Of a stretch of DNA of 64,000 bases, positions 1-64,000 are shown one piece after another; within the stretch, counting starts at the first letter, position 1, and each line of letters opens with the position of its first letter. The stretch spans positions 1,302,001-1,366,000 of the forward strand of contig NZ_CP041660.1 in NCBI RefSeq assembly GCF_007289895.1, in the 5' to 3' direction. Below the pieces are notes generated by a model, which ran no database searches, was not told the DNA's origin, and saw only the letters and a program-made list of their open reading frames with translations. The translations under genes were made by a program, and so were the position numbers. Origin of the DNA: Catenovulum sediminis (lineage in GTDB: Bacteria > Pseudomonadota > Gammaproteobacteria > Enterobacterales > Alteromonadaceae).

Positions 1-330
1 CATAAAATAAGGCAATGCGGATGTCATATGACCAATAAAACTAGGTGCTGCCGTGTGTACTGACTGGGCCACTAATTTTTCTAATAAAAAGCTAGTGTGT
101 TCAGAGACAAATGTCGGATTATCCGGTATTTCGGGATCACAAAAGTCACGTTCAATATCGCTTAAAGATATTGCCCGCGCAACCAAATGCTCATTTAAAA
201 AGCCGGCCAAATTATGAGAGATTTCACGCTCAATTCGTCCAAGCGTAGAATTTGGCGCTTCCGGTACTGTAAATATGCGGTGCAAAGACTGCAAATCGGC
301 CTTCGCGACTTTCGTAATTTCTTCTTTCAC
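1..330 (-). CDS. panP: Pyridoxal-dependent aspartate 1-decarboxylase PanP, N-terminal part (runs off the window)
   Basis: PanP makes beta-alanine from aspartate for pantothenate synthesis and replaces the pyruvoyl enzyme PanD in Vibrio and many Alteromonadales. Only the first 110 codons are here. The minus strand reads an open frame from a GTG at 330 to the window edge, containing SLHRIFTVPEAPNSTLGRIE and, near the edge, SFIGHMTSALPYFM, which is the characteristic N-terminal region of this group-II decarboxylase family. The catalytic PLP lysine lies outside the window. The frame is closed upstream by a TAA at 387-385 and has no ATG; GTG at 330 gives the expected N-terminus, with TTG at 348 as an alternative. 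It is divergent from yebG. Identification rests on remembered family sequence, not a search. Confidence 0.75.
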   Translation of the reverse strand, partial: MKEEITKVAKADLQSLHRIFTVPEAPNSTLGRIEREISHNLAGFLNEHLVARAISLSDIERDFCDPEIPDNPTFVSEHTSFLLEKLVAQSVHTAAPSFIGHMTSALPYFM

Positions 331-486
331 CCGAATAAAAATAATCAATTGGTCATTAATCTGACAACTGTAATTAAGTTTAGGTTACTTGTCTCGTATA
401 ACTGCTAAAAAATTTTCATATCTGGTTATAATTCGAACAAAAACTAAGAAAAAACTGTACAATTGATAATTAGACTTATAAGATAA

Positions 487-502
487 CTGTATATTTAAAC
501 AG
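487..502 (+). promoter_or_regulatory. LexA (SOS) box of yebG
   Basis: CTGTATATTTAAACAG has the canonical CTG-N10-CAG form with an AT-rich core. It ends 14 bases before the yebG ATG, so LexA bound here would cover the likely transcription start and the ribosome-binding region. YebG is a classic SOS gene, which makes a chance match unlikely. Confidence 0.88.
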
Positions 503-516
503 TAGGGGTGAAATTT

Positions 517-813
517 ATGGCTGTTAAAGCGTTATGGCAATGTGATCGGGATGGCAAAATGTTTACCAGTAAAAAAGAAGCAGACGCGCATGATCAAATG
601 TTAGAACTTGCTGAAGCAATTTCAACTGCAATTGAAGAGAATGTGCCAGGCATTGAAAGTGATAAATTAGATGACATAGGTCGTTTAATTGCCCGCAATA
701 AAGATTTATTCGCAAAAGCGTTTAAAGGCAAAGCGAGTGAGTTGGCTAATCTGGATTTTGCTGAACCGGTAGACGATAACGACAAAGTTGCTAAGTTAAC
801 AAAAGTCGGTTAA
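517..813 (+). CDS. yebG: DNA damage-inducible protein YebG
   Basis: YebG is a small SOS-induced protein of gammaproteobacteria, made after DNA damage; its biochemical role is poorly known. The 98-residue product begins MAVKALWQCDRDGKMFTSKK and carries the family signature FTSKKEADAHDQMLELAE near its N-terminus, followed by a helical middle and an acidic tail. The open frame can be extended to a GTG at 508, but the AGGGGTG at 504-510 is a good ribosome-binding site for the ATG at 517, so that start is preferred. A LexA box lies directly upstream. The gene stands alone, divergent from panP. Confidence 0.9.
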   Translation: MAVKALWQCDRDGKMFTSKKEADAHDQMLELAEAISTAIEENVPGIESDKLDDIGRLIARNKDLFAKAFKGKASELANLDFAEPVDDNDKVAKLTKVG

Positions 814-841
814 AAACTATACAGGATCACTTTCACCTTCT

Positions 842-858
842 AGACTTATGATAAGTCT
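842..858. other. Small perfect inverted repeat between yebG and the DUF6351 gene
   Basis: AGACTTA-TGA-TAAGTCT is a 7-bp perfect inverted repeat just 22 bases before the next ATG. There is no T-tract, so it is not a convincing terminator. It may be an operator or mRNA hairpin for the downstream gene; this is inference from symmetry only. Confidence 0.35.
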
Positions 859-879
859 GTCAATCTCGTTGAGGTTACT

Positions 880-3039
880 ATGGTGAAAGTGCATCGACTG
901 ACAGGGACGCTGATAACAATTTTAGCATTTGTTGTATTTACATCCGCATTTATCTCGCAAGAACAAACGAATCCACGTTTAATTACGGCGATTCCACCCG
1001 TGCAAACAGCTCCTCTGCTACAGCCAGATAAACATATTAGACACACCCCAAGACCAATTGATAACTACAATTACCCTATCCCATTGGGAGAAACTGGACC
1101 TCTATTGCCACTTTTTTCCGGCGATCTGCAATATCCATTTATTTGCATGACAGAAGAGTCTGGCTTCCAGCAACCCCTTGTTGATAACCAACATGGTTGG
1201 GGTATGCCTGTTTTTAAAGCAAGAAGTGACCGAGACAACCGAAATAATATTATTGGCTACAGTAAAGATTGTCAGATCCCAACAGGCCTTGTTTATTATT
1301 TAATCGATCAAAACAATAAAATCAACCGCTACAAAGGGCAGCCATTACAGCAAAACGAACAACTTGTGCGCATAGAATATGGTGTGATTCACAGATACAT
1401 TTATTTAATTGCAATGCCAATTCAACGATCGGAAATCAACAAGCGAGAAGCTAAATCACAATGGAATCAAAAATTGGTGTATCAGTTTACAGGGGGGGCA
1501 GGTATTGGTTTCAGACAAGGCTCAATGCAACCGCATAAACTGATAGAAAGACGAGTCAATCAATTAAAAGCGGGTTATGCAGTTATCACTTCAGGTGCAA
1601 ACCGAACCAGCTTCACCTACAACATGCTGCTTTCTGAAGATACCGCCAGACGCTTAAAAAAACATTTTATTAGTCTCTACGGCGAGCCAGTTTACACAGT
1701 GGGTGTCGGCGGCTCTGGAGGTGGACTTGCACAATATCTAATGGCGCAAAATGCGCCGGGACTGATTGATGGAGCCATTCCACTATATTCCTATCCAGAT
1801 ATGGTTTCGCAGGCGCTTTATGCATTAGATTGCGACTTGCTAAACAGTTATTACACCTTTAAAGCCAAAGATCGAGACTTCTGGCAAGACTGGTCTAAAA
1901 GGCCGGCTATTGAAGGGCTAAACGCCAATAATGGCGAGCCACACAAAGGCGCATTTTTTCAACCGATTAATCAGGCATTAAATGGTTTAATGCCCAGTTA
2001 TCCAAAAGGCAATAGTGAATGTATCAATGGATGGTTTGGACTATATGCATTTATTCATAATCCCAAACAAGGCTGGTTGCGAGATTATGTATCCGAAAAT
2101 TTGCAACAGCATGTGCACTGGAGCTACTGGCAAGACTTAGTCAATATTTATGGAAAAGATGACAAAGGTTACGCTCGTCATATTTGGGGGAATGAAGGCG
2201 TGCAATATGGTCTAAATGCTTTAAAACAGGGTCAAATTAGTTTAGAGCAATTTATCGACCTTAATCAAAAAATAGGTAGCTGGAAAGATGACTACCAAAT
2301 GCAACCTGAGCGGGTTGCCAGTGTCCCGTTTGCCAATATAAAAGTTTGGTTGTCTTTATGGGGGCATCACAATATCAACGAGCCGGATGCGAATCAGGTT
2401 GCAAAACGCCAGCCAACCGACCATAAAGCTGTCGAAAATGCCTATCGCTATGGGCAAATATTTGCGGGTAAAGCGGATCTGCCAATTTTAGATGTGCGCC
2501 ATTATTTGGAAGATCAATTTGACATGCATCATGTTTCGGCATCTTTCAGTGCCAGAATGCGTATGAAGACCTTAGCTGGGCATGCAGATAATCAGATAAT
2601 CTGGGTGGCACACCCAGATTATAATCCCGTAGACTTGGCCTTTAAAACCATGGATACCTGGTTGCTGAATATGTTAGACGGTCAAGAGATGTTAGATGCA
2701 AAGCCAACAGGTTTAGCAGACGCTTGTTTCGATGCCAAAGGGCAGACAATAGCGAGCGGCAATTCAGTTTGGGATGGCCCATGGAATCAAGCCGAAAATG
2801 GTATTTGTAGCGATAATTTTAAGGTTTTTAGTACCAGCCGTATACAAGCTGGCGCAAACTGGCTGGGAGATACTTTTGATTGCCATAGAGTTTCAGTTGA
2901 ACAGGCAGCACATGCTGGCATGTATGGTGAGATAGATGTAAGCCCAGTGATAACTCAGCTAAAACAAATATTTCCCACCGGGGTGTGTGATTATAACCAA
3001 CCCGGCATCGCAAAACCGACGGATCTGGCGCTTAATTAG
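880..3039 (+). CDS. Secreted DUF6351-family alpha/beta-hydrolase-like protein
   Basis: This 719-residue protein has an N-terminal hydrophobic signal or anchor (about residues 8-25) and then a long exported domain. It contains a nucleophile-elbow-like motif, TVGVGGSGGGLAQYLMAQN (about residues 275-293), preceded by the strand GYAVITSGANRTSF. The layout (strand, GxSGG, QYLxAQNxPGxxDG) is that of DUF6351 proteins, a family of putative serine hydrolases related in fold to tannases and polyester or oligomer hydrolases. The serine in GGSGG is the probable nucleophile; the partner Asp and His cannot be assigned by eye (HHVSASFSARMR near the C-terminus is one His candidate). Substrate is unknown. It is transcribed alone and meets the MMPL operon tail to tail. 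Confidence 0.65.
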   Translation: MVKVHRLTGTLITILAFVVFTSAFISQEQTNPRLITAIPPVQTAPLLQPDKHIRHTPRPIDNYNYPIPLGETGPLLPLFSGDLQYPFICMTEESGFQQPLVDNQHGWGMPVFKARSDRDNRNNIIGYSKDCQIPTGLVYYLIDQNNKINRYKGQPLQQNEQLVRIEYGVIHRYIYLIAMPIQRSEINKREAKSQWNQKLVYQFTGGAGIGFRQGSMQPHKLIERRVNQLKAGYAVITSGANRTSFTYNMLLSEDTARRLKKHFISLYGEPVYTVGVGGSGGGLAQYLMAQNAPGLIDGAIPLYSYPDMVSQALYALDCDLLNSYYTFKAKDRDFWQDWSKRPAIEGLNANNGEPHKGAFFQPINQALNGLMPSYPKGNSECINGWFGLYAFIHNPKQGWLRDYVSENLQQHVHWSYWQDLVNIYGKDDKGYARHIWGNEGVQYGLNALKQGQISLEQFIDLNQKIGSWKDDYQMQPERVASVPFANIKVWLSLWGHHNINEPDANQVAKRQPTDHKAVENAYRYGQIFAGKADLPILDVRHYLEDQFDMHHVSASFSARMRMKTLAGHADNQIIWVAHPDYNPVDLAFKTMDTWLLNMLDGQEMLDAKPTGLADACFDAKGQTIASGNSVWDGPWNQAENGICSDNFKVFSTSRIQAGANWLGDTFDCHRVSVEQAAHAGMYGEIDVSPVITQLKQIFPTGVCDYNQPGIAKPTDLALN

Positions 3040-3045
3040 CGCCAG
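3025..3045. terminator. Hairpin across the stop codon of the DUF6351 gene
   Basis: CTGGCGC-TTAATTA-GCGCCAG is a perfect 7-bp stem with a 7-base loop that includes the TAG stop codon. No run of T follows on either strand, so it is at best a weak or Rho-assisted terminator, or an mRNA 3' stabiliser between two convergent genes. Confidence 0.4.
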
Positions 3046-3091
3046 TATTATACCTTGAATTGCGACTGTCGATTAACTCTGGCTATTAAAA

Positions 3092-4321
3092 CTAGTAATA
3101 CCACTCAACTGAAAGTTGCACGAAATCTTCATTACGGAAGCTATACGCTAAATCTTGCATATCTTCCGAGGCAAATAACCACATATCCAGTGTCAATTTA
3201 GTCGAGTCGCCAATTCGAGTGCTGCCTTCAATAAACAAAGAGCGACTCTGAGAATAGTCGAGATCCTGACTAAAACCGGCTAAAACTTCTGTTGAGCTGA
3301 TATCATTCATTACGATTCTAGCAGCAATTGACACATCATTTTGTGTTGCCGTTGTACCACTTTCACCGCGTTCATCCCATGCGTATTCAGCGACAATGCC
3401 TAAATCGGTAAAACTGCCAAAAACGCCTACATAGGTGTATTCAAAGCCACCAACCAATGCATTGTAATTATCAATTTGGCGACCAAAGCGATTAATTGCT
3501 TCTAATTTCCACAACCAGTCTTGGTAGATATACTGCGCAACTGCACCCAACTGAGTGATTTGAGGGTAATAAGGCGTTAAAGCGTCAGCAACCCAAGCCA
3601 CAGAACCATCGCTTTGTGTCACTTGAGTTAACTGAGGGACAAACATGGGTTCGCGCGATGTACCATGAAACGCATTTAAACTTAAATCTAAATCGTCAAA
3701 CGTGTTGCGCCAATTGACCGCAAAATCGATATGACCCGATTTATCACTACTTTCATATTGGGCATTTTCGCTATCGATCACCAATGGACCGCGCAAACGT
3801 CCCTCTTTTCCAGCAAAGGTACGTTCACGAAAACCGGGCAATATAAACGCATCTAATACCCCCCAATCTTGAATAAGCGACAGCTGCACCATTGGCTGGC
3901 CCAGCTTATCTTCACCATCAAACGACTCAACACTGTCTGTTTGGTTCACAATATCCACCAAATGAACCGTCTCCGTTACCCCCCAAAACACTTTACTGAT
4001 ACCCAGCCTTAATTCCCAGTCGCGCTCTACATGCAACCAGGATAATTCACGGATATCAAAGTGCGTACGCTCACTGTCTTGCGAGTCTATGCGCAGGTAA
4101 GGTTTAAATGTTAATGCGTTATCACCTCTATCCCATTGCCAATAAAATTCAGGCTCCGCATTAATAGAAAACTGACTTTCAGTCTGTGCCGGATCGCTAC
4201 TCTGCTCAGCAAAATAACGACCTTCAGCGCCAATATAACCCCGAATATCAACTTCTTGTTCAGCCCAAACGCTCGCTGAACTTAACATAGCAATAGCCGT
4301 CGCTGTAATTTTTAAACGCAT
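3092..4321 (-). CDS. Outer-membrane beta-barrel protein of the MMPL/LolA-like operon
   Basis: A 409-residue exported protein with a signal peptide (MRLKITATAIAMLSSASVWA, cut before EQEVDI) and an aromatic, alternating-residue pattern ending in SVEWYY, typical of a C-terminal barrel strand. Many segments look like amphipathic beta-hairpins (WELRLGISKVFWGVTETVHL). It is the last gene of a TetR-MMPL-LolA-like-barrel operon. It may form the outer-membrane end of a lipid export route; this is inference from context. An ATG six bases upstream (4327) abuts the AAGGA and is too close; the ATG at 4321 has correct spacing. I cannot assign a closer family than DUF1302-like barrels. Confidence 0.65.
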   Translation of the reverse strand: MRLKITATAIAMLSSASVWAEQEVDIRGYIGAEGRYFAEQSSDPAQTESQFSINAEPEFYWQWDRGDNALTFKPYLRIDSQDSERTHFDIRELSWLHVERDWELRLGISKVFWGVTETVHLVDIVNQTDSVESFDGEDKLGQPMVQLSLIQDWGVLDAFILPGFRERTFAGKEGRLRGPLVIDSENAQYESSDKSGHIDFAVNWRNTFDDLDLSLNAFHGTSREPMFVPQLTQVTQSDGSVAWVADALTPYYPQITQLGAVAQYIYQDWLWKLEAINRFGRQIDNYNALVGGFEYTYVGVFGSFTDLGIVAEYAWDERGESGTTATQNDVSIAARIVMNDISSTEVLAGFSQDLDYSQSRSLFIEGSTRIGDSTKLTLDMWLFASEDMQDLAYSFRNEDFVQLSVEWYY

Positions 4322-4346
4322 TTTCATTCCTTACCCTGCCGCTGGC

Positions 4347-5150
4347 TTAACGGATTCTTCTTAATGTATTTTGATCAAAATCGCGGTCTGTTAAACCAAC
4401 CTGAAATTTAATATCTTCCGCTAACAAATCAGTACTCTTACCGGTTTGATGATTCACCATTGTCATTTTATGAGCACGCCAGTATTTACCCAAGTAAAGT
4501 TTATAATCGGCAAAGGTGAGTGTTTTAAGCAGTGATTTTTTTCTGTCGTAAAACTCTATTTTCTGTACCCGGTAATGTGACTTGTCAGTCCAGACAATTT
4601 GTTTACTGTAACCTGAATAGCGGTCGGTTGGCACAGATTCAATCACCCAAGCCTCTTCACCATTAATGGTTTCATCACGTAAATACTTGTAGCTATACTT
4701 TTCAACTTCAAACGAAGCTAAGTCTTCATAAGCAAATTCGCTGCCCATAAACGGACCCGACTTATTGCGCGAAGCAATTCGTTTAACACGCTTTAGCGCG
4801 GGTAAATACAACCATTGATCGTCTGGTTCATTAATATGTGAAAAATTTAAAAAGGCAGTACCAGCAACATCTCTGGGTTCATCAAATATCGTTAAACCTT
4901 TATCACCGTCCCCCTGTACCTCTAATGCTCTGATACGCATTTGGCGAACACTTTCTTGCCCTTGCGCGTTGCGCAAAACCATGATGGAGGTCGATTCACT
5001 GTCCCCCCACCCTCGGTCTCTTGCTTTGCGCTCTTTGGCAATTTCAAGCCCTTTCTCTTCAGCAGTTTGTGCGTGAGCCGCTGGCATGACCAATAAGCTT
5101 GTCAGACAAACTAAACTAAGCCATTGTTTTAGATTCGTTTTGCTCAACAT
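4347..5150 (-). CDS. Outer membrane lipoprotein-sorting protein (LolA-like fold)
   Basis: A 267-residue periplasmic protein with a signal peptide ending PAAHA, then a domain with DDQWLYLPALKRVKRI, GPFMGSEFAYEDLASFEVEK and YKYLRDETINGEEAWVIES. These are hallmarks of the LolA-like family that accompanies MMPL exporters. It would carry a lipid or lipoprotein-like hydrophobic ligand across the periplasm. The ATG at 5150, with GGAG nine bases upstream, gives a clean signal peptide. An earlier possible start lies inside the MMPL gene; the chosen start still overlaps that gene by 35 bases, which suggests translational coupling. Confidence 0.82.
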   Translation of the reverse strand: MLSKTNLKQWLSLVCLTSLLVMPAAHAQTAEEKGLEIAKERKARDRGWGDSESTSIMVLRNAQGQESVRQMRIRALEVQGDGDKGLTIFDEPRDVAGTAFLNFSHINEPDDQWLYLPALKRVKRIASRNKSGPFMGSEFAYEDLASFEVEKYSYKYLRDETINGEEAWVIESVPTDRYSGYSKQIVWTDKSHYRVQKIEFYDRKKSLLKTLTFADYKLYLGKYWRAHKMTMVNHQTGKSTDLLAEDIKFQVGLTDRDFDQNTLRRIR

Positions 5151-7458
5151 ATTCCGTTTCTCCACCCTGATATACTTTTTTATCAAACTTTAACAAAAAT
5201 GCTGGCAAGAATAAAAAGTCGACTGCCAACGCCAATACTATAATCATCGCGGTCAATAGCCCCATATCCCCATTTAAAGAAAACGACGATTGAGCTAGCA
5301 CCATAAAGCCAGTAAATAACACTAAGGTTGTGATCCACAAGGCACGGCCGACACTGGCAAACGCATAACGCACCGCTTGCTCTGCGGTTTGCCCTTTATC
5401 ACGAGCACGCTTATATTTACTTAAAAAGTGTACTGTATCATCCACCACGATACCTAAACACATACTGGTGACAATAGATAAACCTAAATTAACCTGCCCA
5501 ACAAATACGGCCCAAATACCAAAACCCATTGCTGCAGGTGCTAAATTGGGTATTAAACTTATCAAACCATACTTAAAGGATCTCAGTGCAAATATCAGCA
5601 AAATAGAAATCAGCACCAAAGCTAACGAACTGCCCACCAACATACTTTGCATGTTTTTCTCCCCAATGTGTGCAAACATTAACGAGGGGCTGGCCGCTGT
5701 CACATCAATAGTTGGTGCATTTTGCGCAAACCATTGACGAACATCATTCTCCATTTCTACTATCTCACCAGAACCTAAATTATCCATAGTGACCGTAATA
5801 CGTAAGCTGGATTTATTGATGTTGAGCTGGTTGTTGAGATCGAGTCCATACGGCAAGGACATTTCATACATTAATAAATACTGTGCGGCTAAATCCTGTT
5901 GCTGCGGTAATTTATACATTGCCGGATCGTCCGCATTCATATTCTGATTTAAGCGTTTAAAAGTATCGCTTAAACTAATCACATGATCGACACGCTCCTG
6001 CGATCTTAACCAGGTTGTGAAATCACCCACCACACGCAGAAATTCAGGATCGTTAATGCCACTATCCTGATTGGTGTGCAGTGCAAAATCCAGCATGGTG
6101 ACCCCCAACAAGTTCTCATCCATAAAGTCTGACGCATTGCGAAAAACAATATCTTCGTCAAAGTATTCCGTCGGCACATCATTCACTTTATTGAGTGGCA
6201 CTAAGGCGGCGATACCAACCACAATTAAAGTTGAAACAGGTAATAACATTTTTTGCCGACGAACCACCCAATCCGCAAACTTTTCCATATTGCCGATTTG
6301 CCCTTGTTTTTGTACCGGAACTTTAATCGGTAGCAAGTTTAGTAGTGCAGGTAACAAAGTAACCGCTAAGACAAACGCTAGCATCACACCAAACGCAACT
6401 AAATTACCCAAGTCTCGCAGCGGAGGAACGTCGGAAAAGTTGAAAGTTAAAAAACCAATTGCCGTCGTGACACTGGTTATAAAAACGGGCGCTAAATTTA
6501 GTTCAATGGCTTCTTCAATTGCCTGCCTTTTCGCCATCCCCTGACGTAAATTGTAGTTCATTGAAGAGACAATATGCACGCAGTCGGCTACAGCCAAGGT
6601 CATAATCACAGTCGGAGCGCTGACTGTCGCGGTAGACAAATACATTCCCATCCAGCCAAACATCCCCATAGAACCCAATATTGATGTAATAATAATCAAC
6701 AATGTCGCCATTGTTGAGAGCACCGATCTTAATAACAAACTGAGCATCAGTAGAACAGCTAAAAACATACCGGGAACCAGCGTCATCATGTCGCCCATCG
6801 ACTCCTCAACAAAGCTGTTATTCATCATAATGATGCCCGTCAGGTAAAAATTATGCTCTGGGTAGCGTTCACTGTATTTGTTTTCGATACCTCTAACAAA
6901 TGTTGCCACTTCTACTACATCAGCGGTTTGATCCAGTTTATCCGGCAGCTGCACTGTAATATTGACCATAGTAACGTGGCCTGAGGGTGAGACGGTGCGG
7001 TTAACGAGTAAAGGTTCATTTAATGATACTGCCTTAGTTTTATCTATCATCTCTTGCGTAATTTCAATGTCCGCAAATTCTGAAACCAAATAGTCTACGA
7101 TCAGATCATCTTGCTCTGCTTCTGTATGTTGATAGTTTGTTAAAGAGTCGACACGAGTTGAAAAAGGCGTCTGCCAGGCATCTTCGGTAATTTCAGTAAC
7201 TAACTTAAGGGTCTTGTGGTTAAAAACATCACCGGATTTCGGTTCAATAACAATTGAGACATTATCGTTTTTACTAAACGTCTTTTGCATCGCTTCAAAT
7301 TCTTGAAGCTGTTGGTTTTCAGCGCCAAAAAACACTTTATAGTCGCCGCGAAAATATAGATTTTGTGCACCAAATGCCATTACAAAAATGGCAATTAAGC
7401 TACACACCATGACTAAGCCAGAACGTGATACCAGCATTGCCAAAAAGCGATTTTTCAT
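5116..7458 (-). CDS. MMPL/RND-superfamily exporter
   Basis: A 780-residue inner-membrane transporter with the duplicated RND-like plan: one N-terminal membrane segment (about 15-30), a large periplasmic loop, a block of five to six membrane segments (about 235-385), then a second loop and a second block (about 610-760). The second block carries LGIVVDDTVHFLSKYKRA and the first LAVADCVHIVSSMNYNL. These are the membrane-4 motifs that hold proton-relay aspartates in MMPL and sterol-sensing-type permeases. The length fits the short bacterial MMPL class. Substrate is probably a lipid, judged from the LolA-like and barrel partners. A TetR gene lies just upstream on the same strand. Confidence 0.88.
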   Translation of the reverse strand: MKNRFLAMLVSRSGLVMVCSLIAIFVMAFGAQNLYFRGDYKVFFGAENQQLQEFEAMQKTFSKNDNVSIVIEPKSGDVFNHKTLKLVTEITEDAWQTPFSTRVDSLTNYQHTEAEQDDLIVDYLVSEFADIEITQEMIDKTKAVSLNEPLLVNRTVSPSGHVTMVNITVQLPDKLDQTADVVEVATFVRGIENKYSERYPEHNFYLTGIIMMNNSFVEESMGDMMTLVPGMFLAVLLMLSLLLRSVLSTMATLLIIITSILGSMGMFGWMGMYLSTATVSAPTVIMTLAVADCVHIVSSMNYNLRQGMAKRQAIEEAIELNLAPVFITSVTTAIGFLTFNFSDVPPLRDLGNLVAFGVMLAFVLAVTLLPALLNLLPIKVPVQKQGQIGNMEKFADWVVRRQKMLLPVSTLIVVGIAALVPLNKVNDVPTEYFDEDIVFRNASDFMDENLLGVTMLDFALHTNQDSGINDPEFLRVVGDFTTWLRSQERVDHVISLSDTFKRLNQNMNADDPAMYKLPQQQDLAAQYLLMYEMSLPYGLDLNNQLNINKSSLRITVTMDNLGSGEIVEMENDVRQWFAQNAPTIDVTAASPSLMFAHIGEKNMQSMLVGSSLALVLISILLIFALRSFKYGLISLIPNLAPAAMGFGIWAVFVGQVNLGLSIVTSMCLGIVVDDTVHFLSKYKRARDKGQTAEQAVRYAFASVGRALWITTLVLFTGFMVLAQSSFSLNGDMGLLTAMIIVLALAVDFLFLPAFLLKFDKKVYQGGETEYVEQNESKTMA

Positions 7459-7483
7459 CAGCCCTCTCCCTTCCTTTTAGGGG

Positions 7484-8293
7484 TTAATTTTTAAGCATAG
7501 CCAGATAATCTGAAAAGTAGACTTCTAACTTTTGCCAGCTTTTAACATAATCAAATTCTCCGGACAAAGGTAACCACCCCATACCGTCGAACAGAATGTT
7601 GATATTGAATAAAACCGAGTTATCTAAATTAAGCCTAGTGATAGCAAAACTATCTGCGGCATTTTGTAACAATAAATTCGTACCAAATGAAAATGACCAA
7701 TTAGCAAAGGAATATTTGGGGATCAAAAGCGGATCAATGTTTAATGAACCGTCTTTTATCGCATCATCGAAAACCTGATCACATAATAAAGCTATTTTTT
7801 TGTCACTCTCATCTAGCTGTGTAAGACGCTGCGCAGATGCTTTTTCGCCAACTGTAGAGGTTTTAGTGGAAATTGCACACATAAATAAAGCGGGCTCAAG
7901 TTGGCTATACAAACGATACGCGAAATGCATCGCCAGTCCTCGTTCTCGACTATTGCCGTTAAAATTTGCAGCTTTTATCATCAATTCACTGCACAAACCC
8001 ATTGAATGCACACCTAAAGCGGCAAACACATCTTCTTTACAGTTAAAGTGATTGTAGATAGTACCTTTTGAATAAGGAGAAGCTGAGACCAATTTATCCA
8101 TTGTCAGGTTTGTAAAACCTAATTCATCAACCAGCTGATGAGCAATCTGAATTAGCTCATATTCACGCTCTGCTATTTTTTCCGCTTTGCCCTTTCCACC
8201 AGAGCAACGCACCAAAGGGCAGAATTTATTACGCTTTTGCTTGAGATGTTTTAACCAAAAACCCATTTTATACGAACCGTCATTTTTTGACAC
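7484..8293 (-). CDS. TetR/AcrR-family transcriptional regulator
   Basis: The product has a TetR helix-turn-helix near residues 45-95 (IAHQLVDELGFTNLTMDKLV, then SPYSKGTIYNHFNCKEDVF), followed by an all-helical ligand-binding part to residue 269. It stands 25 bases upstream of the MMPL gene and probably regulates that operon and itself. The N-terminus is unusually long: about 40 basic, Cys-containing residues precede the HTH. The start is uncertain. The GTG at 8293 sits inside a TGAC-N5-GTCA palindrome (8288-8300), and an ATG at 8266 would leave that palindrome free as an operator. Confidence 0.85.
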   Translation of the reverse strand: MSKNDGSYKMGFWLKHLKQKRNKFCPLVRCSGGKGKAEKIAEREYELIQIAHQLVDELGFTNLTMDKLVSASPYSKGTIYNHFNCKEDVFAALGVHSMGLCSELMIKAANFNGNSRERGLAMHFAYRLYSQLEPALFMCAISTKTSTVGEKASAQRLTQLDESDKKIALLCDQVFDDAIKDGSLNIDPLLIPKYSFANWSFSFGTNLLLQNAADSFAITRLNLDNSVLFNINILFDGMGWLPLSGEFDYVKSWQKLEVYFSDYLAMLKN

Positions 8294-8300
8294 TTCGTCA
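8288..8300. promoter_or_regulatory. Candidate TetR autoregulatory operator
   Basis: TGAC-ACTTC-GTCA is a 4+4 palindrome at the 5' end of the tetR gene, with a second AAATGACG half-site close by on the minus strand. The position suits autoregulation, but the motif is short and unverified. Confidence 0.3.
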
Positions 8301-8308
8301 TTTTAGTT

Positions 8309-8337
8309 CAAAAAAAGCTCAACAGTGAGCCTTTTTT
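8309..8337 (-). terminator. Rho-independent terminator of the COG0523 gene
   Basis: Read on the minus strand, GCTCA-CTGT-TGAGC is flanked by A-rich DNA on the left and seven T on the right. It follows the COG0523 GTPase gene and separates it from the tetR operon. Confidence 0.7.
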
Positions 8338-8379
8338 ATATATTAATTCGGATGGCTTTATAACCACCCGTTATACGAT

Positions 8380-9348
8380 TTACACCAATAAGGTACTAAA
8401 GCTTGGATTATCCAAAGGGCGATTAATCACGATTTCAAGTTTAGCTGTACTTTGTAATCTTGCTGGTTCAAAGCGGACATCGTCTTGAACGGCATTGATT
8501 TTCAAAATACCTTTATTGGTTTTTACAATCGCTTTAACGCGCTGAGCTTTCATATCCGTAATCCAATCTAACAAGTCTGTTAGTTCAAATTCTACATTTT
8601 GATTTATCAGCCAACCATAACTCCAATAACCATCTGAAAAATGCGAGCGCATAATCCAACTTTCACCTTCAGGCAATTCTAGCGCTTCTGTCACTTCATG
8701 TTGCGCGGCTAAATGTTGATTACTTGCAACGATAGCCGACGCTTTTGTTTTCGCCGGTTTATCTAACCATTCTACCGCTATCTGCCCGTAACTTATCTGG
8801 GCCAATTGAGTCGCGTTAGGGTATTGAGCGCTCCATTCAACAAAATTATCCAATTGCTGCTGTGATGCTTGCTCTACTTTATTAGCAATTAAAATATCGG
8901 CGATTTGCGCTTGGGCAATAAAATTTTCGTTCTCTAAATATCTGGGATCCGCCAAACAAGCCGGATCGACCATAGTAATAGTTGCACGTACATCGAGATA
9001 TTTGCTCAAAATCTCATCCTGTAACGTTTCCATAATTTTTTTGGGATGCCCTAAACCAGTTGGTTCAATCAAAATGCGATCTGGCTGCTGCTTAATTAAC
9101 TCATTGAGTCCGACTCGCATGCCAACCCCTTGCACACAACACATGCAACCACCAGGGACTTGCTTAATCACGGCGCCAGAATCTTGCAGCAGTGCACCAT
9201 CAACCCCGATCTCACCAAATTCGTTTACGAGTACGGCCCAGTTTTCATTTTCTGGTTTATGTTTTAATAGATGTTGTATGGCCGTTGTTTTACCAACACC
9301 TAGGAAACCTGTAATTAAATTAGTTGGTATTTTTTTACTTATTTGCAC
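8380..9348 (-). CDS. COG0523 (CobW/YjiA-like) metal-trafficking GTPase
   Basis: A 322-residue G3E-family P-loop GTPase. It has Walker A (GFLGVGKTTAI, about residues 14-24), the metal-binding GGCMCCVQG motif (a CxCC variant, about 67-75), LIEPTGLGHPKKIMETL as the switch/Walker B region, and ANKVEQ as the NKxD-like guanine motif. The C-terminal CobW_C domain carries WSYGWLIN. Such proteins deliver zinc or other metals to client enzymes, or act in cobalamin synthesis; no cobalamin genes are near, so a zinc-chaperone-like role is likelier. The GTG start is chosen because AAGGG lies seven bases upstream and no earlier ATG is in frame. No clear Zur box was found upstream. Confidence 0.85.
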   Translation of the reverse strand: MQISKKIPTNLITGFLGVGKTTAIQHLLKHKPENENWAVLVNEFGEIGVDGALLQDSGAVIKQVPGGCMCCVQGVGMRVGLNELIKQQPDRILIEPTGLGHPKKIMETLQDEILSKYLDVRATITMVDPACLADPRYLENENFIAQAQIADILIANKVEQASQQQLDNFVEWSAQYPNATQLAQISYGQIAVEWLDKPAKTKASAIVASNQHLAAQHEVTEALELPEGESWIMRSHFSDGYWSYGWLINQNVEFELTDLLDWITDMKAQRVKAIVKTNKGILKINAVQDDVRFEPARLQSTAKLEIVINRPLDNPSFSTLLV

Positions 9349-9694
9349 GATAAACCCTTTCTGCTTTGGTCGTGGAATTCACTTTTGCAACGGTGAAAAA
9401 TTATTTATTTTTTCAAGCTAGAGCTCAATCACCTGTACTCTATCGTTTGTGCTCAAACTAATAACGCTAAAATCAAAACGCAGGTTTGAAAACTCTAGTT
9501 GTCCGTCACAATCCCTTCTTAATTTTTTATTATTTGTTGTTATACGATATTAGTGCACAAGCTGGCTCATGTTTCAACTAAGTTCGCATAGGTATTTGTC
9601 ATAAAAATGGAAGCTTTATCATAGTTTTGTTGCAATCGAACACTAAATATACCTAAACTCATCATATTCAAGGAATAAAACTAAAAGGGAACTT
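9349..9694. other. 346-bp divergent intergenic region
   Basis: It separates the divergent COG0523 GTPase and comM genes and must hold both promoters. It is AT-rich and I see no RNA gene, open frame with a ribosome-binding site, or strong inverted repeat. GTTATACGATATTA near 9543 faintly resembles half of a Zur box but is too degenerate to call. Confidence 0.5.
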
Positions 9695-11215
9695 ATGCCT
9701 TTAGCAATCGTTTATAGCCGAGCAAGAATAGCCATTGATGCACCACTGGTCACAGTAGAGGTGCATTTATCTAACGGACTACCTGCATTTGGTATCGTCG
9801 GACTCCCAGAAACTTCGGTAAAAGAAGCGAGAGACCGCGTACGCAGCGCGATCATCAACAGTGAATTTGAATTTCCCGACAAACGTATCACGGTCAATCT
9901 TGCCCCTGCCGACTTACCGAAAGAAGGCGGCCGTTTCGATTTAGCAATTGCAGTTGGGATATTGGCAGCCAGTGGACAAATTCCCTTAGATGCATTGCAG
10001 AATTATGAATTTGTTGCCGAACTCGCCTTATCTGGTGATTTAAGACCAATTATTGGTGAAATCCCATTTACCATAGCCTGCCACGGCCAAAAACGAGCAG
10101 CCGTCATGACTCACAAGAACGCCAGTATTGCTGCACATATTAATCAAGCAAAAGTTTACGCAGCGACAAACCTGCGCGCTGTGCAACAACACCTAGCGGG
10201 TGAAAAATCTTTACCACCCGCCGAGAAAAGTCAAACAGACGACTCACATTACGAAAAAATGCTGGATATGACCGACGTTATTGGCCAGACGCACGCTAAA
10301 AAAGCACTCGAAATAGCGGCCGCTGGCGGACATCACATGCTGATGCTTGGTCCACCCGGCACGGGTAAAACCATGCTAGCGGAACGATTGCCGAGTATTT
10401 TGCCAGAAATGAATGAACAAGAAGCAATAACCACAGCGGCAATTCATTCAATCAGCGGCAAAAACGCAGCGCTAGAAAACTGGCAAGTACGCCCGTTTCG
10501 TCATCCCCATCATACCTGTTCAGCAGTTGCTTTAGTGGGGGGCTCAAGTAACCCGAAACCGGGTGAAATCTCATTGGCCCACAATGGTGTATTATTTTTA
10601 GATGAACTTCCCGAGTTTGACCGCAAAGTCATCGATGTACTGCGCGAACCGCTAGAATCAGGTATGGTAACCATTAGCCGTGCGGCCAGACAGGTAGATT
10701 TTCCAGCAAAATTTCAGCTGATAGCGGCACTCAACCCATCCCCATGTGGACATTACAATGATGAGCAAATGCGCTCAACGCCAGAACAGATGTTGCGTTA
10801 TTTAAATAAACTGTCCGGACCATTTTTAGACCGCATTGATATTCAAATTGAAGTTGCCCGTTTACCCAAAGGCAGTTTGACACAAAAAAATGACCGAGGT
10901 GAAACCTCCAAGGTCATTCGCCAACGGGTCGTTGAGGCCCGAAATCGACAATTTGCACGACAAGATAAATTAAATTGTGATCTATCAAACAAGGAATTAG
11001 AAGCGGTAGCGGGAATAGACAAAGCGGATGCAGACTTTTTAGAAACCGCAATCGAAAAACTCGACCTATCCATTCGTGCTTTTCATCGACTCTTAAAAGT
11101 TGCGCGCACAATTGCTGATTTAAATGCACAAGCTAATGTAGACCGCACACATTTAGCGCAAGCGCTTGGCTACAGAGCCATGGACAGATTATTAAGGAGT
11201 TTACATAACATCTGA
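9695..11215 (+). CDS. comM: ComM/YifB-family Mg-chelatase-like AAA+ ATPase
   Basis: ComM is a hexameric helicase that speeds branch migration when transformed DNA is integrated. The 506-residue protein has the N-terminal ChlI-like domain (VEVHLSNGLPAFGIVGLPE), then an AAA+ core with Walker A (LMLGPPGTGKTMLAERLPS, about residues 217-235), Walker B (VLFLDELPEF, about 300-309) and a sensor region (AALNPSPCGHY). A C-terminal Mg_chelatase_C region follows (LDRIDIQIEV to YRAMDRLLR). The length is normal for the family. AGGGAAC stands just before the ATG. It is monocistronic, or weakly linked to the ubiF-like gene 49 bases on. Confidence 0.95.
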   Translation: MPLAIVYSRARIAIDAPLVTVEVHLSNGLPAFGIVGLPETSVKEARDRVRSAIINSEFEFPDKRITVNLAPADLPKEGGRFDLAIAVGILAASGQIPLDALQNYEFVAELALSGDLRPIIGEIPFTIACHGQKRAAVMTHKNASIAAHINQAKVYAATNLRAVQQHLAGEKSLPPAEKSQTDDSHYEKMLDMTDVIGQTHAKKALEIAAAGGHHMLMLGPPGTGKTMLAERLPSILPEMNEQEAITTAAIHSISGKNAALENWQVRPFRHPHHTCSAVALVGGSSNPKPGEISLAHNGVLFLDELPEFDRKVIDVLREPLESGMVTISRAARQVDFPAKFQLIAALNPSPCGHYNDEQMRSTPEQMLRYLNKLSGPFLDRIDIQIEVARLPKGSLTQKNDRGETSKVIRQRVVEARNRQFARQDKLNCDLSNKELEAVAGIDKADADFLETAIEKLDLSIRAFHRLLKVARTIADLNAQANVDRTHLAQALGYRAMDRLLRSLHNI

Positions 11216-11264
11216 TTGGCTGTGTTATCATAGCGTCCAACTTACCGAGTTTGGACAATATGCT

Positions 11265-12437
11265 GTGAGTTTGGAAAGAGATTTTGACATTATAATCGTA
11301 GGCGCAGGCATGGTTGGTGCATCTGTCGCATCGGCCTTGCAGAGCTTATCTTTTAATTGTTTGTTACTCGACAAACAACAGCCCCAAAGAATGAAAGATC
11401 GGCTAGAACCTCAGCTGCGCATTTCATCTATCAGCAAAGGATCAATTGACTGGTTGCAAAGCTTAGGGATATGGCAAAAACTCAATATCAATCGTATTCG
11501 CTATTACAACCAACTCAGTGTTGCAGAAAAAGGTGGTTCGAACTGCACTTTTGACGCTCAATCATTAGCTCTCCAAACTTTAGGCTGTTTTGTTGAAAAC
11601 AATTATTTACAAACCTGTGCACAAGATACCTTTGCAGGCCAGTTGAGCTTTGAGCAAATCACCTCAGTCCAGTTTTATAGAGATAAATGGCAATTATATA
11701 CCCTAGACGGGCACTGCTATTCCAGCAAACTGTTGATTGCCGCTGACGGAGCTAATTCACAGATACGAAAAGCATTAGGACTAGCAACTTATGGCTGGCA
11801 ATATCCACAACACTGCTTATCGGTAAATATCAAACTACAGCAAGATTCAGGGCACCACACTTGGCAGAAATTTGATGAAGCCGGCGCTTATGCATTTTTA
11901 CCACTTTTTGCTCAGTATGCGAGCCTGATTTTATACCGCCCAGTCAATGTTATTAACGACTTCAAAAACAAAACAAACAAACAGCAAAAAGCCTTACTAG
12001 CCGGAATATATGGTGGCGATATCGCCGATTTTGAAATTGTGGAGAGTGCAAGTTTTCCACTGAAAAAAATGACAGCGCATACGACAAGTAAAAAAGGTGC
12101 GATACTAATCGGAGACGCTGCACACACGATACACCCGTTAGCTGGGCAAGGTGTTAACTTAGGGTTTCGAGATGCTATTCAACTCGTGTCGCAAATTAAA
12201 AATGCACATTCTTTGGACGACTTACAACATGATACATACTGGCACGCCTATAACCGCAAACGTGCTTTAGATGTGATATCCATGAGTGGCTTAATGGACT
12301 TAATCTACTTCGCGTATCAAAGCCAACCACCGATTATCAAATTATTGCGCAATACCGGCGTAGGTATGTTGAACATCACGCCACCACTGAAAAACTTTAT
12401 TTTGAAAAATGCACTGGGAGAGATACAAATTGACTAA
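11265..12437 (+). CDS. ubiF: UbiH/UbiF-family FAD-dependent hydroxylase (probable UbiF)
   Basis: A 390-residue flavoprotein monooxygenase of ubiquinone synthesis. It shows the FAD Rossmann motif DIIIVGAGMVGASVASAL at its start, the central LLIAADGANSQIRKALG motif (DG), and GDAAHTIHPLAGQGVNLGFRD, which is the family signature (about residues 283-303). UbiH and UbiI are normally encoded beside pepP; a free-standing member of this length is more likely UbiF (C-6 hydroxylase), though sequence alone does not prove it. The start is GTG at 11265; the ATG five bases earlier runs straight into a stop. The end overlaps the next gene by eight bases. Confidence 0.82.
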   Translation: MSLERDFDIIIVGAGMVGASVASALQSLSFNCLLLDKQQPQRMKDRLEPQLRISSISKGSIDWLQSLGIWQKLNINRIRYYNQLSVAEKGGSNCTFDAQSLALQTLGCFVENNYLQTCAQDTFAGQLSFEQITSVQFYRDKWQLYTLDGHCYSSKLLIAADGANSQIRKALGLATYGWQYPQHCLSVNIKLQQDSGHHTWQKFDEAGAYAFLPLFAQYASLILYRPVNVINDFKNKTNKQQKALLAGIYGGDIADFEIVESASFPLKKMTAHTTSKKGAILIGDAAHTIHPLAGQGVNLGFRDAIQLVSQIKNAHSLDDLQHDTYWHAYNRKRALDVISMSGLMDLIYFAYQSQPPIIKLLRNTGVGMLNITPPLKNFILKNALGEIQID

Positions 12438-12861
12438 CAAGAGTCTTACCGTTACTGTTTTTATATTTTCGTTGTTGACCAGTTTAAATGTTTATTCTGC
12501 ACCCAGCGCAAGAGAAAAAGCCGATGCGCTGATAGAAAACTGCAAACAAAATAGTAAAACCACGTCGTCTTATGCTATCTGTCTAGATGAAAGCGCCAAA
12601 CAAGTTGATCGTGAGTTACAAGCATGGGTATTCGATGCAGAAGAAAAGCTGCAAGCTCAAATGGGCAAAAATGGCAATGAATCGATTTTGTCAGAATATC
12701 GACGGGCCAATAAACATTACGAAAAATTTATCGAATCACAGTGTCGTAGTGTGTTTTTTCAAAACCTAACATCATCTGATGCGGCAAATGAATTTAGAAT
12801 ATGCAAGATTAAAAAAACACTGCAACGTATCCACCAGTTAAAAGAAGACTCAATTGATTAG
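12430..12861 (+). CDS. LprI-like (DUF1311) secreted small protein
   Basis: A 143-residue protein with a signal peptide (MTNKSLTVTVFIFSLLTSLN, cut near VYSA). The mature part has four cysteines (NCKQ, AICLDE, ESQCRS, FRICKI) and the helical pattern CLDESAKQVDRELQ ... EYRRANKHYEKFIESQC, which fits the lysozyme-inhibitor LprI/DUF1311 group. It may protect peptidoglycan in the periplasm; this is by family only. The start is TTG at 12430, with GGGAGA eight bases upstream; it overlaps the ubiF-like stop by eight bases. An in-frame ATG at 12409 would add seven residues and blur the signal peptide. Confidence 0.6.
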   Translation: MTNKSLTVTVFIFSLLTSLNVYSAPSAREKADALIENCKQNSKTTSSYAICLDESAKQVDRELQAWVFDAEEKLQAQMGKNGNESILSEYRRANKHYEKFIESQCRSVFFQNLTSSDAANEFRICKIKKTLQRIHQLKEDSID

Positions 12862-13831
12862 GTATTTAAGAATAGCGCTATATCCAAGCGCATTATTAGG
12901 TCTGATATTATTTTGGCTATGGGCTGACAAACCACTTAGCCCTGTTGAGTTAATCACCCAATACTGGAGTTCTGCCTTTACTATGGTATTTGGCTCTTTT
13001 GTGGCTGGCATTACCCCATTAGGGGGCGGTGCGGTCGCTTTTCCAGTGCTCACTAAAGTATTTTCCGTAGATGCGATTGACGCTAAATATTTTAGCCTGA
13101 CCATTCAAACAATAGGGATGGGTTTTGCCACTCTATTTTTCATCAGCAAGCGTGTGAAAATACATTGGGAACTGCTGGTATACTGTTTCCCTGCCGCTAT
13201 TTTAGTCTTGCCTTATGCGCTCAACCAAACCAGTTTAAGCGCACAATGGCTGCGATTTGCATTTAGTGAGTTTATTCTAGTGACCGCTTGGGTGTTATGG
13301 TTGTGTAACCATACACTGCATGCACGCAGGCATGACTTAAAGTACAAACCTCTGATCTTGTTTTTAACGGCGATACTAGGTAGTTTTTTATCCGCCAGTA
13401 TCGGCTCTGGTTCAGATGTCGTGCTGTTTTTTGTACTCGTGTACGTACTCAAATACCCGATAAAAGAAGCCATCCCCAGTACCGTCGTTTTGATGGCATT
13501 TAATGCGATTTGCGCAACACTGTGGTTTGTTTTTATAGATCCGATAGCGTTGTCTGACTTTGTCATCCACAGCTGGTGGACCGCCTGTATTATTGCAGCA
13601 ATAGGAGCGCCATTAGGGGCTTTTATGCTGACAGTGCTTAAAGAGCATGTCCTACGCAAGCTTATTTATCTTGTGATTTGTTTAGAACTGCTCAGCACTA
13701 TATTCAATCAAACACTAGATATTGAACTGCGTTACTTAGTCGCAGCTTCTAGCTGTGTATTGCTGCTGCTAATTGCCAGAAAAAGGCTGCATTTAAGGCG
13801 CATAAAAATCGCAGAACAACAGAAGCTATAG
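12854..13831 (+). CDS. TSUP (TauE/SafE) family membrane permease
   Basis: A 325-residue polytopic membrane protein with about eight hydrophobic segments. The first repeat holds GITPLGGGAVAFPVLTKVF and the second ILGSFLSASIGSGSDVVLFF; the pair of small-residue-rich loops is typical of TSUP carriers that move sulfonates, sulfite, sulfoacetate or other organic anions. The substrate is unknown. It starts at a TTG that overlaps the previous stop by eight bases, exactly as the previous gene overlaps ubiF, so the three genes are very probably one translationally coupled operon. The reason for grouping with ubiquinone synthesis is not clear. Confidence 0.85.
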   Translation: MIRYLRIALYPSALLGLILFWLWADKPLSPVELITQYWSSAFTMVFGSFVAGITPLGGGAVAFPVLTKVFSVDAIDAKYFSLTIQTIGMGFATLFFISKRVKIHWELLVYCFPAAILVLPYALNQTSLSAQWLRFAFSEFILVTAWVLWLCNHTLHARRHDLKYKPLILFLTAILGSFLSASIGSGSDVVLFFVLVYVLKYPIKEAIPSTVVLMAFNAICATLWFVFIDPIALSDFVIHSWWTACIIAAIGAPLGAFMLTVLKEHVLRKLIYLVICLELLSTIFNQTLDIELRYLVAASSCVLLLLIARKRLHLRRIKIAEQQKL

Positions 13832-13837
13832 ATGCTC

Positions 13838-13883
13838 GAGCGACGAGCGACGAGCGACGAGCGACGAGCGACGAGCGACGAGC
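13838..13883. repeat. Heptamer tandem repeat (GAGCGAC)n
   Basis: Six perfect head-to-tail copies of GAGCGAC plus a partial one begin seven bases after the TSUP stop codon. Read on the minus strand the unit is CTCGTCG, a relative of the other heptamers in this region. Confidence 0.95.
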
Positions 13884-13889
13884 AAAAAG

Positions 13890-13959
13890 TTTCAAGTTTC
13901 AAGTTTCAAGTTTCAAGTTTCAAGTTTCAAGTTTCAAGTTTCAAGTTTCAAGTTTCAAG
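13890..13959. repeat. Heptamer tandem repeat (TTTCAAG)10
   Basis: Ten perfect copies of TTTCAAG (70 bases) follow the first tract after a six-base gap. On the minus strand the unit is CTTGAAA, again of the form CTYG followed by three bases. Confidence 0.97.
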
Positions 13960-13964
13960 TGAAT

Positions 13965-13990
13965 TGTAGGTCCGGCCTTTAGGCCGACAA
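13965..13990 (-). repeat. Solitary, inverted copy of the palindromic element
   Basis: TGTAGGTCCGGCCTTTAGG... is the reverse complement of the palindromic core found nine times between 14180 and 14830. It lies directly after the (TTTCAAG) tract. The 190 bases between it and the array hold no gene or repeat that I can see. Confidence 0.9.
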
Positions 13991-14180
13991 GCTTTTAAAC
14001 AATTTAATTTTCACAACATAAACACCACCTGCAACCCTTAACGCCATGCTATTTATCAGCGGTCTCTATGTCTTTGAATTACCATCACCACAAACAATTG
14101 ACATGCCAATTATTAGGGGCACTTAAAGGTGGGGAACGGTTAACTGTATAAATAATAGCTTGTAACTTATAATCTAAGAA

Positions 14181-14830
14181 ATCGTCGGGCTAAAGCCACG
14201 ACCTACAAAAAGCAGCATTACTTGCAACTTATCGCTCGTAGCTCGCAGAATTTGTCGGGCTAAAGCCACGACCTACAAAAACAGCATTACTTGTAACTTA
14301 AAACTTGTAGCTCGTAGAATTTGTCGGGCTGAAGCCACGACCTACAAAAAACAGCATTACTTGTAGCTTAAAGCTTGTAGCTCGTAGAATTTGTCGGGCT
14401 GAAGCCACGACCTACATAAACAGCATTGCTTGTAGCTTATAGCTCGTAGCTCGTAGAATTTGTCGGCCTAAAGGCCCGACCTACAAAAACAGCATTACTT
14501 GTAACTTAAAGCTTGTAGCTCGTAGAATTTGTCGGCCTAAAGGCCCGACCTACAAAAAACAGCATTACTTGTAACTTAAAGCTTGTAGCTCGTAGAATTT
14601 GTCGGCCTAAAGGCCCGGCCTACAAAAACAGTATTGCTTGTAGCTTATAGCTCGTAGCTCGTAGCTCGTAGCTCGCAGAATTTGTCGGACTGAAGCCACG
14701 ATCTACAAAAACAGCATTACTTGCAACTTGTAGCTTGTAGCTCGTAGCTCGTAGCTCGTAGCTCGTAGCTCGTAGCTCGTAGCTCGTAGCTCGTAGAATT
14801 TGTCTGGCTGAAGCCACGACCTACAAAATT
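14181..14830 (+). repeat. Nine-copy array of a ~70-bp palindromic repeat with internal heptamers
   Basis: The core GTCGGGCTAAAGCCACGAC or GTCGGCCTAAAGGCCCGAC, then CTACAAAAA, recurs with GTC at 14184, 14254, 14323, 14393, 14462, 14531, 14601, 14684 and 14802. Spacing is 69-70 bases for the first seven and then 83 and 118, the extra length being added copies of the heptamer AGCTCGT. The spacer reads CAGCATTACTTGTAACTTAA and then copies of CTTGTAG/CTCGTAG. Core stems co-vary between copies (GGCT..AGCC against GCCT..AGGC), so the hairpin is kept while its sequence changes. It lies at the meeting point of the TSUP operon and the tRNA operon. Confidence 0.95.
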
Positions 14831-14867
14831 TTCTTAGATTAGATTTTTAAGTGTATCGGAAATTAAA

Positions 14868-14942
14868 TGGCTGGGGTACCAAGATTCGAACTTGGGAATG
14901 GCAGGATCAAAACCTGCTGCCTTACCGCTTGGCGATACCCCA
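14868..14942 (-). tRNA. tRNA-Gln (anticodon TTG), copy 1
   Basis: The minus strand folds as a full cloverleaf: acceptor TGGGGTA..TACCCCA, TTCGAAT T-loop, anticodon loop TTTTGAT with TTG, and an encoded CCA end. The anticodon stem is GCAGG/CCTGC. It is the last gene of a Met-Leu-Gln-Gln operon. Confidence 0.97.
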
Positions 14943-14962
14943 GCAAGGGGACGATAGAGAGA

Positions 14963-15037
14963 TGGCTGGGGTACCAAGATTCGAACTTGGGAATGGCGGG
15001 ATCAAAACCCGCTGCCTTACCGCTTGGCGATACCCCA
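14963..15037 (-). tRNA. tRNA-Gln (anticodon TTG), copy 2
   Basis: Nearly identical to the neighbouring tRNA-Gln, with encoded CCA. The anticodon stem is GCGGG/CCCGC, so an A-T pair in one copy is a G-C pair in the other. The two genes are separated by 20 bases. Confidence 0.97.
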
Positions 15038-15041
15038 GCAA

Positions 15042-15124
<83 letters not shown>

Positions 15125-15132
15125 ATAAAAAA

Positions 15133-15209
15133 TGGTGGCTACAGCGGGAATCGAACCTGCGACCCCAGCATTATGAGTGCTGTGCTCTAACCAGCTGAGC
15201 TATGTAGCC
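15133..15209 (-). tRNA. tRNA-Met (elongator, anticodon CAT)
   Basis: Minus strand: GGCTACATAGCTCAGCTGGT at the 5' end, anticodon loop CTCATAA (CAT), GGTTCGATTC T-arm and encoded CCA. The first pair is G-C and the sequence is elongator-like, not initiator. First gene of the operon, as metT is in E. coli. Confidence 0.95.
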
Positions 15210-15237
15210 ACTACCCTCGCCTCAGCGAGTGGCGCGT

Positions 15238-15266
15238 ATTATGCTGATATGACTGGTACTCGTCAA
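15238..15266 (-). promoter_or_regulatory. Sigma-70 promoter of the tRNA operon
   Basis: On the minus strand TTGACG (15266-15261), a 17-base spacer and CATAAT (15243-15238) are followed by the GC-rich discriminator ACGCGCC. That discriminator is typical of stable-RNA promoters under stringent (ppGpp/DksA) control. The first tRNA begins about 29 bases after the -10 box. Confidence 0.85.
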
Positions 15267-15659
15267 CCCCTTTTTTTCAACTTTTCACACTGTTTTTGTA
15301 GTTTTTATGCAATTAAACAAAAAAACAACAAAAGACGTATATAAAACAAGCAAAACTGGCTTAAACAGAGACACCTGAACCCTAATTATTCGTTCTCTCT
15401 AGTAAATCTACAAACTTTATAATAAATCTTTATAAGCAGGGATAGTTTCTAGAAAAGTTTGACAATCTAACCTATGCAACAGTGCTTTGCGCTGACAAAC
15501 GGATAAAGCACCCCAGCAAGCCGTTTTTCAAGCCGAGACAATGATTCAAGCCTCTTCACAGTTTTGACTGCACTTACAATGTTTTCTATGGCAATGCCAA
15601 TTAAATACCAATCAATGACGAAGGAGCATTTATTCAAGAATGGGGTTGTACACAAAAAC
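15267..15659. other. 393-bp gene-poor stretch upstream of the tRNA operon
   Basis: It lies between the tRNA promoter and the ychF terminator. A 64-codon minus-strand open frame (15467-15661) shows no recognisable domain or clear ribosome-binding site and is not called. I see no other RNA gene or repeat here. Confidence 0.45.
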
Positions 15660-15696
15660 AAAAAAACCTGATTCAGATTAAATATCGAAATCAGGC
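15660..15696 (-). terminator. Terminator of the rplY-pth-ychF operon
   Basis: On the minus strand CCTGATT ... AATCAGG form a 7-bp stem with a 15-base loop and are followed by seven T. It lies 32 bases after the ychF stop. Confidence 0.75.
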
Positions 15697-15727
15697 TTTG
15701 ATACTACTTTAGAAATGAAACTACAAA

Positions 15728-16819
15728 TTAAACATTAAAACGGAAGTGAATAACATCGCCATCTTTAACAATATATTCTTTACCTTCTAAACGCCATTTA
15801 CCCGCGTCTTTAGCTCCAGATTCACCGTTATGCTCAATATAATCATCGTAACCGACAACTTCTGCGCGAATAAAACCTTTTTCAAAATCGGTGTGGATCT
15901 TACCGGCAGCTTGTGGTGCTGTAGAGTTAACCTTAATCGTCCATGCGCGGACTTCTTTAGGGCCAGCTGTAAAATAGGTATGTAAATTCAACAGCTCATA
16001 ACCACCGCGAATAACCCGGTTTAAACCAGGCTCAGTTAAGCCTAAATCATCCATAAATTCTTTTCGGTCTTCGTCATCCAATTCAGACAACTCAGCTTCA
16101 ATTTCGGCACAGACCGGCACAACAACCGCATTTTCTTTTTCAGCTATCGCCCGTACACGATCTAAGTAAGGGTTATTTTCAAAACCATCATCACTGACAT
16201 TCGCAATGTACATCGTTGGTTTGATAGTTAAGAAATTTAAATGGCTAATAATTTTCTTTTCATCCGCATCTAAATCGAGCGTGCGTAGCATTAAGCCTTC
16301 ATCTAACGTCGGCTTAATTTTTTCTAATACTTCCAATTCTGCTTTAGCGTCTTTATCGCCGCCTTTTGCGCGTTTAGCGGCACGCTGCATGGCTTTTTCA
16401 GCAGTGTCCATATCAGACAAAGCCAGTTCGGTATTGATTACATCAATATCGTCTTCAGGATTTACTTTGCCCGCAACGTGAACTACGTTGTCATTTTCAA
16501 AACAACGAACCACATGACCAATTGCATCTGTTTCACGAATGTTCGCCAAAAACTGATTACCTAACCCTTCACCTTTAGATGCACCTGCAACCAAACCGGC
16601 AATATCAACAAACTCCATGGTCGTCGGTAATATTTTTTGCGGATTTACTATCGCAGCTAATGCATTTAATCGAGGATCCGGCACAGGCACCACTCCTGTA
16701 TTGGGTTCGATTGTACAAAATGGAAAGTTAGCTGCTTCAATACCCGCTTTTGTTAAAGCGTTAAAAAGAGTCGACTTACCAACATTTGGTAAACCAACGA
16801 TACCGCATTTAAAACCCAT
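15728..16819 (-). CDS. ychF: Redox-regulated ribosome-binding ATPase YchF
   Basis: A 363-residue Obg-family P-loop ATPase (OLA1 type). It begins [20 protein letters not shown], with Walker [10 protein letters not shown] at about residues 8-16, and has [20 protein letters not shown] as switch II. The NKxD-like motif is replaced by NVSD, as expected for the ATP-preferring YchF branch. A C-terminal TGS domain follows ([21 protein letters not shown] ... [10 protein letters not shown]). It binds ribosomes and is a negative regulator of the oxidative stress response. It follows pth by ten bases, which is the standard gammaproteobacterial order. Confidence 0.97.
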
Positions 16820-16829
16820 AATTTTAGTC

Positions 16830-17417
16830 CTATGCTTTGAAACTGTGTAAGCGGCTTACCGCTTTGCTTAAACCATCACTCAATAGAATTTCTGTACATC
16901 TTACCGCTTCATCAATGGCTGCATCGATTTGCTGCTGCTCTGTGGCGGGAGCTTTACCCAATACATGGCCTGTCACTCTGTCTTTATGACCGGGATGCCC
17001 TATCCCGATCCGCAGGCGCATAAATTCTTTGTTATTTCCAAGACGACTAATGCTATCACGCAAGCCATTATGGCCACCATGACCGCCGCCACGTTTAAAC
17101 TTTGCAACGCCGGGTGGTAAATCCAATTCATCATGCGCGATTAAGATATTCTCTGCTGGGATTTTATAAAATTGAGCAAGTGAAGAGACTGCTTGACCAC
17201 TGCGATTCATAAAAGTGGTTGGAATTAATAAACGTATATCTTGACCACGAATTTGGATCTGAGCAGTAAAACCTTGATGTTTTGAATCTAATTTTAGAGT
17301 AGCCCGATAAATGTCTGCCAATTCTCTGACATACCATTCTCCGGCATTGTGGCGAGTTTTTGCGTATTCGGGGCCTGGATTACCTAGGCCCACAATCATC
17401 TGAACTTGTTCAGTCAT
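16830..17417 (-). CDS. pth: Peptidyl-tRNA hydrolase
   Basis: Pth releases peptides from prematurely dissociated peptidyl-tRNA and is essential. The 195-residue protein has the N-terminal [20 protein letters not shown] motif, in which Asn and His (RHNAG) are catalytic and substrate-binding. It also has [19 protein letters not shown] with the catalytic Asp, and GHGGHNGLR. Size and motifs match the bacterial enzyme. It sits between rplY (17 bases upstream) and ychF. Confidence 0.97.
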
Positions 17418-17434
17418 CGAGTATGATACCCGAC

Positions 17435-18055
17435 TTATTCTTCAGAAGCAGCTTCTTCTTCTTCGTCGTCAGCTGCGCCCTTTTTCTTATCAATCGTTAC
17501 AACTGCAACGTCGTGATCTTCACCTTTAGCCAATTCTACAGAAGAAACGCCTTCAGGGAATTTAACGTCAGATAAGTGTAAAGTTGAACCCAACTCAACC
17601 GTTGCAACATCAACTTCAATAAACTCAGGTAAGTTTTTAGGCAAACAAGCAACTTCAATTTCAGTTAAGTGGTGCGCAACTACGCCACCTGCTTTAACGG
17701 CTGGAGCTGACTCTTCGTTAATGAAGTGAACTGGAACAGTCGTATGCAATTCTTGGCCAGCAACAACACGTTGGAAATCTAAGTGCATAATTTTAGGCTT
17801 AAACGGGTGGCGTTGCATATCTTTAACGATAACATCAGTCGCCTGACCATCAATAACCAAGTTTAATACTTGTGCATAGAAGTGCTCATGCTCTTGAGCT
17901 TGCAAAACTTTGTTGTGCTCTAAAGTTAAAGAAACTGCTTCTTGATCCGCACCGTACAATACAGCAGGAACTTTATCTGCGTGACGTAGGCGGCGGCTCG
18001 CACCTTTCCCCACTTCGCTACGCAGAGTGGCTTGTAATTCGATAGTTGTAGACAT
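17435..18055 (-). CDS. rplY: 50S ribosomal protein L25, long (Ctc) form
   Basis: L25 binds 5S rRNA. This is the 206-residue two-domain type: an N-terminal 5S-binding domain ([27 protein letters not shown]) and a C-terminal TL5/Ctc beta domain ([34 protein letters not shown]). A long acidic tail ([11 protein letters not shown]) ends it. E. coli has only the short form. It is first in the rplY-pth-ychF operon. Confidence 0.96.
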
Positions 18056-18194
18056 TATATCTCTCCAAAAAATAAAAACTGCAGCTACTTCGCGACCAAA
18101 ATAGCTACTCTACCCCATTTAGGGCGGCGTAGTTTAGCATCGCAGCTGCATGTTAGAAAGAATTAAATGCATTGATTGAAGAAAAAATGTTCAG

Positions 18195-19001
18195 CTAGTC
18201 ATGCTCATGGTTGAGAATTCTATATAACAGCTGTTTAACCATACCGGGCTCAAAGGGTTTATCACAGATTGCATTGACCCCCGACTGCGCAATGTTCGAT
18301 AAGTGTGTTTCGTTTGCTTCAGAACTCACCATCAAAACCGGCATGTGTGAATGCTGTCCATGCGAGCGGATATATTCAGTTAACTCACGACCATCGACTT
18401 CTGGCATATTGTAATCGGTCACCACCAAATCAAACATTTCATTTTCCAAAATTGTTTGAGCTTGCGCACCATTTTCAGCTTCTGTCATACGCTGGACACC
18501 CAAATTCGCCAACACTCGTTTTATATGATTGCGTGCTAAGCGACTGTCATCCACCACTAATACACGAACATCATGAACATCAAATAAATCCAGTTCTAAT
18601 TCATCGGCGGTTAATAAATCCAGTGTTGAATTGATAGCCGTCCCAAGATGCTCAGCAGTAAACGGTTTCGGCAAAATTGCCACCACCCCTGCTTGTTTAA
18701 ACTCTTCTAATTGAGCTTTTCGATACTCACTGGAAACCAACATAAAAGGCACATCGGAATAGGGTTCAGAATGCCGGATATGATGTAACAACTGCAATCC
18801 TGTTCCATCTGAAAAATGCAAAGCAGAGATAACTAAATCAGGCACACTTTTTAAAATAGATGCGCGTGCAGATTCAACATCTGTTGCTTCAGTGACATGT
18901 ACAATATCTTCCTTTTCTAAAAAGCGCATGATCACTTTTCGTTGAGTAACAGAAGGTTCAACTAATAAAATTGATAAATCCGATGGTGATAGCTGCTGCA
19001 T
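18195..19001 (-). CDS. Two-receiver response-regulator protein, first receiver degenerate
   Basis: The 268-residue protein consists of two CheY-like receiver domains and no output domain. The second (about 145-268) is complete: LVVDDSRLAR, phospho-acceptor D196 in LVVTDYNMPEVDG, and KPF near the end. The first (about 8-130) keeps the fold and the KPF lysine, but the acceptor aspartate is replaced: LVISALHFSDG has Ala at position 60. Its acidic pocket is altered too (LLVEPS). It is divergent from the crsA-crsR pair and probably signals in the same circuit; this is inference. Confidence 0.85.
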   Translation of the reverse strand: MQQLSPSDLSILLVEPSVTQRKVIMRFLEKEDIVHVTEATDVESARASILKSVPDLVISALHFSDGTGLQLLHHIRHSEPYSDVPFMLVSSEYRKAQLEEFKQAGVVAILPKPFTAEHLGTAINSTLDLLTADELELDLFDVHDVRVLVVDDSRLARNHIKRVLANLGVQRMTEAENGAQAQTILENEMFDLVVTDYNMPEVDGRELTEYIRSHGQHSHMPVLMVSSEANETHLSNIAQSGVNAICDKPFEPGMVKQLLYRILNHEHD

Positions 19002-19227
19002 ATTATGACTAACCCTACAACTGAGGCAGCACTGTATTGAGGTGCAAAACCTATATTAAATATTTATTAACAATATGTGAATTAGATAACAGAGTGTCTT
19101 TTAATTCAAGGGGACAAAGCAAATTCACAATCTTTTAAATAGAAATGCACTTCACAACTGGCTAACAGCTGCTAAACTCAAATCAACACAACACTTTGTT
19201 TTCAGCCAATAAATATAGGTTTTACAA

Positions 19228-19533
19228 ATGAGTTTAAGCAAAAGCCTTTCCGCGGACGGAAAAACCTTTACCATTCAAATAGCAGGCAAGTTTGATTTTA
19301 ATTTAGTGCAAGAATTTCGGGCGGCGTACGCCAATATTGGTGATAGCCAACCAAAAGTCGTTGTTGACCTGCGTGACACCGAGTATATGGATTCTTCTGC
19401 TTTAGGTATGTTATTGAACATGCAAAAGAATTTAGGCTCTAAAGTCTCCTCCATTAAAATTGCAAATTGCCGCCCCCAAATTAGGAAAATATTACAAATA
19501 TCCCGTTTTGATAAAAAATTTGAAATCGACTAA
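19228..19533 (+). CDS. crsA: STAS-domain anti-sigma-factor antagonist (CrsA/HsbA-like)
   Basis: A 101-residue single STAS domain. The phospho-acceptor region VVDLRDTEYMDSSALGMLLN carries the DSSALG motif (about 55-60), the site that is phosphorylated to switch partner binding. The gene lies 14 bases before a REC-phosphatase-kinase gene. The same pair occurs as CrsA-CrsR in Shewanella, where it controls sigma-S availability, and as HsbA-HsbR in Pseudomonas, where FlgM is involved. The precise target here is not shown by the sequence. Confidence 0.82.
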   Translation: MSLSKSLSADGKTFTIQIAGKFDFNLVQEFRAAYANIGDSQPKVVVDLRDTEYMDSSALGMLLNMQKNLGSKVSSIKIANCRPQIRKILQISRFDKKFEID

Positions 19534-19547
19534 GGGTAAAAGACACA

Positions 19548-21239
19548 ATGCATATACTCGTGGTTGACGACCAAGAGCTCAATCGAACCATGTTGCAGTA
19601 TATGCTGGAATTGGAAGGGCATCAGGTATCGCAAGCAATACATGGAAAAGATGCAATAGAACGCTTTAGTCAATTAAAACCAGATATCATTCTGCTTGAT
19701 GTCATCATGCCAGAGATGGATGGATTTGAAACCGCCCCTATATTGAAAAGTTTAGCCGGCGAAGTTCACTTACCCATTATATTTTTAACGTCTTTAGATG
19801 ACCAAACCTCGATGCTTCGCTGTCTTGAGGTGGGTGGGGATGACTTTTTAGCCAAGCCATTTGATAAGTTAATTTTATCAGCCAAAATTCAAGCTCATGT
19901 CCGTAGCCGCGAATTAGCCAAAAGAATCTCAGAACAGAACCAGCAGCTCAAATTCCACCAAAATCAGATGGCACGCGAGCATCAAATTGTCGAGCACATA
20001 TTTGAAAATGCACTACGCAGAAATAACGCTCGGCCAGAAATAGTCGACCACTACCTATCCCCAGCATCGACATTTAACGGTGATTTATTGTTAACCAATA
20101 CTAGCCCGCTAGGAGGGACTTACATATTTTTAGGTGATTTTACCGGACACGGCTTAGCAGCCGCTGTAGGTGCTCTACCCACTGCACAAACTTTTTTTGA
20201 ATTAACCGAACGTGGCATGTCTGTTGGAGATATCGCAAAAACAATTAACACCCGCTTATTACAACTACTACCTGACGATATGTTTTGTGCAGCTTGCATA
20301 ATCGAGCTGTCTTGCAGCGCTAAAGCTGCATCTGTTTGGTCTGGCGGAATGCCTGATGTCCTGATTGTCAATGATGAGTTGGGTGTCCGGCATAAAATTC
20401 AATCTCAGCATATGGCATTGGGCATTTTAGAAGGTGACGAATTTGAGCATACCACCATTAACTGCGATTTAACCCCGCAGGATAAATTAATCGTCTTTAC
20501 AGATGGCATTACTGAAACGATGAATCAACATTCAGAAATGTTTGGCGACGATCGTTTAGAACGCGTGTATCAAACAAAACCTCAAAGCCAAATAAAAGAT
20601 TTGATTCAGCACTTAAATGAATTTAGAGATGCTGACGATCAACAAGATGACATCTCAATTGTACAAATTAACTGTATCCCTTCGCCAACCCCATCAGACT
20701 CCAATGCTGACGAGATCCCGCCACTTCCCTGGCAAGTATCCGTCAGCTTAACCCCTGATGATATCAGGCACACAGATCCCGTTGCTCAAATTCTCGATAT
20801 GGTGTCAGCTTTCCAAGGCATGGAAAAACACCGATCTACTTTATTTCTTTTACTGGCCGAAATGTACAATAATTCAGTTGATCACGGTTTATTAAATATG
20901 GACTCTGAAATTAAAGACGCTGAAGATGGTTTTTTTGAATATTATATGCAAAGACAAACCGCACTTGAATCTTTGCAAGCTGGCTTACTGAATATTCAAG
21001 TACGTTATATCCCTGCAGAACAAATCATCCGTCTTTCAATAGAAGATAGTGGTCAAGGGTTTGATACAAAAGCCGCGCAAGAGAAAACCAACGACTCTGA
21101 ACAGCATGGCCGTGGATTAAAACTCATAACTGATTTGGGTAGCAACCTGAAATACGAAAAAGAAGGGCGCGTCATTATCGTGGATTATACGGTTGAATCA
21201 GACAATGTTAACTGGGCCGCAAATGAAATGCCCAGTTAA
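19548..21239 (+). CDS. crsR: Three-domain partner-switching regulator: receiver, PP2C phosphatase, anti-sigma kinase (CrsR/HsbR-like)
   Basis: 563 residues with three domains. The receiver (1-120) has VVDD and acceptor D51 in LLDVIMPEMDG. The SpoIIE-type PP2C phosphatase (about 165-375) has GDLLLTN, LGDFTGHGLAAAVGALP and FTDGITE metal-site motifs. The C-terminal GHKL kinase (about 395-555) has N box LLAEMYNNSVDHGLL, IEDSGQGFD and HGRGLKLI. This order matches CrsR and HsbR. Phosphorylation of the receiver would switch the protein between dephosphorylating and phosphorylating its STAS partner. It is cotranscribed with crsA. Confidence 0.86.
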   Translation: MHILVVDDQELNRTMLQYMLELEGHQVSQAIHGKDAIERFSQLKPDIILLDVIMPEMDGFETAPILKSLAGEVHLPIIFLTSLDDQTSMLRCLEVGGDDFLAKPFDKLILSAKIQAHVRSRELAKRISEQNQQLKFHQNQMAREHQIVEHIFENALRRNNARPEIVDHYLSPASTFNGDLLLTNTSPLGGTYIFLGDFTGHGLAAAVGALPTAQTFFELTERGMSVGDIAKTINTRLLQLLPDDMFCAACIIELSCSAKAASVWSGGMPDVLIVNDELGVRHKIQSQHMALGILEGDEFEHTTINCDLTPQDKLIVFTDGITETMNQHSEMFGDDRLERVYQTKPQSQIKDLIQHLNEFRDADDQQDDISIVQINCIPSPTPSDSNADEIPPLPWQVSVSLTPDDIRHTDPVAQILDMVSAFQGMEKHRSTLFLLLAEMYNNSVDHGLLNMDSEIKDAEDGFFEYYMQRQTALESLQAGLLNIQVRYIPAEQIIRLSIEDSGQGFDTKAAQEKTNDSEQHGRGLKLITDLGSNLKYEKEGRVIIVDYTVESDNVNWAANEMPS

Positions 21240-21253
21240 CCAAACATTATCTA

Positions 21254-22090
21254 TCAAATTTCTTGGTAGATATTTTCATAAACATAATTAGTTGCTTCGA
21301 CAAAGCCTTTGACACTACCACAATCAAAGCGTGTGCCTTTAAACTTGTAACCAATAACTTTGCCTTTTTTAGCTTGCGCTAAAAGTGCATCTGTTAACTG
21401 GATCTCGCCATTTTTACCCGGTGGTGTACTGCGAATAATGTCAAAAATATCAGGTGTTAAGATATATCGGCCAATAATCGCTAAATTTGAAGGCGCATCT
21501 TCTACCGCTGGTTTTTCAACCATATCGGTCACTTGATACTTGTCATCACTGATTTGGTCGCCGGCAATCACACCATATTTAGAAATGGTTTCTTTTGGCA
21601 CTTCCATCAAGGCGATTACTGAACAACCCGTCTCTTCGTGGATTTTTGCCATTTGCGCCATCACGCCTTCGCCGCCAATGGTATCTGGCAAACATAAATC
21701 ATCGGCTAAAATCACCCCAAAAGCTTCGTTGCCCATCAATGTTTCGCCACACAAAATCGCGTGTCCTAAACCTTTCATTTCGGGCTGACGCGTAAAAGAA
21801 AAAATACCATTGTCCATAACATAACGAACAGATTCCAAGTACTTTTCTTTACTCGTACCCGAAATTTCATTTTCCAGTTCGTACGAAATATCAAAGTGAT
21901 CTGCAATAGCGCGTTTCGTTCGGCCGGTAACAAAACCAATATACTTCATGCCGGCTTCTAAAGCTTCTTCAACACCATATTGGATCAATGGCTTATTAAC
22001 AATCGGCAACATCTCTTTTGCCTGCGCCTTAGTGGCCGGTAAAAAACGTGTACCATAACCTGCTGCTGGGAATAAACATTTTTGAACCAT
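21254..22090 (-). CDS. galU: UTP-glucose-1-phosphate uridylyltransferase
   Basis: GalU makes UDP-glucose for envelope and capsule polysaccharides and trehalose. The 278-residue product starts MVQKCLFPAAGYGTRFLPAT, the nucleotidyltransferase signature, followed by KEMLPIVNKPLIQYGVEEA and GVILADDLCLP, and by the metal-site region DCGSVKGFVEATNY. The ATG at 22090 has AAGGAAA seven bases upstream and is preferred over a start seven codons earlier. It is convergent with crsR, with only 14 bases between. Product may feed the capsule locus of this window. Confidence 0.96.
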   Translation of the reverse strand: MVQKCLFPAAGYGTRFLPATKAQAKEMLPIVNKPLIQYGVEEALEAGMKYIGFVTGRTKRAIADHFDISYELENEISGTSKEKYLESVRYVMDNGIFSFTRQPEMKGLGHAILCGETLMGNEAFGVILADDLCLPDTIGGEGVMAQMAKIHEETGCSVIALMEVPKETISKYGVIAGDQISDDKYQVTDMVEKPAVEDAPSNLAIIGRYILTPDIFDIIRSTPPGKNGEIQLTDALLAQAKKGKVIGYKFKGTRFDCGSVKGFVEATNYVYENIYQEI

Positions 22091-22390
22091 ACTTGGTTTC
22101 CTTATTATCAATTTTAAATGTTTTGTGTAACTGTATCTCAGTTAATCCAGAGATAATGCTACGACTTTAAACGAATCTCAAGCCCACGTTGCGGGTTTTT
22201 CCAAAATATATCGATTGCTTCATAAAAGTGCATAACAAACCCAATCGTCTGATTCATTGTAAAACCTGCAAATGACATGCCTATGTCAACAATCGATGAG
22301 ATTTTTAAACTGTCAATTTATCGTAAATCTACTTGATCTTATGCCCAATTAACGGCGTAATATCGGCAAATAACTGAACAAAGGTGAAAT
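22091..22390. other. 300-bp divergent region between galU and the cytochrome b561 gene
   Basis: It holds both promoters. CCCACGTTGCGGG then TTTTT near 22190 on the plus strand looks like a weak hairpin with a T-run but follows no plus-strand gene. Nothing else recognised. Confidence 0.4.
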
Positions 22391-22915
22391 GTGAATTCGA
22401 CAGATAAATACTCAAAATTAACACGTCTTTGTCATTGGTTGAGTGCAATTTTAATTCTGGCTTTGTTTGCCGTTGGCGTATGGATGGTTGAACTAAGTTA
22501 TTATGATGACTGGTATCAAAAGGCACCAGAACAACATAAGAATTTTGGTTTACTGCTGTTATGTATCATGCTCATACGTCTGCTCAGTCGTTTGGTATCT
22601 AAAGCACCCCCGGGTCTGGGCAAAAAGTGGGAACAAACTGCCGCAAAAGTGACTCATATTGCTTTATATATTCTGATATTTTTAATTATTTCAACAGGCT
22701 ACCTTATCTCAACAGCCAGTGGTAAAGATATTATCTGGTTTAATTGGGTTCATGTTCCGCCAATAATAAGCTATCAGGATCAGCAAGCAGATATAGCCGG
22801 TGTTGTTCACCAATATGCAGCATATTTCATGATTTTTTTAGCCGTGATTCATGTTGCTGCGGCACTAAAACATCAATTGATTGACAAACATAAAATACTA
22901 CAAAGGATGCTTTAG
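22391..22915 (+). CDS. Cytochrome b561 (YceJ/CybB family)
   Basis: A 174-residue four-helix membrane cytochrome. Candidate haem ligands are His in RLCHWLSAIL (helix 1), EQHKNFGLL, VTHIALYIL (helix 3) and VIHVAAALKHQ (helix 4). The family transfers electrons between quinol and periplasmic acceptors. It lies 42 bases before a YceI gene, the same pair as yceJ-yceI in E. coli. The start is GTG at 22391 with AGGTG just upstream; an overlapping ATG two bases earlier runs into a stop. Confidence 0.9.
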   Translation: MNSTDKYSKLTRLCHWLSAILILALFAVGVWMVELSYYDDWYQKAPEQHKNFGLLLLCIMLIRLLSRLVSKAPPGLGKKWEQTAAKVTHIALYILIFLIISTGYLISTASGKDIIWFNWVHVPPIISYQDQQADIAGVVHQYAAYFMIFLAVIHVAAALKHQLIDKHKILQRML

Positions 22916-22957
22916 CCTCCTTTGCACCAGTTTTAATTATATATACAGGAGTTAAAC

Positions 22958-23536
22958 ATGAAATCGCTTTATACTGGCTTGCTCGCTTTAAGTTTATTCA
23001 GCGCAAGCGCAACTGCGGCACACTATGTTATTGATGATGATGAAAAAGGTGCGCATGCAGCGGTTAATTTTAAAATAAAACATTTAGGTTATAGCTGGCT
23101 AACGGGCAGATTTAACCGCTTCGAGGGACATTTTAACTACGAGCCTGGAAAACTAGAAGACAGCTCAGTAAAGGTGACAATAGATACCACTAGCGTCGAC
23201 TCCAACCACGCTCGCCGAGACAAACACCTACGTGGTGATGATTTCTTATCAGTGGATAAATTCCCTAAAGCAACCTTTATCAGCAACAGAATCGAAACGA
23301 TAAATGAAGAAGAGTTCAAGATCCACGGCAAGCTGACTTTACATGGCGTAACCAAAGACGTTGTAATCGATGCGACAAAAATTGGTGAAGGTAAAGACCC
23401 GTGGGGTGGATACCGAGCCGGTTTTACAGGCACGACAGAATTAGCGCTGAAAGATTTTGGAATTGACTATAATTTAGGCCCTGCTTCAACACATGTTCAA
23501 TTAGAACTACATGTAGAAGGTATTCGACAAGATTAA
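22958..23536 (+). CDS. yceI: YceI-family periplasmic lipocalin-like protein
   Basis: A 192-residue secreted protein: signal peptide to about ASATAA, then the YceI beta-barrel with DDDEKGAHAAVNFKIKHLG, SWLTGRFNRFEGHF and the run VDSNHARRDKHLRGDDFLSV. The fold binds a polyisoprenoid in homologues. It is partnered with the cytochrome b561 gene and may carry a quinone-like lipid; this is inferred from family and context. AGGAG stands 8 bases before the ATG. AGAGCG...CGCTCT just after the stop may be a weak terminator. Confidence 0.93.
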   Translation: MKSLYTGLLALSLFSASATAAHYVIDDDEKGAHAAVNFKIKHLGYSWLTGRFNRFEGHFNYEPGKLEDSSVKVTIDTTSVDSNHARRDKHLRGDDFLSVDKFPKATFISNRIETINEEEFKIHGKLTLHGVTKDVVIDATKIGEGKDPWGGYRAGFTGTTELALKDFGIDYNLGPASTHVQLELHVEGIRQD

Positions 23537-23758
23537 TTATTAAAGAGCGTAAACTTTGCTTTGCGCTCTAACCCTCCTTTGTTGTAAGACATTTCCCTAT
23601 TTTCACCCCAACAAAATCCCTATCTCAAGTAGATAACTACACCAAAAACAAGCATAACCTATTGATAAAATTGGATATTAAAAATTTTCATTATTGAAAA
23701 ACCATTTTTCAGTTAAAAATAATCTCTTACCTCCTCTTTTGCTAAAAGAAAAAAACGC

Positions 23759-23764
23759 TAATAT
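23759..23764 (+). promoter_or_regulatory. -10 box of the CsrB-like RNA
   Basis: TAATAT lies about nine bases before the predicted 5' end. The -35 region (CTTTTG) is poor, as expected of a promoter that needs an activator. CTTACC at 23726-23731 matches five of six bases of one half of the UvrY/GacA site, and TGTAAG at 23583-23588 matches the other half type; neither is a full palindrome. Confidence 0.5.
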
Positions 23765-23770
23765 ATCTCT

Positions 23771-23952
23771 CGTACGGAACGCAACAGGACACAAACGGAG
23801 TTTGTTGCACCTTGGAGGTGTATTAAGGAATAACGGAAATGCATGAAGCATAACAATGAACATGATGTTCATTTCCACGGAATTGCAGGATGCACATTGG
23901 AAAAGCAGCTAACCGTCCAGGAAACGCCTATTTTTATAGGCGTTTTTCTTTT
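23771..23952 (+). ncRNA. csrB: CsrB/RsmY-family regulatory RNA (CsrA-sequestering)
   Basis: In about 180 bases there are ten GGA motifs, at 23776, 23787, 23797, 23814, 23827, 23835, 23879, 23888, 23899 and 23920, most in ACGGA, AAGGA or CAGGA contexts. Several lie in hairpin loops: ACAAAC-GGA-GTTTGT (23791-23805, perfect 6-bp stem), CACCT-TGG-AGGTG, and TGC-AGGA-TGCA. It begins after a TAATAT -10 box and ends in a strong terminator. This is the pattern of RNAs that titrate the translational repressor CsrA under BarA/UvrY (GacS/GacA) control. It has no protein-coding sense. Both ends are predicted by eye. Confidence 0.85.
23922..23952 (+). terminator. Terminator of the CsrB-like RNA
   Basis: AAACGCCTAT-TTTT-ATAGGCGTTT is a perfect 10-bp stem running into TTTTTCTTTTTT. 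Confidence 0.93.
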
Positions 23953-24182
23953 TTCTGCAGTAAATCACTTTTTGCTATTTAAATTGTAATTTAAACCCCC
24001 ATATTGGCTAAGTCAAAAAATATAGCTTTCACATTGAAGGAAAAACAGTATAGTGCTGGCGCGAAAGCACGATACTGACTATAAATTATAAATGCGTAAT
24101 AATTTATGATTGCTTACTCAAATTCTTTTTGATATAGATAGCCGTCTAGCGATAAGCTGGCGAACGATTTAGGAGAAGTGAG

Positions 24183-24635
24183 ATGCCCGCTGGCACAGAA
24201 AAAAAAGCAACCGGCATAATAGCTCAGGCAGGTTTACAGCCTTACCAGTTAAATGCTGGTGAAGAGTATATGAATGAAGCGCAACTTGAGCATTTCAGAA
24301 AGATACTGACAACTTGGCGCAGCCAGCTTAGAGCTGAAGTCGATAAAACCATGCATCATATGCAAGATGAAGCTGCAAACTTTCCAGATCCGGTTGACCG
24401 AGCGTCACAGGAAGAGGAATTCAGTCTGGAGTTGAGAACACGTGATCGTGAACGAAAACTCATTAAGAAGATTGAGAAAACACTTCAACTTATAGAAAGC
24501 GAAGAGTTTGGTTACTGCGAAGAATGTGGCGTCGAAATTGGCATTCGCCGATTAGAAGCACGACCTACAGCTGACTTATGCATTGACTGTAAAACCCTGT
24601 CTGAAATTAAAGAAAAGCAAAACGCCGGCCTTTAA
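24183..24635 (+). CDS. dksA: RNA polymerase-binding transcription factor DksA
   Basis: DksA enters the RNA polymerase secondary channel and potentiates ppGpp at stable-RNA and biosynthetic promoters. The 150-residue protein has the coiled-coil with the tip motif [11 protein letters not shown] (the DxxDxA acidic tip), and the zinc finger CEECG...CIDC near the C-terminus. AGGAG lies seven bases before the ATG. Length and motifs are standard. It follows the CsrB-like RNA by 230 bases and is linked to gluQ through a hairpin. Confidence 0.97.
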
Positions 24636-24650
24636 TTGAAGATTGCAAAT

Positions 24651-24679
24651 AGAAAGAAGCACGGCTCGTGCTTCTTTCT
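24651..24679 (+). terminator. Intercistronic hairpin between dksA and gluQ
   Basis: AGAAAGAAGCACG-GCT-CGTGCTTCTTTCT is a perfect 13-bp inverted repeat, followed by only a weak T-rich stretch. In Shigella a terminator at the same place limits gluQ transcription from the dksA promoter; this hairpin looks equivalent. Confidence 0.8.
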
Positions 24680-24691
24680 AATTTACTGAAT

Positions 24692-25543
24692 ATGAATTAT
24701 ATAGGCCGCTTTGCCCCCTCGCCTTCTGGATTACTTCACTTTGGGTCATTGACTGCTGCAATTGCCAGTTATTTAGATGCAAAACACCATCAAGGAAAAT
24801 GGCTGATACGTATCGAAGACATAGATCCACCACGTGAAATGCCCGGCGCAAGTGAAGCCATATTAAAACAGCTTGAAAATTTCGCCCTATTACCAGATGA
24901 AGCCCCCGTCTACCAAAGCCATCGATTGCAGGTTTACCAGCAGCAAATTGATAACTGGTTAAAATCGGGCAATGCATACCCTTGTAACTGTACGCGCAAA
25001 AGACTTAAAACCCTAAAGCATATATATAATGGCGCTTGCAAAAATGCACAACTGCCAACAGAAGGCAATGCAATTCGATTTTGTAATACCACCAGCAAGG
25101 TTGACTTTAACGATAGAATAATTGGACATGTCAGTTTAAAGCGAGATCATGCTGAGCAAGACTTTATTATCAAACGCAAAGATGGGCTTATCGCCTATCA
25201 ACTCGCCGTGGTCTTAGATGACATTGCACAAAACATTACCCATATTGTGCGAGGCGCGGATTTATTAGATACCACAATTTGGCAGCAAGCATTATACAAG
25301 GCACTGAATGCAAAGTACTCCCCTCAGTATGCCCATTTGCCATTAGCATATGCCGCAGACGGGCGAAAGCTAAGTAAACAAAACGGCGCCAAAGCAATAT
25401 CGGCTGAACAGAATAAACAACTGACATTTCATGCATTACAACATTTACAGCAATCCCCGCCTGACAAACTTGCTAACTGGGATGTTAAAGCTCAGCTGCA
25501 ATGGGCAATAGAACACTGGGATCTGACTAAAATTGCCAGATAG
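24692..25543 (+). CDS. gluQ: Glutamyl-Q tRNA(Asp) synthetase
   Basis: GluQ-RS attaches glutamate to queuosine in the tRNA-Asp anticodon. The 283-residue protein is a truncated GluRS: it starts MNYIGRFAPSPSGLLHFGSL (HFGS being the HIGH motif), has zinc ligands in YPCNCTRKRL and YNGAC, and KLSKQNGA as the KMSKS motif. It lacks the anticodon-binding domain, as expected. The ATG at 24692 is chosen; a GTG eight codons upstream lies within the dksA-gluQ hairpin. No clear ribosome-binding site precedes it, consistent with low expression. Confidence 0.95.
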   Translation: MNYIGRFAPSPSGLLHFGSLTAAIASYLDAKHHQGKWLIRIEDIDPPREMPGASEAILKQLENFALLPDEAPVYQSHRLQVYQQQIDNWLKSGNAYPCNCTRKRLKTLKHIYNGACKNAQLPTEGNAIRFCNTTSKVDFNDRIIGHVSLKRDHAEQDFIIKRKDGLIAYQLAVVLDDIAQNITHIVRGADLLDTTIWQQALYKALNAKYSPQYAHLPLAYAADGRKLSKQNGAKAISAEQNKQLTFHALQHLQQSPPDKLANWDVKAQLQWAIEHWDLTKIAR

Positions 25544-25625
25544 CGTGCAAATAATCAACGAATATACCCATTTGTAACAGATTGTTATATCATTGCGCCA
25601 GAATTTTTTATGGAAGGGCAGAACC

Positions 25626-26996
25626 ATTATTACTCGAGTCATAAAATTGTGTAAAAAGGTATTAGGTAACCAACAAACAAACCACCTAAAACCAACGGCT
25701 AATTTGAATATTATCCCTCGCTCTGAACACAATATATCGCGCAAAGACATTAGCAAAAGTGCACTTAAAGTATTATACCGACTAAAAGATGGCGGTTTTG
25801 ACGCATATTTAGTGGGCGGAGGTGTGCGTGATTTATTATTAGGCTTAAAACCTAAAGATTTTGACATTGTAACTAATGCAACGCCGGAACAAATCAAACG
25901 TTTATTTAGCAATTGCCGATTAATTGGCAGACGCTTCAGACTGGCCCATATCGTCTTTGGTCCGGAAATTATAGAGGTTGCAACTTTTCGCGGACATCAC
26001 CAAGACGATGGCGAAAAAAATCAATCAGACCATGGGCAGCTCTTACGCGACAATGTTTACGGCACGATAGATGAAGATGCCGAGCGCAGAGATTTTTCGG
26101 CCAACGCTTTGTATTACAATATTGCAGATTTCAGCATTCGTGATTATTGGGGTGGTCTGGAAGCAATTCAAAAACGACAGATAGACTTAATTGGCGATCC
26201 AGAAACACGTTACCGCGAAGACCCGGTACGTATGCTGCGCGCGGTGCGCTTTGCAGTTAAACTAGACATGCAAATAACCCCAGCGACAGCTGATCCGATA
26301 TATGAATTGGCACCGCTACTCCAAAATATTCCGAAAGCCCGGTTATTTGAAGAATGCTTAAAAATGTTTTTATCCGGCCAAGGATTAAAAACCTTTGAGA
26401 TGCTGCTTGAATACAAATTAATGCAGCAAATATTCCCAAACTTAACACAAGCTTTTGACAAGCAAACAAAAGCCTATCAGCTCTTTACCATCGCTTTGGC
26501 GAATACCGATAAACGCATCAACAATGACATGCGGGTCACACCTGCGTTTTTGTTTGCAGCCTTACTTTGGTATGAAATGAGCGCAGCTCAAGAGCATTAT
26601 TTACAACAAGGTTTACCACCGCAAGACGCGTTGCATATGGCGACATCTGCGGTGTTAGATTCAGGCCAGTTTAATGTCGTTATTCCAAAACGTTTTTCTA
26701 CTGGGATACGTGAAATCTGGCAATTACAACCCAGACTCGAAAAAAGAGCGGGCAAACGTTGCTTAAAACTATTGGAATATCCAAAATTTAGAGCGGCTTA
26801 CGACTTTTTATTATTGAGAACTGAAGTTGAAGGCGAACCTCTAGAAGAAATTGCAAACTGGTGGACTGAACTACAAAAAAGCGATGAAGCACAACAGGCG
26901 ATGTTATTAGGGCAAATAAACCAAAACAACCGCAAGCCTAGACGCAAACGCCGTAGTAGTCCTAGCCGTCGGACCAACCGTAATAAAGAATCATGA
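25626..26996 (+). CDS. pcnB: Poly(A) polymerase I, apparently with an AUU start codon
   Basis: PcnB polyadenylates RNA 3' ends for degradation. The head domain has LVGGGVRDLLLGLKPKDFDI with the catalytic DxD (DFD), then TNATPEQIKRLF and RDFSANALYYN; a basic tail (RKPRRKRRSSPSRR) ends the 456 residues. There is no ATG or GTG anywhere near the N-terminus. The peptide TRVIKLCKKVL aligns with the E. coli start MFTRVANFCRKVL, and the codon matching the E. coli AUU initiator is ATT at 25626, with GGAAGGG seven bases upstream. A TTG at 25593 is the only other option and has no ribosome-binding site. pcnB overlaps folK by four bases. Confidence 0.93.
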   Translation: MITRVIKLCKKVLGNQQTNHLKPTANLNIIPRSEHNISRKDISKSALKVLYRLKDGGFDAYLVGGGVRDLLLGLKPKDFDIVTNATPEQIKRLFSNCRLIGRRFRLAHIVFGPEIIEVATFRGHHQDDGEKNQSDHGQLLRDNVYGTIDEDAERRDFSANALYYNIADFSIRDYWGGLEAIQKRQIDLIGDPETRYREDPVRMLRAVRFAVKLDMQITPATADPIYELAPLLQNIPKARLFEECLKMFLSGQGLKTFEMLLEYKLMQQIFPNLTQAFDKQTKAYQLFTIALANTDKRINNDMRVTPAFLFAALLWYEMSAAQEHYLQQGLPPQDALHMATSAVLDSGQFNVVIPKRFSTGIREIWQLQPRLEKRAGKRCLKLLEYPKFRAAYDFLLLRTEVEGEPLEEIANWWTELQKSDEAQQAMLLGQINQNNRKPRRKRRSSPSRRTNRNKES

Positions 26997-27475
26997 ATCA
27001 AGTGTACTTAGGTTTAGGCAGTAACCTGTCTAATCCTCGCCAACAATTAATGTGCGCACACTCAGCATTACAGAAACTACCGCAAGCCAGTGTCGTAAAA
27101 ATGTCCTCATTGTTTGCCAGCAAACCTATGGGACCACAGGATCAACCTGACTATGTAAATTCGGTTGTTACTCTAAAATGGAGTGGCACACCAATAGAAA
27201 TGCTGGATGCCTGCCAACAGATTGAACAGCAGCATGGACGAGAGCGCAAAGACGAGCGCTGGGGCCCACGAACGCTAGATATCGACATTCTGCTATTCGG
27301 TCAACACATTATCGACTCACAACGACTGACAGTGCCGCATTATGGCATGAAAGCGCGCGAGTTTGTGTTATATCCACTGGCAGAGTTACAACCAGACTTA
27401 CAACTCCCATGTGGAACACAATTATCCAGCTTGTTACAACAAGTGCCGAAAAACGGCTTATATAAACTCGACTGA
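26993..27475 (+). CDS. folK: 6-hydroxymethyl-7,8-dihydropterin pyrophosphokinase
   Basis: FolK catalyses the pyrophosphate transfer before dihydropteroate synthesis in the folate pathway. The 160-residue protein begins [19 protein letters not shown] and has [20 protein letters not shown] and the signature [16 protein letters not shown] (about 85-100), with metal-binding DID. Overlap ATGA with pcnB indicates coupling. In most relatives panB follows; here panC follows directly. Confidence 0.97.
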
Positions 27476-27488
27476 GTTGAGGTGCTTT

Positions 27489-28346
27489 ATGCAAACTATT
27501 TCATCGATTGAAAGCCTACGTCAAACGATTCGTCAATTTAAACAAAACGGTCAGCGGGTTGCGTTTGTACCGACCATGGGAAACCTGCATCAAGGCCATC
27601 TAGAACTGGTGAAGCGCGCGTTTTCAGAAGCAGACAAAGTGGTTGTCAGTATTTTTGTCAATCCAATGCAATTTGGTCAAAATGAAGACTTAGACAATTA
27701 CCCCAGAACATTAGAAGCCGACCAGCAAGCGCTATCTGCATTGGGCGTCGACTTGTTGTTTACCCCAACCCCACAAATCATGTATCCCAAAGGCTTAGAT
27801 GCACAAACCTTTGTTGAAGTACCGGCGATTTCAGAAAACTATTGTGGCACTTCAAGACCTGGACATTTTCGCGGTGTTGCAACTATAGTCAATAAACTGT
27901 TTAATCTGGTACAGCCGGACGTTGCCTGTTTTGGTGAAAAAGATTTTCAACAACTACAGGTTATCCGCACTATGGTTGAAGACCTCTCAATGCCCATTAA
28001 AATCATTGGCGTGCCAACCGTTCGCGAAAAAAATGGGTTAGCGAAAAGCAGCCGTAATGGGTATTTAACAGAAGCACAAAAAGAACAGGCCGGCATCATT
28101 TATCACTGTATGCAAAGTGCAAAAACACAATTATTGAAAGAAAAAACTTCAATTCAAACAGTACAACAGCAATTAGCAAACACGCTCGAAACGGCCGGTT
28201 TACGACTTGATTATATCGCAATTGCCGATACCAAAAGCTTGCAACCGGCAACCGCGGATAATAAAAGTTGGGTTATTTTAGTTGCCGCTTATATGGGCAA
28301 TACCCGATTAATCGATAATTTAGTCATTGAAAACCCCAATTTATAA
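27489..28346 (+). CDS. panC: Pantothenate synthetase
   Basis: PanC joins pantoate and beta-alanine using ATP. The 285-residue protein has [20 protein letters not shown] (HxGH motif), [39 protein letters not shown] and the KMSKS-like AKSSRNGYL. The ATG at 27489 is right: GAGG lies six bases upstream, and it leaves 13 bases after folK. The gene ends convergently, overlapping the last six bases of a glycosyltransferase gene. panB is absent between folK and panC. Confidence 0.97.
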
Positions 28347-29654
28347 GGGGTTTTCAAGCCTGTTTTTAGCTTCTATCCACTGAGCCATATATTGTGTGCT
28401 TTTCATAGAATGGTGTTGCAGCATAGCGCCGATAAAATTTCGGCTTCTATGTTGTGATAAATTATCCTGCAAATACGCTAATCTTTCGCTAAGTTGCTGC
28501 AAAAAAGGCTCAGCGACAAAATACTGATTTAATAAATCATAACCTTGCTGTTGGGCTGCCAACCACTTTGTTTCATCGGTATATAAAGCAACAGCCTTGT
28601 CAGCAAAATCATCAGGCTCGTTACAAACAAAACCAGCCCAATTATCCCGTTGTTCGTCATACATCCCTTCAGCACCAATGTTTGTGGTAACATTCGGTGT
28701 ACCGGTTAACATGGCTTCCAATAACTTACCTTTTAAACCGGCACCAAATCGCAAAGGTGCTAAACAGACTCTGGCCTTGCTGACAACCGCTAACGCATCA
28801 TCCGCCCAGCCTTTGACTAAAAAACCTTGTTTTGCATTGTGCAATTGGGTGGCTTTTTTCGGTGGATAAGAGCCATATATGTGTAATTCAGCATTTTTAA
28901 GCTGCTTTCTAATCAAAGGCCAAATGTTTTCTTTAAGCTGTAAAACGGCATCCCAGTTTGGTTCATGGCGAAAGCTACCAATAGAAACAAAGTGTTGCCT
29001 TTGTTCATAGCTAGCAGTTCTATTAATTGCACTATTGTCTACTGAGATATTGTTTACTGAGGCATTGTTTACTGAGGTATTAGGTGTCAGCTGATTTAAC
29101 GCTTGCTGTGGCAAAACAAATGGCAAGTAAAAGAGCTTTTCATCTGCTAACTGAAATTTTTCTTTTAATAATTTAACTTCATACTTAGAGATCACAAGTG
29201 CTAAATCAGAGCGATAAATAGCGGCAATTTCTCGCAGTGCGATATCGGATAAATAATCCGATTCCGTCAAGCTTCGATTTTCTTTAAGCGCGCTATGGCG
29301 TGCTTTACGCAGGCATATTAAATCTTCCAGATCTAAAATACGCAAAGCTTGCGGACAAACCTTAGCCACACGCCAAGCAAATTGCTCTTCCATCATAAAA
29401 CGATCAAACAACACAACATCTGGTTGTAAGTCTTCAAGAAAGCGATCAAAACTGATGTTATTCAATTCAATATTCGCTTTGTGAATACCTAAAGACTCAA
29501 ACGGATAACAATGAGCACTGTCCGCCGCCGCACTGGCAAAGGTAATTTGATAACCTTGCTTAAGAAAATAATGTAGCAATGTCATCATATAGCGACCGGC
29601 TGCAGAAGAATCCGGCTCAGGCCAGACATAGCCGATCACCAACAACTTAGACAT
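28341..29654 (-). CDS. GT4-like glycosyltransferase of the LPP20/DUF799 operon
   Basis: A 437-residue cytosolic protein with GT-B fold. The N-terminal half starts [20 protein letters not shown], and the C-terminal half has [36 protein letters not shown] and [14 protein letters not shown], the usual donor-binding region of GT4 enzymes. The linker between halves contains three tandem 15-bp repeats encoding a five-residue unit ([15 protein letters not shown]). It is the third gene of an operon, two bases after the LPP20-like gene. Donor and acceptor are unknown; a role in modifying the two exported partner proteins or an associated glycan is speculation. Confidence 0.8.
29034..29081. repeat. 15-bp tandem repeat (three units) inside the glycosyltransferase gene
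   Basis: ATTGTCTACTGAGAT, ATTGTTTACTGAGGC and ATTGTTTACTGAGGT stand head to tail, then ATT. Translated on the minus strand they give an Asn/Ser/Val-rich pentapeptide linker. Copy number could vary without breaking the frame. Confidence 0.9.
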
Positions 29655-29656
29655 AA

Positions 29657-30664
29657 TTAATCCAATACAATAATGACGCCCGCGTCATCAAAAAAATTAC
29701 TTTTTAATAACTGCGCTAACTTACGAGCAGTTTCTTCATTGACCGTTAGATCGGTTCGGCTGCTTGCCGACTGACGCGCCTTTATCAACCAAGGTCGGTC
29801 ACCGACAACGGGATGCTTTTGCGCAAAAGACGGATCGCGAGTAAATAACGAGACCAAACGTCCACTCGCCAAGATAGAAGATCTGGCTTGCTCTTTAGGA
29901 TAAAGTTTTTTCCCTTTTTCACTGAACAACTTTGGCGACAAAGAAGGTACAAAATGCCCCCCTCTAACATCAATAATCAGGCCGGTTGGACGCGTCTCAT
30001 TTTGAATGTGCGTCAGATTATTTTTAGCCGTTTCAATATTACCTGCTGCAATTTGCTGTTCTAGTTTAAGTATTCTATTTTCCAAATCGGCAAATCGCTC
30101 TGTCCAATTGCTATCCATATTGCTTTTTGCATGTGCGGCTTTTGGTGCTAGCCAACTTAACCCATAGCCTAAACCATCGATAATGTAATACATCGCACTT
30201 TTTTGGTTGTCTTCGTCAAATGATTTTTGATAAATACTTTGCGAAATATTTCCGGCTAACGGTGCACTCACAGTGACACGACACGTACTATCTGCCAATG
30301 GCATTTTTTCTGTAATCGTGGCGTTGCGAATAACGCCTTCAACTGACGTTCTAATTTCATCACTGGCGAGCATATAACGTTCAACGACGGTATTGGCCTG
30401 TACCCGAACCCCTTTCACCGCCTCTAATAAATTTCGCTGAGCATCTGCAATGGCGGCACGGCAAGCCAATAACGGTGCTACATGCGGCGGTTTATTCGGC
30501 GGCGCTGCGCCCATCCCTTCCGCCTGAATTTTCCCTTGTGTCCAATTAACAGCGCCAGCAGCACCGACAAATTCAGTATATTCAGCGGTTTTAGCATTTG
30601 CATAAACACCGCAACAAAAAAGCGCGCTGCACAGCAAAGTAGGTAACAATATTAATTTTTTCAT
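29657..30664 (-). CDS. LPP20-like exported protein with coiled coil
   Basis: 335 residues with a signal peptide (to about VYANA). An LPP20-type domain (about 45-145) carries CRAAIADAQRNLLEAVKGVR and VVERYMLASDEIRTSVEGVI. A short coiled coil (about 185-215, FADLENRILKLEQQIAA) follows, and then a C-terminal domain beginning TGLIIDVRGGHFVPSLSPK. The lipobox expected of true LPP20 lipoproteins is not clear (ALFCC is poor), so it may be soluble in the periplasm. LPP20-fold proteins include FlgP of the Vibrio flagellar outer-membrane ring, but no flagellar gene is near. It sits between a lipoprotein gene and a glycosyltransferase gene. Confidence 0.65.
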   Translation of the reverse strand: MKKLILLPTLLCSALFCCGVYANAKTAEYTEFVGAAGAVNWTQGKIQAEGMGAAPPNKPPHVAPLLACRAAIADAQRNLLEAVKGVRVQANTVVERYMLASDEIRTSVEGVIRNATITEKMPLADSTCRVTVSAPLAGNISQSIYQKSFDEDNQKSAMYYIIDGLGYGLSWLAPKAAHAKSNMDSNWTERFADLENRILKLEQQIAAGNIETAKNNLTHIQNETRPTGLIIDVRGGHFVPSLSPKLFSEKGKKLYPKEQARSSILASGRLVSLFTRDPSFAQKHPVVGDRPWLIKARQSASSRTDLTVNEETARKLAQLLKSNFFDDAGVIIVLD

Positions 30665-30673
30665 TTTTGTTCC

Positions 30674-32554
30674 TTAGTATTTAACATCGCCCAATACCGA
30701 CATTTCATTTGCTGCTGGAGACCATGTGTTATTTTGAGCTTGTACAGTATAAATAGACGAGCTTTGAATATGGAAAGGTTGATTATTCTCAAATTTACAC
30801 TTCTCAAATTCAACTTGTGCGTGCCCAGAAACAATCACACCGGCAGTGTTGCTGCCTTTTATTAAGCTATTAGATACCTTAGGTTTTGCGGTACCAGATA
30901 TGTCTAACGCACTAAACTGATTATTGGTAAATTGAGAATTGCGAATAATTGGCTGACCAGATTGAATTGTGATTGCAACATCAGCGCCATCCACTTCAAG
31001 ATAATTTAGTTCAACCGATTGCTCACTGTTTAACGCGGCAAATTGCGCAAAACCATTAGCATCAGAACCTTTAATTTTAACCGGGTTATTCTGCTCGCCA
31101 TAAATCCACAATTGGCCTTTAACATTTAATACGCCGCTACGGCTGACGATAATCTCGACACCGGGCTCGACTAATAACACGCCTGAATCCATTATTTGAA
31201 TGGGTTGTCGAATATAATACGGGCTATTTTTCTGTGTTAACACCGCGCCACTTTTAATGGGTGCCGGAATATTAGAGGACAATGACGGAAACTCTAAAAA
31301 ACGCGAGTCCGGCAAGGCTTTTACTACTTTTTTGACAATCTCACCTTCGTTTCCCGCATGATCCAAGGCGCTGATTGCAATGGTATAATCGACAAAGTTT
31401 TGCAGACCCGACAAAGCTACATTATTTTGCTGAGTGACTTTTGCCAGTGATTTTGCACCATTAGTGGGATCAAACAAATAAACATTATATGCCACAACAT
31501 CCGAGCTAGGATGCAATGGCCACTGCAAAAAAACTTCACGATTGTTGGCATTAAATGAAATATTGCCGACTTTCTCTGGGGCAATATTATCGATCGTCAA
31601 TAAACCAAACGGGCTGATCCAACGACTGATATTGCCATTTTGATCCATTAATACCCCTTCAACAACCACAGAATCTGCATTAGCTTTTTTAGAAACCGGT
31701 ATTTTACCTATATATTCACCGGCAACCACTTCCTGCAAATCAAAACTGCCTACACCTTCAATAAAAGCTTGTGCTCGTTGCCCGGGTTGCCCTTGAATCC
31801 CGACTTCCAAAATATCGCCGTATTTGAGCACCCGCTCCATTCCGTTATGGACAACGGCTTTAATTTCAGGCCCAGCAGATGTCGTCAAACGTTTAGGCGC
31901 AGGCATAACGCGTGCTAACTCACGGCCTACATCATCGGCGGCACGCAGTAAGTTTTCTTCCTGTAAATGCATCGTTGCCAAAGCGGCATTTAACAACAAA
32001 CCGATTGGCGTCACCGACGCACCACCAGCTCGACTGGTTGCGCTGTCTTCTTCCTGCCATAACAACTCGCCATTACGATTAACCAGCTTCAGCTCTACGC
32101 CCACTTTGATTTGCGTAATGATACCTGCAAAAATCCGGTCAAAATCGGTAATCGTACCAAATACCACAGCGTCCACTTCCAAAATATCGGCTAAATAGGC
32201 AGCATCGGTTTGATAGGCCGTTTTTAGGTCAATATTCGCCAGACGCAATTTGTCATCTACAGCTTGCCAGTGCAGCATGTGATAATTTTTAGAAGAAATG
32301 TGGTTATAAATAACCCGCCGCACAATTTCAAACGCACCGTCAGATTCGGTTTGATTTTCAAAAGGCAGAACTGCCAGGGTTTTCGGCAACTTGTCTTCGC
32401 TTAATTCAACAAGCTCTTTATCGCCTTCAATTATATTTTCTATTTGGTTAAGGGGCGCATTAACCAGTACTGCATCTTCGTTACTGACCGCACAACCTGC
32501 CATCAGCATCACCAAGCTCAGTGAGAGAAAAGTGACAATCCGCTTAAATATCAT
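30674..32554 (-). CDS. Lipoprotein with TolB-N/DUF799-like, FN3 and beta-helix domains
   Basis: 626 residues. Lipobox LMAGC puts the acylated Cys at residue 21. Residues about 55-215 form a GNA1162/DUF799-like domain (LPKTLAVLPFENQTES, VDAVVFGTITDFDR, LKLVNRNGELLWQEE). Residues about 330-420 look like an FN3 domain (PLHPSSDVVAYNVYLFDP, YTIAISALDHAGNEG). The C-terminal part, about 440-610, has repeated short strands (QPIIRNSQFTNNQFSALDIS) like a right-handed parallel beta-helix. I know of no named protein with this order. It heads the operon with the LPP20-like and glycosyltransferase genes and resembles the DUF799 protein at 57.4 kb. Confidence 0.7.
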   Translation of the reverse strand: MIFKRIVTFLSLSLVMLMAGCAVSNEDAVLVNAPLNQIENIIEGDKELVELSEDKLPKTLAVLPFENQTESDGAFEIVRRVIYNHISSKNYHMLHWQAVDDKLRLANIDLKTAYQTDAAYLADILEVDAVVFGTITDFDRIFAGIITQIKVGVELKLVNRNGELLWQEEDSATSRAGGASVTPIGLLLNAALATMHLQEENLLRAADDVGRELARVMPAPKRLTTSAGPEIKAVVHNGMERVLKYGDILEVGIQGQPGQRAQAFIEGVGSFDLQEVVAGEYIGKIPVSKKANADSVVVEGVLMDQNGNISRWISPFGLLTIDNIAPEKVGNISFNANNREVFLQWPLHPSSDVVAYNVYLFDPTNGAKSLAKVTQQNNVALSGLQNFVDYTIAISALDHAGNEGEIVKKVVKALPDSRFLEFPSLSSNIPAPIKSGAVLTQKNSPYYIRQPIQIMDSGVLLVEPGVEIIVSRSGVLNVKGQLWIYGEQNNPVKIKGSDANGFAQFAALNSEQSVELNYLEVDGADVAITIQSGQPIIRNSQFTNNQFSALDISGTAKPKVSNSLIKGSNTAGVIVSGHAQVEFEKCKFENNQPFHIQSSSIYTVQAQNNTWSPAANEMSVLGDVKY

Positions 32555-32673
32555 GCTGTTAATCCTTGAGGTATGGATATCTGCTAGAACCTTTAGTTTA
32601 GCTTAATTTAAAGTTTTGATCCTAGCTCGATAATCAGTAAACTTTATGAAATGTGAATTATTTTTGAGATACT

Positions 32674-32916
32674 ATGGATCCTTTTAAACAACCTAATCAT
32701 AAACTTGATGCTATTGGGCTGCGTTGTCCTGAGCCGGTCATGATGGTTCGTCAGGCAATTCGTAAGATGACGACAGACGAAACATTGCTGGTAACTGCAG
32801 ACGATCCATCAACAACACGTGATATCCCGAGCTTTTGTCAATTTATGGATCATCGCTTACTGGCTCAGCAAACAGAACAAAAGCCATATCAATTTTTAAT
32901 TAAGAAAGGACTATAA
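32674..32916 (+). CDS. tusA: Sulfurtransferase TusA
   Basis: TusA accepts sulfur from IscS and passes it to TusBCD for 2-thiouridine in tRNA. The 80-residue protein has the hallmark [20 protein letters not shown] with the active Cys in CPEP. Size is normal. It is divergent from the DUF799/FN3 lipoprotein gene. Confidence 0.96.
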
Positions 32917-33007
32917 AAGGGCTTAAAAGACTCGCTATTCTTTTAAAGTTAGGCTTTAATTAGTCTCTGAACTTTATTTACAAAATAATCAAAACAAAGG
33001 TGAGTTT

Positions 33008-33190
33008 ATGAGCTTGATGAACGTAGCTGAAGTAGCTGAGTTTTTGGGTGTTAAAGAAGTTAGAGTCGAGCGATTAGAAAGAGAGCATTTGTTAATCGCG
33101 GCTGAAAAGAATGAAGCGGGTGAACCTTTATTCGAAAAAGATGCTGTTGAGAAGTACAAAGAGCTCGCTCAACGTTTAGGTGGTTTATAA
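33008..33190 (+). CDS. Small helix-turn-helix (excisionase/MerR-like) protein
   Basis: 60 residues beginning MSLMNVAEVAEFLGVKEVRV, which is a winged-HTH start like that of HTH_17/excisionase proteins, followed by an acidic linker and a short C-terminal helix. AGGTGA stands eight bases before the ATG. No integrase or phage gene is near, so it is more likely a host regulator than an excisionase. Target unknown. Confidence 0.65.
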   Translation: MSLMNVAEVAEFLGVKEVRVERLEREHLLIAAEKNEAGEPLFEKDAVEKYKELAQRLGGL

Positions 33191-33239
33191 GAGGTACGAG
33201 GTAGCGTTAAGCCACACTTAACCTGCCTTATGGTTTTAA

Positions 33240-35255
33240 ATGGATACATACACAATATTGCTGGTGTCAGCATCAAGCATACTGACACTTTTGCTGGTTA
33301 CACTTCAACATACACTAAAACAGAATCAGTCAACCGGCTATTTTTTAGGGGCAACCCTTGTATCCGCTACCACCTTTTTATTTTCATACGCTTACAATTT
33401 ACCCTCGCTAACTTTTATCAGCTTTTCTACATTTATTATGAGTTGGCTGATAAGCCACTCTAAACTTGCTGAAAAACCCTTAATATATGCTTCTATCGCG
33501 ATAATACTAGCCGGCGTAGTCGGTGCAATATGTAGCTTTTGGGGTACTTATCTACCACAGCCCATTTATCTTTTTGCGGGCGCTTTACTGATTATTAGTT
33601 TACCGCTGTTTGTCAGCCGCTTTAATCTATACAACAGATCAACCACAGCCTTTAAATACAGCCAAGGCGGACAACTTTTTTTAATTGTTATTGCACTTTA
33701 TTGGTTAAGTATTGCCGCAACACAAGCCCAACCTGCAAATAACTTTATTATCGTTTTAACTGTATTGTCTTTATTCAGTGCTGTATTTGCCTTTTTACAC
33801 CACGACGTAAACACAAGCACGCACCGCGTTTCACTTCAAACGGATGCCAGACTAGATCCAACCTTACAACATTGGGCACTGCACGATACATTGACAGGCC
33901 TGCCGAACTCAATTTCTTTAGAACATAACTTTCGGCGAATTGTTCAACAAAACCCAAACTCTGACTTAGCCGTTGCGATTATTAAACTTGATGATTTTGA
34001 AACACTTAATCAAACACTCGGTTATAGTACAGGTGATATGGTACTCATTCAGATAAGCAAAAGAATTAACCAAACACTGGCAAAACAAAACTCAGTTTAC
34101 ACCATAGAAACACAAGACAAGACACCAGAATATAAACCAGAAAGTACACAACAGAATGCGCCAACCGATAAAAAACTAGCTGCTTTGTCGGGCCTCAGGT
34201 TTGCTTTTATTGCCGATCTAACACAACAAAAACATATCTTTGATTTACTGGTCAATGAGATAAGACAAGCAATTCCCGCTCCTATCCCGTATGAATCTAT
34301 GATGCTTAATATTAGTTTCCGGTTAGGTATTGCACCTTGCATTCATCATTCATATGACATCCAAAAATTGCTGCAACAAGCACAACATGCGCTGGATAGT
34401 AACCAAACTCAGCATCTGGGTTACAGCACCTATTCACCTGATATGGAAGTATTTAACCAATCGCACCAGTCTTTATTAAGCGATTTAAATTTAGCGGTTA
34501 ATAACAACCAGCTAGAGCTCTTTATTCAGCCCATTATTGATTTGAAAAGCCGTAGTATTGTGGCGGGTGAAAGTTTAATCCGCTGGCGACACCCGAAACA
34601 AGGCTTAATACCACCAGAGCAGTTTATTCAACTTGCTGAACATACTGGGGTTATTTATTCCATTACCCGTTGGGTGTTAACTGAATCAGTGCAAGCCTTG
34701 GTTAAACTCAAAAGTGAAGGGGTAGATTGCGCGATATCGGTTAACCTTTCCAGTAAAGATTTGCTACAACACGAGTTTATCGACTTTATCCAAAACCTGC
34801 TAGAAGCCAATCAGCTTGATGCAACACAACTGATATTAGAAATTCGCGAACAAGCGCTTATTCAAGCGCCGCAACAAAGCCATGACATTATTGAACGGCT
34901 CGACAGTATAGGAATTAAAACCGTTATAGACGATTTTGGCACTGGTTTTTCTTCACTCGCCTATTTACGCAAGTTACCCATTAGTGGCTTAAAAATCGAC
35001 CGCCAGTTTATCGCCAATCTGACACAAGGTAGTCGGCATAAAACCTTAGTTAATACCATTATCGATGTGGGCCGCAACCTGCAATTAAAAATTTATGCAG
35101 AAGGGATAGAAGACAGAGAAATAGAACAAAAAATGAAAGAAATGGGCTGTGATTTAGCCCAAGGTTTTTTGTACTCACGCCCAATTGAATTTGCCGGTTT
35201 TACCCACTGGGCGAAACAATGGCGGCAAAAAAACAATCAATATGAGGCGCGTTAA
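33240..35255 (+). CDS. Membrane-bound c-di-GMP phosphodiesterase with eroded GGDEF domain
   Basis: 671 residues. About six or seven hydrophobic segments fill residues 1-185. The next region (about 210-385) starts like a GGDEF domain (HDTLTGLPNSISLEHNF, VAIIKLDDFETLNQTLGYS), but the GGDEF motif itself is missing (GLRFAFIADL in its place). The EAL domain (about 400-665) keeps its likely catalytic set: the Glu of GESLIRW, NLSSKDLL, LILEIREQ, IDDFGTGFSSL, GLKIDRQF and AEGIED. It should therefore hydrolyse c-di-GMP and not make it. The N-terminal sensor signal is unknown. No good ribosome-binding site is seen before the ATG. Confidence 0.88.
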   Translation: MDTYTILLVSASSILTLLLVTLQHTLKQNQSTGYFLGATLVSATTFLFSYAYNLPSLTFISFSTFIMSWLISHSKLAEKPLIYASIAIILAGVVGAICSFWGTYLPQPIYLFAGALLIISLPLFVSRFNLYNRSTTAFKYSQGGQLFLIVIALYWLSIAATQAQPANNFIIVLTVLSLFSAVFAFLHHDVNTSTHRVSLQTDARLDPTLQHWALHDTLTGLPNSISLEHNFRRIVQQNPNSDLAVAIIKLDDFETLNQTLGYSTGDMVLIQISKRINQTLAKQNSVYTIETQDKTPEYKPESTQQNAPTDKKLAALSGLRFAFIADLTQQKHIFDLLVNEIRQAIPAPIPYESMMLNISFRLGIAPCIHHSYDIQKLLQQAQHALDSNQTQHLGYSTYSPDMEVFNQSHQSLLSDLNLAVNNNQLELFIQPIIDLKSRSIVAGESLIRWRHPKQGLIPPEQFIQLAEHTGVIYSITRWVLTESVQALVKLKSEGVDCAISVNLSSKDLLQHEFIDFIQNLLEANQLDATQLILEIREQALIQAPQQSHDIIERLDSIGIKTVIDDFGTGFSSLAYLRKLPISGLKIDRQFIANLTQGSRHKTLVNTIIDVGRNLQLKIYAEGIEDREIEQKMKEMGCDLAQGFLYSRPIEFAGFTHWAKQWRQKNNQYEAR

Positions 35256-35289
35256 ACTTTAGTAAACAAACTTTTATTCAACGACAATG

Positions 35290-35658
35290 TTATTTGTTAA
35301 TGGGTTTTGCTTTTAGGCAATTAAGCACTTCACGTATTAAAATTTCAGGCTCAGTGACACAATTATCACCGTCTGCCAGTTGCCAATTTAAGCCAACCAA
35401 TAAATCATCCTTTACTAAACCTTCAAACCATTTTTCGCAAAAAGCGCTCCACTCTACAGAATAGGTTTTAAAGTCGCTATAACCACTATTTTGTTGAATA
35501 AAAGCATGTGCTTTTTCTTCACTTGACCAAAATGGCATACTGCACTGCCCGTCTGAACCAGCAGGTGTCGGAATACCTTTGTCATCTAATATGGTAAACA
35601 GCTTTTCTGATGCGGCAACTTCTCTATAAAATGGGTATTCAATTAAATGGGTAGACAT
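35290..35658 (-). CDS. DUF2750 domain protein
   Basis: A 122-residue soluble protein with the DUF2750 pattern: YREVAASEKLFTILDDKGIP, then MPFWSSEEKAHAFIQ, and EWSAFCEKWFEGL with DLLVGLNW. Family members are small and cytosolic with no known function. It is convergent with the EAL gene and transcribed alone. Confidence 0.75.
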   Translation of the reverse strand: MSTHLIEYPFYREVAASEKLFTILDDKGIPTPAGSDGQCSMPFWSSEEKAHAFIQQNSGYSDFKTYSVEWSAFCEKWFEGLVKDDLLVGLNWQLADGDNCVTEPEILIREVLNCLKAKPINK

Positions 35659-35876
35659 GGTGTAACTCGTATGACGATTAATCGGACCATTTTATACTGA
35701 ATATTTGTTATGTGTCACCACAAGCTGATATATCATCGTATTATTTTTCACAGCGATACCTTAGCTACCAGACACTTTTTCCAGACACTGTTTTTATTTC
35801 CAGACAATTGCCACGTAGTGCAAATCGCATTTACCCGCACACTGCAGTGGCAATATCGTAACCAAGCGCCACCCTT

Positions 35877-37187
35877 TTAATGATTCACTGAATCAAGCTC
35901 GTCAAAATCGAGTAAATAATCACTTTGTTTCGCTCGGTTGGCATTCACTTTGTTTCTATTAACCGTTACTTTTACTTGGCGGTTTATTAAAAACTCGACA
36001 ACATGATCAACCGTTGTATCGATATTGCGATAAAAGCTGCCATTAATTTGCGTATGTGTTTTTAATGCTTGTTTATAAGCCGTAAAAAACGCAGTATCCA
36101 CTTGGCAAGGGTGTGACCAAAATTGCTCTAGAGGCTGATAACTGGTTAACCCTTTTATATTATAGTTGGCACGTCCCATCACCTTTGTCGGTTTATGGTG
36201 ATGTAGAGACGAAAGCCCTACCGTGCTGTTTACAGTGACCGTACCCACACAGTTTTTTAACAAGGTCGGTAAGTGCAGTTCGTGACCATAAATAACACGT
36301 TCTGAAATATTTAATTTAGCAGCAATACGCCGAATAAGCTTTCCGTAGTGGCGAAATCCCCTGTCCATTGGATGGTGTTTGAAAACTAGTTTTTTATCAG
36401 CCGGTGCGTGCAGTGCAAAAGAAACTAAAACACGCCGCACAAACTCTTTTACATCATGATAATCAGAGTGCGCGATTATTTGGCTGTCACAATGCACTTG
36501 CAAGGGTATTAAAAAATATTGTCCAGACCAGTTTTCAACAATCCATTTATCTAAATTACTTTGTGTAAGCTTGTACTTCCATTTTCGGTAAATTGAGCAC
36601 ATCCAATACTGGGCTTCTTCAAGTGCAGAATAACCTCGGTGATGGCCATCATTTGCTAACCATTTTTTACTCATTGTTTTAGCGAAATAGTAAGCTGTGC
36701 TATAAAACAATCGTTGAAAAAAGGTTTGCCCAAATGCAACTTCAGGTACTCGGGCCAACTCATGTTGAGTCGCCATTAAAGATTCAGCGTCCGTTTTGCT
36801 GGATATAACAAGCGGTGAGTTTGCGTTTACCCCACCATTTTCCAATGTAATGTAATCGGGGCGGATATAACCCTCTTCAAACACCCAAAACTCAATACCA
36901 TATTTATGGCACACATCTTTTGCCACCGAATGGTATTTTCTACAATCACCATAGAGTACAACTGCGTGAATTTTATTGCGCCTTACAAACATTGCTAAAT
37001 AGCGCTGCCAACTGTTTAAACTACCCCGGTAGTTAAAAACATGTTCGGCGCCTGAATAGAGTGCATCACCACCATTAAAATTAATTTTATAAGTAGTGTT
37101 ACCCAACTGAGTTAGCTTTTTGGCAAGTTTGCCGAAAAAAGGTCCGAGAGGTCCTTGTAAAAACAATATATTGCTCATAATGTGCAA
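35877..37187 (-). CDS. kpsS: Capsule export / Kdo-linker transferase KpsS
   Basis: KpsS adds the first beta-Kdo to lyso-phosphatidylglycerol, the lipid anchor of group 2-type capsules. The product (up to 436 residues) has NILFLQGPLGPFFGKLAKKL, NFNGGDALYSG, LYGDCRKYHSVAKDVC and WVFEEGYIRPDYITLENGGV, which match the KpsS/LipB family, plus VFKHHPMDRGFRHYG and TVNSTVGLSS. TTG at 37187 has AAGGGA close upstream; the ATG at 37178 lies further from it. Last gene of the capsule operon. Confidence 0.92.
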   Translation of the reverse strand: MHIMSNILFLQGPLGPFFGKLAKKLTQLGNTTYKINFNGGDALYSGAEHVFNYRGSLNSWQRYLAMFVRRNKIHAVVLYGDCRKYHSVAKDVCHKYGIEFWVFEEGYIRPDYITLENGGVNANSPLVISSKTDAESLMATQHELARVPEVAFGQTFFQRLFYSTAYYFAKTMSKKWLANDGHHRGYSALEEAQYWMCSIYRKWKYKLTQSNLDKWIVENWSGQYFLIPLQVHCDSQIIAHSDYHDVKEFVRRVLVSFALHAPADKKLVFKHHPMDRGFRHYGKLIRRIAAKLNISERVIYGHELHLPTLLKNCVGTVTVNSTVGLSSLHHHKPTKVMGRANYNIKGLTSYQPLEQFWSHPCQVDTAFFTAYKQALKTHTQINGSFYRNIDTTVDHVVEFLINRQVKVTVNRNKVNANRAKQSDYLLDFDELDSVNH

Positions 37188-37221
37188 TCATTCCCTTAGG
37201 GTCGAACTGATATGTTAATAA

Positions 37222-39348
37222 TTAGCTTGTCTGCTTATACGTCAAAGCTTCAACAATAAAACGTATTTTACGCCAGTTACGACTAAAAAATGTATTCAAT
37301 TGTGACCGGCCAGCAAATTGTTCTGCTTTACCGGTAAATCCTTCAATAATTTGCTCTGGCGTCGTAAAGAAACCTGACTCCCAGTCAATGTATTTTGGGT
37401 AGTCGATTAAACTACCGTGCACGAGTTCAGCTAATGTTAGCTTTTTTGTGCGTCTTGTTATAACCAGGTCGTCATGCGTTAGTCCCCATCCTGCGTAAAA
37501 TGGAATACCGTAACAATGAACTTTTTTTCCCCTTAATAATGCTTCAAAGCCAGCTAACGAGGACATAGTATGTAACTCATCAGCAAGCTCTATCATTTCG
37601 ATTATAGATGTTGTTTGCACCTGCAAATCGGCTAAAGATTCAACTTCAATTTGGGGTATATCGCCTGTTCGGTTACCACTTAATACATCCGGATGGGGTT
37701 TATAGACTAAATACGCATCTGGGTTTTGTTGTCTAACCTGCTTTAACAGGCTTGAGTTAGTTTTCGTTTTAGGGCAACCGGTTTGAATCGAAGCATCATC
37801 TTCTACCTGACCAACAACCAGAATGACTTTTTTACCATCGGGTTGAAACGCATCTAACTCTGTTGAAACTTGTGCGACATTATATTTTGAAACCTTACTT
37901 TGTACCAGTAAGGTTATGAGTTTTTCGGCACGTTTTATTTCAGTTTTATTAAACACTTTATTTTGTAAGATATTTTCTAAATCGCTGGGCTGTCTGGGAT
38001 CAAAATAAATACCTGTTTTATCAATGACCAATGATGCAGGTCGTCTTAAATCAGCACCAAGCCCAATTGACCGGACAAAGCCGTCTTCGCAGCGTAATAT
38101 ATTAGTTTTAAGGTGTTCTGGCGTCTTTTCTGGTAAAGGTTTAGCCCCCCAGATGAGCAAACCATCATTTTTTTTAGCTTTTAAATTATGGATATTTTCG
38201 CTTTTAATAAACTTCACGCTTTTTGCATAGTGTCTTAAAAAATAGGGCAAAAACGCACGTTTCCATAGGCTAAAATCGCAACAATATAGTCTATCAAAGC
38301 GTTTGTTATGATGACTATTATGGCCAGCCACACCTTTTTGTAACTGAATAAAATGGGCAATATCTTCCGGTTCGCAACGCTTTTTGCTTATCGGATGTAC
38401 ATATCTGACATAACAAAAATACGCTGCAAACACTAGGTCATCTATGCTAACAACGCCGCGTTCCGATTTTAATTGCAGGCGGCGTTGTGGTATTTTCCCA
38501 CGATCATCTGTTAACCCCCAGCCAGCGTAAAAAGGTGCACCAAAAGTGACAACGTGCTTACTGTTGAGCAGCGCCTCAAACCCCATTTGCGAACACACGG
38601 TATAAACTCTTTCAACCTGCTGAATCAGCGCTATAGGATTACAAGCTTGATAAATAAATTGCACTTTTTTTGAAGCTAACCACTCTGCTTTTACCCACTC
38701 GGTTTGAATAAAGCCTGTTTTTTTGCCAAGTAATACGTCTGGGTGAGTTTTTATATAAATAGTTGAATTTGGATTTTCATCCAATGCAGCTTGCAACATT
38801 TTTTTAAATGCATCAGCACTGGCGTAACTATATTCAACCGACAAATCACCAAAGGTTTGGTCTATGACTAAAACGGCATTGCGTTCAAGCAAAGGTGCAT
38901 TTTGCGCTTGCCCGCATAAGTTGTATTTGGTTATTTGGTTGTCGATTAAACTTTGCCGAAAAGCCTGAACCCGCGCTGTTAAATTTTGATGATCACGACG
39001 GCTAACATACTCATCGTTAGACAAGTTTAACCTAGCACTAAACTGCTCTGGAATACCCGCTGCAATATAAGCTTCCATATCAGACGGATTGGTGGCATCG
39101 TAATAAATGCCAGTGGTGTCGACTGATAGAGATAATAGGTTAGATTTTGCAGTCGGGTGGTTTAGGTAACCGATAAAGCCGTCTTCTACCCGCCAGAATG
39201 GTAAATTGTGCTGATCAGCATATGCTTTGGCACGAGCGGCTGAGGGTTTGAGGCCCCAGCCGGAGATAACCCCTCCCATTAAACAAAATTGACGAATCTT
39301 GATAAAAGTCGGCTTGTTGTGTTTAAAGGGTCTATTATTGCGTTCCAC
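37222..39348 (-). CDS. kpsC: Capsule beta-Kdo polymerase-type transferase KpsC (two modules)
   Basis: KpsC extends the Kdo linker with alternating linkages and has two glycosyltransferase modules. Both are visible in the 708 residues: GLKPSAARAKAYAD, VEDGFIGYL, TGIYYDATNPSD and FGAPFYAGWGLTDD in the first; LLIWGAKPLPEKTPEHL, CEDGFVRSIGLGADLRRPAS, TGIYFDPRQPSDLE, HTMSSLAGFEALLRGKKVHC and YGIPFYAGWGLTHDD in the second. It starts with GTG at 39348, six bases after the previous stop. The extreme N-terminus is a little short compared with E. coli KpsC. Confidence 0.93.
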   Translation of the reverse strand: MERNNRPFKHNKPTFIKIRQFCLMGGVISGWGLKPSAARAKAYADQHNLPFWRVEDGFIGYLNHPTAKSNLLSLSVDTTGIYYDATNPSDMEAYIAAGIPEQFSARLNLSNDEYVSRRDHQNLTARVQAFRQSLIDNQITKYNLCGQAQNAPLLERNAVLVIDQTFGDLSVEYSYASADAFKKMLQAALDENPNSTIYIKTHPDVLLGKKTGFIQTEWVKAEWLASKKVQFIYQACNPIALIQQVERVYTVCSQMGFEALLNSKHVVTFGAPFYAGWGLTDDRGKIPQRRLQLKSERGVVSIDDLVFAAYFCYVRYVHPISKKRCEPEDIAHFIQLQKGVAGHNSHHNKRFDRLYCCDFSLWKRAFLPYFLRHYAKSVKFIKSENIHNLKAKKNDGLLIWGAKPLPEKTPEHLKTNILRCEDGFVRSIGLGADLRRPASLVIDKTGIYFDPRQPSDLENILQNKVFNKTEIKRAEKLITLLVQSKVSKYNVAQVSTELDAFQPDGKKVILVVGQVEDDASIQTGCPKTKTNSSLLKQVRQQNPDAYLVYKPHPDVLSGNRTGDIPQIEVESLADLQVQTTSIIEMIELADELHTMSSLAGFEALLRGKKVHCYGIPFYAGWGLTHDDLVITRRTKKLTLAELVHGSLIDYPKYIDWESGFFTTPEQIIEGFTGKAEQFAGRSQLNTFFSRNWRKIRFIVEALTYKQTS

Positions 39349-39354
39349 TAAAAC

Positions 39355-41919
39355 CTACAACTGACAAACTTTCGTTTCAAACATTTTCTTAGTGTGTTCC
39401 ACATATGTATGCGGGCAAAAAGGGGAACTTTCTAAATCATTTGACAGAAAATTGTCCATACCAGATACCAATCCAGCGATGGAGTTTTCCACCAAGTGTC
39501 CATATTTATTTTGTAGGACACTTGCAGAACCAGGGATATTCGTTGAAATCACAGGAAGCCCGATCGTGAGCGCTTCCAGTAAAACCATCGGCTGTCCTTC
39601 GTAATTGGAAGAAGAAACAAAACAATCACATTTAGAAACAAAGTAAAATGGATTTGAAAGCTGTCCAGTCAATGACACTCTTTCTGTTAAATCAAGCTCT
39701 TCAATCAACTCAAGAAGAGTTGCTTCAAGTGGACCAGCTCCCATAATATAAAGATGGCAGTTCGCATACTTTTGCGAGATTGTTTTAAAAGCTAAAATTA
39801 GCTTCGTTTGGTCTTTTTCAGGTGATAACCGTCCAACGTTAACAAAGTTGATCATTTCATCTTTTGGGAGAAGGATACCTTCAAGCTTAACCCTTCCATC
39901 CCGAGTTTGAATTTTGTTAGGTACAAATCGCTCAAGATTATGAATGATTATCCCCTCATCTAACGATTTTTGTTTTATCTCGTCAGGGACTATCGCATTG
40001 TGAACGTAGTCAAATTTCCCTTTGAGTTTAGGGTATAGCGGAAGCAGGTTGCTTATGTTCAAATTCATCGTTGGTTTTGACACTGATATGATTTTGTCAA
40101 ACAAATTATAAACTTCAAAAATCCCCTTTAGAATGGGGAATCTCGCCAACTGCTCTGATAACATATCATTGTGTTGGTATATTACTTTTGTTTTTGCAGA
40201 TGTGTTTGCAAGCAACAAAGCCCAATAACGAGCGTAACCGCTAAAATCAATTACAATGTCCCACTGTATATCCCCCAACAGCCGTTTGGATTCTCTTTCA
40301 AACACACGATTTACGTGCATTAGATGCTCGTCCGAGAAAAACACATTGTGCTTATAAAACTTGTCCAACAGGTTCTTCTCGGATTTGGACAAGCACATTG
40401 CTCCAGCCTTATGTATAAACGAGCATCGATTATCGAACCTTAACAAGGTTTCTTTTCGTTCTTCGTCATTATCAATGTCGCTACCAGCGGTAACAATCGT
40501 CAATTCAAATTTTTCATGGTCAATACTTTTTGATAGGTTAACTGCTGAAGTTGTTATACCGTTATTCCTTAGGCCACCAACATATGCGATAATTTTCTTC
40601 TTTCTAGGCTCCTCGTAGGCTACCGCTTCCGGTTCTAGCAATTGGTGAATCAATCTACTCGCCCCACCTTCGTCTTTTGGCATATAAAAAGGCTCTGAAG
40701 GCTTAACAGAAGAAGTATCGACGTCGGGATAATCGTTGTTTTTAATGCAATGTAAAACTGACTCTTCGTCCATACATACACTTGCAGGAAATTCCTGAAT
40801 CGCGAAATAAAAACCACGTGAAGATTCGTATTGCTGTAAATCATAACAATACAAAATAACAGGACGAGATAGCACAAGGTAATCGAATATAATACTTGAG
40901 TAATCTGATATAAGAACGTCTACCGCACTTAAAAACTCGTTAATTTCTATATTTTCGTTTATTATTTTTATGCTGTCATCAAGCAAAACAATGTGCTTAC
41001 GGGCCATATTATGCACAGAAAGTACAACTTCATATTCATCTCCTAAATTTCGCTTTAAGCTTTGCACAAATGACAAAATTTCTGTTGCATTTGATGTGGA
41101 TTTGTTGAGTTCCCCACGCCAAGTTGGTGCGTACAGAATTACCTTTTTACATGCATCAATTCCTAACTTTTTCTTCTGTTCGAGGGGATCAGCGCTCAAA
41201 ATCAAATCAGCTCGCAAATTGGAGGTTTGCACCCTACTTTTAAATACTAAGTTGTCTACATCTGCGGAGTTCAATAGTTTCCGAGCCGTGTATTCATTTG
41301 GCAACACGATGTGAGAAGCCTGCAAAAAGTTTCTTGCACTATTTTTGTGGACTGTAGGCGTGCTCCCCTCATCTTTAAACATCTTCTTGAGGGGTACCCC
41401 ATGCCATGTATTTACGTAAACTTGCTCCTTCCTACGGATAAAGTAAGAGGGGAATGTTGAATTATTAAAAAGATATTTAGATGTACACAAAAATCTTACA
41501 TATTCTTTTGAACCAACCTCGACAAAACTAACCTGAGGGTTGTTTTTTAATTCCTCTGGAATTTCCCCCAAATGCTTGAGAGCCCAAATATGCTTGAACT
41601 TTTTTTCTGTATCAATTTCCAACCATTTTTTAAAAATCGCATAGGGTGAATCAGATACAGAGCTTCCATGAAAAGCTTCGTACAAGACTGTATTTGGATC
41701 CAATGGAGAGCTTTCGTAGTACATACTGTAAATAGCTTTGGGGTCATATTTATTTACAACCCTTTTTGAACTTACTACTGCCTTTTTGTTGCCTGCTTTT
41801 CTTTTCTCTGCAGGTATAGCATTATGTTTTTTACCATTAGATGTACGTTTTATGTAATTGTCCAAAGCATCTCTAAAATATAGTGCAGGGGAATTAATTA
41901 ATTTTGATAACTTACTCAT
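39355..41919 (-). CDS. Two-headed capsule synthase: CDP-glycerol transferase fused to GT4 glycosyltransferase
   Basis: 854 residues. The N-terminal half (about 80-410) is a TagB/TagF-like polyol-phosphate transferase: VNTWHGVPLKKMFKDEG, VILYAPTWRGE, LISDYSSIIFDYLVLSRPVI and ESSRGFYF, with catalytic-type His in WHG and the DYSS motif. The C-terminal half (about 440-850) is a GT4 glycosyltransferase: IIAYVGGLRNNGITTSAVNL, NVGRLSPEKDQTKLI and SNYEGQPMVLLEALTIGLPV. Such a fusion would build a repeat of sugar and glycerol-phosphate. The first 17 residues (MSKLSKLINSPALYFRDA) resemble a segment at the N-terminus of KpsE. Its start overlaps the previous gene by eight bases. Confidence 0.87.
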   Translation of the reverse strand: MSKLSKLINSPALYFRDALDNYIKRTSNGKKHNAIPAEKRKAGNKKAVVSSKRVVNKYDPKAIYSMYYESSPLDPNTVLYEAFHGSSVSDSPYAIFKKWLEIDTEKKFKHIWALKHLGEIPEELKNNPQVSFVEVGSKEYVRFLCTSKYLFNNSTFPSYFIRRKEQVYVNTWHGVPLKKMFKDEGSTPTVHKNSARNFLQASHIVLPNEYTARKLLNSADVDNLVFKSRVQTSNLRADLILSADPLEQKKKLGIDACKKVILYAPTWRGELNKSTSNATEILSFVQSLKRNLGDEYEVVLSVHNMARKHIVLLDDSIKIINENIEINEFLSAVDVLISDYSSIIFDYLVLSRPVILYCYDLQQYESSRGFYFAIQEFPASVCMDEESVLHCIKNNDYPDVDTSSVKPSEPFYMPKDEGGASRLIHQLLEPEAVAYEEPRKKKIIAYVGGLRNNGITTSAVNLSKSIDHEKFELTIVTAGSDIDNDEERKETLLRFDNRCSFIHKAGAMCLSKSEKNLLDKFYKHNVFFSDEHLMHVNRVFERESKRLLGDIQWDIVIDFSGYARYWALLLANTSAKTKVIYQHNDMLSEQLARFPILKGIFEVYNLFDKIISVSKPTMNLNISNLLPLYPKLKGKFDYVHNAIVPDEIKQKSLDEGIIIHNLERFVPNKIQTRDGRVKLEGILLPKDEMINFVNVGRLSPEKDQTKLILAFKTISQKYANCHLYIMGAGPLEATLLELIEELDLTERVSLTGQLSNPFYFVSKCDCFVSSSNYEGQPMVLLEALTIGLPVISTNIPGSASVLQNKYGHLVENSIAGLVSGMDNFLSNDLESSPFCPHTYVEHTKKMFETKVCQL

Positions 41920-43102
41920 TGCATTTTAACCTGTTAGCTACAGTACTCGTATAAGTACTTTTCAAATTTATGTTAGAGTGAAACATTTCTAATTGTCGAT
42001 CATATCTAGCAGTCCATTGACCTGTATTAACTATTGAAAATAACTCGTTAATAACAGAAGCTATATCTCCGTGTAACTTGGAAGGAAATACAGATTCAAA
42101 ATCATACAAAAACCCTCGGTCTTCTGATTTATAGGAATGAAAGTCCAACGAATACCCAACAATAGGTTTCTGCAGTAACAAATAATCAATCCAGATACTT
42201 GAATAGTCTGTAATCAAACAATGTACATGTTTTAACAACAAATTTGTTTCACTAATAAACTTATCATTTAGTAACAAAATACCCGACTCACTTAAATCTA
42301 TATTTACTGGATCAGAAATATGATTTCGAACAGCAAAAATTAATTGATGATCATCACAGAACTGTTTCAATAGTTTTAAGTCACGCAGCAGGGCACCTTG
42401 AAAAGTAGCTCCTAAATTTTCTCTAAAAGTCGGTGCGTACAATACCAATTTCTTACCATTTAACACCTCTTTCAATCTAAGCTGCGCCAACTCTAGGTCT
42501 AAAGGCAATTTATCTGAATTGGTTATATAATCATATCTAGGCAGACCAGTATTTAAAACTTTAGTCGGTGCAAGCCCAAAGCAACTTGCCATTGCTAAGC
42601 GGTCAATGCAACTGCTACAAATTAGATAATCATACAGTTCACTGTTTTTAGTAATTAAAGCTTTCCGGCTGGGACTTACATGCGGCATTGCCATTTCTAT
42701 CGCTTTAATCGGGACCCCATGCCATAAATTGACCACGGTTCTAGATTTGCGCTTATGTGAAATGTAAGCATCTCGGATTGAGTGACTCAGGAACAATTTT
42801 CCTGATGTCAATATGTGAAAAAGTGCCACCGCATTAAAACGATTCAACAAAATGATATTTTGTTGAATTAAAGCCACCTTCTGCTCATTCGAAACTTCAC
42901 CTTCAAAAAACACATACACTAAATGTTTTTGCTCAGCGTAATATTCTGCAACTTTTCTTAAGTTGCATCGAATGCCGTACTTTGCTTTAGCCACAAATAT
43001 GTACTTATCTGGTGATTTAGGAAAAAAGATGTCTAGGCACCTCACCAGCGCGATCCTAAACTGACGCCGTTTGAGTTTAAAAAAGCCCTTTATTGAACTC
43101 AT
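41912..43102 (-). CDS. CDP-glycerol:poly(glycerophosphate) glycerophosphotransferase
   Basis: 396 residues of the TagB/TagF family. Motifs: VVNLWHGVPIKAIEMAMPHV, NTGLPRYDYI, LVLYAPTFRENLG, AVRNHISDPV, CLITDYSSIWIDYLLLQKPI and SEDRGFLYDFES. It transfers glycerol-phosphate from CDP-glycerol to a growing chain or primer. It lies just after tagD, which makes the donor. The ATG at 43102 is chosen over a TTG two codons earlier; neither has a strong ribosome-binding site. It may be the primer enzyme and the downstream fusion the polymerase; that split is inference. Confidence 0.87.
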   Translation of the reverse strand: MSSIKGFFKLKRRQFRIALVRCLDIFFPKSPDKYIFVAKAKYGIRCNLRKVAEYYAEQKHLVYVFFEGEVSNEQKVALIQQNIILLNRFNAVALFHILTSGKLFLSHSIRDAYISHKRKSRTVVNLWHGVPIKAIEMAMPHVSPSRKALITKNSELYDYLICSSCIDRLAMASCFGLAPTKVLNTGLPRYDYITNSDKLPLDLELAQLRLKEVLNGKKLVLYAPTFRENLGATFQGALLRDLKLLKQFCDDHQLIFAVRNHISDPVNIDLSESGILLLNDKFISETNLLLKHVHCLITDYSSIWIDYLLLQKPIVGYSLDFHSYKSEDRGFLYDFESVFPSKLHGDIASVINELFSIVNTGQWTARYDRQLEMFHSNINLKSTYTSTVANRLKCNE

Positions 43103-43114
43103 ACACAAACCAAA

Positions 43115-43528
43115 CTAAACAAATTGTTTTGCGCCAAAATAACTCAAAATCCCATCAATAATCTCTGAAGTGGAAACACCTTCTGTTCTAGGCAAATACA
43201 CGACTTCGCACAACTCTCTGTAGTGGTCAAATTTCCCCTCCCAATCATTACCCATAACAAGGATGTCTGCATTGTGAGCGGTTATGTAATCACCTTTTAA
43301 TTCGAGTGATTCTTCAAGAAAAACATCATCCACACAGTGAATACTTTTAATAATCCGCTTTCGCTCGTCTTGACTAAACACAGGGTTACGCCCTTTTTTG
43401 CTGAAGTTGAGTGCATCAGAGGAAACGCCAACAATTAGTCTATCTCCTAATTCTCTAGCTCTTTCCAGTACGTTAACATGACCTACATGGAAAACATCAA
43501 AGGTTCCAAAGGTAATAACTGTTGTCAT
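43115..43528 (-). CDS. tagD: Glycerol-3-phosphate cytidylyltransferase
   Basis: TagD makes CDP-glycerol from CTP and glycerol-3-phosphate. The 137-residue protein shows ITFGTFDVFHVGHVNVLERA (HVGH motif), VGVSSDALNFSKKGRNPVFS, ILVMGNDWEGKFD and RTEGVSTSEIIDGI, all diagnostic of the family. It lies three bases after kpsD in the capsule operon and supplies both transferases that follow. Confidence 0.95.
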   Translation of the reverse strand: MTTVITFGTFDVFHVGHVNVLERARELGDRLIVGVSSDALNFSKKGRNPVFSQDERKRIIKSIHCVDDVFLEESLELKGDYITAHNADILVMGNDWEGKFDHYRELCEVVYLPRTEGVSTSEIIDGILSYFGAKQFV

Positions 43529-43531
43529 ATT

Positions 43532-45136
43532 CTACAACCCCAACACTACCGCAGCACTCACTGCGATTTGGTAAATAATTTGTGTGATATCTTTACTAAA
43601 TTGCAGGTACTTAGTATCGACCTTAGGTAAGATAAATATCTCGTCTCCGCCTACAATTTTAGCGCGTTTTAATTTGCTGGTATCGTCAGCTAAATACTTT
43701 TCAAATTGTCCGTTTTTGTGCATCACTATCACGTAAGTTGAATCTTCGCTTTGGGTATAACCACCGGCTGAATTAATGTAATCAATCACGCTCGATTTTT
43801 CTTCATGGGTAATTGCACTTGGAAAAACCACCTCGCCATGCACCAATACCAACGGCGATTTACTTGGGATGCGGATAATATCACCTTGTTCTAGGTGGAT
43901 ATCTTTGAATACGTCTGCATTGGTTAAAATAACTTGTCCGCGTGGTTCTATATTTTTCGCCCGTTCAACCCACTGCAATATCAATTCAGCTTCTTTTGCT
44001 CGCAGTGCCGCCGCCTCTTGGGTAGAAGAACGTGCAGTCAGTACACTGGATTCAAGCGATTGCAATGAAGTTTGCAACATGTCTCTTTGCCTTGCTTTAA
44101 CACTCTTTCTAAATAACTGAATGCCAGACAAATCAGATAAATTGTTCAGCTCAATTTGCGCAATCAGAGATTCTAAAGTTGAGCCATGCGGTAATATATA
44201 CTCACGTTCACTTTCATGTTCACCTTCAACCCGCACTGAAATTGAGCGTTGTTTTTGGTCGGAAACAAACACCACTTTATCGCCACTTTGCAGCTCGGCC
44301 TGATTTGCCGCATCGATTGCATAATAATCAACAAACTGTTCAGTGCCTGAATTTCGATAGATGCGAACGTGGGTGACAACCGGAAAGGGTTTAACAAACT
44401 GGCGGATATAACTCAGTGAGGCGCTTGCCGAATTAAACTCGACAGCAACGGGCTTGCTGACTAAACCTTCTACACTGACATAACTTTTTCGTGCGCCAAC
44501 AAATAAAGTATCACCATCGTGTACTTGGTGTGCCGCCATCGCTCCTTGGTTTAAAAACTCGTATAGGTTAAATGTTTGCACCACTTGCCCAGAGCGAATT
44601 AATCGAATATCCATATAACTGCCGCTGGTTGCATGTATGCCTTGTGCTTTATCTAAAAAGTACAAAATAGAGTCTGATGACAAACCCGCATATAAACCGG
44701 GCTGTTTAACACCGCCGGTCACATATACTTTGACCGGTTGAGCACTTTCAAGCGTTGCATAAATATGTACATTGTTCTGAAAAACTTGTTTTACTTTGCT
44801 TAAAACAACTTGGTTAAGCTCGCTGTTTTTTACACCGCTGACCATAACGGGGCCAACTTTGGGAATAAAAATATTGCCTTGTTTGTCTACTTCAAATATT
44901 GCATCTAAACTTGTTCCACCCCAAATCTGAACACGAACCTTATCTCCTAAAGTTAACTGATAATCTGGGTTAAAACCATTAAATGACTGGTTGGCAAATT
45001 CACCATTAAAAAGCCAATCACCATATACCTGTTCTTGTACTTTATGTTGCACTTTATATTGTACTTGTTGCTGTACCGCGGCGTAACTCACGCCTGTGAG
45101 CAAACATAAAGTGAGTAAAAATATCGTCTTTTTCAT
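43532..45136 (-). CDS. kpsD: Polysaccharide export outer-membrane-associated protein (KpsD/Wza family)
   Basis: 534 residues with a signal peptide (MKKTIFLLTLCLLTGVSYA). A Poly_export domain (NPDYQLTLGDKVRVQIWGGT, GNIFIPKVGPVMVSG) is followed by SLBB-type beta-grasp repeats (PVKVYVTGGVKQPGLYAGLS; SLVSKPVAVEFN-like; LVLVHGEVVFPSAIT). No lipobox is present, which is the KpsD rather than the Wza type. It would form the periplasmic/outer-membrane conduit with KpsE. It overlaps kpsE by one base (TAATG). Confidence 0.9.
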   Translation of the reverse strand: MKKTIFLLTLCLLTGVSYAAVQQQVQYKVQHKVQEQVYGDWLFNGEFANQSFNGFNPDYQLTLGDKVRVQIWGGTSLDAIFEVDKQGNIFIPKVGPVMVSGVKNSELNQVVLSKVKQVFQNNVHIYATLESAQPVKVYVTGGVKQPGLYAGLSSDSILYFLDKAQGIHATSGSYMDIRLIRSGQVVQTFNLYEFLNQGAMAAHQVHDGDTLFVGARKSYVSVEGLVSKPVAVEFNSASASLSYIRQFVKPFPVVTHVRIYRNSGTEQFVDYYAIDAANQAELQSGDKVVFVSDQKQRSISVRVEGEHESEREYILPHGSTLESLIAQIELNNLSDLSGIQLFRKSVKARQRDMLQTSLQSLESSVLTARSSTQEAAALRAKEAELILQWVERAKNIEPRGQVILTNADVFKDIHLEQGDIIRIPSKSPLVLVHGEVVFPSAITHEEKSSVIDYINSAGGYTQSEDSTYVIVMHKNGQFEKYLADDTSKLKRAKIVGGDEIFILPKVDTKYLQFSKDITQIIYQIAVSAAVVLGL

Positions 45137-46350
45137 TAGTCTTCTTTATGTTCCTTAACAGTTGCTATCAACATGACCAAGATGCCATACAACATACCTA
45201 ACAGCAGGCTAATGGTGACAAACCAGTACATACGTCTGGGATACAAAGCTTCTTCTGCGATGCTTGGTTTAGCCACCACAAGTAAATGTTTGAGTTTTTT
45301 GTGCGCTTCGGCACGTGTTTTTTCTAAACCTAATAAAGCGGCTTTATATACATCAGCCGCAAACTCTATCTGCATTTTTAAATCACGATACTGGATGTCC
45401 AGCTCATTTAAAGAAGTGGAGGATTTATTAACCAATTTGGCTTGTTGTTTGTTAATTTGATTATCCAGCGCTTTAATTTGATTTTGTAAGGTCACAACTT
45501 CTGCAGCGGTCGGATTCATGTAACTTAATAAGGCTTCCAGTTCGGTTTTTTTATTAATCATAAGTGACTCTAGTTCTGCGATACTCGATAGCACGGCCGC
45601 GCTTTGTTGCTCGGTGCTGAAAACCTGTTCCTGATTCTGAAACTCAGTCAGTTTATTGGTGAATTCTGTCAACTTGTTGTGCGCACGATTAAGCTCATTT
45701 TCGACAAAGGAAACTTCCTGCAGCGCAATTTGATGGCCGAGTTGGTTAATAAAAGTTTCGGCTTGCGTTATCACTTCTTCAATCACCTGATAAGAAAAAT
45801 CGGCCGAAAATGTACGAACTGAAATAGAAATTAATCCGGATATATCATCAAATTCAACATGCACTTTATCTAGGTAATAATCATAGTATTCTTCGGTTGT
45901 TGCATCCTTAGCTAACCGGCTTAGCCAGTCAGCCTCAAACTCAGAATAATGGCGGCGCAAGGCTAATTTTTTATCGAGGTGCAACATCATGTCTTTCGAC
46001 AATATGTATTCTTGTATTAAATACGCATCTTTAGACTGACCACCGTCCAATCCAAACATAGGTAAAGAGGTCGAAGCAGCTATAGCGGGCTCGTCTGAAT
46101 TTCGGGTGACAACAGAGGCTTGCGATTCGTATTGATTGCTGGCGATTAAAAATAAGTAGATAGCCACCATAACAACAGGCGTGACTAACCAGACCCAATA
46201 GTGAAAGGATAAAAATAATCGAGAGGATGTGCCGGCGCTTTCTTTTGCAAGCTGAAAACCGATTGAATCTAAAATGAAAGCTTTTGGATTACGGACAAGC
46301 TTTCTTAACTTCCGTGTCATACTACTACCATGAGAATCTGGAACCGTCAT
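45136..46350 (-). CDS. kpsE: Capsule export inner-membrane protein KpsE
   Basis: 404 residues: an N-terminal membrane helix (about 50-70, WVWLVTPVVMVAIYLFLIAS), a long periplasmic coiled-coil region (about 200-330, NELNRAHNKLTEFTNKLTEF), and a second membrane helix near the C-terminus (about 375-395). This is the Wzz/KpsE polysaccharide co-polymerase layout. Residues 13-28 (KLRKLVRNPKAFILDS) closely resemble the N-terminus of the fused transferase two genes past tagD. It follows kpsT by 63 bases. Confidence 0.9.
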   Translation of the reverse strand: MTVPDSHGSSMTRKLRKLVRNPKAFILDSIGFQLAKESAGTSSRLFLSFHYWVWLVTPVVMVAIYLFLIASNQYESQASVVTRNSDEPAIAASTSLPMFGLDGGQSKDAYLIQEYILSKDMMLHLDKKLALRRHYSEFEADWLSRLAKDATTEEYYDYYLDKVHVEFDDISGLISISVRTFSADFSYQVIEEVITQAETFINQLGHQIALQEVSFVENELNRAHNKLTEFTNKLTEFQNQEQVFSTEQQSAAVLSSIAELESLMINKKTELEALLSYMNPTAAEVVTLQNQIKALDNQINKQQAKLVNKSSTSLNELDIQYRDLKMQIEFAADVYKAALLGLEKTRAEAHKKLKHLLVVAKPSIAEEALYPRRMYWFVTISLLLGMLYGILVMLIATVKEHKED

Positions 46351-46413
46351 AAAAGTTTCTTATTTTATCAAAAAGGGGGCTAACACACCATTAAAAAAAT
46401 ATAAACCAGAGCT

Positions 46414-47061
46414 TCACGCTTGATATTGCTGAATGCCATCTTCTACATTTTCATACAGGTGTAATTGTCTGTTTTGCAGTAAAATAGCCATATCGCATTG
46501 TTTTCTAAGGGTGCCCATATCATGTGAAACCATTATCACATTGGCATTTTTACGTTTTTCTGCCATCGATTCAGCACATTTTTTACGAAAAGAGGCATCA
46601 CCGACAGAGGTGATTTCATCAATCAGATACAGCTCAAAGTCAAATGCCATGCTTAAAGCAAATGCCAGTCTCGATTTCATTCCCGACGAATATGTTTTGA
46701 TCGGTAATTCAAAATAATCTTTGATTTCAGAAAAATCTTTAACAAACTGGCAGGTATGCGAGATATGCTTACGGCCATATACGCGGCAAACAAACTCTAC
46801 ATTTTCACGCCCTGTCATACTGCCCTGAAAACCGGATGCCAATGCCAGCGGCCATGAAATACGCTTGTTTGATTGTATGCGGCCTTTATTGGGAAAGTCG
46901 ATTCCGCCCAATAAACGCAGCAAGGTTGATTTACCCGCGCCATTTGGCCCTAAAATAGCGACATCACGCCCTTCAGGGATGGTAAAAGTAACGTCCCGCA
47001 AGACATATTTTTTACCCAATTTTGTTGCGTAATATTTAGTGACGTTTTGCAGTGCAATCAT
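46414..47061 (-). CDS. kpsT: Capsule ABC exporter ATP-binding subunit KpsT
   Basis: 215 residues with Walker A (AILGPNGAGKSTLLRLLGG), signature KTYSSGMKSRLAFALSMAF, Walker B ELYLIDEITSVGD and the switch His in VSHD. This is the short polysaccharide-export ABC type. The ATG at 47061 overlaps the kpsM stop (ATGA); it gives the normal N-terminus MIALQNVTKYY. Confidence 0.95.
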   Translation of the reverse strand: MIALQNVTKYYATKLGKKYVLRDVTFTIPEGRDVAILGPNGAGKSTLLRLLGGIDFPNKGRIQSNKRISWPLALASGFQGSMTGRENVEFVCRVYGRKHISHTCQFVKDFSEIKDYFELPIKTYSSGMKSRLAFALSMAFDFELYLIDEITSVGDASFRKKCAESMAEKRKNANVIMVSHDMGTLRKQCDMAILLQNRQLHLYENVEDGIQQYQA

Positions 47062-47861
47062 GTCGCCACCATTCGAGTCCAATGGCTACGGTATAAACGC
47101 AGCGCTATAAATAAACTGGTTAAACTACAAACAAATAAATAAAACAAACTGGCGTGTGCGGTTTCAAAATACTGAATAAAACCGGTTCGGAACAGCTCTA
47201 CTGCGTGTAATACCGGATTCCAAATCAAATAAACATGATATTGCGGTGGGATCATATCCAAGGTAAAAAATATACCTGAGATAAACATCATGGGTTTCAT
47301 GGCGATGCTTAAAATTTTGTCTGATTCTGGAAAAAAATCGACCATAAAAGCGCCGATCATGCCAAGAGATGCTGATAATACGATCAGTAAAAAAACAATC
47401 ATAAAACAATACAGAATGTCATTTATTGCCACCTGATACCCCACCCAAAAAAACAATGCCAGCAAGCACGCTGAGGTAAATAGGAAGATGCCGGTTTCTA
47501 ATATAGAACGAGCAATAAACGTATTGATGGGTTTGACATAGCGGTAATGAAATAACCCCTGATTGGCTTTGCAGGCATTTTTACATTGATTAAAAAGGTT
47601 TTGAAACAGCAGAAAAGGCATAATACCCGTGTAAATAAAAATAGGTGTCTCAACGCCGCCAAAGCCTTCGCGCGCTCTAACGCCAAAAATTACAGAGAAT
47701 ATTAAGACATGCGCCATGGGCTCGGCCAACGCCCAAAAAATACCTAACCGAAAAGCACCAAATCGCGTTTTAATTTCTCTTAAAAATAGCGCGAAAGTCA
47801 CATCACGCATCACGATGAGGGGCGTCCGTTTGACATGATGATTTACTGAGTGCAAAGCCAC
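47058..47861 (-). CDS. kpsM: Capsule ABC exporter permease KpsM
   Basis: 267-residue ABC-2 type permease with six hydrophobic segments; FGAFRLGIFWALAEPMAHVL and PIFIYTGIMPFLLFQNLFNQ are typical of KpsM/Wzm. It is the first gene of the capsule operon. The start GTG at 47861 is very near AAGGA; the TTG at 47855 has better spacing and is a possible alternative. No JUMPstart/ops element was seen upstream. Confidence 0.93.
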   Translation of the reverse strand: MALHSVNHHVKRTPLIVMRDVTFALFLREIKTRFGAFRLGIFWALAEPMAHVLIFSVIFGVRAREGFGGVETPIFIYTGIMPFLLFQNLFNQCKNACKANQGLFHYRYVKPINTFIARSILETGIFLFTSACLLALFFWVGYQVAINDILYCFMIVFLLIVLSASLGMIGAFMVDFFPESDKILSIAMKPMMFISGIFFTLDMIPPQYHVYLIWNPVLHAVELFRTGFIQYFETAHASLFYLFVCSLTSLFIALRLYRSHWTRMVAT

Positions 47862-48100
47862 AGTCCTTTATAACTCATTTGAATAAACCTAATTAATCTG
47901 CTGAACAACCCTTAAAAATATTTGGGTCAGTTAATTCTAAATACAAGATTATATCACGGAACAAATCTAATACCCGTCACTAAAATGTTTTCATTTGTAC
48001 AGCCTACATACGTATGCATAGCGCAAAAAATAAAATTTAAGCTTAAACTCAAGCGTAAACATTTTTTTAACACAACACATACAACCCTTGGAGTCGTTAA

Positions 48101-50791
48101 ATGTTTAAACTGAACCGCGCTTGCTACCTGATAAGTTCAGCCCTACTGCTCTCTACCACCTTGAGTGCCTGTAAAGACACTAGAGTTGATATAGAAACTG
48201 ATGATAATAATGAAACCGAAACAGAAACCAACCATTCTCCTTTAATCAATCAATTTACGGCTACTGAAGGGCAAAGTGCCTTTGAAATAGAGTTTAACTG
48301 GCAAGTTAATGACTTAGAAGATGATGATCTGTCTTGCGAATTATTTGTAAAAGAGGATTCTGCCGCTGTAATAATTGACGATTGCTCAGTAAGCAACAAT
48401 TACACCCATTTATTCGCCTCAGCCGGCACTTATACAGCTAAATTAATCGTCTCAGACGGCGAGTTAAGCAAAGAACAAAGCACCACCATTACAATAACAG
48501 AGCCCGTTATCGAAGAACCAACCCCCACATTTAGTTTAGATGCAGGCGTACAAGCAAGTGACCCACTTTATTTACGAGGGTATGAAAATAACTGGGATCC
48601 GGTTACTCAACTAACCTATAGCGACGGTTTATACACCATTGAATTTGAGGGGGATATTGCGAATCAATCTTTAAAAGTTGCTTCCGCCGAATGGAGTAAT
48701 GTAAATTGTGGTGATTTTGTTTTAACCGCCAATACCGATCCTGTTGATGTTAATTGTGACGCAAATTCAGGTAACGGTTCAATTGAGTTTGACGGCGATG
48801 CAAAATATCAGTTTGCTTTTAGTTATCAACCGGATGGTACCTCTCAAGCGCAGCTACTAAAAATTGAACCTGAGCCAGTTGACGAGTCTGGTTTAGGCCA
48901 AGCCGGTACAGTAGAGATTCATTATTTACATGCCAGTGAAAGTTATGATGGCTGGGGTTTGCATTTATGGGGAGATGCGATTGACTCGAGCATTGCCACC
49001 AGTTGGGATAACCCGCGTGGTTATGAAAGTTTAGAAGCAGACTACGCTATCTACGAAGTGCCGATTGAAGATGCCGCTGCGCAATTTAACTTTATTATGC
49101 ATTTTGGCAATACAAAGAGTGCGGAATCCGATCTAACCTTTACGCCTGCAGACTTTGGCAGCGAAGTATGGATTGTGCAAGACAACGCAACACTCTTTGA
49201 CAATGAAACAGATGCTAGAGCGGCTTACGATACTTTATTAGAAGGTTTAGGCAATGCTTCTGATAACTTGGATCTAGCTGATGTATCGATGACAAATTTA
49301 GACTCAAGCATGCCGGATGGTTGGGTAGATTCGGCACAGTTTGCGCAAATTTATGTCCGCGCTTATCAAGATTCAGACGGTGATGGTGTTGGTGATATTC
49401 AGGGGTTAATTTCACGCCTAGATTATTTAAAAGACAATGGCGTTAACGGTATTTGGTTGATGCCTATGATGGAAAGCTCTGATAACGATCATGGTTATGC
49501 AACAACAGATTACCGTGCAATAGAAACCGATTATGGTAGCTTAGATGATTTTAAACAGTTAATCAGCGAAGCGCATAACCGAGATATTGCGATTGTCATG
49601 GATTATGTGATCAATCACTCCAGCAATGAAAACCCACTATTTATTGACGCGATGTCTTCTGCCTCAAACGACAAACGCGACTGGTACGTAATAGAAGAGA
49701 GTAAACCAATAGGTTGGAATTTGTGGGGAGCCGATCCATGGAAAGTCAGCCCTTCAGGTTCATATTATGCAGCCTTTACCGATAACATGCCTGATTTTGA
49801 TTTAACCAACCCTGAGGTTATTGCTTTTCACCAAAATAACCTCAAGTTCTGGTTAAACTTAGGCGTGGATGGTTTTCGTTTTGATGCGGTCGGTGTACTG
49901 GTTGAAAATGGTAAAGATGGTTTAGAAGATCAACCAGAGAACCATGTAGTTATGAAGTCACTGAAAGATGTGATTGAATCATATGACAACCGCTATATTG
50001 TCTGTGAGTCACCTTCAGGTTATCAATTATTTGCTAACGAAAACTCATGTGGACGCGCATTTAATTTCAGTGCCGGTCACGCAATCATTGGCATGGTTAA
50101 ATCGGGTGTTGTTTGGGATGAGTTATTAAATGAATTGGCGCGCGATAATATCGATAAGCTCCCACTGATTTTAGCCAACCACGACTTTTTTGCAGGTGAT
50201 CGTGTATGGAATCAGTTAAATGGTGACGAAACGCAATATAAACTGGCCGCAGCCAGCTACTTATTAGCCTCTGCTAATCCTTACACCTACTATGGTGAAG
50301 AAATTGGTATCGCCGCAGCGACAAACTTGTCCGGTGATTGGTCTATCCGCACACCCATGAGCTGGACCGATGATGCAACACACGCAGGTTTTAGCAGTGC
50401 CGCACCATTTAGAGAACTATCTGCAAACTCGACGACACATAATGTTGCTGAGCAATTAACAGATGATAATTCGTTATTGGCTTATTACCGTTCAATTTAT
50501 GCACTGCGCAGTGAATTACCGATAATTTCAACGGGCAATTTAAGCGTTCAAAGTCAAGGCGGTGATAGCACACTTGTATTAGTGCGCTCTAAAGGCAACC
50601 AACAAGTGGTGATAGTTATCAATTACAGCAATCAAGCGCACAGCGAAACGGTTACAAACCTGACTGAAAACTCGGTTGCTGAGGCTAAACTGGGTACAGA
50701 GGTAGATGCAACAACTGATGCAAACGGTCAACTAAGTGTTGTTGTACCAGCGCAAAGTGCCGTGGTTTATCATATTCAACCGCTTCAATAA
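48101..50791 (+). CDS. GH13 alpha-amylase/pullulanase-like lipoprotein
   Basis: 896 residues. Lipobox TLSAC (Cys at about 24) anchors it to a membrane. An acidic linker follows, then a PKD/Ig-like domain (about 45-145), a starch-binding-like domain (about 155-260, LYLRGYENNWDPVTQLTYS), a CBM41/PUD-like domain (about 275-380, HYLHASESYDGWGLHLWGD), and the GH13 barrel (about 410-810). The four GH13 regions are visible: DYVINHSS, GFRFDAVG (nucleophile Asp), YIVCESPSG (acid/base Glu) and LILANHDFF. It would hydrolyse alpha-glucans at the cell surface. It is divergent from the capsule operon and has no other glycan-use gene beside it. Confidence 0.93.
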   Translation: MFKLNRACYLISSALLLSTTLSACKDTRVDIETDDNNETETETNHSPLINQFTATEGQSAFEIEFNWQVNDLEDDDLSCELFVKEDSAAVIIDDCSVSNNYTHLFASAGTYTAKLIVSDGELSKEQSTTITITEPVIEEPTPTFSLDAGVQASDPLYLRGYENNWDPVTQLTYSDGLYTIEFEGDIANQSLKVASAEWSNVNCGDFVLTANTDPVDVNCDANSGNGSIEFDGDAKYQFAFSYQPDGTSQAQLLKIEPEPVDESGLGQAGTVEIHYLHASESYDGWGLHLWGDAIDSSIATSWDNPRGYESLEADYAIYEVPIEDAAAQFNFIMHFGNTKSAESDLTFTPADFGSEVWIVQDNATLFDNETDARAAYDTLLEGLGNASDNLDLADVSMTNLDSSMPDGWVDSAQFAQIYVRAYQDSDGDGVGDIQGLISRLDYLKDNGVNGIWLMPMMESSDNDHGYATTDYRAIETDYGSLDDFKQLISEAHNRDIAIVMDYVINHSSNENPLFIDAMSSASNDKRDWYVIEESKPIGWNLWGADPWKVSPSGSYYAAFTDNMPDFDLTNPEVIAFHQNNLKFWLNLGVDGFRFDAVGVLVENGKDGLEDQPENHVVMKSLKDVIESYDNRYIVCESPSGYQLFANENSCGRAFNFSAGHAIIGMVKSGVVWDELLNELARDNIDKLPLILANHDFFAGDRVWNQLNGDETQYKLAAASYLLASANPYTYYGEEIGIAAATNLSGDWSIRTPMSWTDDATHAGFSSAAPFRELSANSTTHNVAEQLTDDNSLLAYYRSIYALRSELPIISTGNLSVQSQGGDSTLVLVRSKGNQQVVIVINYSNQAHSETVTNLTENSVAEAKLGTEVDATTDANGQLSVVVPAQSAVVYHIQPLQ

Positions 50792-50892
50792 ACATATTGA
50801 ATCGCGAAACAAGGATGTTTAGCAGGTCTATGTAAAACCACGCTTAGTTTAAATGACAAAACTAAAAAACATAAAATTAAGAGACAAAAAAT

Positions 50893-50918
50893 AAAAAAGC
50901 CGCTAAAGCGGCTTTTTT
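50893..50918. terminator. Bidirectional terminator between the GH13 gene and sspB
   Basis: AAAAAAGCCGCT-AA-AGCGGCTTTTTT reads as a strong stem with a T-run on both strands and lies between the two convergent genes. Confidence 0.93.
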
Positions 50919-50945
50919 GTTTTTGAACTTACGGTCTAGTTTCCG

Positions 50946-51413
50946 TTATTTAATCACTTTTAAATGGTTAGCTTTGGACGGTTTTTCAGGCTTTTCATGG
51001 TCCGGTTGATTGCCGTCAATCGACATGAATGAAGTTTCAATCACTTCCTCGTCTTGAGTTTCATCAGCCTCTGGTTTGGCCTCTGGCGGAAACGGCATGC
51101 CCTCACCATTTTCTCTTGCATAGACAAATAATACCGCCGACATAGGGACCACAACGTGCCGTGGTGAACCACCAAAACGGGCGTTAAACTCTATGTGATG
51201 CTCGCCTAACGTTAAATTGCCGGTTGCACCCGATGAGATATTTAAAACAATTTGACCATCTTTTACATATTCAAATGGTACTTGTACGCCCGGAAACTCA
51301 GCGTCAACTAACAAATAAGGTGTGCAGCCATTATCTTCGATCCATTCGTGTACTGCCCTCACCAAATAAGGCTTGCATGTGGTCATTGATGAATTGCCGC
51401 CCAAATTATCCAT
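50946..51413 (-). CDS. sspB: ClpXP protease specificity-enhancing factor SspB
   Basis: SspB delivers ssrA-tagged proteins to ClpXP. The 155-residue protein has PYLVRAVHEWIEDNGCTPYL, FPGVQVPFEYVKDGQIVLNI, FNARFGGSPRHVVVPMSAVL and VYARENGEGM; an acidic linker then leads to the ClpX-binding tail LKVIK. The ATG overlaps the sspA stop by one base (TAATG), with GAGGA upstream. Confidence 0.97.
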   Translation of the reverse strand: MDNLGGNSSMTTCKPYLVRAVHEWIEDNGCTPYLLVDAEFPGVQVPFEYVKDGQIVLNISSGATGNLTLGEHHIEFNARFGGSPRHVVVPMSAVLFVYARENGEGMPFPPEAKPEADETQDEEVIETSFMSIDGNQPDHEKPEKPSKANHLKVIK

Positions 51414-52045
51414 TATCTTCCTCGCATTTCTCTTTCTTCGTCAGTTAAAGAAGCTTGGAAAGACTCACGTTCAAATACGCGTGCCATATATTCTTTAACT
51501 TCTTTACTGCCTTGGCCAATGAGCTCAATACCTAGTTTTGGTAAACGCCATAATAAGGGCGCTAATACACAATCAACCAAGCTAAACTCTTCGCTCATAA
51601 AATAAGGTGTCTCGTGAAAGATAGGCGCAATGGCCAAAATACTTTCACGCAATTCAGCGCGTGCTGCGCTCGATTCTTCACCCGAGCCGTTTTCAATTTG
51701 TTCAACTAATTTGTACCAATCATTTTCAATGCGGTGCATCATTAAACGGCTTGAACCACGTGCCACTGGATATACTGGCATCAATGGTGGATGTGGAAAA
51801 CGCTCATCTAGATATTCCATGATGATGTTTGATTGATATAAAACAAGTTCACGATCTAACAAAGTAGGAATTGTCCCATAGGGGTTCAATTCAAATAGTT
51901 CTTCTGGTTTGTTATTTGGATCAAGTAATTTAATTTCTACACTAATTCCCTTTTCAGCCAGAACAATACGAACCTGATGACTATGTAATGAAGTAGCATC
52001 TGCATATAGCATCATTACAGAACGTTTATTGGCAGCAACAGCCAT
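51413..52045 (-). CDS. sspA: Stringent starvation protein A
   Basis: SspA binds RNA polymerase and helps stationary-phase and acid tolerance. The 210-residue protein is a GST-fold: N-terminal thioredoxin-like part (MMLYADATSLHSHQVRIVLA, PYGTIPTLLDRELVLYQSNI) and helical C-terminal part (SEEFSLVDCVLAPLLWRLPK). GGAGGA lies seven bases before the ATG at 52045, so the longer frame is rejected. It is cotranscribed with sspB. Confidence 0.97.
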   Translation of the reverse strand: MAVAANKRSVMMLYADATSLHSHQVRIVLAEKGISVEIKLLDPNNKPEELFELNPYGTIPTLLDRELVLYQSNIIMEYLDERFPHPPLMPVYPVARGSSRLMMHRIENDWYKLVEQIENGSGEESSAARAELRESILAIAPIFHETPYFMSEEFSLVDCVLAPLLWRLPKLGIELIGQGSKEVKEYMARVFERESFQASLTDEEREMRGR

Positions 52046-52170
52046 GAAATTCCTCCAAAGTAACAAACATAATAGCCATAACGGCTAACTTGGGTTAAAG
52101 CATACCAGATTTAGCACTAAAAATCGTGCGTAAAATCTGAGCCTTGCCTGCTAAGGCACTAATACTACAA

Positions 52171-52189
52171 ATGGGGGCATAGCCCCCAT
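52171..52189 (-). terminator. Hairpin after the petABC operon
   Basis: ATGGGGGC-ATA-GCCCCCAT is a perfect 8-bp stem between petC and sspA. The T-tract on the minus strand is short (TTTGT), so termination may be partial. A second small stem GCCTT..AAGGC lies at 52141-52157. Confidence 0.6.
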
Positions 52190-52230
52190 ATAAAACTTAC
52201 AAATTAAAACCAATCAGAGCTTAATCTGAA

Positions 52231-52971
52231 TTAGTGAACATCACGCCAGTATTCTTTCTTCAACAAATAAATGAAGACAAAAAATATCGCTAAGAATACC
52301 AATACCCAAGTACCAATTTTGTGAGACTCAAGTTTTGAAGGTTCACCTGTGTACTCTAAAAAGTTTACCAAGTCTGTGACCGCTTGATCATACTCTTCAG
52401 AGGTTAAAGCGCCTGGCTCTTTTTGTGTTAATCGAATACCGGATAGAGTTTTTTCACCGTTAACCGTTTCGTAAACTTTTTCTGCAACTTGAGTACCTTG
52501 CAAAGGCTCTAAGACATGTGGCATACCTACATCTGGGAATACCGCATTGTTTACTCTAAAAGTTTTACTTGTATCAACATAAAAAGACTTTAGATAAGTG
52601 TAAAGCCAATCAGGATTTCTAACACGAGCAACCAAGGTTAAATCTGGTGGCTGTTTACCAAACCATTTGGCTGAATCAGCGGCTGGCATTGCATTTGTCA
52701 TCTGCTCACCCACTTTCTGATCAGTAAAGATTAGGTTGTCTTTAGCCAAATCAATTGGAATGCCCAAGTCTTCAGCGGTACGCTGATATCTTTGGTACTG
52801 CATTTGGTGGCAACCTAAACAATAGTTGATAAACAACGCAGCGCCACGCTGTAAAGACGCTTTGTCGTGCAAATCAATTTTCACTTCTTCCAACGGGTGC
52901 TGATAGCCACCGCCAGCGGCCGATACTAAGCTCGGTAACAACGCAATTAAAGTAATTAATAATTTCTTCAT
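52231..52971 (-). CDS. petC: Ubiquinol-cytochrome c reductase, cytochrome c1
   Basis: 246 residues with a signal peptide (to about VSAAG). The haem motif CLGCH is at residues 51-55. The axial Met is probably in PDVGMPHVL. One C-terminal membrane anchor (about 220-240, WVLVFLAIFFVFIYLL) follows. It overlaps petB by four bases and completes the bc1 complex. Confidence 0.96.
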   Translation of the reverse strand: MKKLLITLIALLPSLVSAAGGGYQHPLEEVKIDLHDKASLQRGAALFINYCLGCHQMQYQRYQRTAEDLGIPIDLAKDNLIFTDQKVGEQMTNAMPAADSAKWFGKQPPDLTLVARVRNPDWLYTYLKSFYVDTSKTFRVNNAVFPDVGMPHVLEPLQGTQVAEKVYETVNGEKTLSGIRLTQKEPGALTSEEYDQAVTDLVNFLEYTGEPSKLESHKIGTWVLVFLAIFFVFIYLLKKEYWRDVH

Positions 52972-54236
52972 TTGGTAATTCTCGCTGGTAAAGGTTTAGT
53001 ATTCTCATTTTTACTGTACAACCATAACAAGCCAAAGAAGCCAAAGTACAAAGCAGTACAAATCTGAGACATCAAAGTAAATGTTGGTGTAGCTGGTTTT
53101 AAACCTAACCATCCTAAAAGGACAAAGACAATTGCAAACACAGTCAAGTTAAGTTTATGGAAGCCACTACGGTACTTCACTGAACGCACTTTACAACGAT
53201 CTAACCAAGGCAATAACGCCAACATTACAATTGCACCAAACATTGCAACAACCCCTAATAATTTATCAGGAACCGCACGCAAGATTGCATAGAAAGGTGT
53301 GAAATACCAAACCGGTGCAATATGCTCTGGTGTTTTTAACGGGTTTGCCGGCTCAAAGTTTGGTGGCTCAAGGAACAAACCGCCCATTTCTGGGTTAAAG
53401 AATATGACATAAGCACAAGCAGCACAGAAAATGGTGAAGGCCACTAGGTCTTTTAAGACGATGTGCGGGAAGAAAGGTACTACATCATCAATAATGTCAT
53501 ATTTAGAGGTATAGTACTCGTGGATCTTGTATTTGGTTTTTTCTTCTTCTTTTAACGAGCCTTTGGGATGTTTTACATTTATACCCTGCGGGTTATTCGA
53601 TCCCACTTCGTGCAGAGCTACAATATGTAAGAAAACCAATACAACGATAACCAATGGCAGTGCAATAACATGTAATGCAAAGAATCGGTTCAAGGTTGCC
53701 CCTGAGATAACATAGTCACCTCGGATCCAAAGGGTTAAATCATCACCAATAACCGGAATTGCACCAAATAATGAAATAATAACCTGAGCACCCCAATATG
53801 ACATTTGTCCCCATGGTAATAAGTACCCCATGAAGGCTTCAGCCATAAGTGCAAGATAGATAAACATACCGAACAACCACAACAATTCACGTGGCTTTTG
53901 ATATGAGCCGTATAATAAGCCACGGAACATATGTAAATAGACCACAACGAAAAATGCAGAAGCACCGGTCGAATGCATATATCTTAATACCCAACCGTAG
54001 TCGACATCACGCATAATGTACTCTACTGAGGCAAATGCACCTTCAGCGCTAGGCACGTAATTCATCGTTAACCAGATACCTGTAACAATTTGGTTAACTA
54101 AGACAACGGTTGCGATAAAACCAAAAACATACCAAAAGTTCATGTTTTTTGGTGCAGGATATTGGATCGCGTGCATGTTTGCGACACGCATCATTGGAAT
54201 GCGATATTCAATCCAATCGAGTAAATTTTTCCACAT
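52968..54236 (-). CDS. petB: Ubiquinol-cytochrome c reductase, cytochrome b
   Basis: 422 residues, eight membrane helices. Haem-ligand histidines lie in YMHSTGASAFFVVVYLHMFR and in FFALHVIALPLVIVVLVFLH. The Qo-site PEWY-like motif appears as PVWYFTPFYAILRA. It carries quinol oxidation and the proton-motive Q cycle in the inner membrane. It starts two bases after petA. Confidence 0.97.
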   Translation of the reverse strand: MWKNLLDWIEYRIPMMRVANMHAIQYPAPKNMNFWYVFGFIATVVLVNQIVTGIWLTMNYVPSAEGAFASVEYIMRDVDYGWVLRYMHSTGASAFFVVVYLHMFRGLLYGSYQKPRELLWLFGMFIYLALMAEAFMGYLLPWGQMSYWGAQVIISLFGAIPVIGDDLTLWIRGDYVISGATLNRFFALHVIALPLVIVVLVFLHIVALHEVGSNNPQGINVKHPKGSLKEEEKTKYKIHEYYTSKYDIIDDVVPFFPHIVLKDLVAFTIFCAACAYVIFFNPEMGGLFLEPPNFEPANPLKTPEHIAPVWYFTPFYAILRAVPDKLLGVVAMFGAIVMLALLPWLDRCKVRSVKYRSGFHKLNLTVFAIVFVLLGWLGLKPATPTFTLMSQICTALYFGFFGLLWLYSKNENTKPLPARITK

Positions 54237-54238
54237 GA

Positions 54239-54829
54239 CTATGCAACTCCTGAATCGTCGCCGACAAGAATAGTATTCTCGTCAAGATACTGATGAGGCG
54301 GGATAACCAAGTTTAAAGGTGCCGGTACGCTTTGGAATACACGACCAGACATATCAAACTTAGAACCATGACATGGGCAGAAAAAGCCAGACGGTACACC
54401 TTGCACTTGCGCAGAAAAACTGTCAGCAAGATATTGAGGTGAACATCCTAAATGGGTGCAAATACCAACGGCCACAAACAACTCAGGTTTGATTGAACGA
54501 TAGCGATTTTTTGCGTATTCAGGTTGTTGTTCATTTTCAGATTCAGCATCACGTAGTTTGTCTTCATGTGCTGCTAACCCATCTAACATTTCTTGTGTAC
54601 GCTTAACCACCCACACTGGTTTACCACGCCACTCAACCCTTAACATTTGGCCAGGTTGGAGTTTACTCACGTTAACTTCAACCGGAGCACCAGCAGCTTT
54701 CGCTTTGGCACTCGGATTCCAGGACGCGATGAAAGGTACAACTGCTCCGGCAGCACCCACCCCACCAACAACCGAAGTTGCGACGGTTAAGAAGCGACGG
54801 CGACCGTTATCAACAGGCGCATTACTCAT
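54239..54829 (-). CDS. petA: Ubiquinol-cytochrome c reductase, Rieske iron-sulfur protein
   Basis: 196 residues. RRRFLTVATSVVGG is a twin-arginine-type signal that stays as the membrane anchor. The 2Fe-2S ligands are in CTHLGC (C124, H126) and CPCHGS (C151, H154), with C129 and C153 as the disulfide pair. First gene of petABC. Its leader has two unusual structures described separately. Confidence 0.97.
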   Translation of the reverse strand: MSNAPVDNGRRRFLTVATSVVGGVGAAGAVVPFIASWNPSAKAKAAGAPVEVNVSKLQPGQMLRVEWRGKPVWVVKRTQEMLDGLAAHEDKLRDAESENEQQPEYAKNRYRSIKPELFVAVGICTHLGCSPQYLADSFSAQVQGVPSGFFCPCHGSKFDMSGRVFQSVPAPLNLVIPPHQYLDENTILVGDDSGVA

Positions 54830-54910
54830 TCAATCTTCTCCGAGACTAGATTTTAAATAAAAGAGAGCGACCTCAATGCGTATTTTTGTATCAAAAAACG
54901 ATAAAAAAAT

Positions 54911-54927
54911 ACGCGCTTTAGGCGCGA
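54911..54927 (-). terminator. Attenuator-like hairpin in the petA leader
   Basis: On the minus strand CGCGC-CTAAA-GCGCG is followed by TATTTTTTT, the form of an intrinsic terminator, about 80 bases before petA. The upstream rpsI gene already has its own terminator. Confidence 0.5.
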
Positions 54928-54941
54928 GATAAAAATAATGC

Positions 54942-55061
54942 GAATGATATAAAAAAAACCGGACAACTGACAAGGAAATCACACAAAAAGCCGTAAAAAA
55001 CCTAAGTAAATTGCAAATCTACCGCTATTGAGTCAAATTAATTGATTTTCTTATATCATTC
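54942..55061. repeat. Long-range inverted repeat in the petA upstream region
   Basis: GAATGATATAAAAAAA at 54942-54957 and TTTTCTTATATCATTC at 55046-55061 are inverted copies with one mismatch in 16, separated by 88 bases. They may be paired operator sites or the ends of a small element; the inside shows no gene. Confidence 0.75.
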
Positions 55062-55103
55062 AGGTCATTTTTTTGTCTGCAAGATCATAAAAACAACAGA
55101 CAT

Positions 55104-55130
55104 AAAAAAACCCGGACATAGCCGGGTTTT
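55104..55130 (-). terminator. Terminator of rplM-rpsI
   Basis: On the minus strand AAAACCCGG, a short loop and CCGGGTTTTTTT form a strong stem with a T-run, 23 bases after the rpsI stop. Confidence 0.92.
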
Positions 55131-55152
55131 CGCAAAAATCGGTAAAAACGAA

Positions 55153-55545
55153 TTAACGTTTTGAGAATTGAGGACGCTTACGCGCTTTCTTAAGACCGAC
55201 TTTCTTACGCTCAACACGACGTGCATCACGAGTAACATAACCCGCTTTGCGTAGTGCTGGACGTAATGATTCATCAAATTCCATCAATGCACGAGTGATA
55301 CCGTGACGAATTGCACCCGCTTGACCTGTAATACCACCACCTGCAACAGTGACGTATAAGTCAAATTTCTCGACCATTTCAACTAACTCTAACGGTTGAC
55401 GAACAACCATACGAGCCGTTTCACGGCCAAAATAAGTTTCGATAGAACGCTTGTTAATTGTAATATTGCCAGTACCAGGTCTTAAAAACACTCGAGCAGT
55501 TGAGCTTTTACGACGACCAGTACCATAGTATTGATTATCTGCCAT
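55153..55545 (-). CDS. rpsI: 30S ribosomal protein S9
   Basis: 130 residues with [56 protein letters not shown] and the basic tail ending FSKR, which reaches the P-site tRNA. Cotranscribed with rplM, 15 bases downstream of it. Confidence 0.98.
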
Positions 55546-55560
55546 AGTAATCTCTCCGAA

Positions 55561-55989
55561 TTAGATGTCCAGTGTTTGTGGTTGTTGTGCCTGATGGTTA
55601 TGCTCAGTACCTGCGTAAACTTTTAGTTTACGGAACATTGCACGACCCAATGGACCTTTCGGAAGCATACCTTTAACAGCGCTTTCGATGATCATCTCTG
55701 GTTTTTTCTCAAGTAGTTTGTCAAACGTAATTGACTTCAAACCACCTGGGTAACCAGAGTGAGCGTGATACACTTTATCAGTGCGTTTTGCACCGGTTAC
55801 CGCTACTTTTTCAGCATTGATAACAACGATGTAATCACCAGTATCTACATGCGGAGTATATTCCGCTTTATGTTTACCGCGTAAACGACGCGCGATTTCT
55901 GTAGCTAATCGACCTAAAGTTTTACCGTCAGCGTCAACTACAAACCAGTCGCGCTTTACAGATTCAGGCTTTGCAGAGAAAGTTTTCAT
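55561..55989 (-). CDS. rplM: 50S ribosomal protein L13
   Basis: 142 residues with [48 protein letters not shown] and [20 protein letters not shown]. First gene of the rplM-rpsI operon. In E. coli L13 regulates its own leader; a hairpin in this leader (56027-56041) may serve that purpose. Confidence 0.98.
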
Positions 55990-56026
55990 TTCGAATTTAA
56001 CCTAAAACCAAATAGTTCCACAATCA

Positions 56027-56041
56027 GAGGCAACATGCCTC
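56027..56041 (-). promoter_or_regulatory. Hairpin in the rplM leader
   Basis: GAGGCA-ACA-TGCCTC is a perfect 6-bp stem about 40 bases before the rplM ATG, within a leader of about 120 bases. It could be the autogenous L13 control site; only position and symmetry support this. Confidence 0.4.
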
Positions 56042-56119
56042 CCCTAGTTTATGTCAAAAACCCCTTCGAGAATTTGAACAAAGGCCCTTAATTAGCCTAA
56101 CCGGGTTTGGGAGGCGCGC

Positions 56120-56125
56120 AGTATA
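56120..56125 (-). promoter_or_regulatory. -10 box of the rplM-rpsI promoter
   Basis: TATACT on the minus strand is followed by the GC-rich discriminator GCGCGCC, as in growth-rate-controlled ribosomal promoters. The -35 sequence 17 bases upstream (GTGATC) is poor. Confidence 0.6.
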
Positions 56126-56199
56126 CAGGACGGTTAAAAAAAGATCACGTGTAAATTGACAGAACTGTAAAATATTCAATGAGAAGCGCCCTATTACCT

Positions 56200-56235
56200 A
56201 TTAATAGTGCGGTCAAAATTAATAGGGCGGTCAAA
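56200..56235 (+). repeat. Tandem 18-bp direct repeat before the csgG-like operon promoter
   Basis: ATTAATAGTGCGGTCAAA and ATTAATAGGGCGGTCAAA stand head to tail with one mismatch, ending four bases before the -35 box. This is the usual place and form of an activator site bound by a tandem dimer. Confidence 0.9.
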
Positions 56236-56239
56236 GTGA

Positions 56240-56268
56240 TTGCACAAATGAAAAGGCTAAAATATTAT
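56240..56268 (+). promoter_or_regulatory. Sigma-70 promoter of the csgG-like operon
   Basis: TTGCAC (56240-56245), a 17-base spacer and TATTAT (56263-56268) give a good promoter about 70 bases before the start codon. Confidence 0.75.
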
Positions 56269-56336
56269 ACATTGCCCAAAAATTGATTTTTGGGCCAACA
56301 ATAAGTCGTTTAAAAAGGAAAAAGGAAATAAAAATA

Positions 56337-57014
56337 ATGAATAAGCATATGGTAAAGTCACTTTTGACTGTCAGTGCAACTATCATTCTTTTAGCTGGCT
56401 GTGCTAGCCAGTCCCACAGAAAGGTAGAAGTAGAGCCGGTAAAATCTTACCAAACCCCATATACAGGACCCAAAACAACATTGGTTGTGGGCGAATTTAA
56501 TAACCGCTCAAATTACATGCAAGGCATGTTTTCAAACAATGCGCCACAGCTTGCCAATCAGTCTAAAACCATTTTAAAAGCGCACTTAACGCAAACGAAC
56601 AGATTTAAAATGGTCGACCGTGAAAATTTGGAACAAATCACAAAAGAAGCTGAATTACGCGGTGAAAAACTGCAATTGAAAGGCGCAAGATATGCAATCA
56701 CAGGTGCAGTCACTGAATTTGGGCGTAAAAATGTCGGAGACAAGCAGCTTTTTGGCATATTAGGATCAGGGAAAAGCCAAATCGCCTATGCAAAAGTCAC
56801 TGTAAATATTGTCGATGTACTGACCTCTGAAGTGATTTATTCAACTCAAGGTGCCGGCGAATATTCGTTGAGTGAACGAGAAGTTTTGGGCTTTGGTTCT
56901 AAAGCGGGGTACGACTCGACGCTAAACGGTAAAGTGCTGGATTTTGCTATCAAAGAGTGTGTAAACAACATGGTTAGGGATTTGGAATCAGGGGTGTTAA
57001 ATGTCAATATATAA
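56337..57014 (+). CDS. CsgG-family outer-membrane lipoprotein
   Basis: 225 residues. Signal peptide with lipobox LLAGC. The CsgG domain has TTLVVGEFNNRSNYMQGMFS, LKAHLTQTNRFKMVDRENLE and AKVTVNIVDVLTSEVIYSTQ. CsgG proper forms the curli secretion pore, but no csgA/B/E/F is near and this family also includes shorter non-curli members. Here it heads a CsgG-DUF4810-DUF799 lipoprotein set seen in many proteobacteria, with no settled function. ATG at 56337 follows AAGGAAA; it overlaps the next gene by 14 bases. Confidence 0.87.
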   Translation: MNKHMVKSLLTVSATIILLAGCASQSHRKVEVEPVKSYQTPYTGPKTTLVVGEFNNRSNYMQGMFSNNAPQLANQSKTILKAHLTQTNRFKMVDRENLEQITKEAELRGEKLQLKGARYAITGAVTEFGRKNVGDKQLFGILGSGKSQIAYAKVTVNIVDVLTSEVIYSTQGAGEYSLSEREVLGFGSKAGYDSTLNGKVLDFAIKECVNNMVRDLESGVLNVNI

Positions 57015-57387
57015 ATCTAAAGCCGCTTTATGCTGCTTGTTTGTTATCGTTATCCTGTTATCAGGCTGTGCTGTCAAAGACAATCGTATGTATCATTGGG
57101 GCAGCTATGAAAATGTTATTTATGCACATCACTTAAAAGCTGATGAAACACCTCCTCAATTACAAATTGAAACCTTAACAATGGAAATTGATAAAGCGAG
57201 CGCAAATGGTAAACCTGTTGCACCCGGTATATATGCTCACCTTGGCATGCTTTACGCTTCGATTGGTGATTTAAGCTCTGCGATTGATGCGTTAGAACGC
57301 GAAAAACAAGCCTTTCCTGAATCAGCTGTTTTAATCGATGGTTTACTGAATCGCGTTAAATCAAACAATGTGCAAACCAGTCACTAA
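57001..57387 (+). CDS. DUF4810 lipoprotein
   Basis: 128 residues with lipobox LLSGC, then CAVKDNRMYHWGSYENVIYA and a helical repeat-like stretch (HLGMLYASIGDLSSAIDALE) that resembles a tetratricopeptide unit. This is the DUF4810 family, always found between CsgG-like and DUF799 genes. It probably scaffolds the other two lipoproteins; this is inference from co-occurrence. Confidence 0.85.
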   Translation: MSIYKSKAALCCLFVIVILLSGCAVKDNRMYHWGSYENVIYAHHLKADETPPQLQIETLTMEIDKASANGKPVAPGIYAHLGMLYASIGDLSSAIDALEREKQAFPESAVLIDGLLNRVKSNNVQTSH

Positions 57388-57398
57388 AGGAGTTACAG

Positions 57399-58049
57399 AT
57401 GACGACCAATATAACTAAATGCTTACTCGTTTTACTGGCGCTCGCGCTATCAGGCTGTGCGACCGTAAAACCATACGACTACACTGCTTTGAAAAAGAAT
57501 GCTCCTAGGTCAATTCTGGTGATCCCACCTCAAAATAATTCAGTGGATGTAACGGCTTCGTATTCATATTTATCAACCGTGAGTCAGCCTTTAGCCGAAA
57601 AAGGGTATTATGTTTTTCCGGTTTCTGTGATTGATGCGTTTTTAAAAGAAAACGGTCTGCCGACTCCGATGGAAATGAATTCCATTCCGCTTGATAAAAT
57701 TAAAGAGCATATTGGTGCCGACGCCGTTTTATATGTCACCATTGATGATTGGGGCCAAAAATTTGTCGTTTTATCGTCAAAAACGATTGTCAAAGGCTCT
57801 GTCAAACTTGTGTCAGTTGAATCAGGAGAATTGTTATGGGATGCACCTATCTTCGCCGAGATAGCGTCTGATAGTGGTGGTCACGGCTTAGTCGGCGCAC
57901 TGGTTAATGCTGTTGTCACGCAAATAGCAGGCTCGGTAAATGACCGAACTCCAGATGCAGCCCGAATGGCTAATAATATTGCTTTCTATTCGGCCAAAAG
58001 AGGTTTGCTACCCGGACCATATGCGCCAGCAGAACCTAAGAAAAAATAA
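57399..58049 (+). CDS. DUF799 (GNA1162-like) lipoprotein
   Basis: 216 residues with lipobox ALSGC. The GNA1162/DUF799 domain has SILVIPPQNNSVDVTASYSY, GADAVLYVTIDDWGQKFVVL and VKLVSVESGELLWDAPIFAE. The family fold resembles the N-terminal domain of TolB. The segment around VDAVVFGTITDFDR and NRNGELLW in the lipoprotein at 30.7-32.6 kb is clearly similar, so the window holds two related proteins. AGGAG precedes the ATG, 11 bases after the DUF4810 gene. Confidence 0.88.
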   Translation: MTTNITKCLLVLLALALSGCATVKPYDYTALKKNAPRSILVIPPQNNSVDVTASYSYLSTVSQPLAEKGYYVFPVSVIDAFLKENGLPTPMEMNSIPLDKIKEHIGADAVLYVTIDDWGQKFVVLSSKTIVKGSVKLVSVESGELLWDAPIFAEIASDSGGHGLVGALVNAVVTQIAGSVNDRTPDAARMANNIAFYSAKRGLLPGPYAPAEPKKK

Positions 58050-58065
58050 CCATCAAAGAACTTTC

Positions 58066-58088
58066 AAAGGCGCGCTAAGCGCGCTTTT
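58066..58088. terminator. Bidirectional terminator between the csgG-like operon and zapE
   Basis: AAAG-GCGCGC-TAA-GCGCGC-TTTT forms a stem with a T-run on the plus strand and, read the other way, an A/T-flanked stem after zapE. Confidence 0.88.
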
Positions 58089-58095
58089 GAAGTTG

Positions 58096-59196
58096 TTATG
58101 CTAAATGCGCTTTGGCTAAATACTCTGTTGATTGCATTTCCTGCAACCGACTCAAACACCGTTTAAATTCAAAGTTTAACTGTCCTTGCGTATAAAGCGC
58201 CTCTAAAGGCACGTCCGCTGCAATAATGAGCTTGACGTTTCGCTCATAAAACTCGTCTACCAATGCAATAAATCGTCGCGCGATATCATCAATACCACTG
58301 CCCATTTGTTCAACATGACTCAACAGTACGGTATGGAAACAATGGCTTAGCTCAATATAATCGTTTTGACTGCGAGGACCATCACAGATAGCTCTAAAAT
58401 CAAACCACACGAGATCCTGCGCCAATTTACGTACTTTAATCTGTCGCCCTTCAATTTCTATTGAAGTATTTTGTTTAATATCACCAATCGCCATTTGCGC
58501 AAAATACCCCTCAAGATTGAGTATTGCTTGTTCGTCACTGGGTGAATGATAAATTTCAGCTTGCGTTAGGGTTCGTAAGCGATAATCTGTACCACTGTCG
58601 ACATTTACCACATGGCAATGTTTTTCAATAAGCTCTATAGCCGGTATAAAACGCTGCCTTTGCAATCCGTTTTTATACAAACCAGAGGGCTCTATGTTTG
58701 ACGTGGCAACCAAGACCACGCCTTTTTCAAACAAAGCTTGTATCAAACCTGCCAAAATCATAGCATCGGTAATATCTGATACAAAAAACTCGTCAAAACA
58801 TATCACTTTTGCTTCGTTGGCAAGCTTAGCGGCAATTGCCAATAATGGGTCGGACTGCGCCTCTACATGTTTAAGTTCGTTGTGAACACGATGCATAAAA
58901 CGGTGAAAATGTACGCGCATTTTTTTATCTGTGGGTAGGCTGTGATAAAACAAATCCATTAAGTAAGTTTTACCGCGCCCAACCCCGCCCCAAAAATAAA
59001 GACCTTGCGGCGCTTGATTTTTGGGTTGTTGAAACAAATATTTAAAACGTGTGAACCAATTCTCCTCTGGCAGTTGATAACTCTGCAATTGCTGGAAAAG
59101 TTGGTCTAAATAATGAACAGCTTGTGCTTGTGCATCATCGGGTAACAATTTACCTGATTTTAAATCTTCTTGATATTGTAATAATGGGGTGGTCAT
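58096..59196 (-). CDS. zapE: Cell division ATPase ZapE (AFG1 family)
   Basis: ZapE is a FtsZ-binding AAA ATPase used at low oxygen and high temperature. The 366 residues hold Walker A (GLYFWGGVGRGKTYLMDLFY), Walker B VICFDEFFVSDITDAMIL, and VLVATSNIEPSGLYKNGLQR, which are signatures of the AFG1/YhcM family. It is divergent from zapG, 69 bases apart, the common gammaproteobacterial pair. Confidence 0.96.
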   Translation of the reverse strand: MTTPLLQYQEDLKSGKLLPDDAQAQAVHYLDQLFQQLQSYQLPEENWFTRFKYLFQQPKNQAPQGLYFWGGVGRGKTYLMDLFYHSLPTDKKMRVHFHRFMHRVHNELKHVEAQSDPLLAIAAKLANEAKVICFDEFFVSDITDAMILAGLIQALFEKGVVLVATSNIEPSGLYKNGLQRQRFIPAIELIEKHCHVVNVDSGTDYRLRTLTQAEIYHSPSDEQAILNLEGYFAQMAIGDIKQNTSIEIEGRQIKVRKLAQDLVWFDFRAICDGPRSQNDYIELSHCFHTVLLSHVEQMGSGIDDIARRFIALVDEFYERNVKLIIAADVPLEALYTQGQLNFEFKRCLSRLQEMQSTEYLAKAHLA

Positions 59197-59265
59197 AAGG
59201 GGCCAAATACAAGTATATTTAACAGTATATCTATAATGCTAAACTTTTTTTTGAGGTAATTCATC

Positions 59266-59703
59266 ATGACGTGGTTAGAAGGCACGATAATCTTTGTAGT
59301 CGGATTTATAGTTGGTTTGTTGGTTATGCGCCTGATACCGCAACTTTCCGGTAAAAATCATCAACTTTCAGAACAATTAAACGATCATATAAAAGCACAA
59401 GAAAGCTTTAAAAAAGATGTCGATAGCTACCTGGCATCCGTCAATGACGCGATGCAAAACATTGCAAAACAAGCAACTCAGGCAGCAGATGAATCACAAC
59501 AAAGATTTTCTGAACTGGCGGCGGTACAAAAAGAACACAAAGAATTTGTCCCATTTTTTGGTGCCGAAACTGCAAGCATAATGCAACAAAGTAGACCAGT
59601 AGAGAGTTTAAGTAAAACGCTAAACGAAGGTCAGGCTGAAGCCATTCCGCGTGACTATTCTGATAGCAAAATGGGATGGTTTAGCGCCGAGGATAAAAAG
59701 TAA
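59266..59703 (+). CDS. zapG: Division/envelope protein ZapG (YhcB, DUF1043)
   Basis: 145 residues: a single N-terminal membrane helix (IIFVVGFIVGLLVMRLI, about 7-25), then a coiled coil (LSEQLNDHIKAQESFKKDVD, then AMQNIAKQATQAAD). YhcB/ZapG links division, elongation and lipid synthesis in E. coli. Position beside zapE and before degQ is standard. Confidence 0.93.
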   Translation: MTWLEGTIIFVVGFIVGLLVMRLIPQLSGKNHQLSEQLNDHIKAQESFKKDVDSYLASVNDAMQNIAKQATQAADESQQRFSELAAVQKEHKEFVPFFGAETASIMQQSRPVESLSKTLNEGQAEAIPRDYSDSKMGWFSAEDKK

Positions 59704-59786
59704 AAATGAACTTTTAGCTCGGCTCAAGTGTCTTTATTGCTGCTCCCCTTTGTTGGGAGCAAGCTTTGAATTTAGGAGAACTGACG

Positions 59787-61163
59787 TTGAAAGCAAATTA
59801 TCGCAATATATTAAAAGTTTCTGTTTTAGGTGCCTGTTTGGCCCTAACGCCTCTTTCATCACAAGCCGCACTCCCTTGGTTTGATAATGATGATAAACAA
59901 ACCATGCCCACTTTGGCGCCTATGCTAGAAAAAGCAACGCCTGCGGTTGTTAACATTTCCGCCAGTGGTATGAAGCAAAACAGGCAAAGAGTGCCCGATG
60001 TTTTCCGTTATTTTTTTGGTCCGAATGCGCCGCGAGAACAAATTCAGGAAAAACCTTTTCAAACGGCTGGTTCGGGCGTCATCATAGACGCTAAAAAGGG
60101 TTACGTCGTCACCAATCACCACGTCATAGCCGATACGGATAAAGTATTAATCACCTTAAAAGACGGTCGTCAGTTCGAAGCAAAAAAGCTCGGCTCAGAT
60201 TCAGAAAGTGATGTTGCTCTACTACAGATTGATGCCGAAAACTTAACCGACCTGCCGTTAGCAAACTCAGATAAACTACGAGTGGGTGATTTTGCCATTG
60301 CAATCGGTAACCCATTCGCCATCGGTCAAACCGTGACGTCCGGTATTGTCAGTGCTTTAGGTCGCAGCGGACTAGGGATTGAAGGTTACGAAAACTTCAT
60401 CCAAACAGACGCGGCCATTAATAGCGGTAATTCTGGTGGCGCCCTTGTAAACTTAAATGGCGAGTTGATTGGTATCAACACGGCGATATTGGGCCCTAAT
60501 GGTGGCAATGTCGGGATTGGCTTTGCAATCCCTTCAAATATGATGAAAAACCTTGTCGATCAAATCTTAGAGTATGGTGAAGTTCGCCGCGGTGTATTAG
60601 GTATAACCGGTGAAAATATCGATGCAGGTGTCGCCAAAGCCCTTAAACTACCAACGAGTAAAGGTGCCCTTGTGCGTCAGGTATTTGAAGGCACAGCGGC
60701 TGAAGAAGCGGGTATAAAACCGGGTGATGCGATTATTAGTGTAAATGGCCGCAGCATTGAAACCTTCTTTGAACTGCGCGCTAAAATAGGTACGATGGGC
60801 GCTGGTAATACAGCCAAGCTCGGCATCATTCGCGACGGTGAAGAAATGACAATCAATGTCAAACTACGCGAAGCTGAAGGTGGCAATGTTATTGCTTCCA
60901 ATATGCATCCGGCACTTGAGGGTTCCGAGCTCGGTAACGGTAAAACCAAAGCAGGTGAAAAAGGTGTTTTGGTTAAAACCCTTGAAGACCGCTCTCCTGC
61001 AGCCATTATTGGCTTAGAAGAAGGTGACGTCATCATAGGTGTCAACCGTGAGCGCGTTGAAAACCTTGCTGACCTGCGTGAAAAACTGGATGAACATAAA
61101 AACAATATTATTGCATTAAATATAGTCAGAGGCCGAACTCAACTGTACTTAGTGATTCGTTAA
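59787..61163 (+). CDS. degQ: Periplasmic serine protease DegQ (HtrA family)
   Basis: 458 residues: signal peptide cut after SSQA; trypsin-like domain with His (VVTNHHVIADTD), Asp (DSESDVALLQID) and Ser (INSGNSGGALVNLNGE); and two PDZ domains (about 265-360 and 380-450). The short LA loop and the following degS gene favour DegQ over DegP. TTG at 59787 has AGGAG eight bases upstream; the TTG seven codons earlier would place the ribosome-binding site inside the gene. It degrades or chaperones misfolded envelope proteins. Confidence 0.94.
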   Translation: MKANYRNILKVSVLGACLALTPLSSQAALPWFDNDDKQTMPTLAPMLEKATPAVVNISASGMKQNRQRVPDVFRYFFGPNAPREQIQEKPFQTAGSGVIIDAKKGYVVTNHHVIADTDKVLITLKDGRQFEAKKLGSDSESDVALLQIDAENLTDLPLANSDKLRVGDFAIAIGNPFAIGQTVTSGIVSALGRSGLGIEGYENFIQTDAAINSGNSGGALVNLNGELIGINTAILGPNGGNVGIGFAIPSNMMKNLVDQILEYGEVRRGVLGITGENIDAGVAKALKLPTSKGALVRQVFEGTAAEEAGIKPGDAIISVNGRSIETFFELRAKIGTMGAGNTAKLGIIRDGEEMTINVKLREAEGGNVIASNMHPALEGSELGNGKTKAGEKGVLVKTLEDRSPAAIIGLEEGDVIIGVNRERVENLADLREKLDEHKNNIIALNIVRGRTQLYLVIR

Positions 61164-61198
61164 TTGTTATAGTAAACGCAGCACATCAAAGTGGTATC

Positions 61199-61229
61199 AA
61201 AGTGGCATCCAACTGGGTGCCACTTTTTT
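61199..61229 (+). terminator. Terminator of degQ
   Basis: AAAGTGGCA, a 10-base loop, and TGCCACTTT run into six T. An imperfect 11-bp direct repeat (TCAAAGTGGTA / TCAAAGTGGCA) overlaps its left arm. Confidence 0.88.
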
Positions 61230-61268
61230 GTTTATGTTTATTTTTATTTATGCAGCAAGGGAACATTA

Positions 61269-63605
<2,337 letters not shown>

Positions 63606-63628
63606 TCAGCTGGAAACTCCAATACAAC

Positions 63629-63883
63629 TTAAAAATTGAGTTTTTTATGTTTTTGCCATTCGTCTGCGGTAAATGCTTTAATTTTTACTGCGTGTATCGT
63701 GCCATCCGCAATCATTGCATTTAGCGGCTGATATACCATTTGCTGGCGTTTAACCGGTCGCATCCCTTCAAACAAAGCAGATACAATCGTAATGTTTAAA
63801 TAGTAGTTATCTTCGTGTTCAACAACTAACTCTTCATGCTCTATTGCTTCAGCCAATAAATCTTTAATTTCTTCTAAGTTCAT
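63629..63883 (-). CDS. ibaG: BolA-family protein IbaG
   Basis: 84 residues with the BolA fold: EHEDNYYLNITIVSALFEGM and PVKRQQMVYQPLNAMIADG, then IHAVKIKAFTADEWQ. The conserved His near HAVKI can bind an Fe-S cluster with a monothiol glutaredoxin. Located between mlaB and murA as in E. coli; overlaps mlaB by three bases within ATGA. Confidence 0.95.
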   Translation of the reverse strand: MNLEEIKDLLAEAIEHEELVVEHEDNYYLNITIVSALFEGMRPVKRQQMVYQPLNAMIADGTIHAVKIKAFTADEWQKHKKLNF

Positions 63884-64000
63884 TCAGATAACCCTAACAA
63901 TGTTTGAACGCCATATAGCTTGGCTAATTTATGTAAATTTTTTCCACCATGAATAAATTTAATCTGGATGTTACTATCCGCCAATTGGAGTTTTAATTTA
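63880..64000 (-). CDS. mlaB: STAS-domain phospholipid-transport protein MlaB, C-terminal end (runs off the window)
   Basis: The minus strand gives 39 codons ending in TGA at 63882-63880: KLKLQLADSNIQIKFIHGG, then NLHKLAKLYGVQTLLGLSE. This fits the last helix-strand part of a STAS domain, and the place directly before ibaG-murA is that of mlaB in the mlaFEDCB operon. The body of the gene is outside the window. Confidence 0.75.
   Translation of the reverse strand, partial: KLKLQLADSNIQIKFIHGGKNLHKLAKLYGVQTLLGLSE

Follow-up and report, generated by a model that had tools for sequence, protein, structure and literature searches.

A candidate CsrB/RsmY-type small RNA gene upstream of dksA in Catenovulum sediminis and related bacteria

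The window analyzed here is a 64,000-nt stretch of the Catenovulum sediminis genome (contig NZ_CP041660.1, positions 1,302,001 to 1,366,000). Within it, a yceI-family gene and dksA are separated by a 646-nt gap that holds, on the + strand, a cluster of GGA motifs and an intrinsic terminator (Table 1). The YceI protein is closest, among the matches listed, to those of Gayadomonas joobiniege and Catenovulum agarivorans (73%), in keeping with a Catenovulum-type member of the Alteromonadaceae. The original prediction of a CsrA-titrating RNA at this place started from a count of ten GGA motifs in about 180 bases. These were confirmed, with starts at 23776, 23787, 23797, 23814, 23827, 23835, 23879, 23888, 23899, and 23920 (span 23776–23922), and neither strand of the window has a denser GGA stretch: the + strand maximum of 10 GGA per 180 nt is reached only at the dksA-side locus, and the − strand maximum is 7. 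Ten GGA in 150 nt occurred in none of 5000 simulated gaps of the same length and composition (first-order simulation) and in 2 of 200 simulated 64-kb sequences (first-order, one strand). The cluster exceeds chance expectation, and a chance origin is unlikely.

Table 1. Features of the yceI–dksA interval (positions in the window).
Feature	Position	Strand	Basis or remark
yceI-family gene, upstream neighbor	22958..23536	+	Pfam YceI
UvrY/GacA-type upstream box TGTAAGACATTTCCCTAT	23583..23600	+	first half consensus, second half degenerate
Probable −10 element TAATAT	23759..23764	+	sequence
Predicted Csr-type small RNA, ~180 nt, ten GGA	23771..23952	+	start placed from the −10 element
Possible hairpin ACAAAC-GGA-GTTTGT, GGA as loop	23791..23805	+	
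Hairpin TGCACCTTGGAGGTGTA	23806..23822	+	fold −7.6 kcal/mol, z −3.1
Hairpin TGCA-GGA-TGCA	23884..23894	+	GCAGGAnGC kept in 7 of 7 aligned genus members
Conserved block AGCAGCTAACCGT ahead of terminator	23904..23916	+	GCAGCTAACCGT invariant in 7 of 7 aligned genus members
Intrinsic terminator with T-run	23920..23952 (scan: 23920–23947 plus T-run)	+	terminator scan, fold
Conserved block TTGATATAGATAGCCG, probable promoter of dksA itself, past terminator	24129..24144	+	promoter role putative
dksA	24183..24635	+	Pfam DksA_N and zf-dskA_traR

A dksA match was present in 114 genomes, and in 90 of these the 1000 nt preceding the gene were examined (30 loci and 60 fetched stretches). At least 9 GGA per 180 nt were present in 9 of the 90, corresponding to 9 of the 30 loci and none of the 60 fetched stretches. 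Of the eight genus members, seven have the predicted GGA-rich RNA at dksA; outside the genus it is found in G056 (locus L101) and G042 (L102), which belong to other genera. The remaining genus member, G002, has no such RNA at dksA; its yceI–dksA gap is, by eye, the same sequence as in Gayadomonas (L013), which also lacks the RNA. Two of the 81 loci counted as being without the RNA (L112 and L158) reach 8 GGA per 180 nt, and neither has an upstream box by the patterns used (see below). The nine RNAs, whose ends were set manually, are 185 to 250 nt long and carry 9 to 14 GGAs; AGCTAACCGT precedes the terminator in every one of them. Mean column identity among the seven aligned genus members is 67%. 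Sequence has diverged among the nine genomes, and a GGA-rich RNA upstream of dksA has been kept. The predicted dksA-side RNA is clade-specific.

The claim of a strong intrinsic terminator was borne out by the terminator scan and by the fold (−14.9 kcal/mol, z −5.4), which is far stronger than that of shuffled sequences. In the five orthologs compared, all from other genomes, 2 of the 10 stem pairs have changed on both sides. This covariation is weak, because both pairs come from L101 only and 37 of 500 shuffles matched it. With a terminator of its own and no conserved open reading frame, the RNA appears free-standing and noncoding, and it is probably independent of dksA. The interval could also be read as a small-protein gene, since a 48-codon ORF (23843–23989) lies shortly after GGAAATGC, with a GGA upstream. 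However, this ORF crosses the terminator. In each of the other eight RNAs, the longest ORF to start there has 19 to 35 codons and, by eye, seems unrelated. The alignment gaps ignore the reading frame, and we consider a small-protein gene extremely improbable.

Several GGAs had been expected to lie in hairpin loops. This proved right for 3 of the 10, which are located in loops of stems of at least four Watson-Crick pairs (0.79 expected, P = 0.043), but the effect is modest. At 23806–23822, the stem of the predicted fold is closed by the A of the GGA. The ACAAAC-GGA-GTTTGT hairpin, singled out earlier as ideal, can form, but part of it is paired elsewhere in the minimum-energy fold. Taken as a whole, the RNA has moderate structure (z −2.3), and its mean GGA accessibility is 0.47 versus 0.43 overall. 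When the nine RNAs were assessed together, 21 GGA-in-loop hairpins were counted versus 7.0 expected, a number that none of 1000 shuffles reached. Orthologs L095 and L099 have 0 and 1 loop GGAs, respectively, and their GGA accessibility is below average. Since accessibility in the window RNA is barely above average and in two orthologs below it, structure by itself is unconvincing.

The original prediction also included a −10 box with a weak −35. In support of this, TAATAT is the −10 form in five of the nine RNAs, the window included (TATTAT in three and TAGTAT in one), and no good −35 was seen near it in the window; on the other hand, TAATAT was not reported by a promoter scan, which returned 5 sites versus 3.9 expected. 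The best site of that scan, 23694–23723, is a possible other start. A TAATAT element without a good −35 would fit an activator-dependent promoter. A TGTAAGA-type box lies 179 to 200 nt ahead of the first GGA in all nine RNAs (193 nt in the window), as counted with a pattern relaxed so that the L101 copy (TGTGCGA) is included.

In the whole C. sediminis genome, the box pattern TGTRAGANATNTC has five distinct sites, while its reversed control has none. GGA-rich stretches follow three of the five, on the dksA side, beside folA, and before yihI; the other two (L144 and L145) have no GGA-rich stretch downstream. A stricter 18-nt box has 15 distinct sites in 30 relatives, the genome itself included. 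At least 8 GGA per 180 nt follow on one strand at 13 of these sites, 12 of the 13 clusters beginning 189 to 206 nt after the start of the box, and two sites (L239 and L248) are without a GGA-rich stretch. The center of the predicted window box is at about −180 from the putative start (~23771), similar to E. coli csrB, where UvrY binds an 18-nt inverted repeat centered at −183/−182 according to the available part of PMC4682653. The window copy differs from the E. coli csrB and csrC boxes at 8 and 6 of 18 positions, respectively, a level that chance matches at other places in the window also reach. Because the mismatch count is at chance level, the argument for a far-upstream UvrY/GacA box, predicted here in a degenerate copy, is based on conservation and spacing.

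No conserved run in the RNA is longer than AGCAGCTAACCGT, a possible pairing seed. If the RNA were a base-pairing sRNA of the Hfq/ProQ type with incidental GGAs, GCAGCTAACCGT, located before the terminator, could serve as the seed. Yet the number of GGAs holds at 9 to 14 while the other sequence changes, and the upstream box is common to other GGA-rich RNA candidates, which makes a pairing RNA of this kind highly improbable. Base pairing and CsrA titration are compatible and not mutually exclusive.

Orthologs were also searched for with a covariance model, R2, which comprises 77 positions of the RNA 3′ end with a stated structure and was built from five orthologs, the window being kept out. 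R2 replaced a model based on a MAFFT alignment (R1), which was dropped because its structure was wrong. R2 found the window at 23874–23948 (57.2 bits, E = 3.8e-11) and two other orthologs outside the model (57.5 and 58.3 bits). The eight dksA-linked matches, five of them in the model and three not, scored 57 to 100 bits. At E up to 0.1, R2 has a match in 91 of 108 genomes; these E-values are too lenient, and therefore the score gap alone was used (57 to 100 bits versus 36.3 bits, the best listed match away from dksA in the 108 genomes, and below). The ninth RNA, that of G042, reached only 28.3 bits, which is within noise, and was counted on position, GGA count, and box. An exact pattern, AGCTAACCGT...AACGCC, occurs in 17 of 395 family genomes; 8 of the 17 are GGA-rich, all at dksA, and the other 9, with 0 to 5 GGA per 180 nt, look like chance matches. 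A nucleotide search of 147 genomes returned matches in 9 at E up to 0.01, including the genome itself and four more of its genus; matches from beyond the genus are in stretches with few GGAs. A triple-GGA pattern was genome-wide no commoner than its control, among the matches listed.

The RNA lies on the same strand as dksA and directly upstream of it in nine genomes, with no match of equal score away from dksA. This arrangement would agree with a leader or attenuator, in which the RNA would form the 5′ portion of the dksA mRNA and act in cis through termination or CsrA binding. However, the promoter-like block TTGATATAGATAGCCG located 3′ of the terminator is kept also at L013 and L096, both without the RNA, including the genus member that lacks it. 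Since this block persists where the RNA is absent, a leader role is disfavored. In addition, the RNA carries its own box and −10 element and is missing at 81 of the 90 dksA loci. We therefore regard a leader as very unlikely and return to the reading of the locus as a separate CsrB/RsmY-type gene.

Rfam models had been named as a check of this reading, and here the result was negative: no Csr/Rsm family matched in the window at its gathering score. CsrB (RF00018) had no match in the window at the gathering score and none genome-wide at E up to 1. Pseudomonas RsmY (RF00195) is similar to the predicted RNA in size, but in a permissive scan that covered 641 bases it scored 24.9 bits (E = 5e-4), far below its gathering score of 57. 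Genome-wide, RsmY gave nine weak matches of at most 22.2 bits, none at the gathering score and none at the dksA-side locus. Of the nine, one falls in the folA-side candidate (13.6 bits) and one in the yihI-side candidate (11.9 bits); the strongest are located outside GGA-rich stretches. An RsmY family call for the window RNA was rejected, the match being nonspecific at genome scale. Because no Rfam family reaches threshold, and the RNA belongs to neither RF00018 nor RF00195, it is considered a functional and not a sequence-family member of the group.

The 4.87-Mb genome (two contigs) was searched for the proteins of the Csr circuit. It encodes CsrA (one match, 88.2 bits) and a UvrY ortholog located directly before uvrC (407.5 bits versus a cut-off of 280); a BarA-like kinase scored 731 bits, under the cut-off of 890. 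The GGA-rich RNA of nine genomes, the far-upstream box, and the csrA, uvrY, and barA-like genes support the CsrB/RsmY-type reading. Judging from sequence, we hold it very probable that the locus is a ~180-nt RNA gene of this type, familiar from many related bacteria, whose product titrates CsrA under UvrY control. In the proposed mechanism, UvrY phosphorylated by the BarA-like kinase would bind the box ~180 nt upstream and activate the RNA promoter with its weak −35. RNA polymerase would halt at the terminator ahead of dksA. The ten GGA sites of the transcript would bind as many as perhaps five CsrA dimers, and this titration would relieve CsrA-repressed mRNAs.

The predicted RNA resembles E. 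coli CsrB and CsrC in its many GGA sites, its terminator, and the CsrA/UvrY/BarA context, and it shares with csrB the placement of a UvrY-type box about 180 nt upstream. It differs from them in locus and in the lack of a sequence-family match; the positional counterpart of E. coli csrC is the yihI-side candidate and not the dksA-side RNA. Csr-type RNAs are also known in an alteromonad, Alteromonas macleodii Te101, whose Aln1a-c, likened here by description, are very highly expressed but are encoded together, all three within a single 404-nt intergenic region (PMC5864184, available text, which makes no mention of dksA). Pf1 to Pf3 of Pseudoalteromonas fuliginea, likewise compared by description, agree with the present RNA in the features that assign it to this class but have 25, 21, and 9 GGAs. 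Pf2 and Pf3 were verified by gel shift and glycogen assay, and no matches outside the genus were reported for Pf1 and Pf2 (PMC11882849, in the portion available, where dksA is not mentioned). Among the papers listed in a literature search, which covered few subscription journals, none describes in its title or abstract opening a Csr RNA located at dksA or known from Catenovulum.

The genome has at least three such candidates, the dksA-side RNA among them. The GGA-rich candidate beside folA (L240; G000:C1, ~742962–743596) is a giant, with 47 GGAs in ~635 nt, a 136-nt tandem repeat in 2.6 copies, and a UvrY-type box 197 nt upstream of the first GGA. Its folA-side counterpart in G002 (L249, ~1697–2454) has 67 GGAs and a repeat period of 101 nt. 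The different periods suggest independent repeat growth, which in G002, without a dksA-side RNA, is perhaps compensation. Two further clusters have 36 and 39 GGAs; the one tested, L237, is without such a repeat. A third Csr-type candidate with a UvrY-type box (L250; G000:C1, ~1449027–1449320) is located directly before yihI, where E. coli has csrC.

The neighbors that the original prediction had listed as common Csr-linked outputs, a sigma-S-type partner switch and a c-di-GMP phosphodiesterase, are real. They correspond to a gene pair for a STAS protein and, after it, a REC-SpoIIE-HATPase protein (19228–21239), with a double-receiver protein encoded divergently (18195–19001), and to a GGDEF-EAL protein (33240–35255). 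In domains only, the pair resembles P. aeruginosa PA3347/PA3346, which act in the HptB pathway controlling rsmY, not rsmZ (PMC2904497, available text).

In E. coli, ppGpp and DksA activate csrB and csrC, and CsrA represses dksA, as stated in the available parts of PMC7652899 and PMC4682653. By analogy, DksA/ppGpp may raise the RNA and CsrA may repress dksA at this locus, and a Csr-stringent link here is plausible; adjacency of the RNA and dksA alone is no evidence of it. A stronger version is unlikely. In it, selection would maintain the RNA gene and dksA as a single module: UvrY activation of the RNA would also alter dksA, by read-through or through local effects on promoters, the RNA promoter would be activated by DksA/ppGpp, and dksA would be repressed by CsrA.

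Overall, the locus holds an unannotated Csr RNA candidate that was missed when the genome was searched with two Rfam families, CsrB and RsmY; a GGA count combined with a box derived from close relatives points to such RNAs. The candidates with 47 and 67 GGAs and internal repeats bear on the evolution of CsrA-binding capacity. The RNA beside dksA offers a place to test the Csr-stringent link directly, and if the module were real, the reciprocal Csr-stringent loop of E. coli would be built into one locus in this clade.
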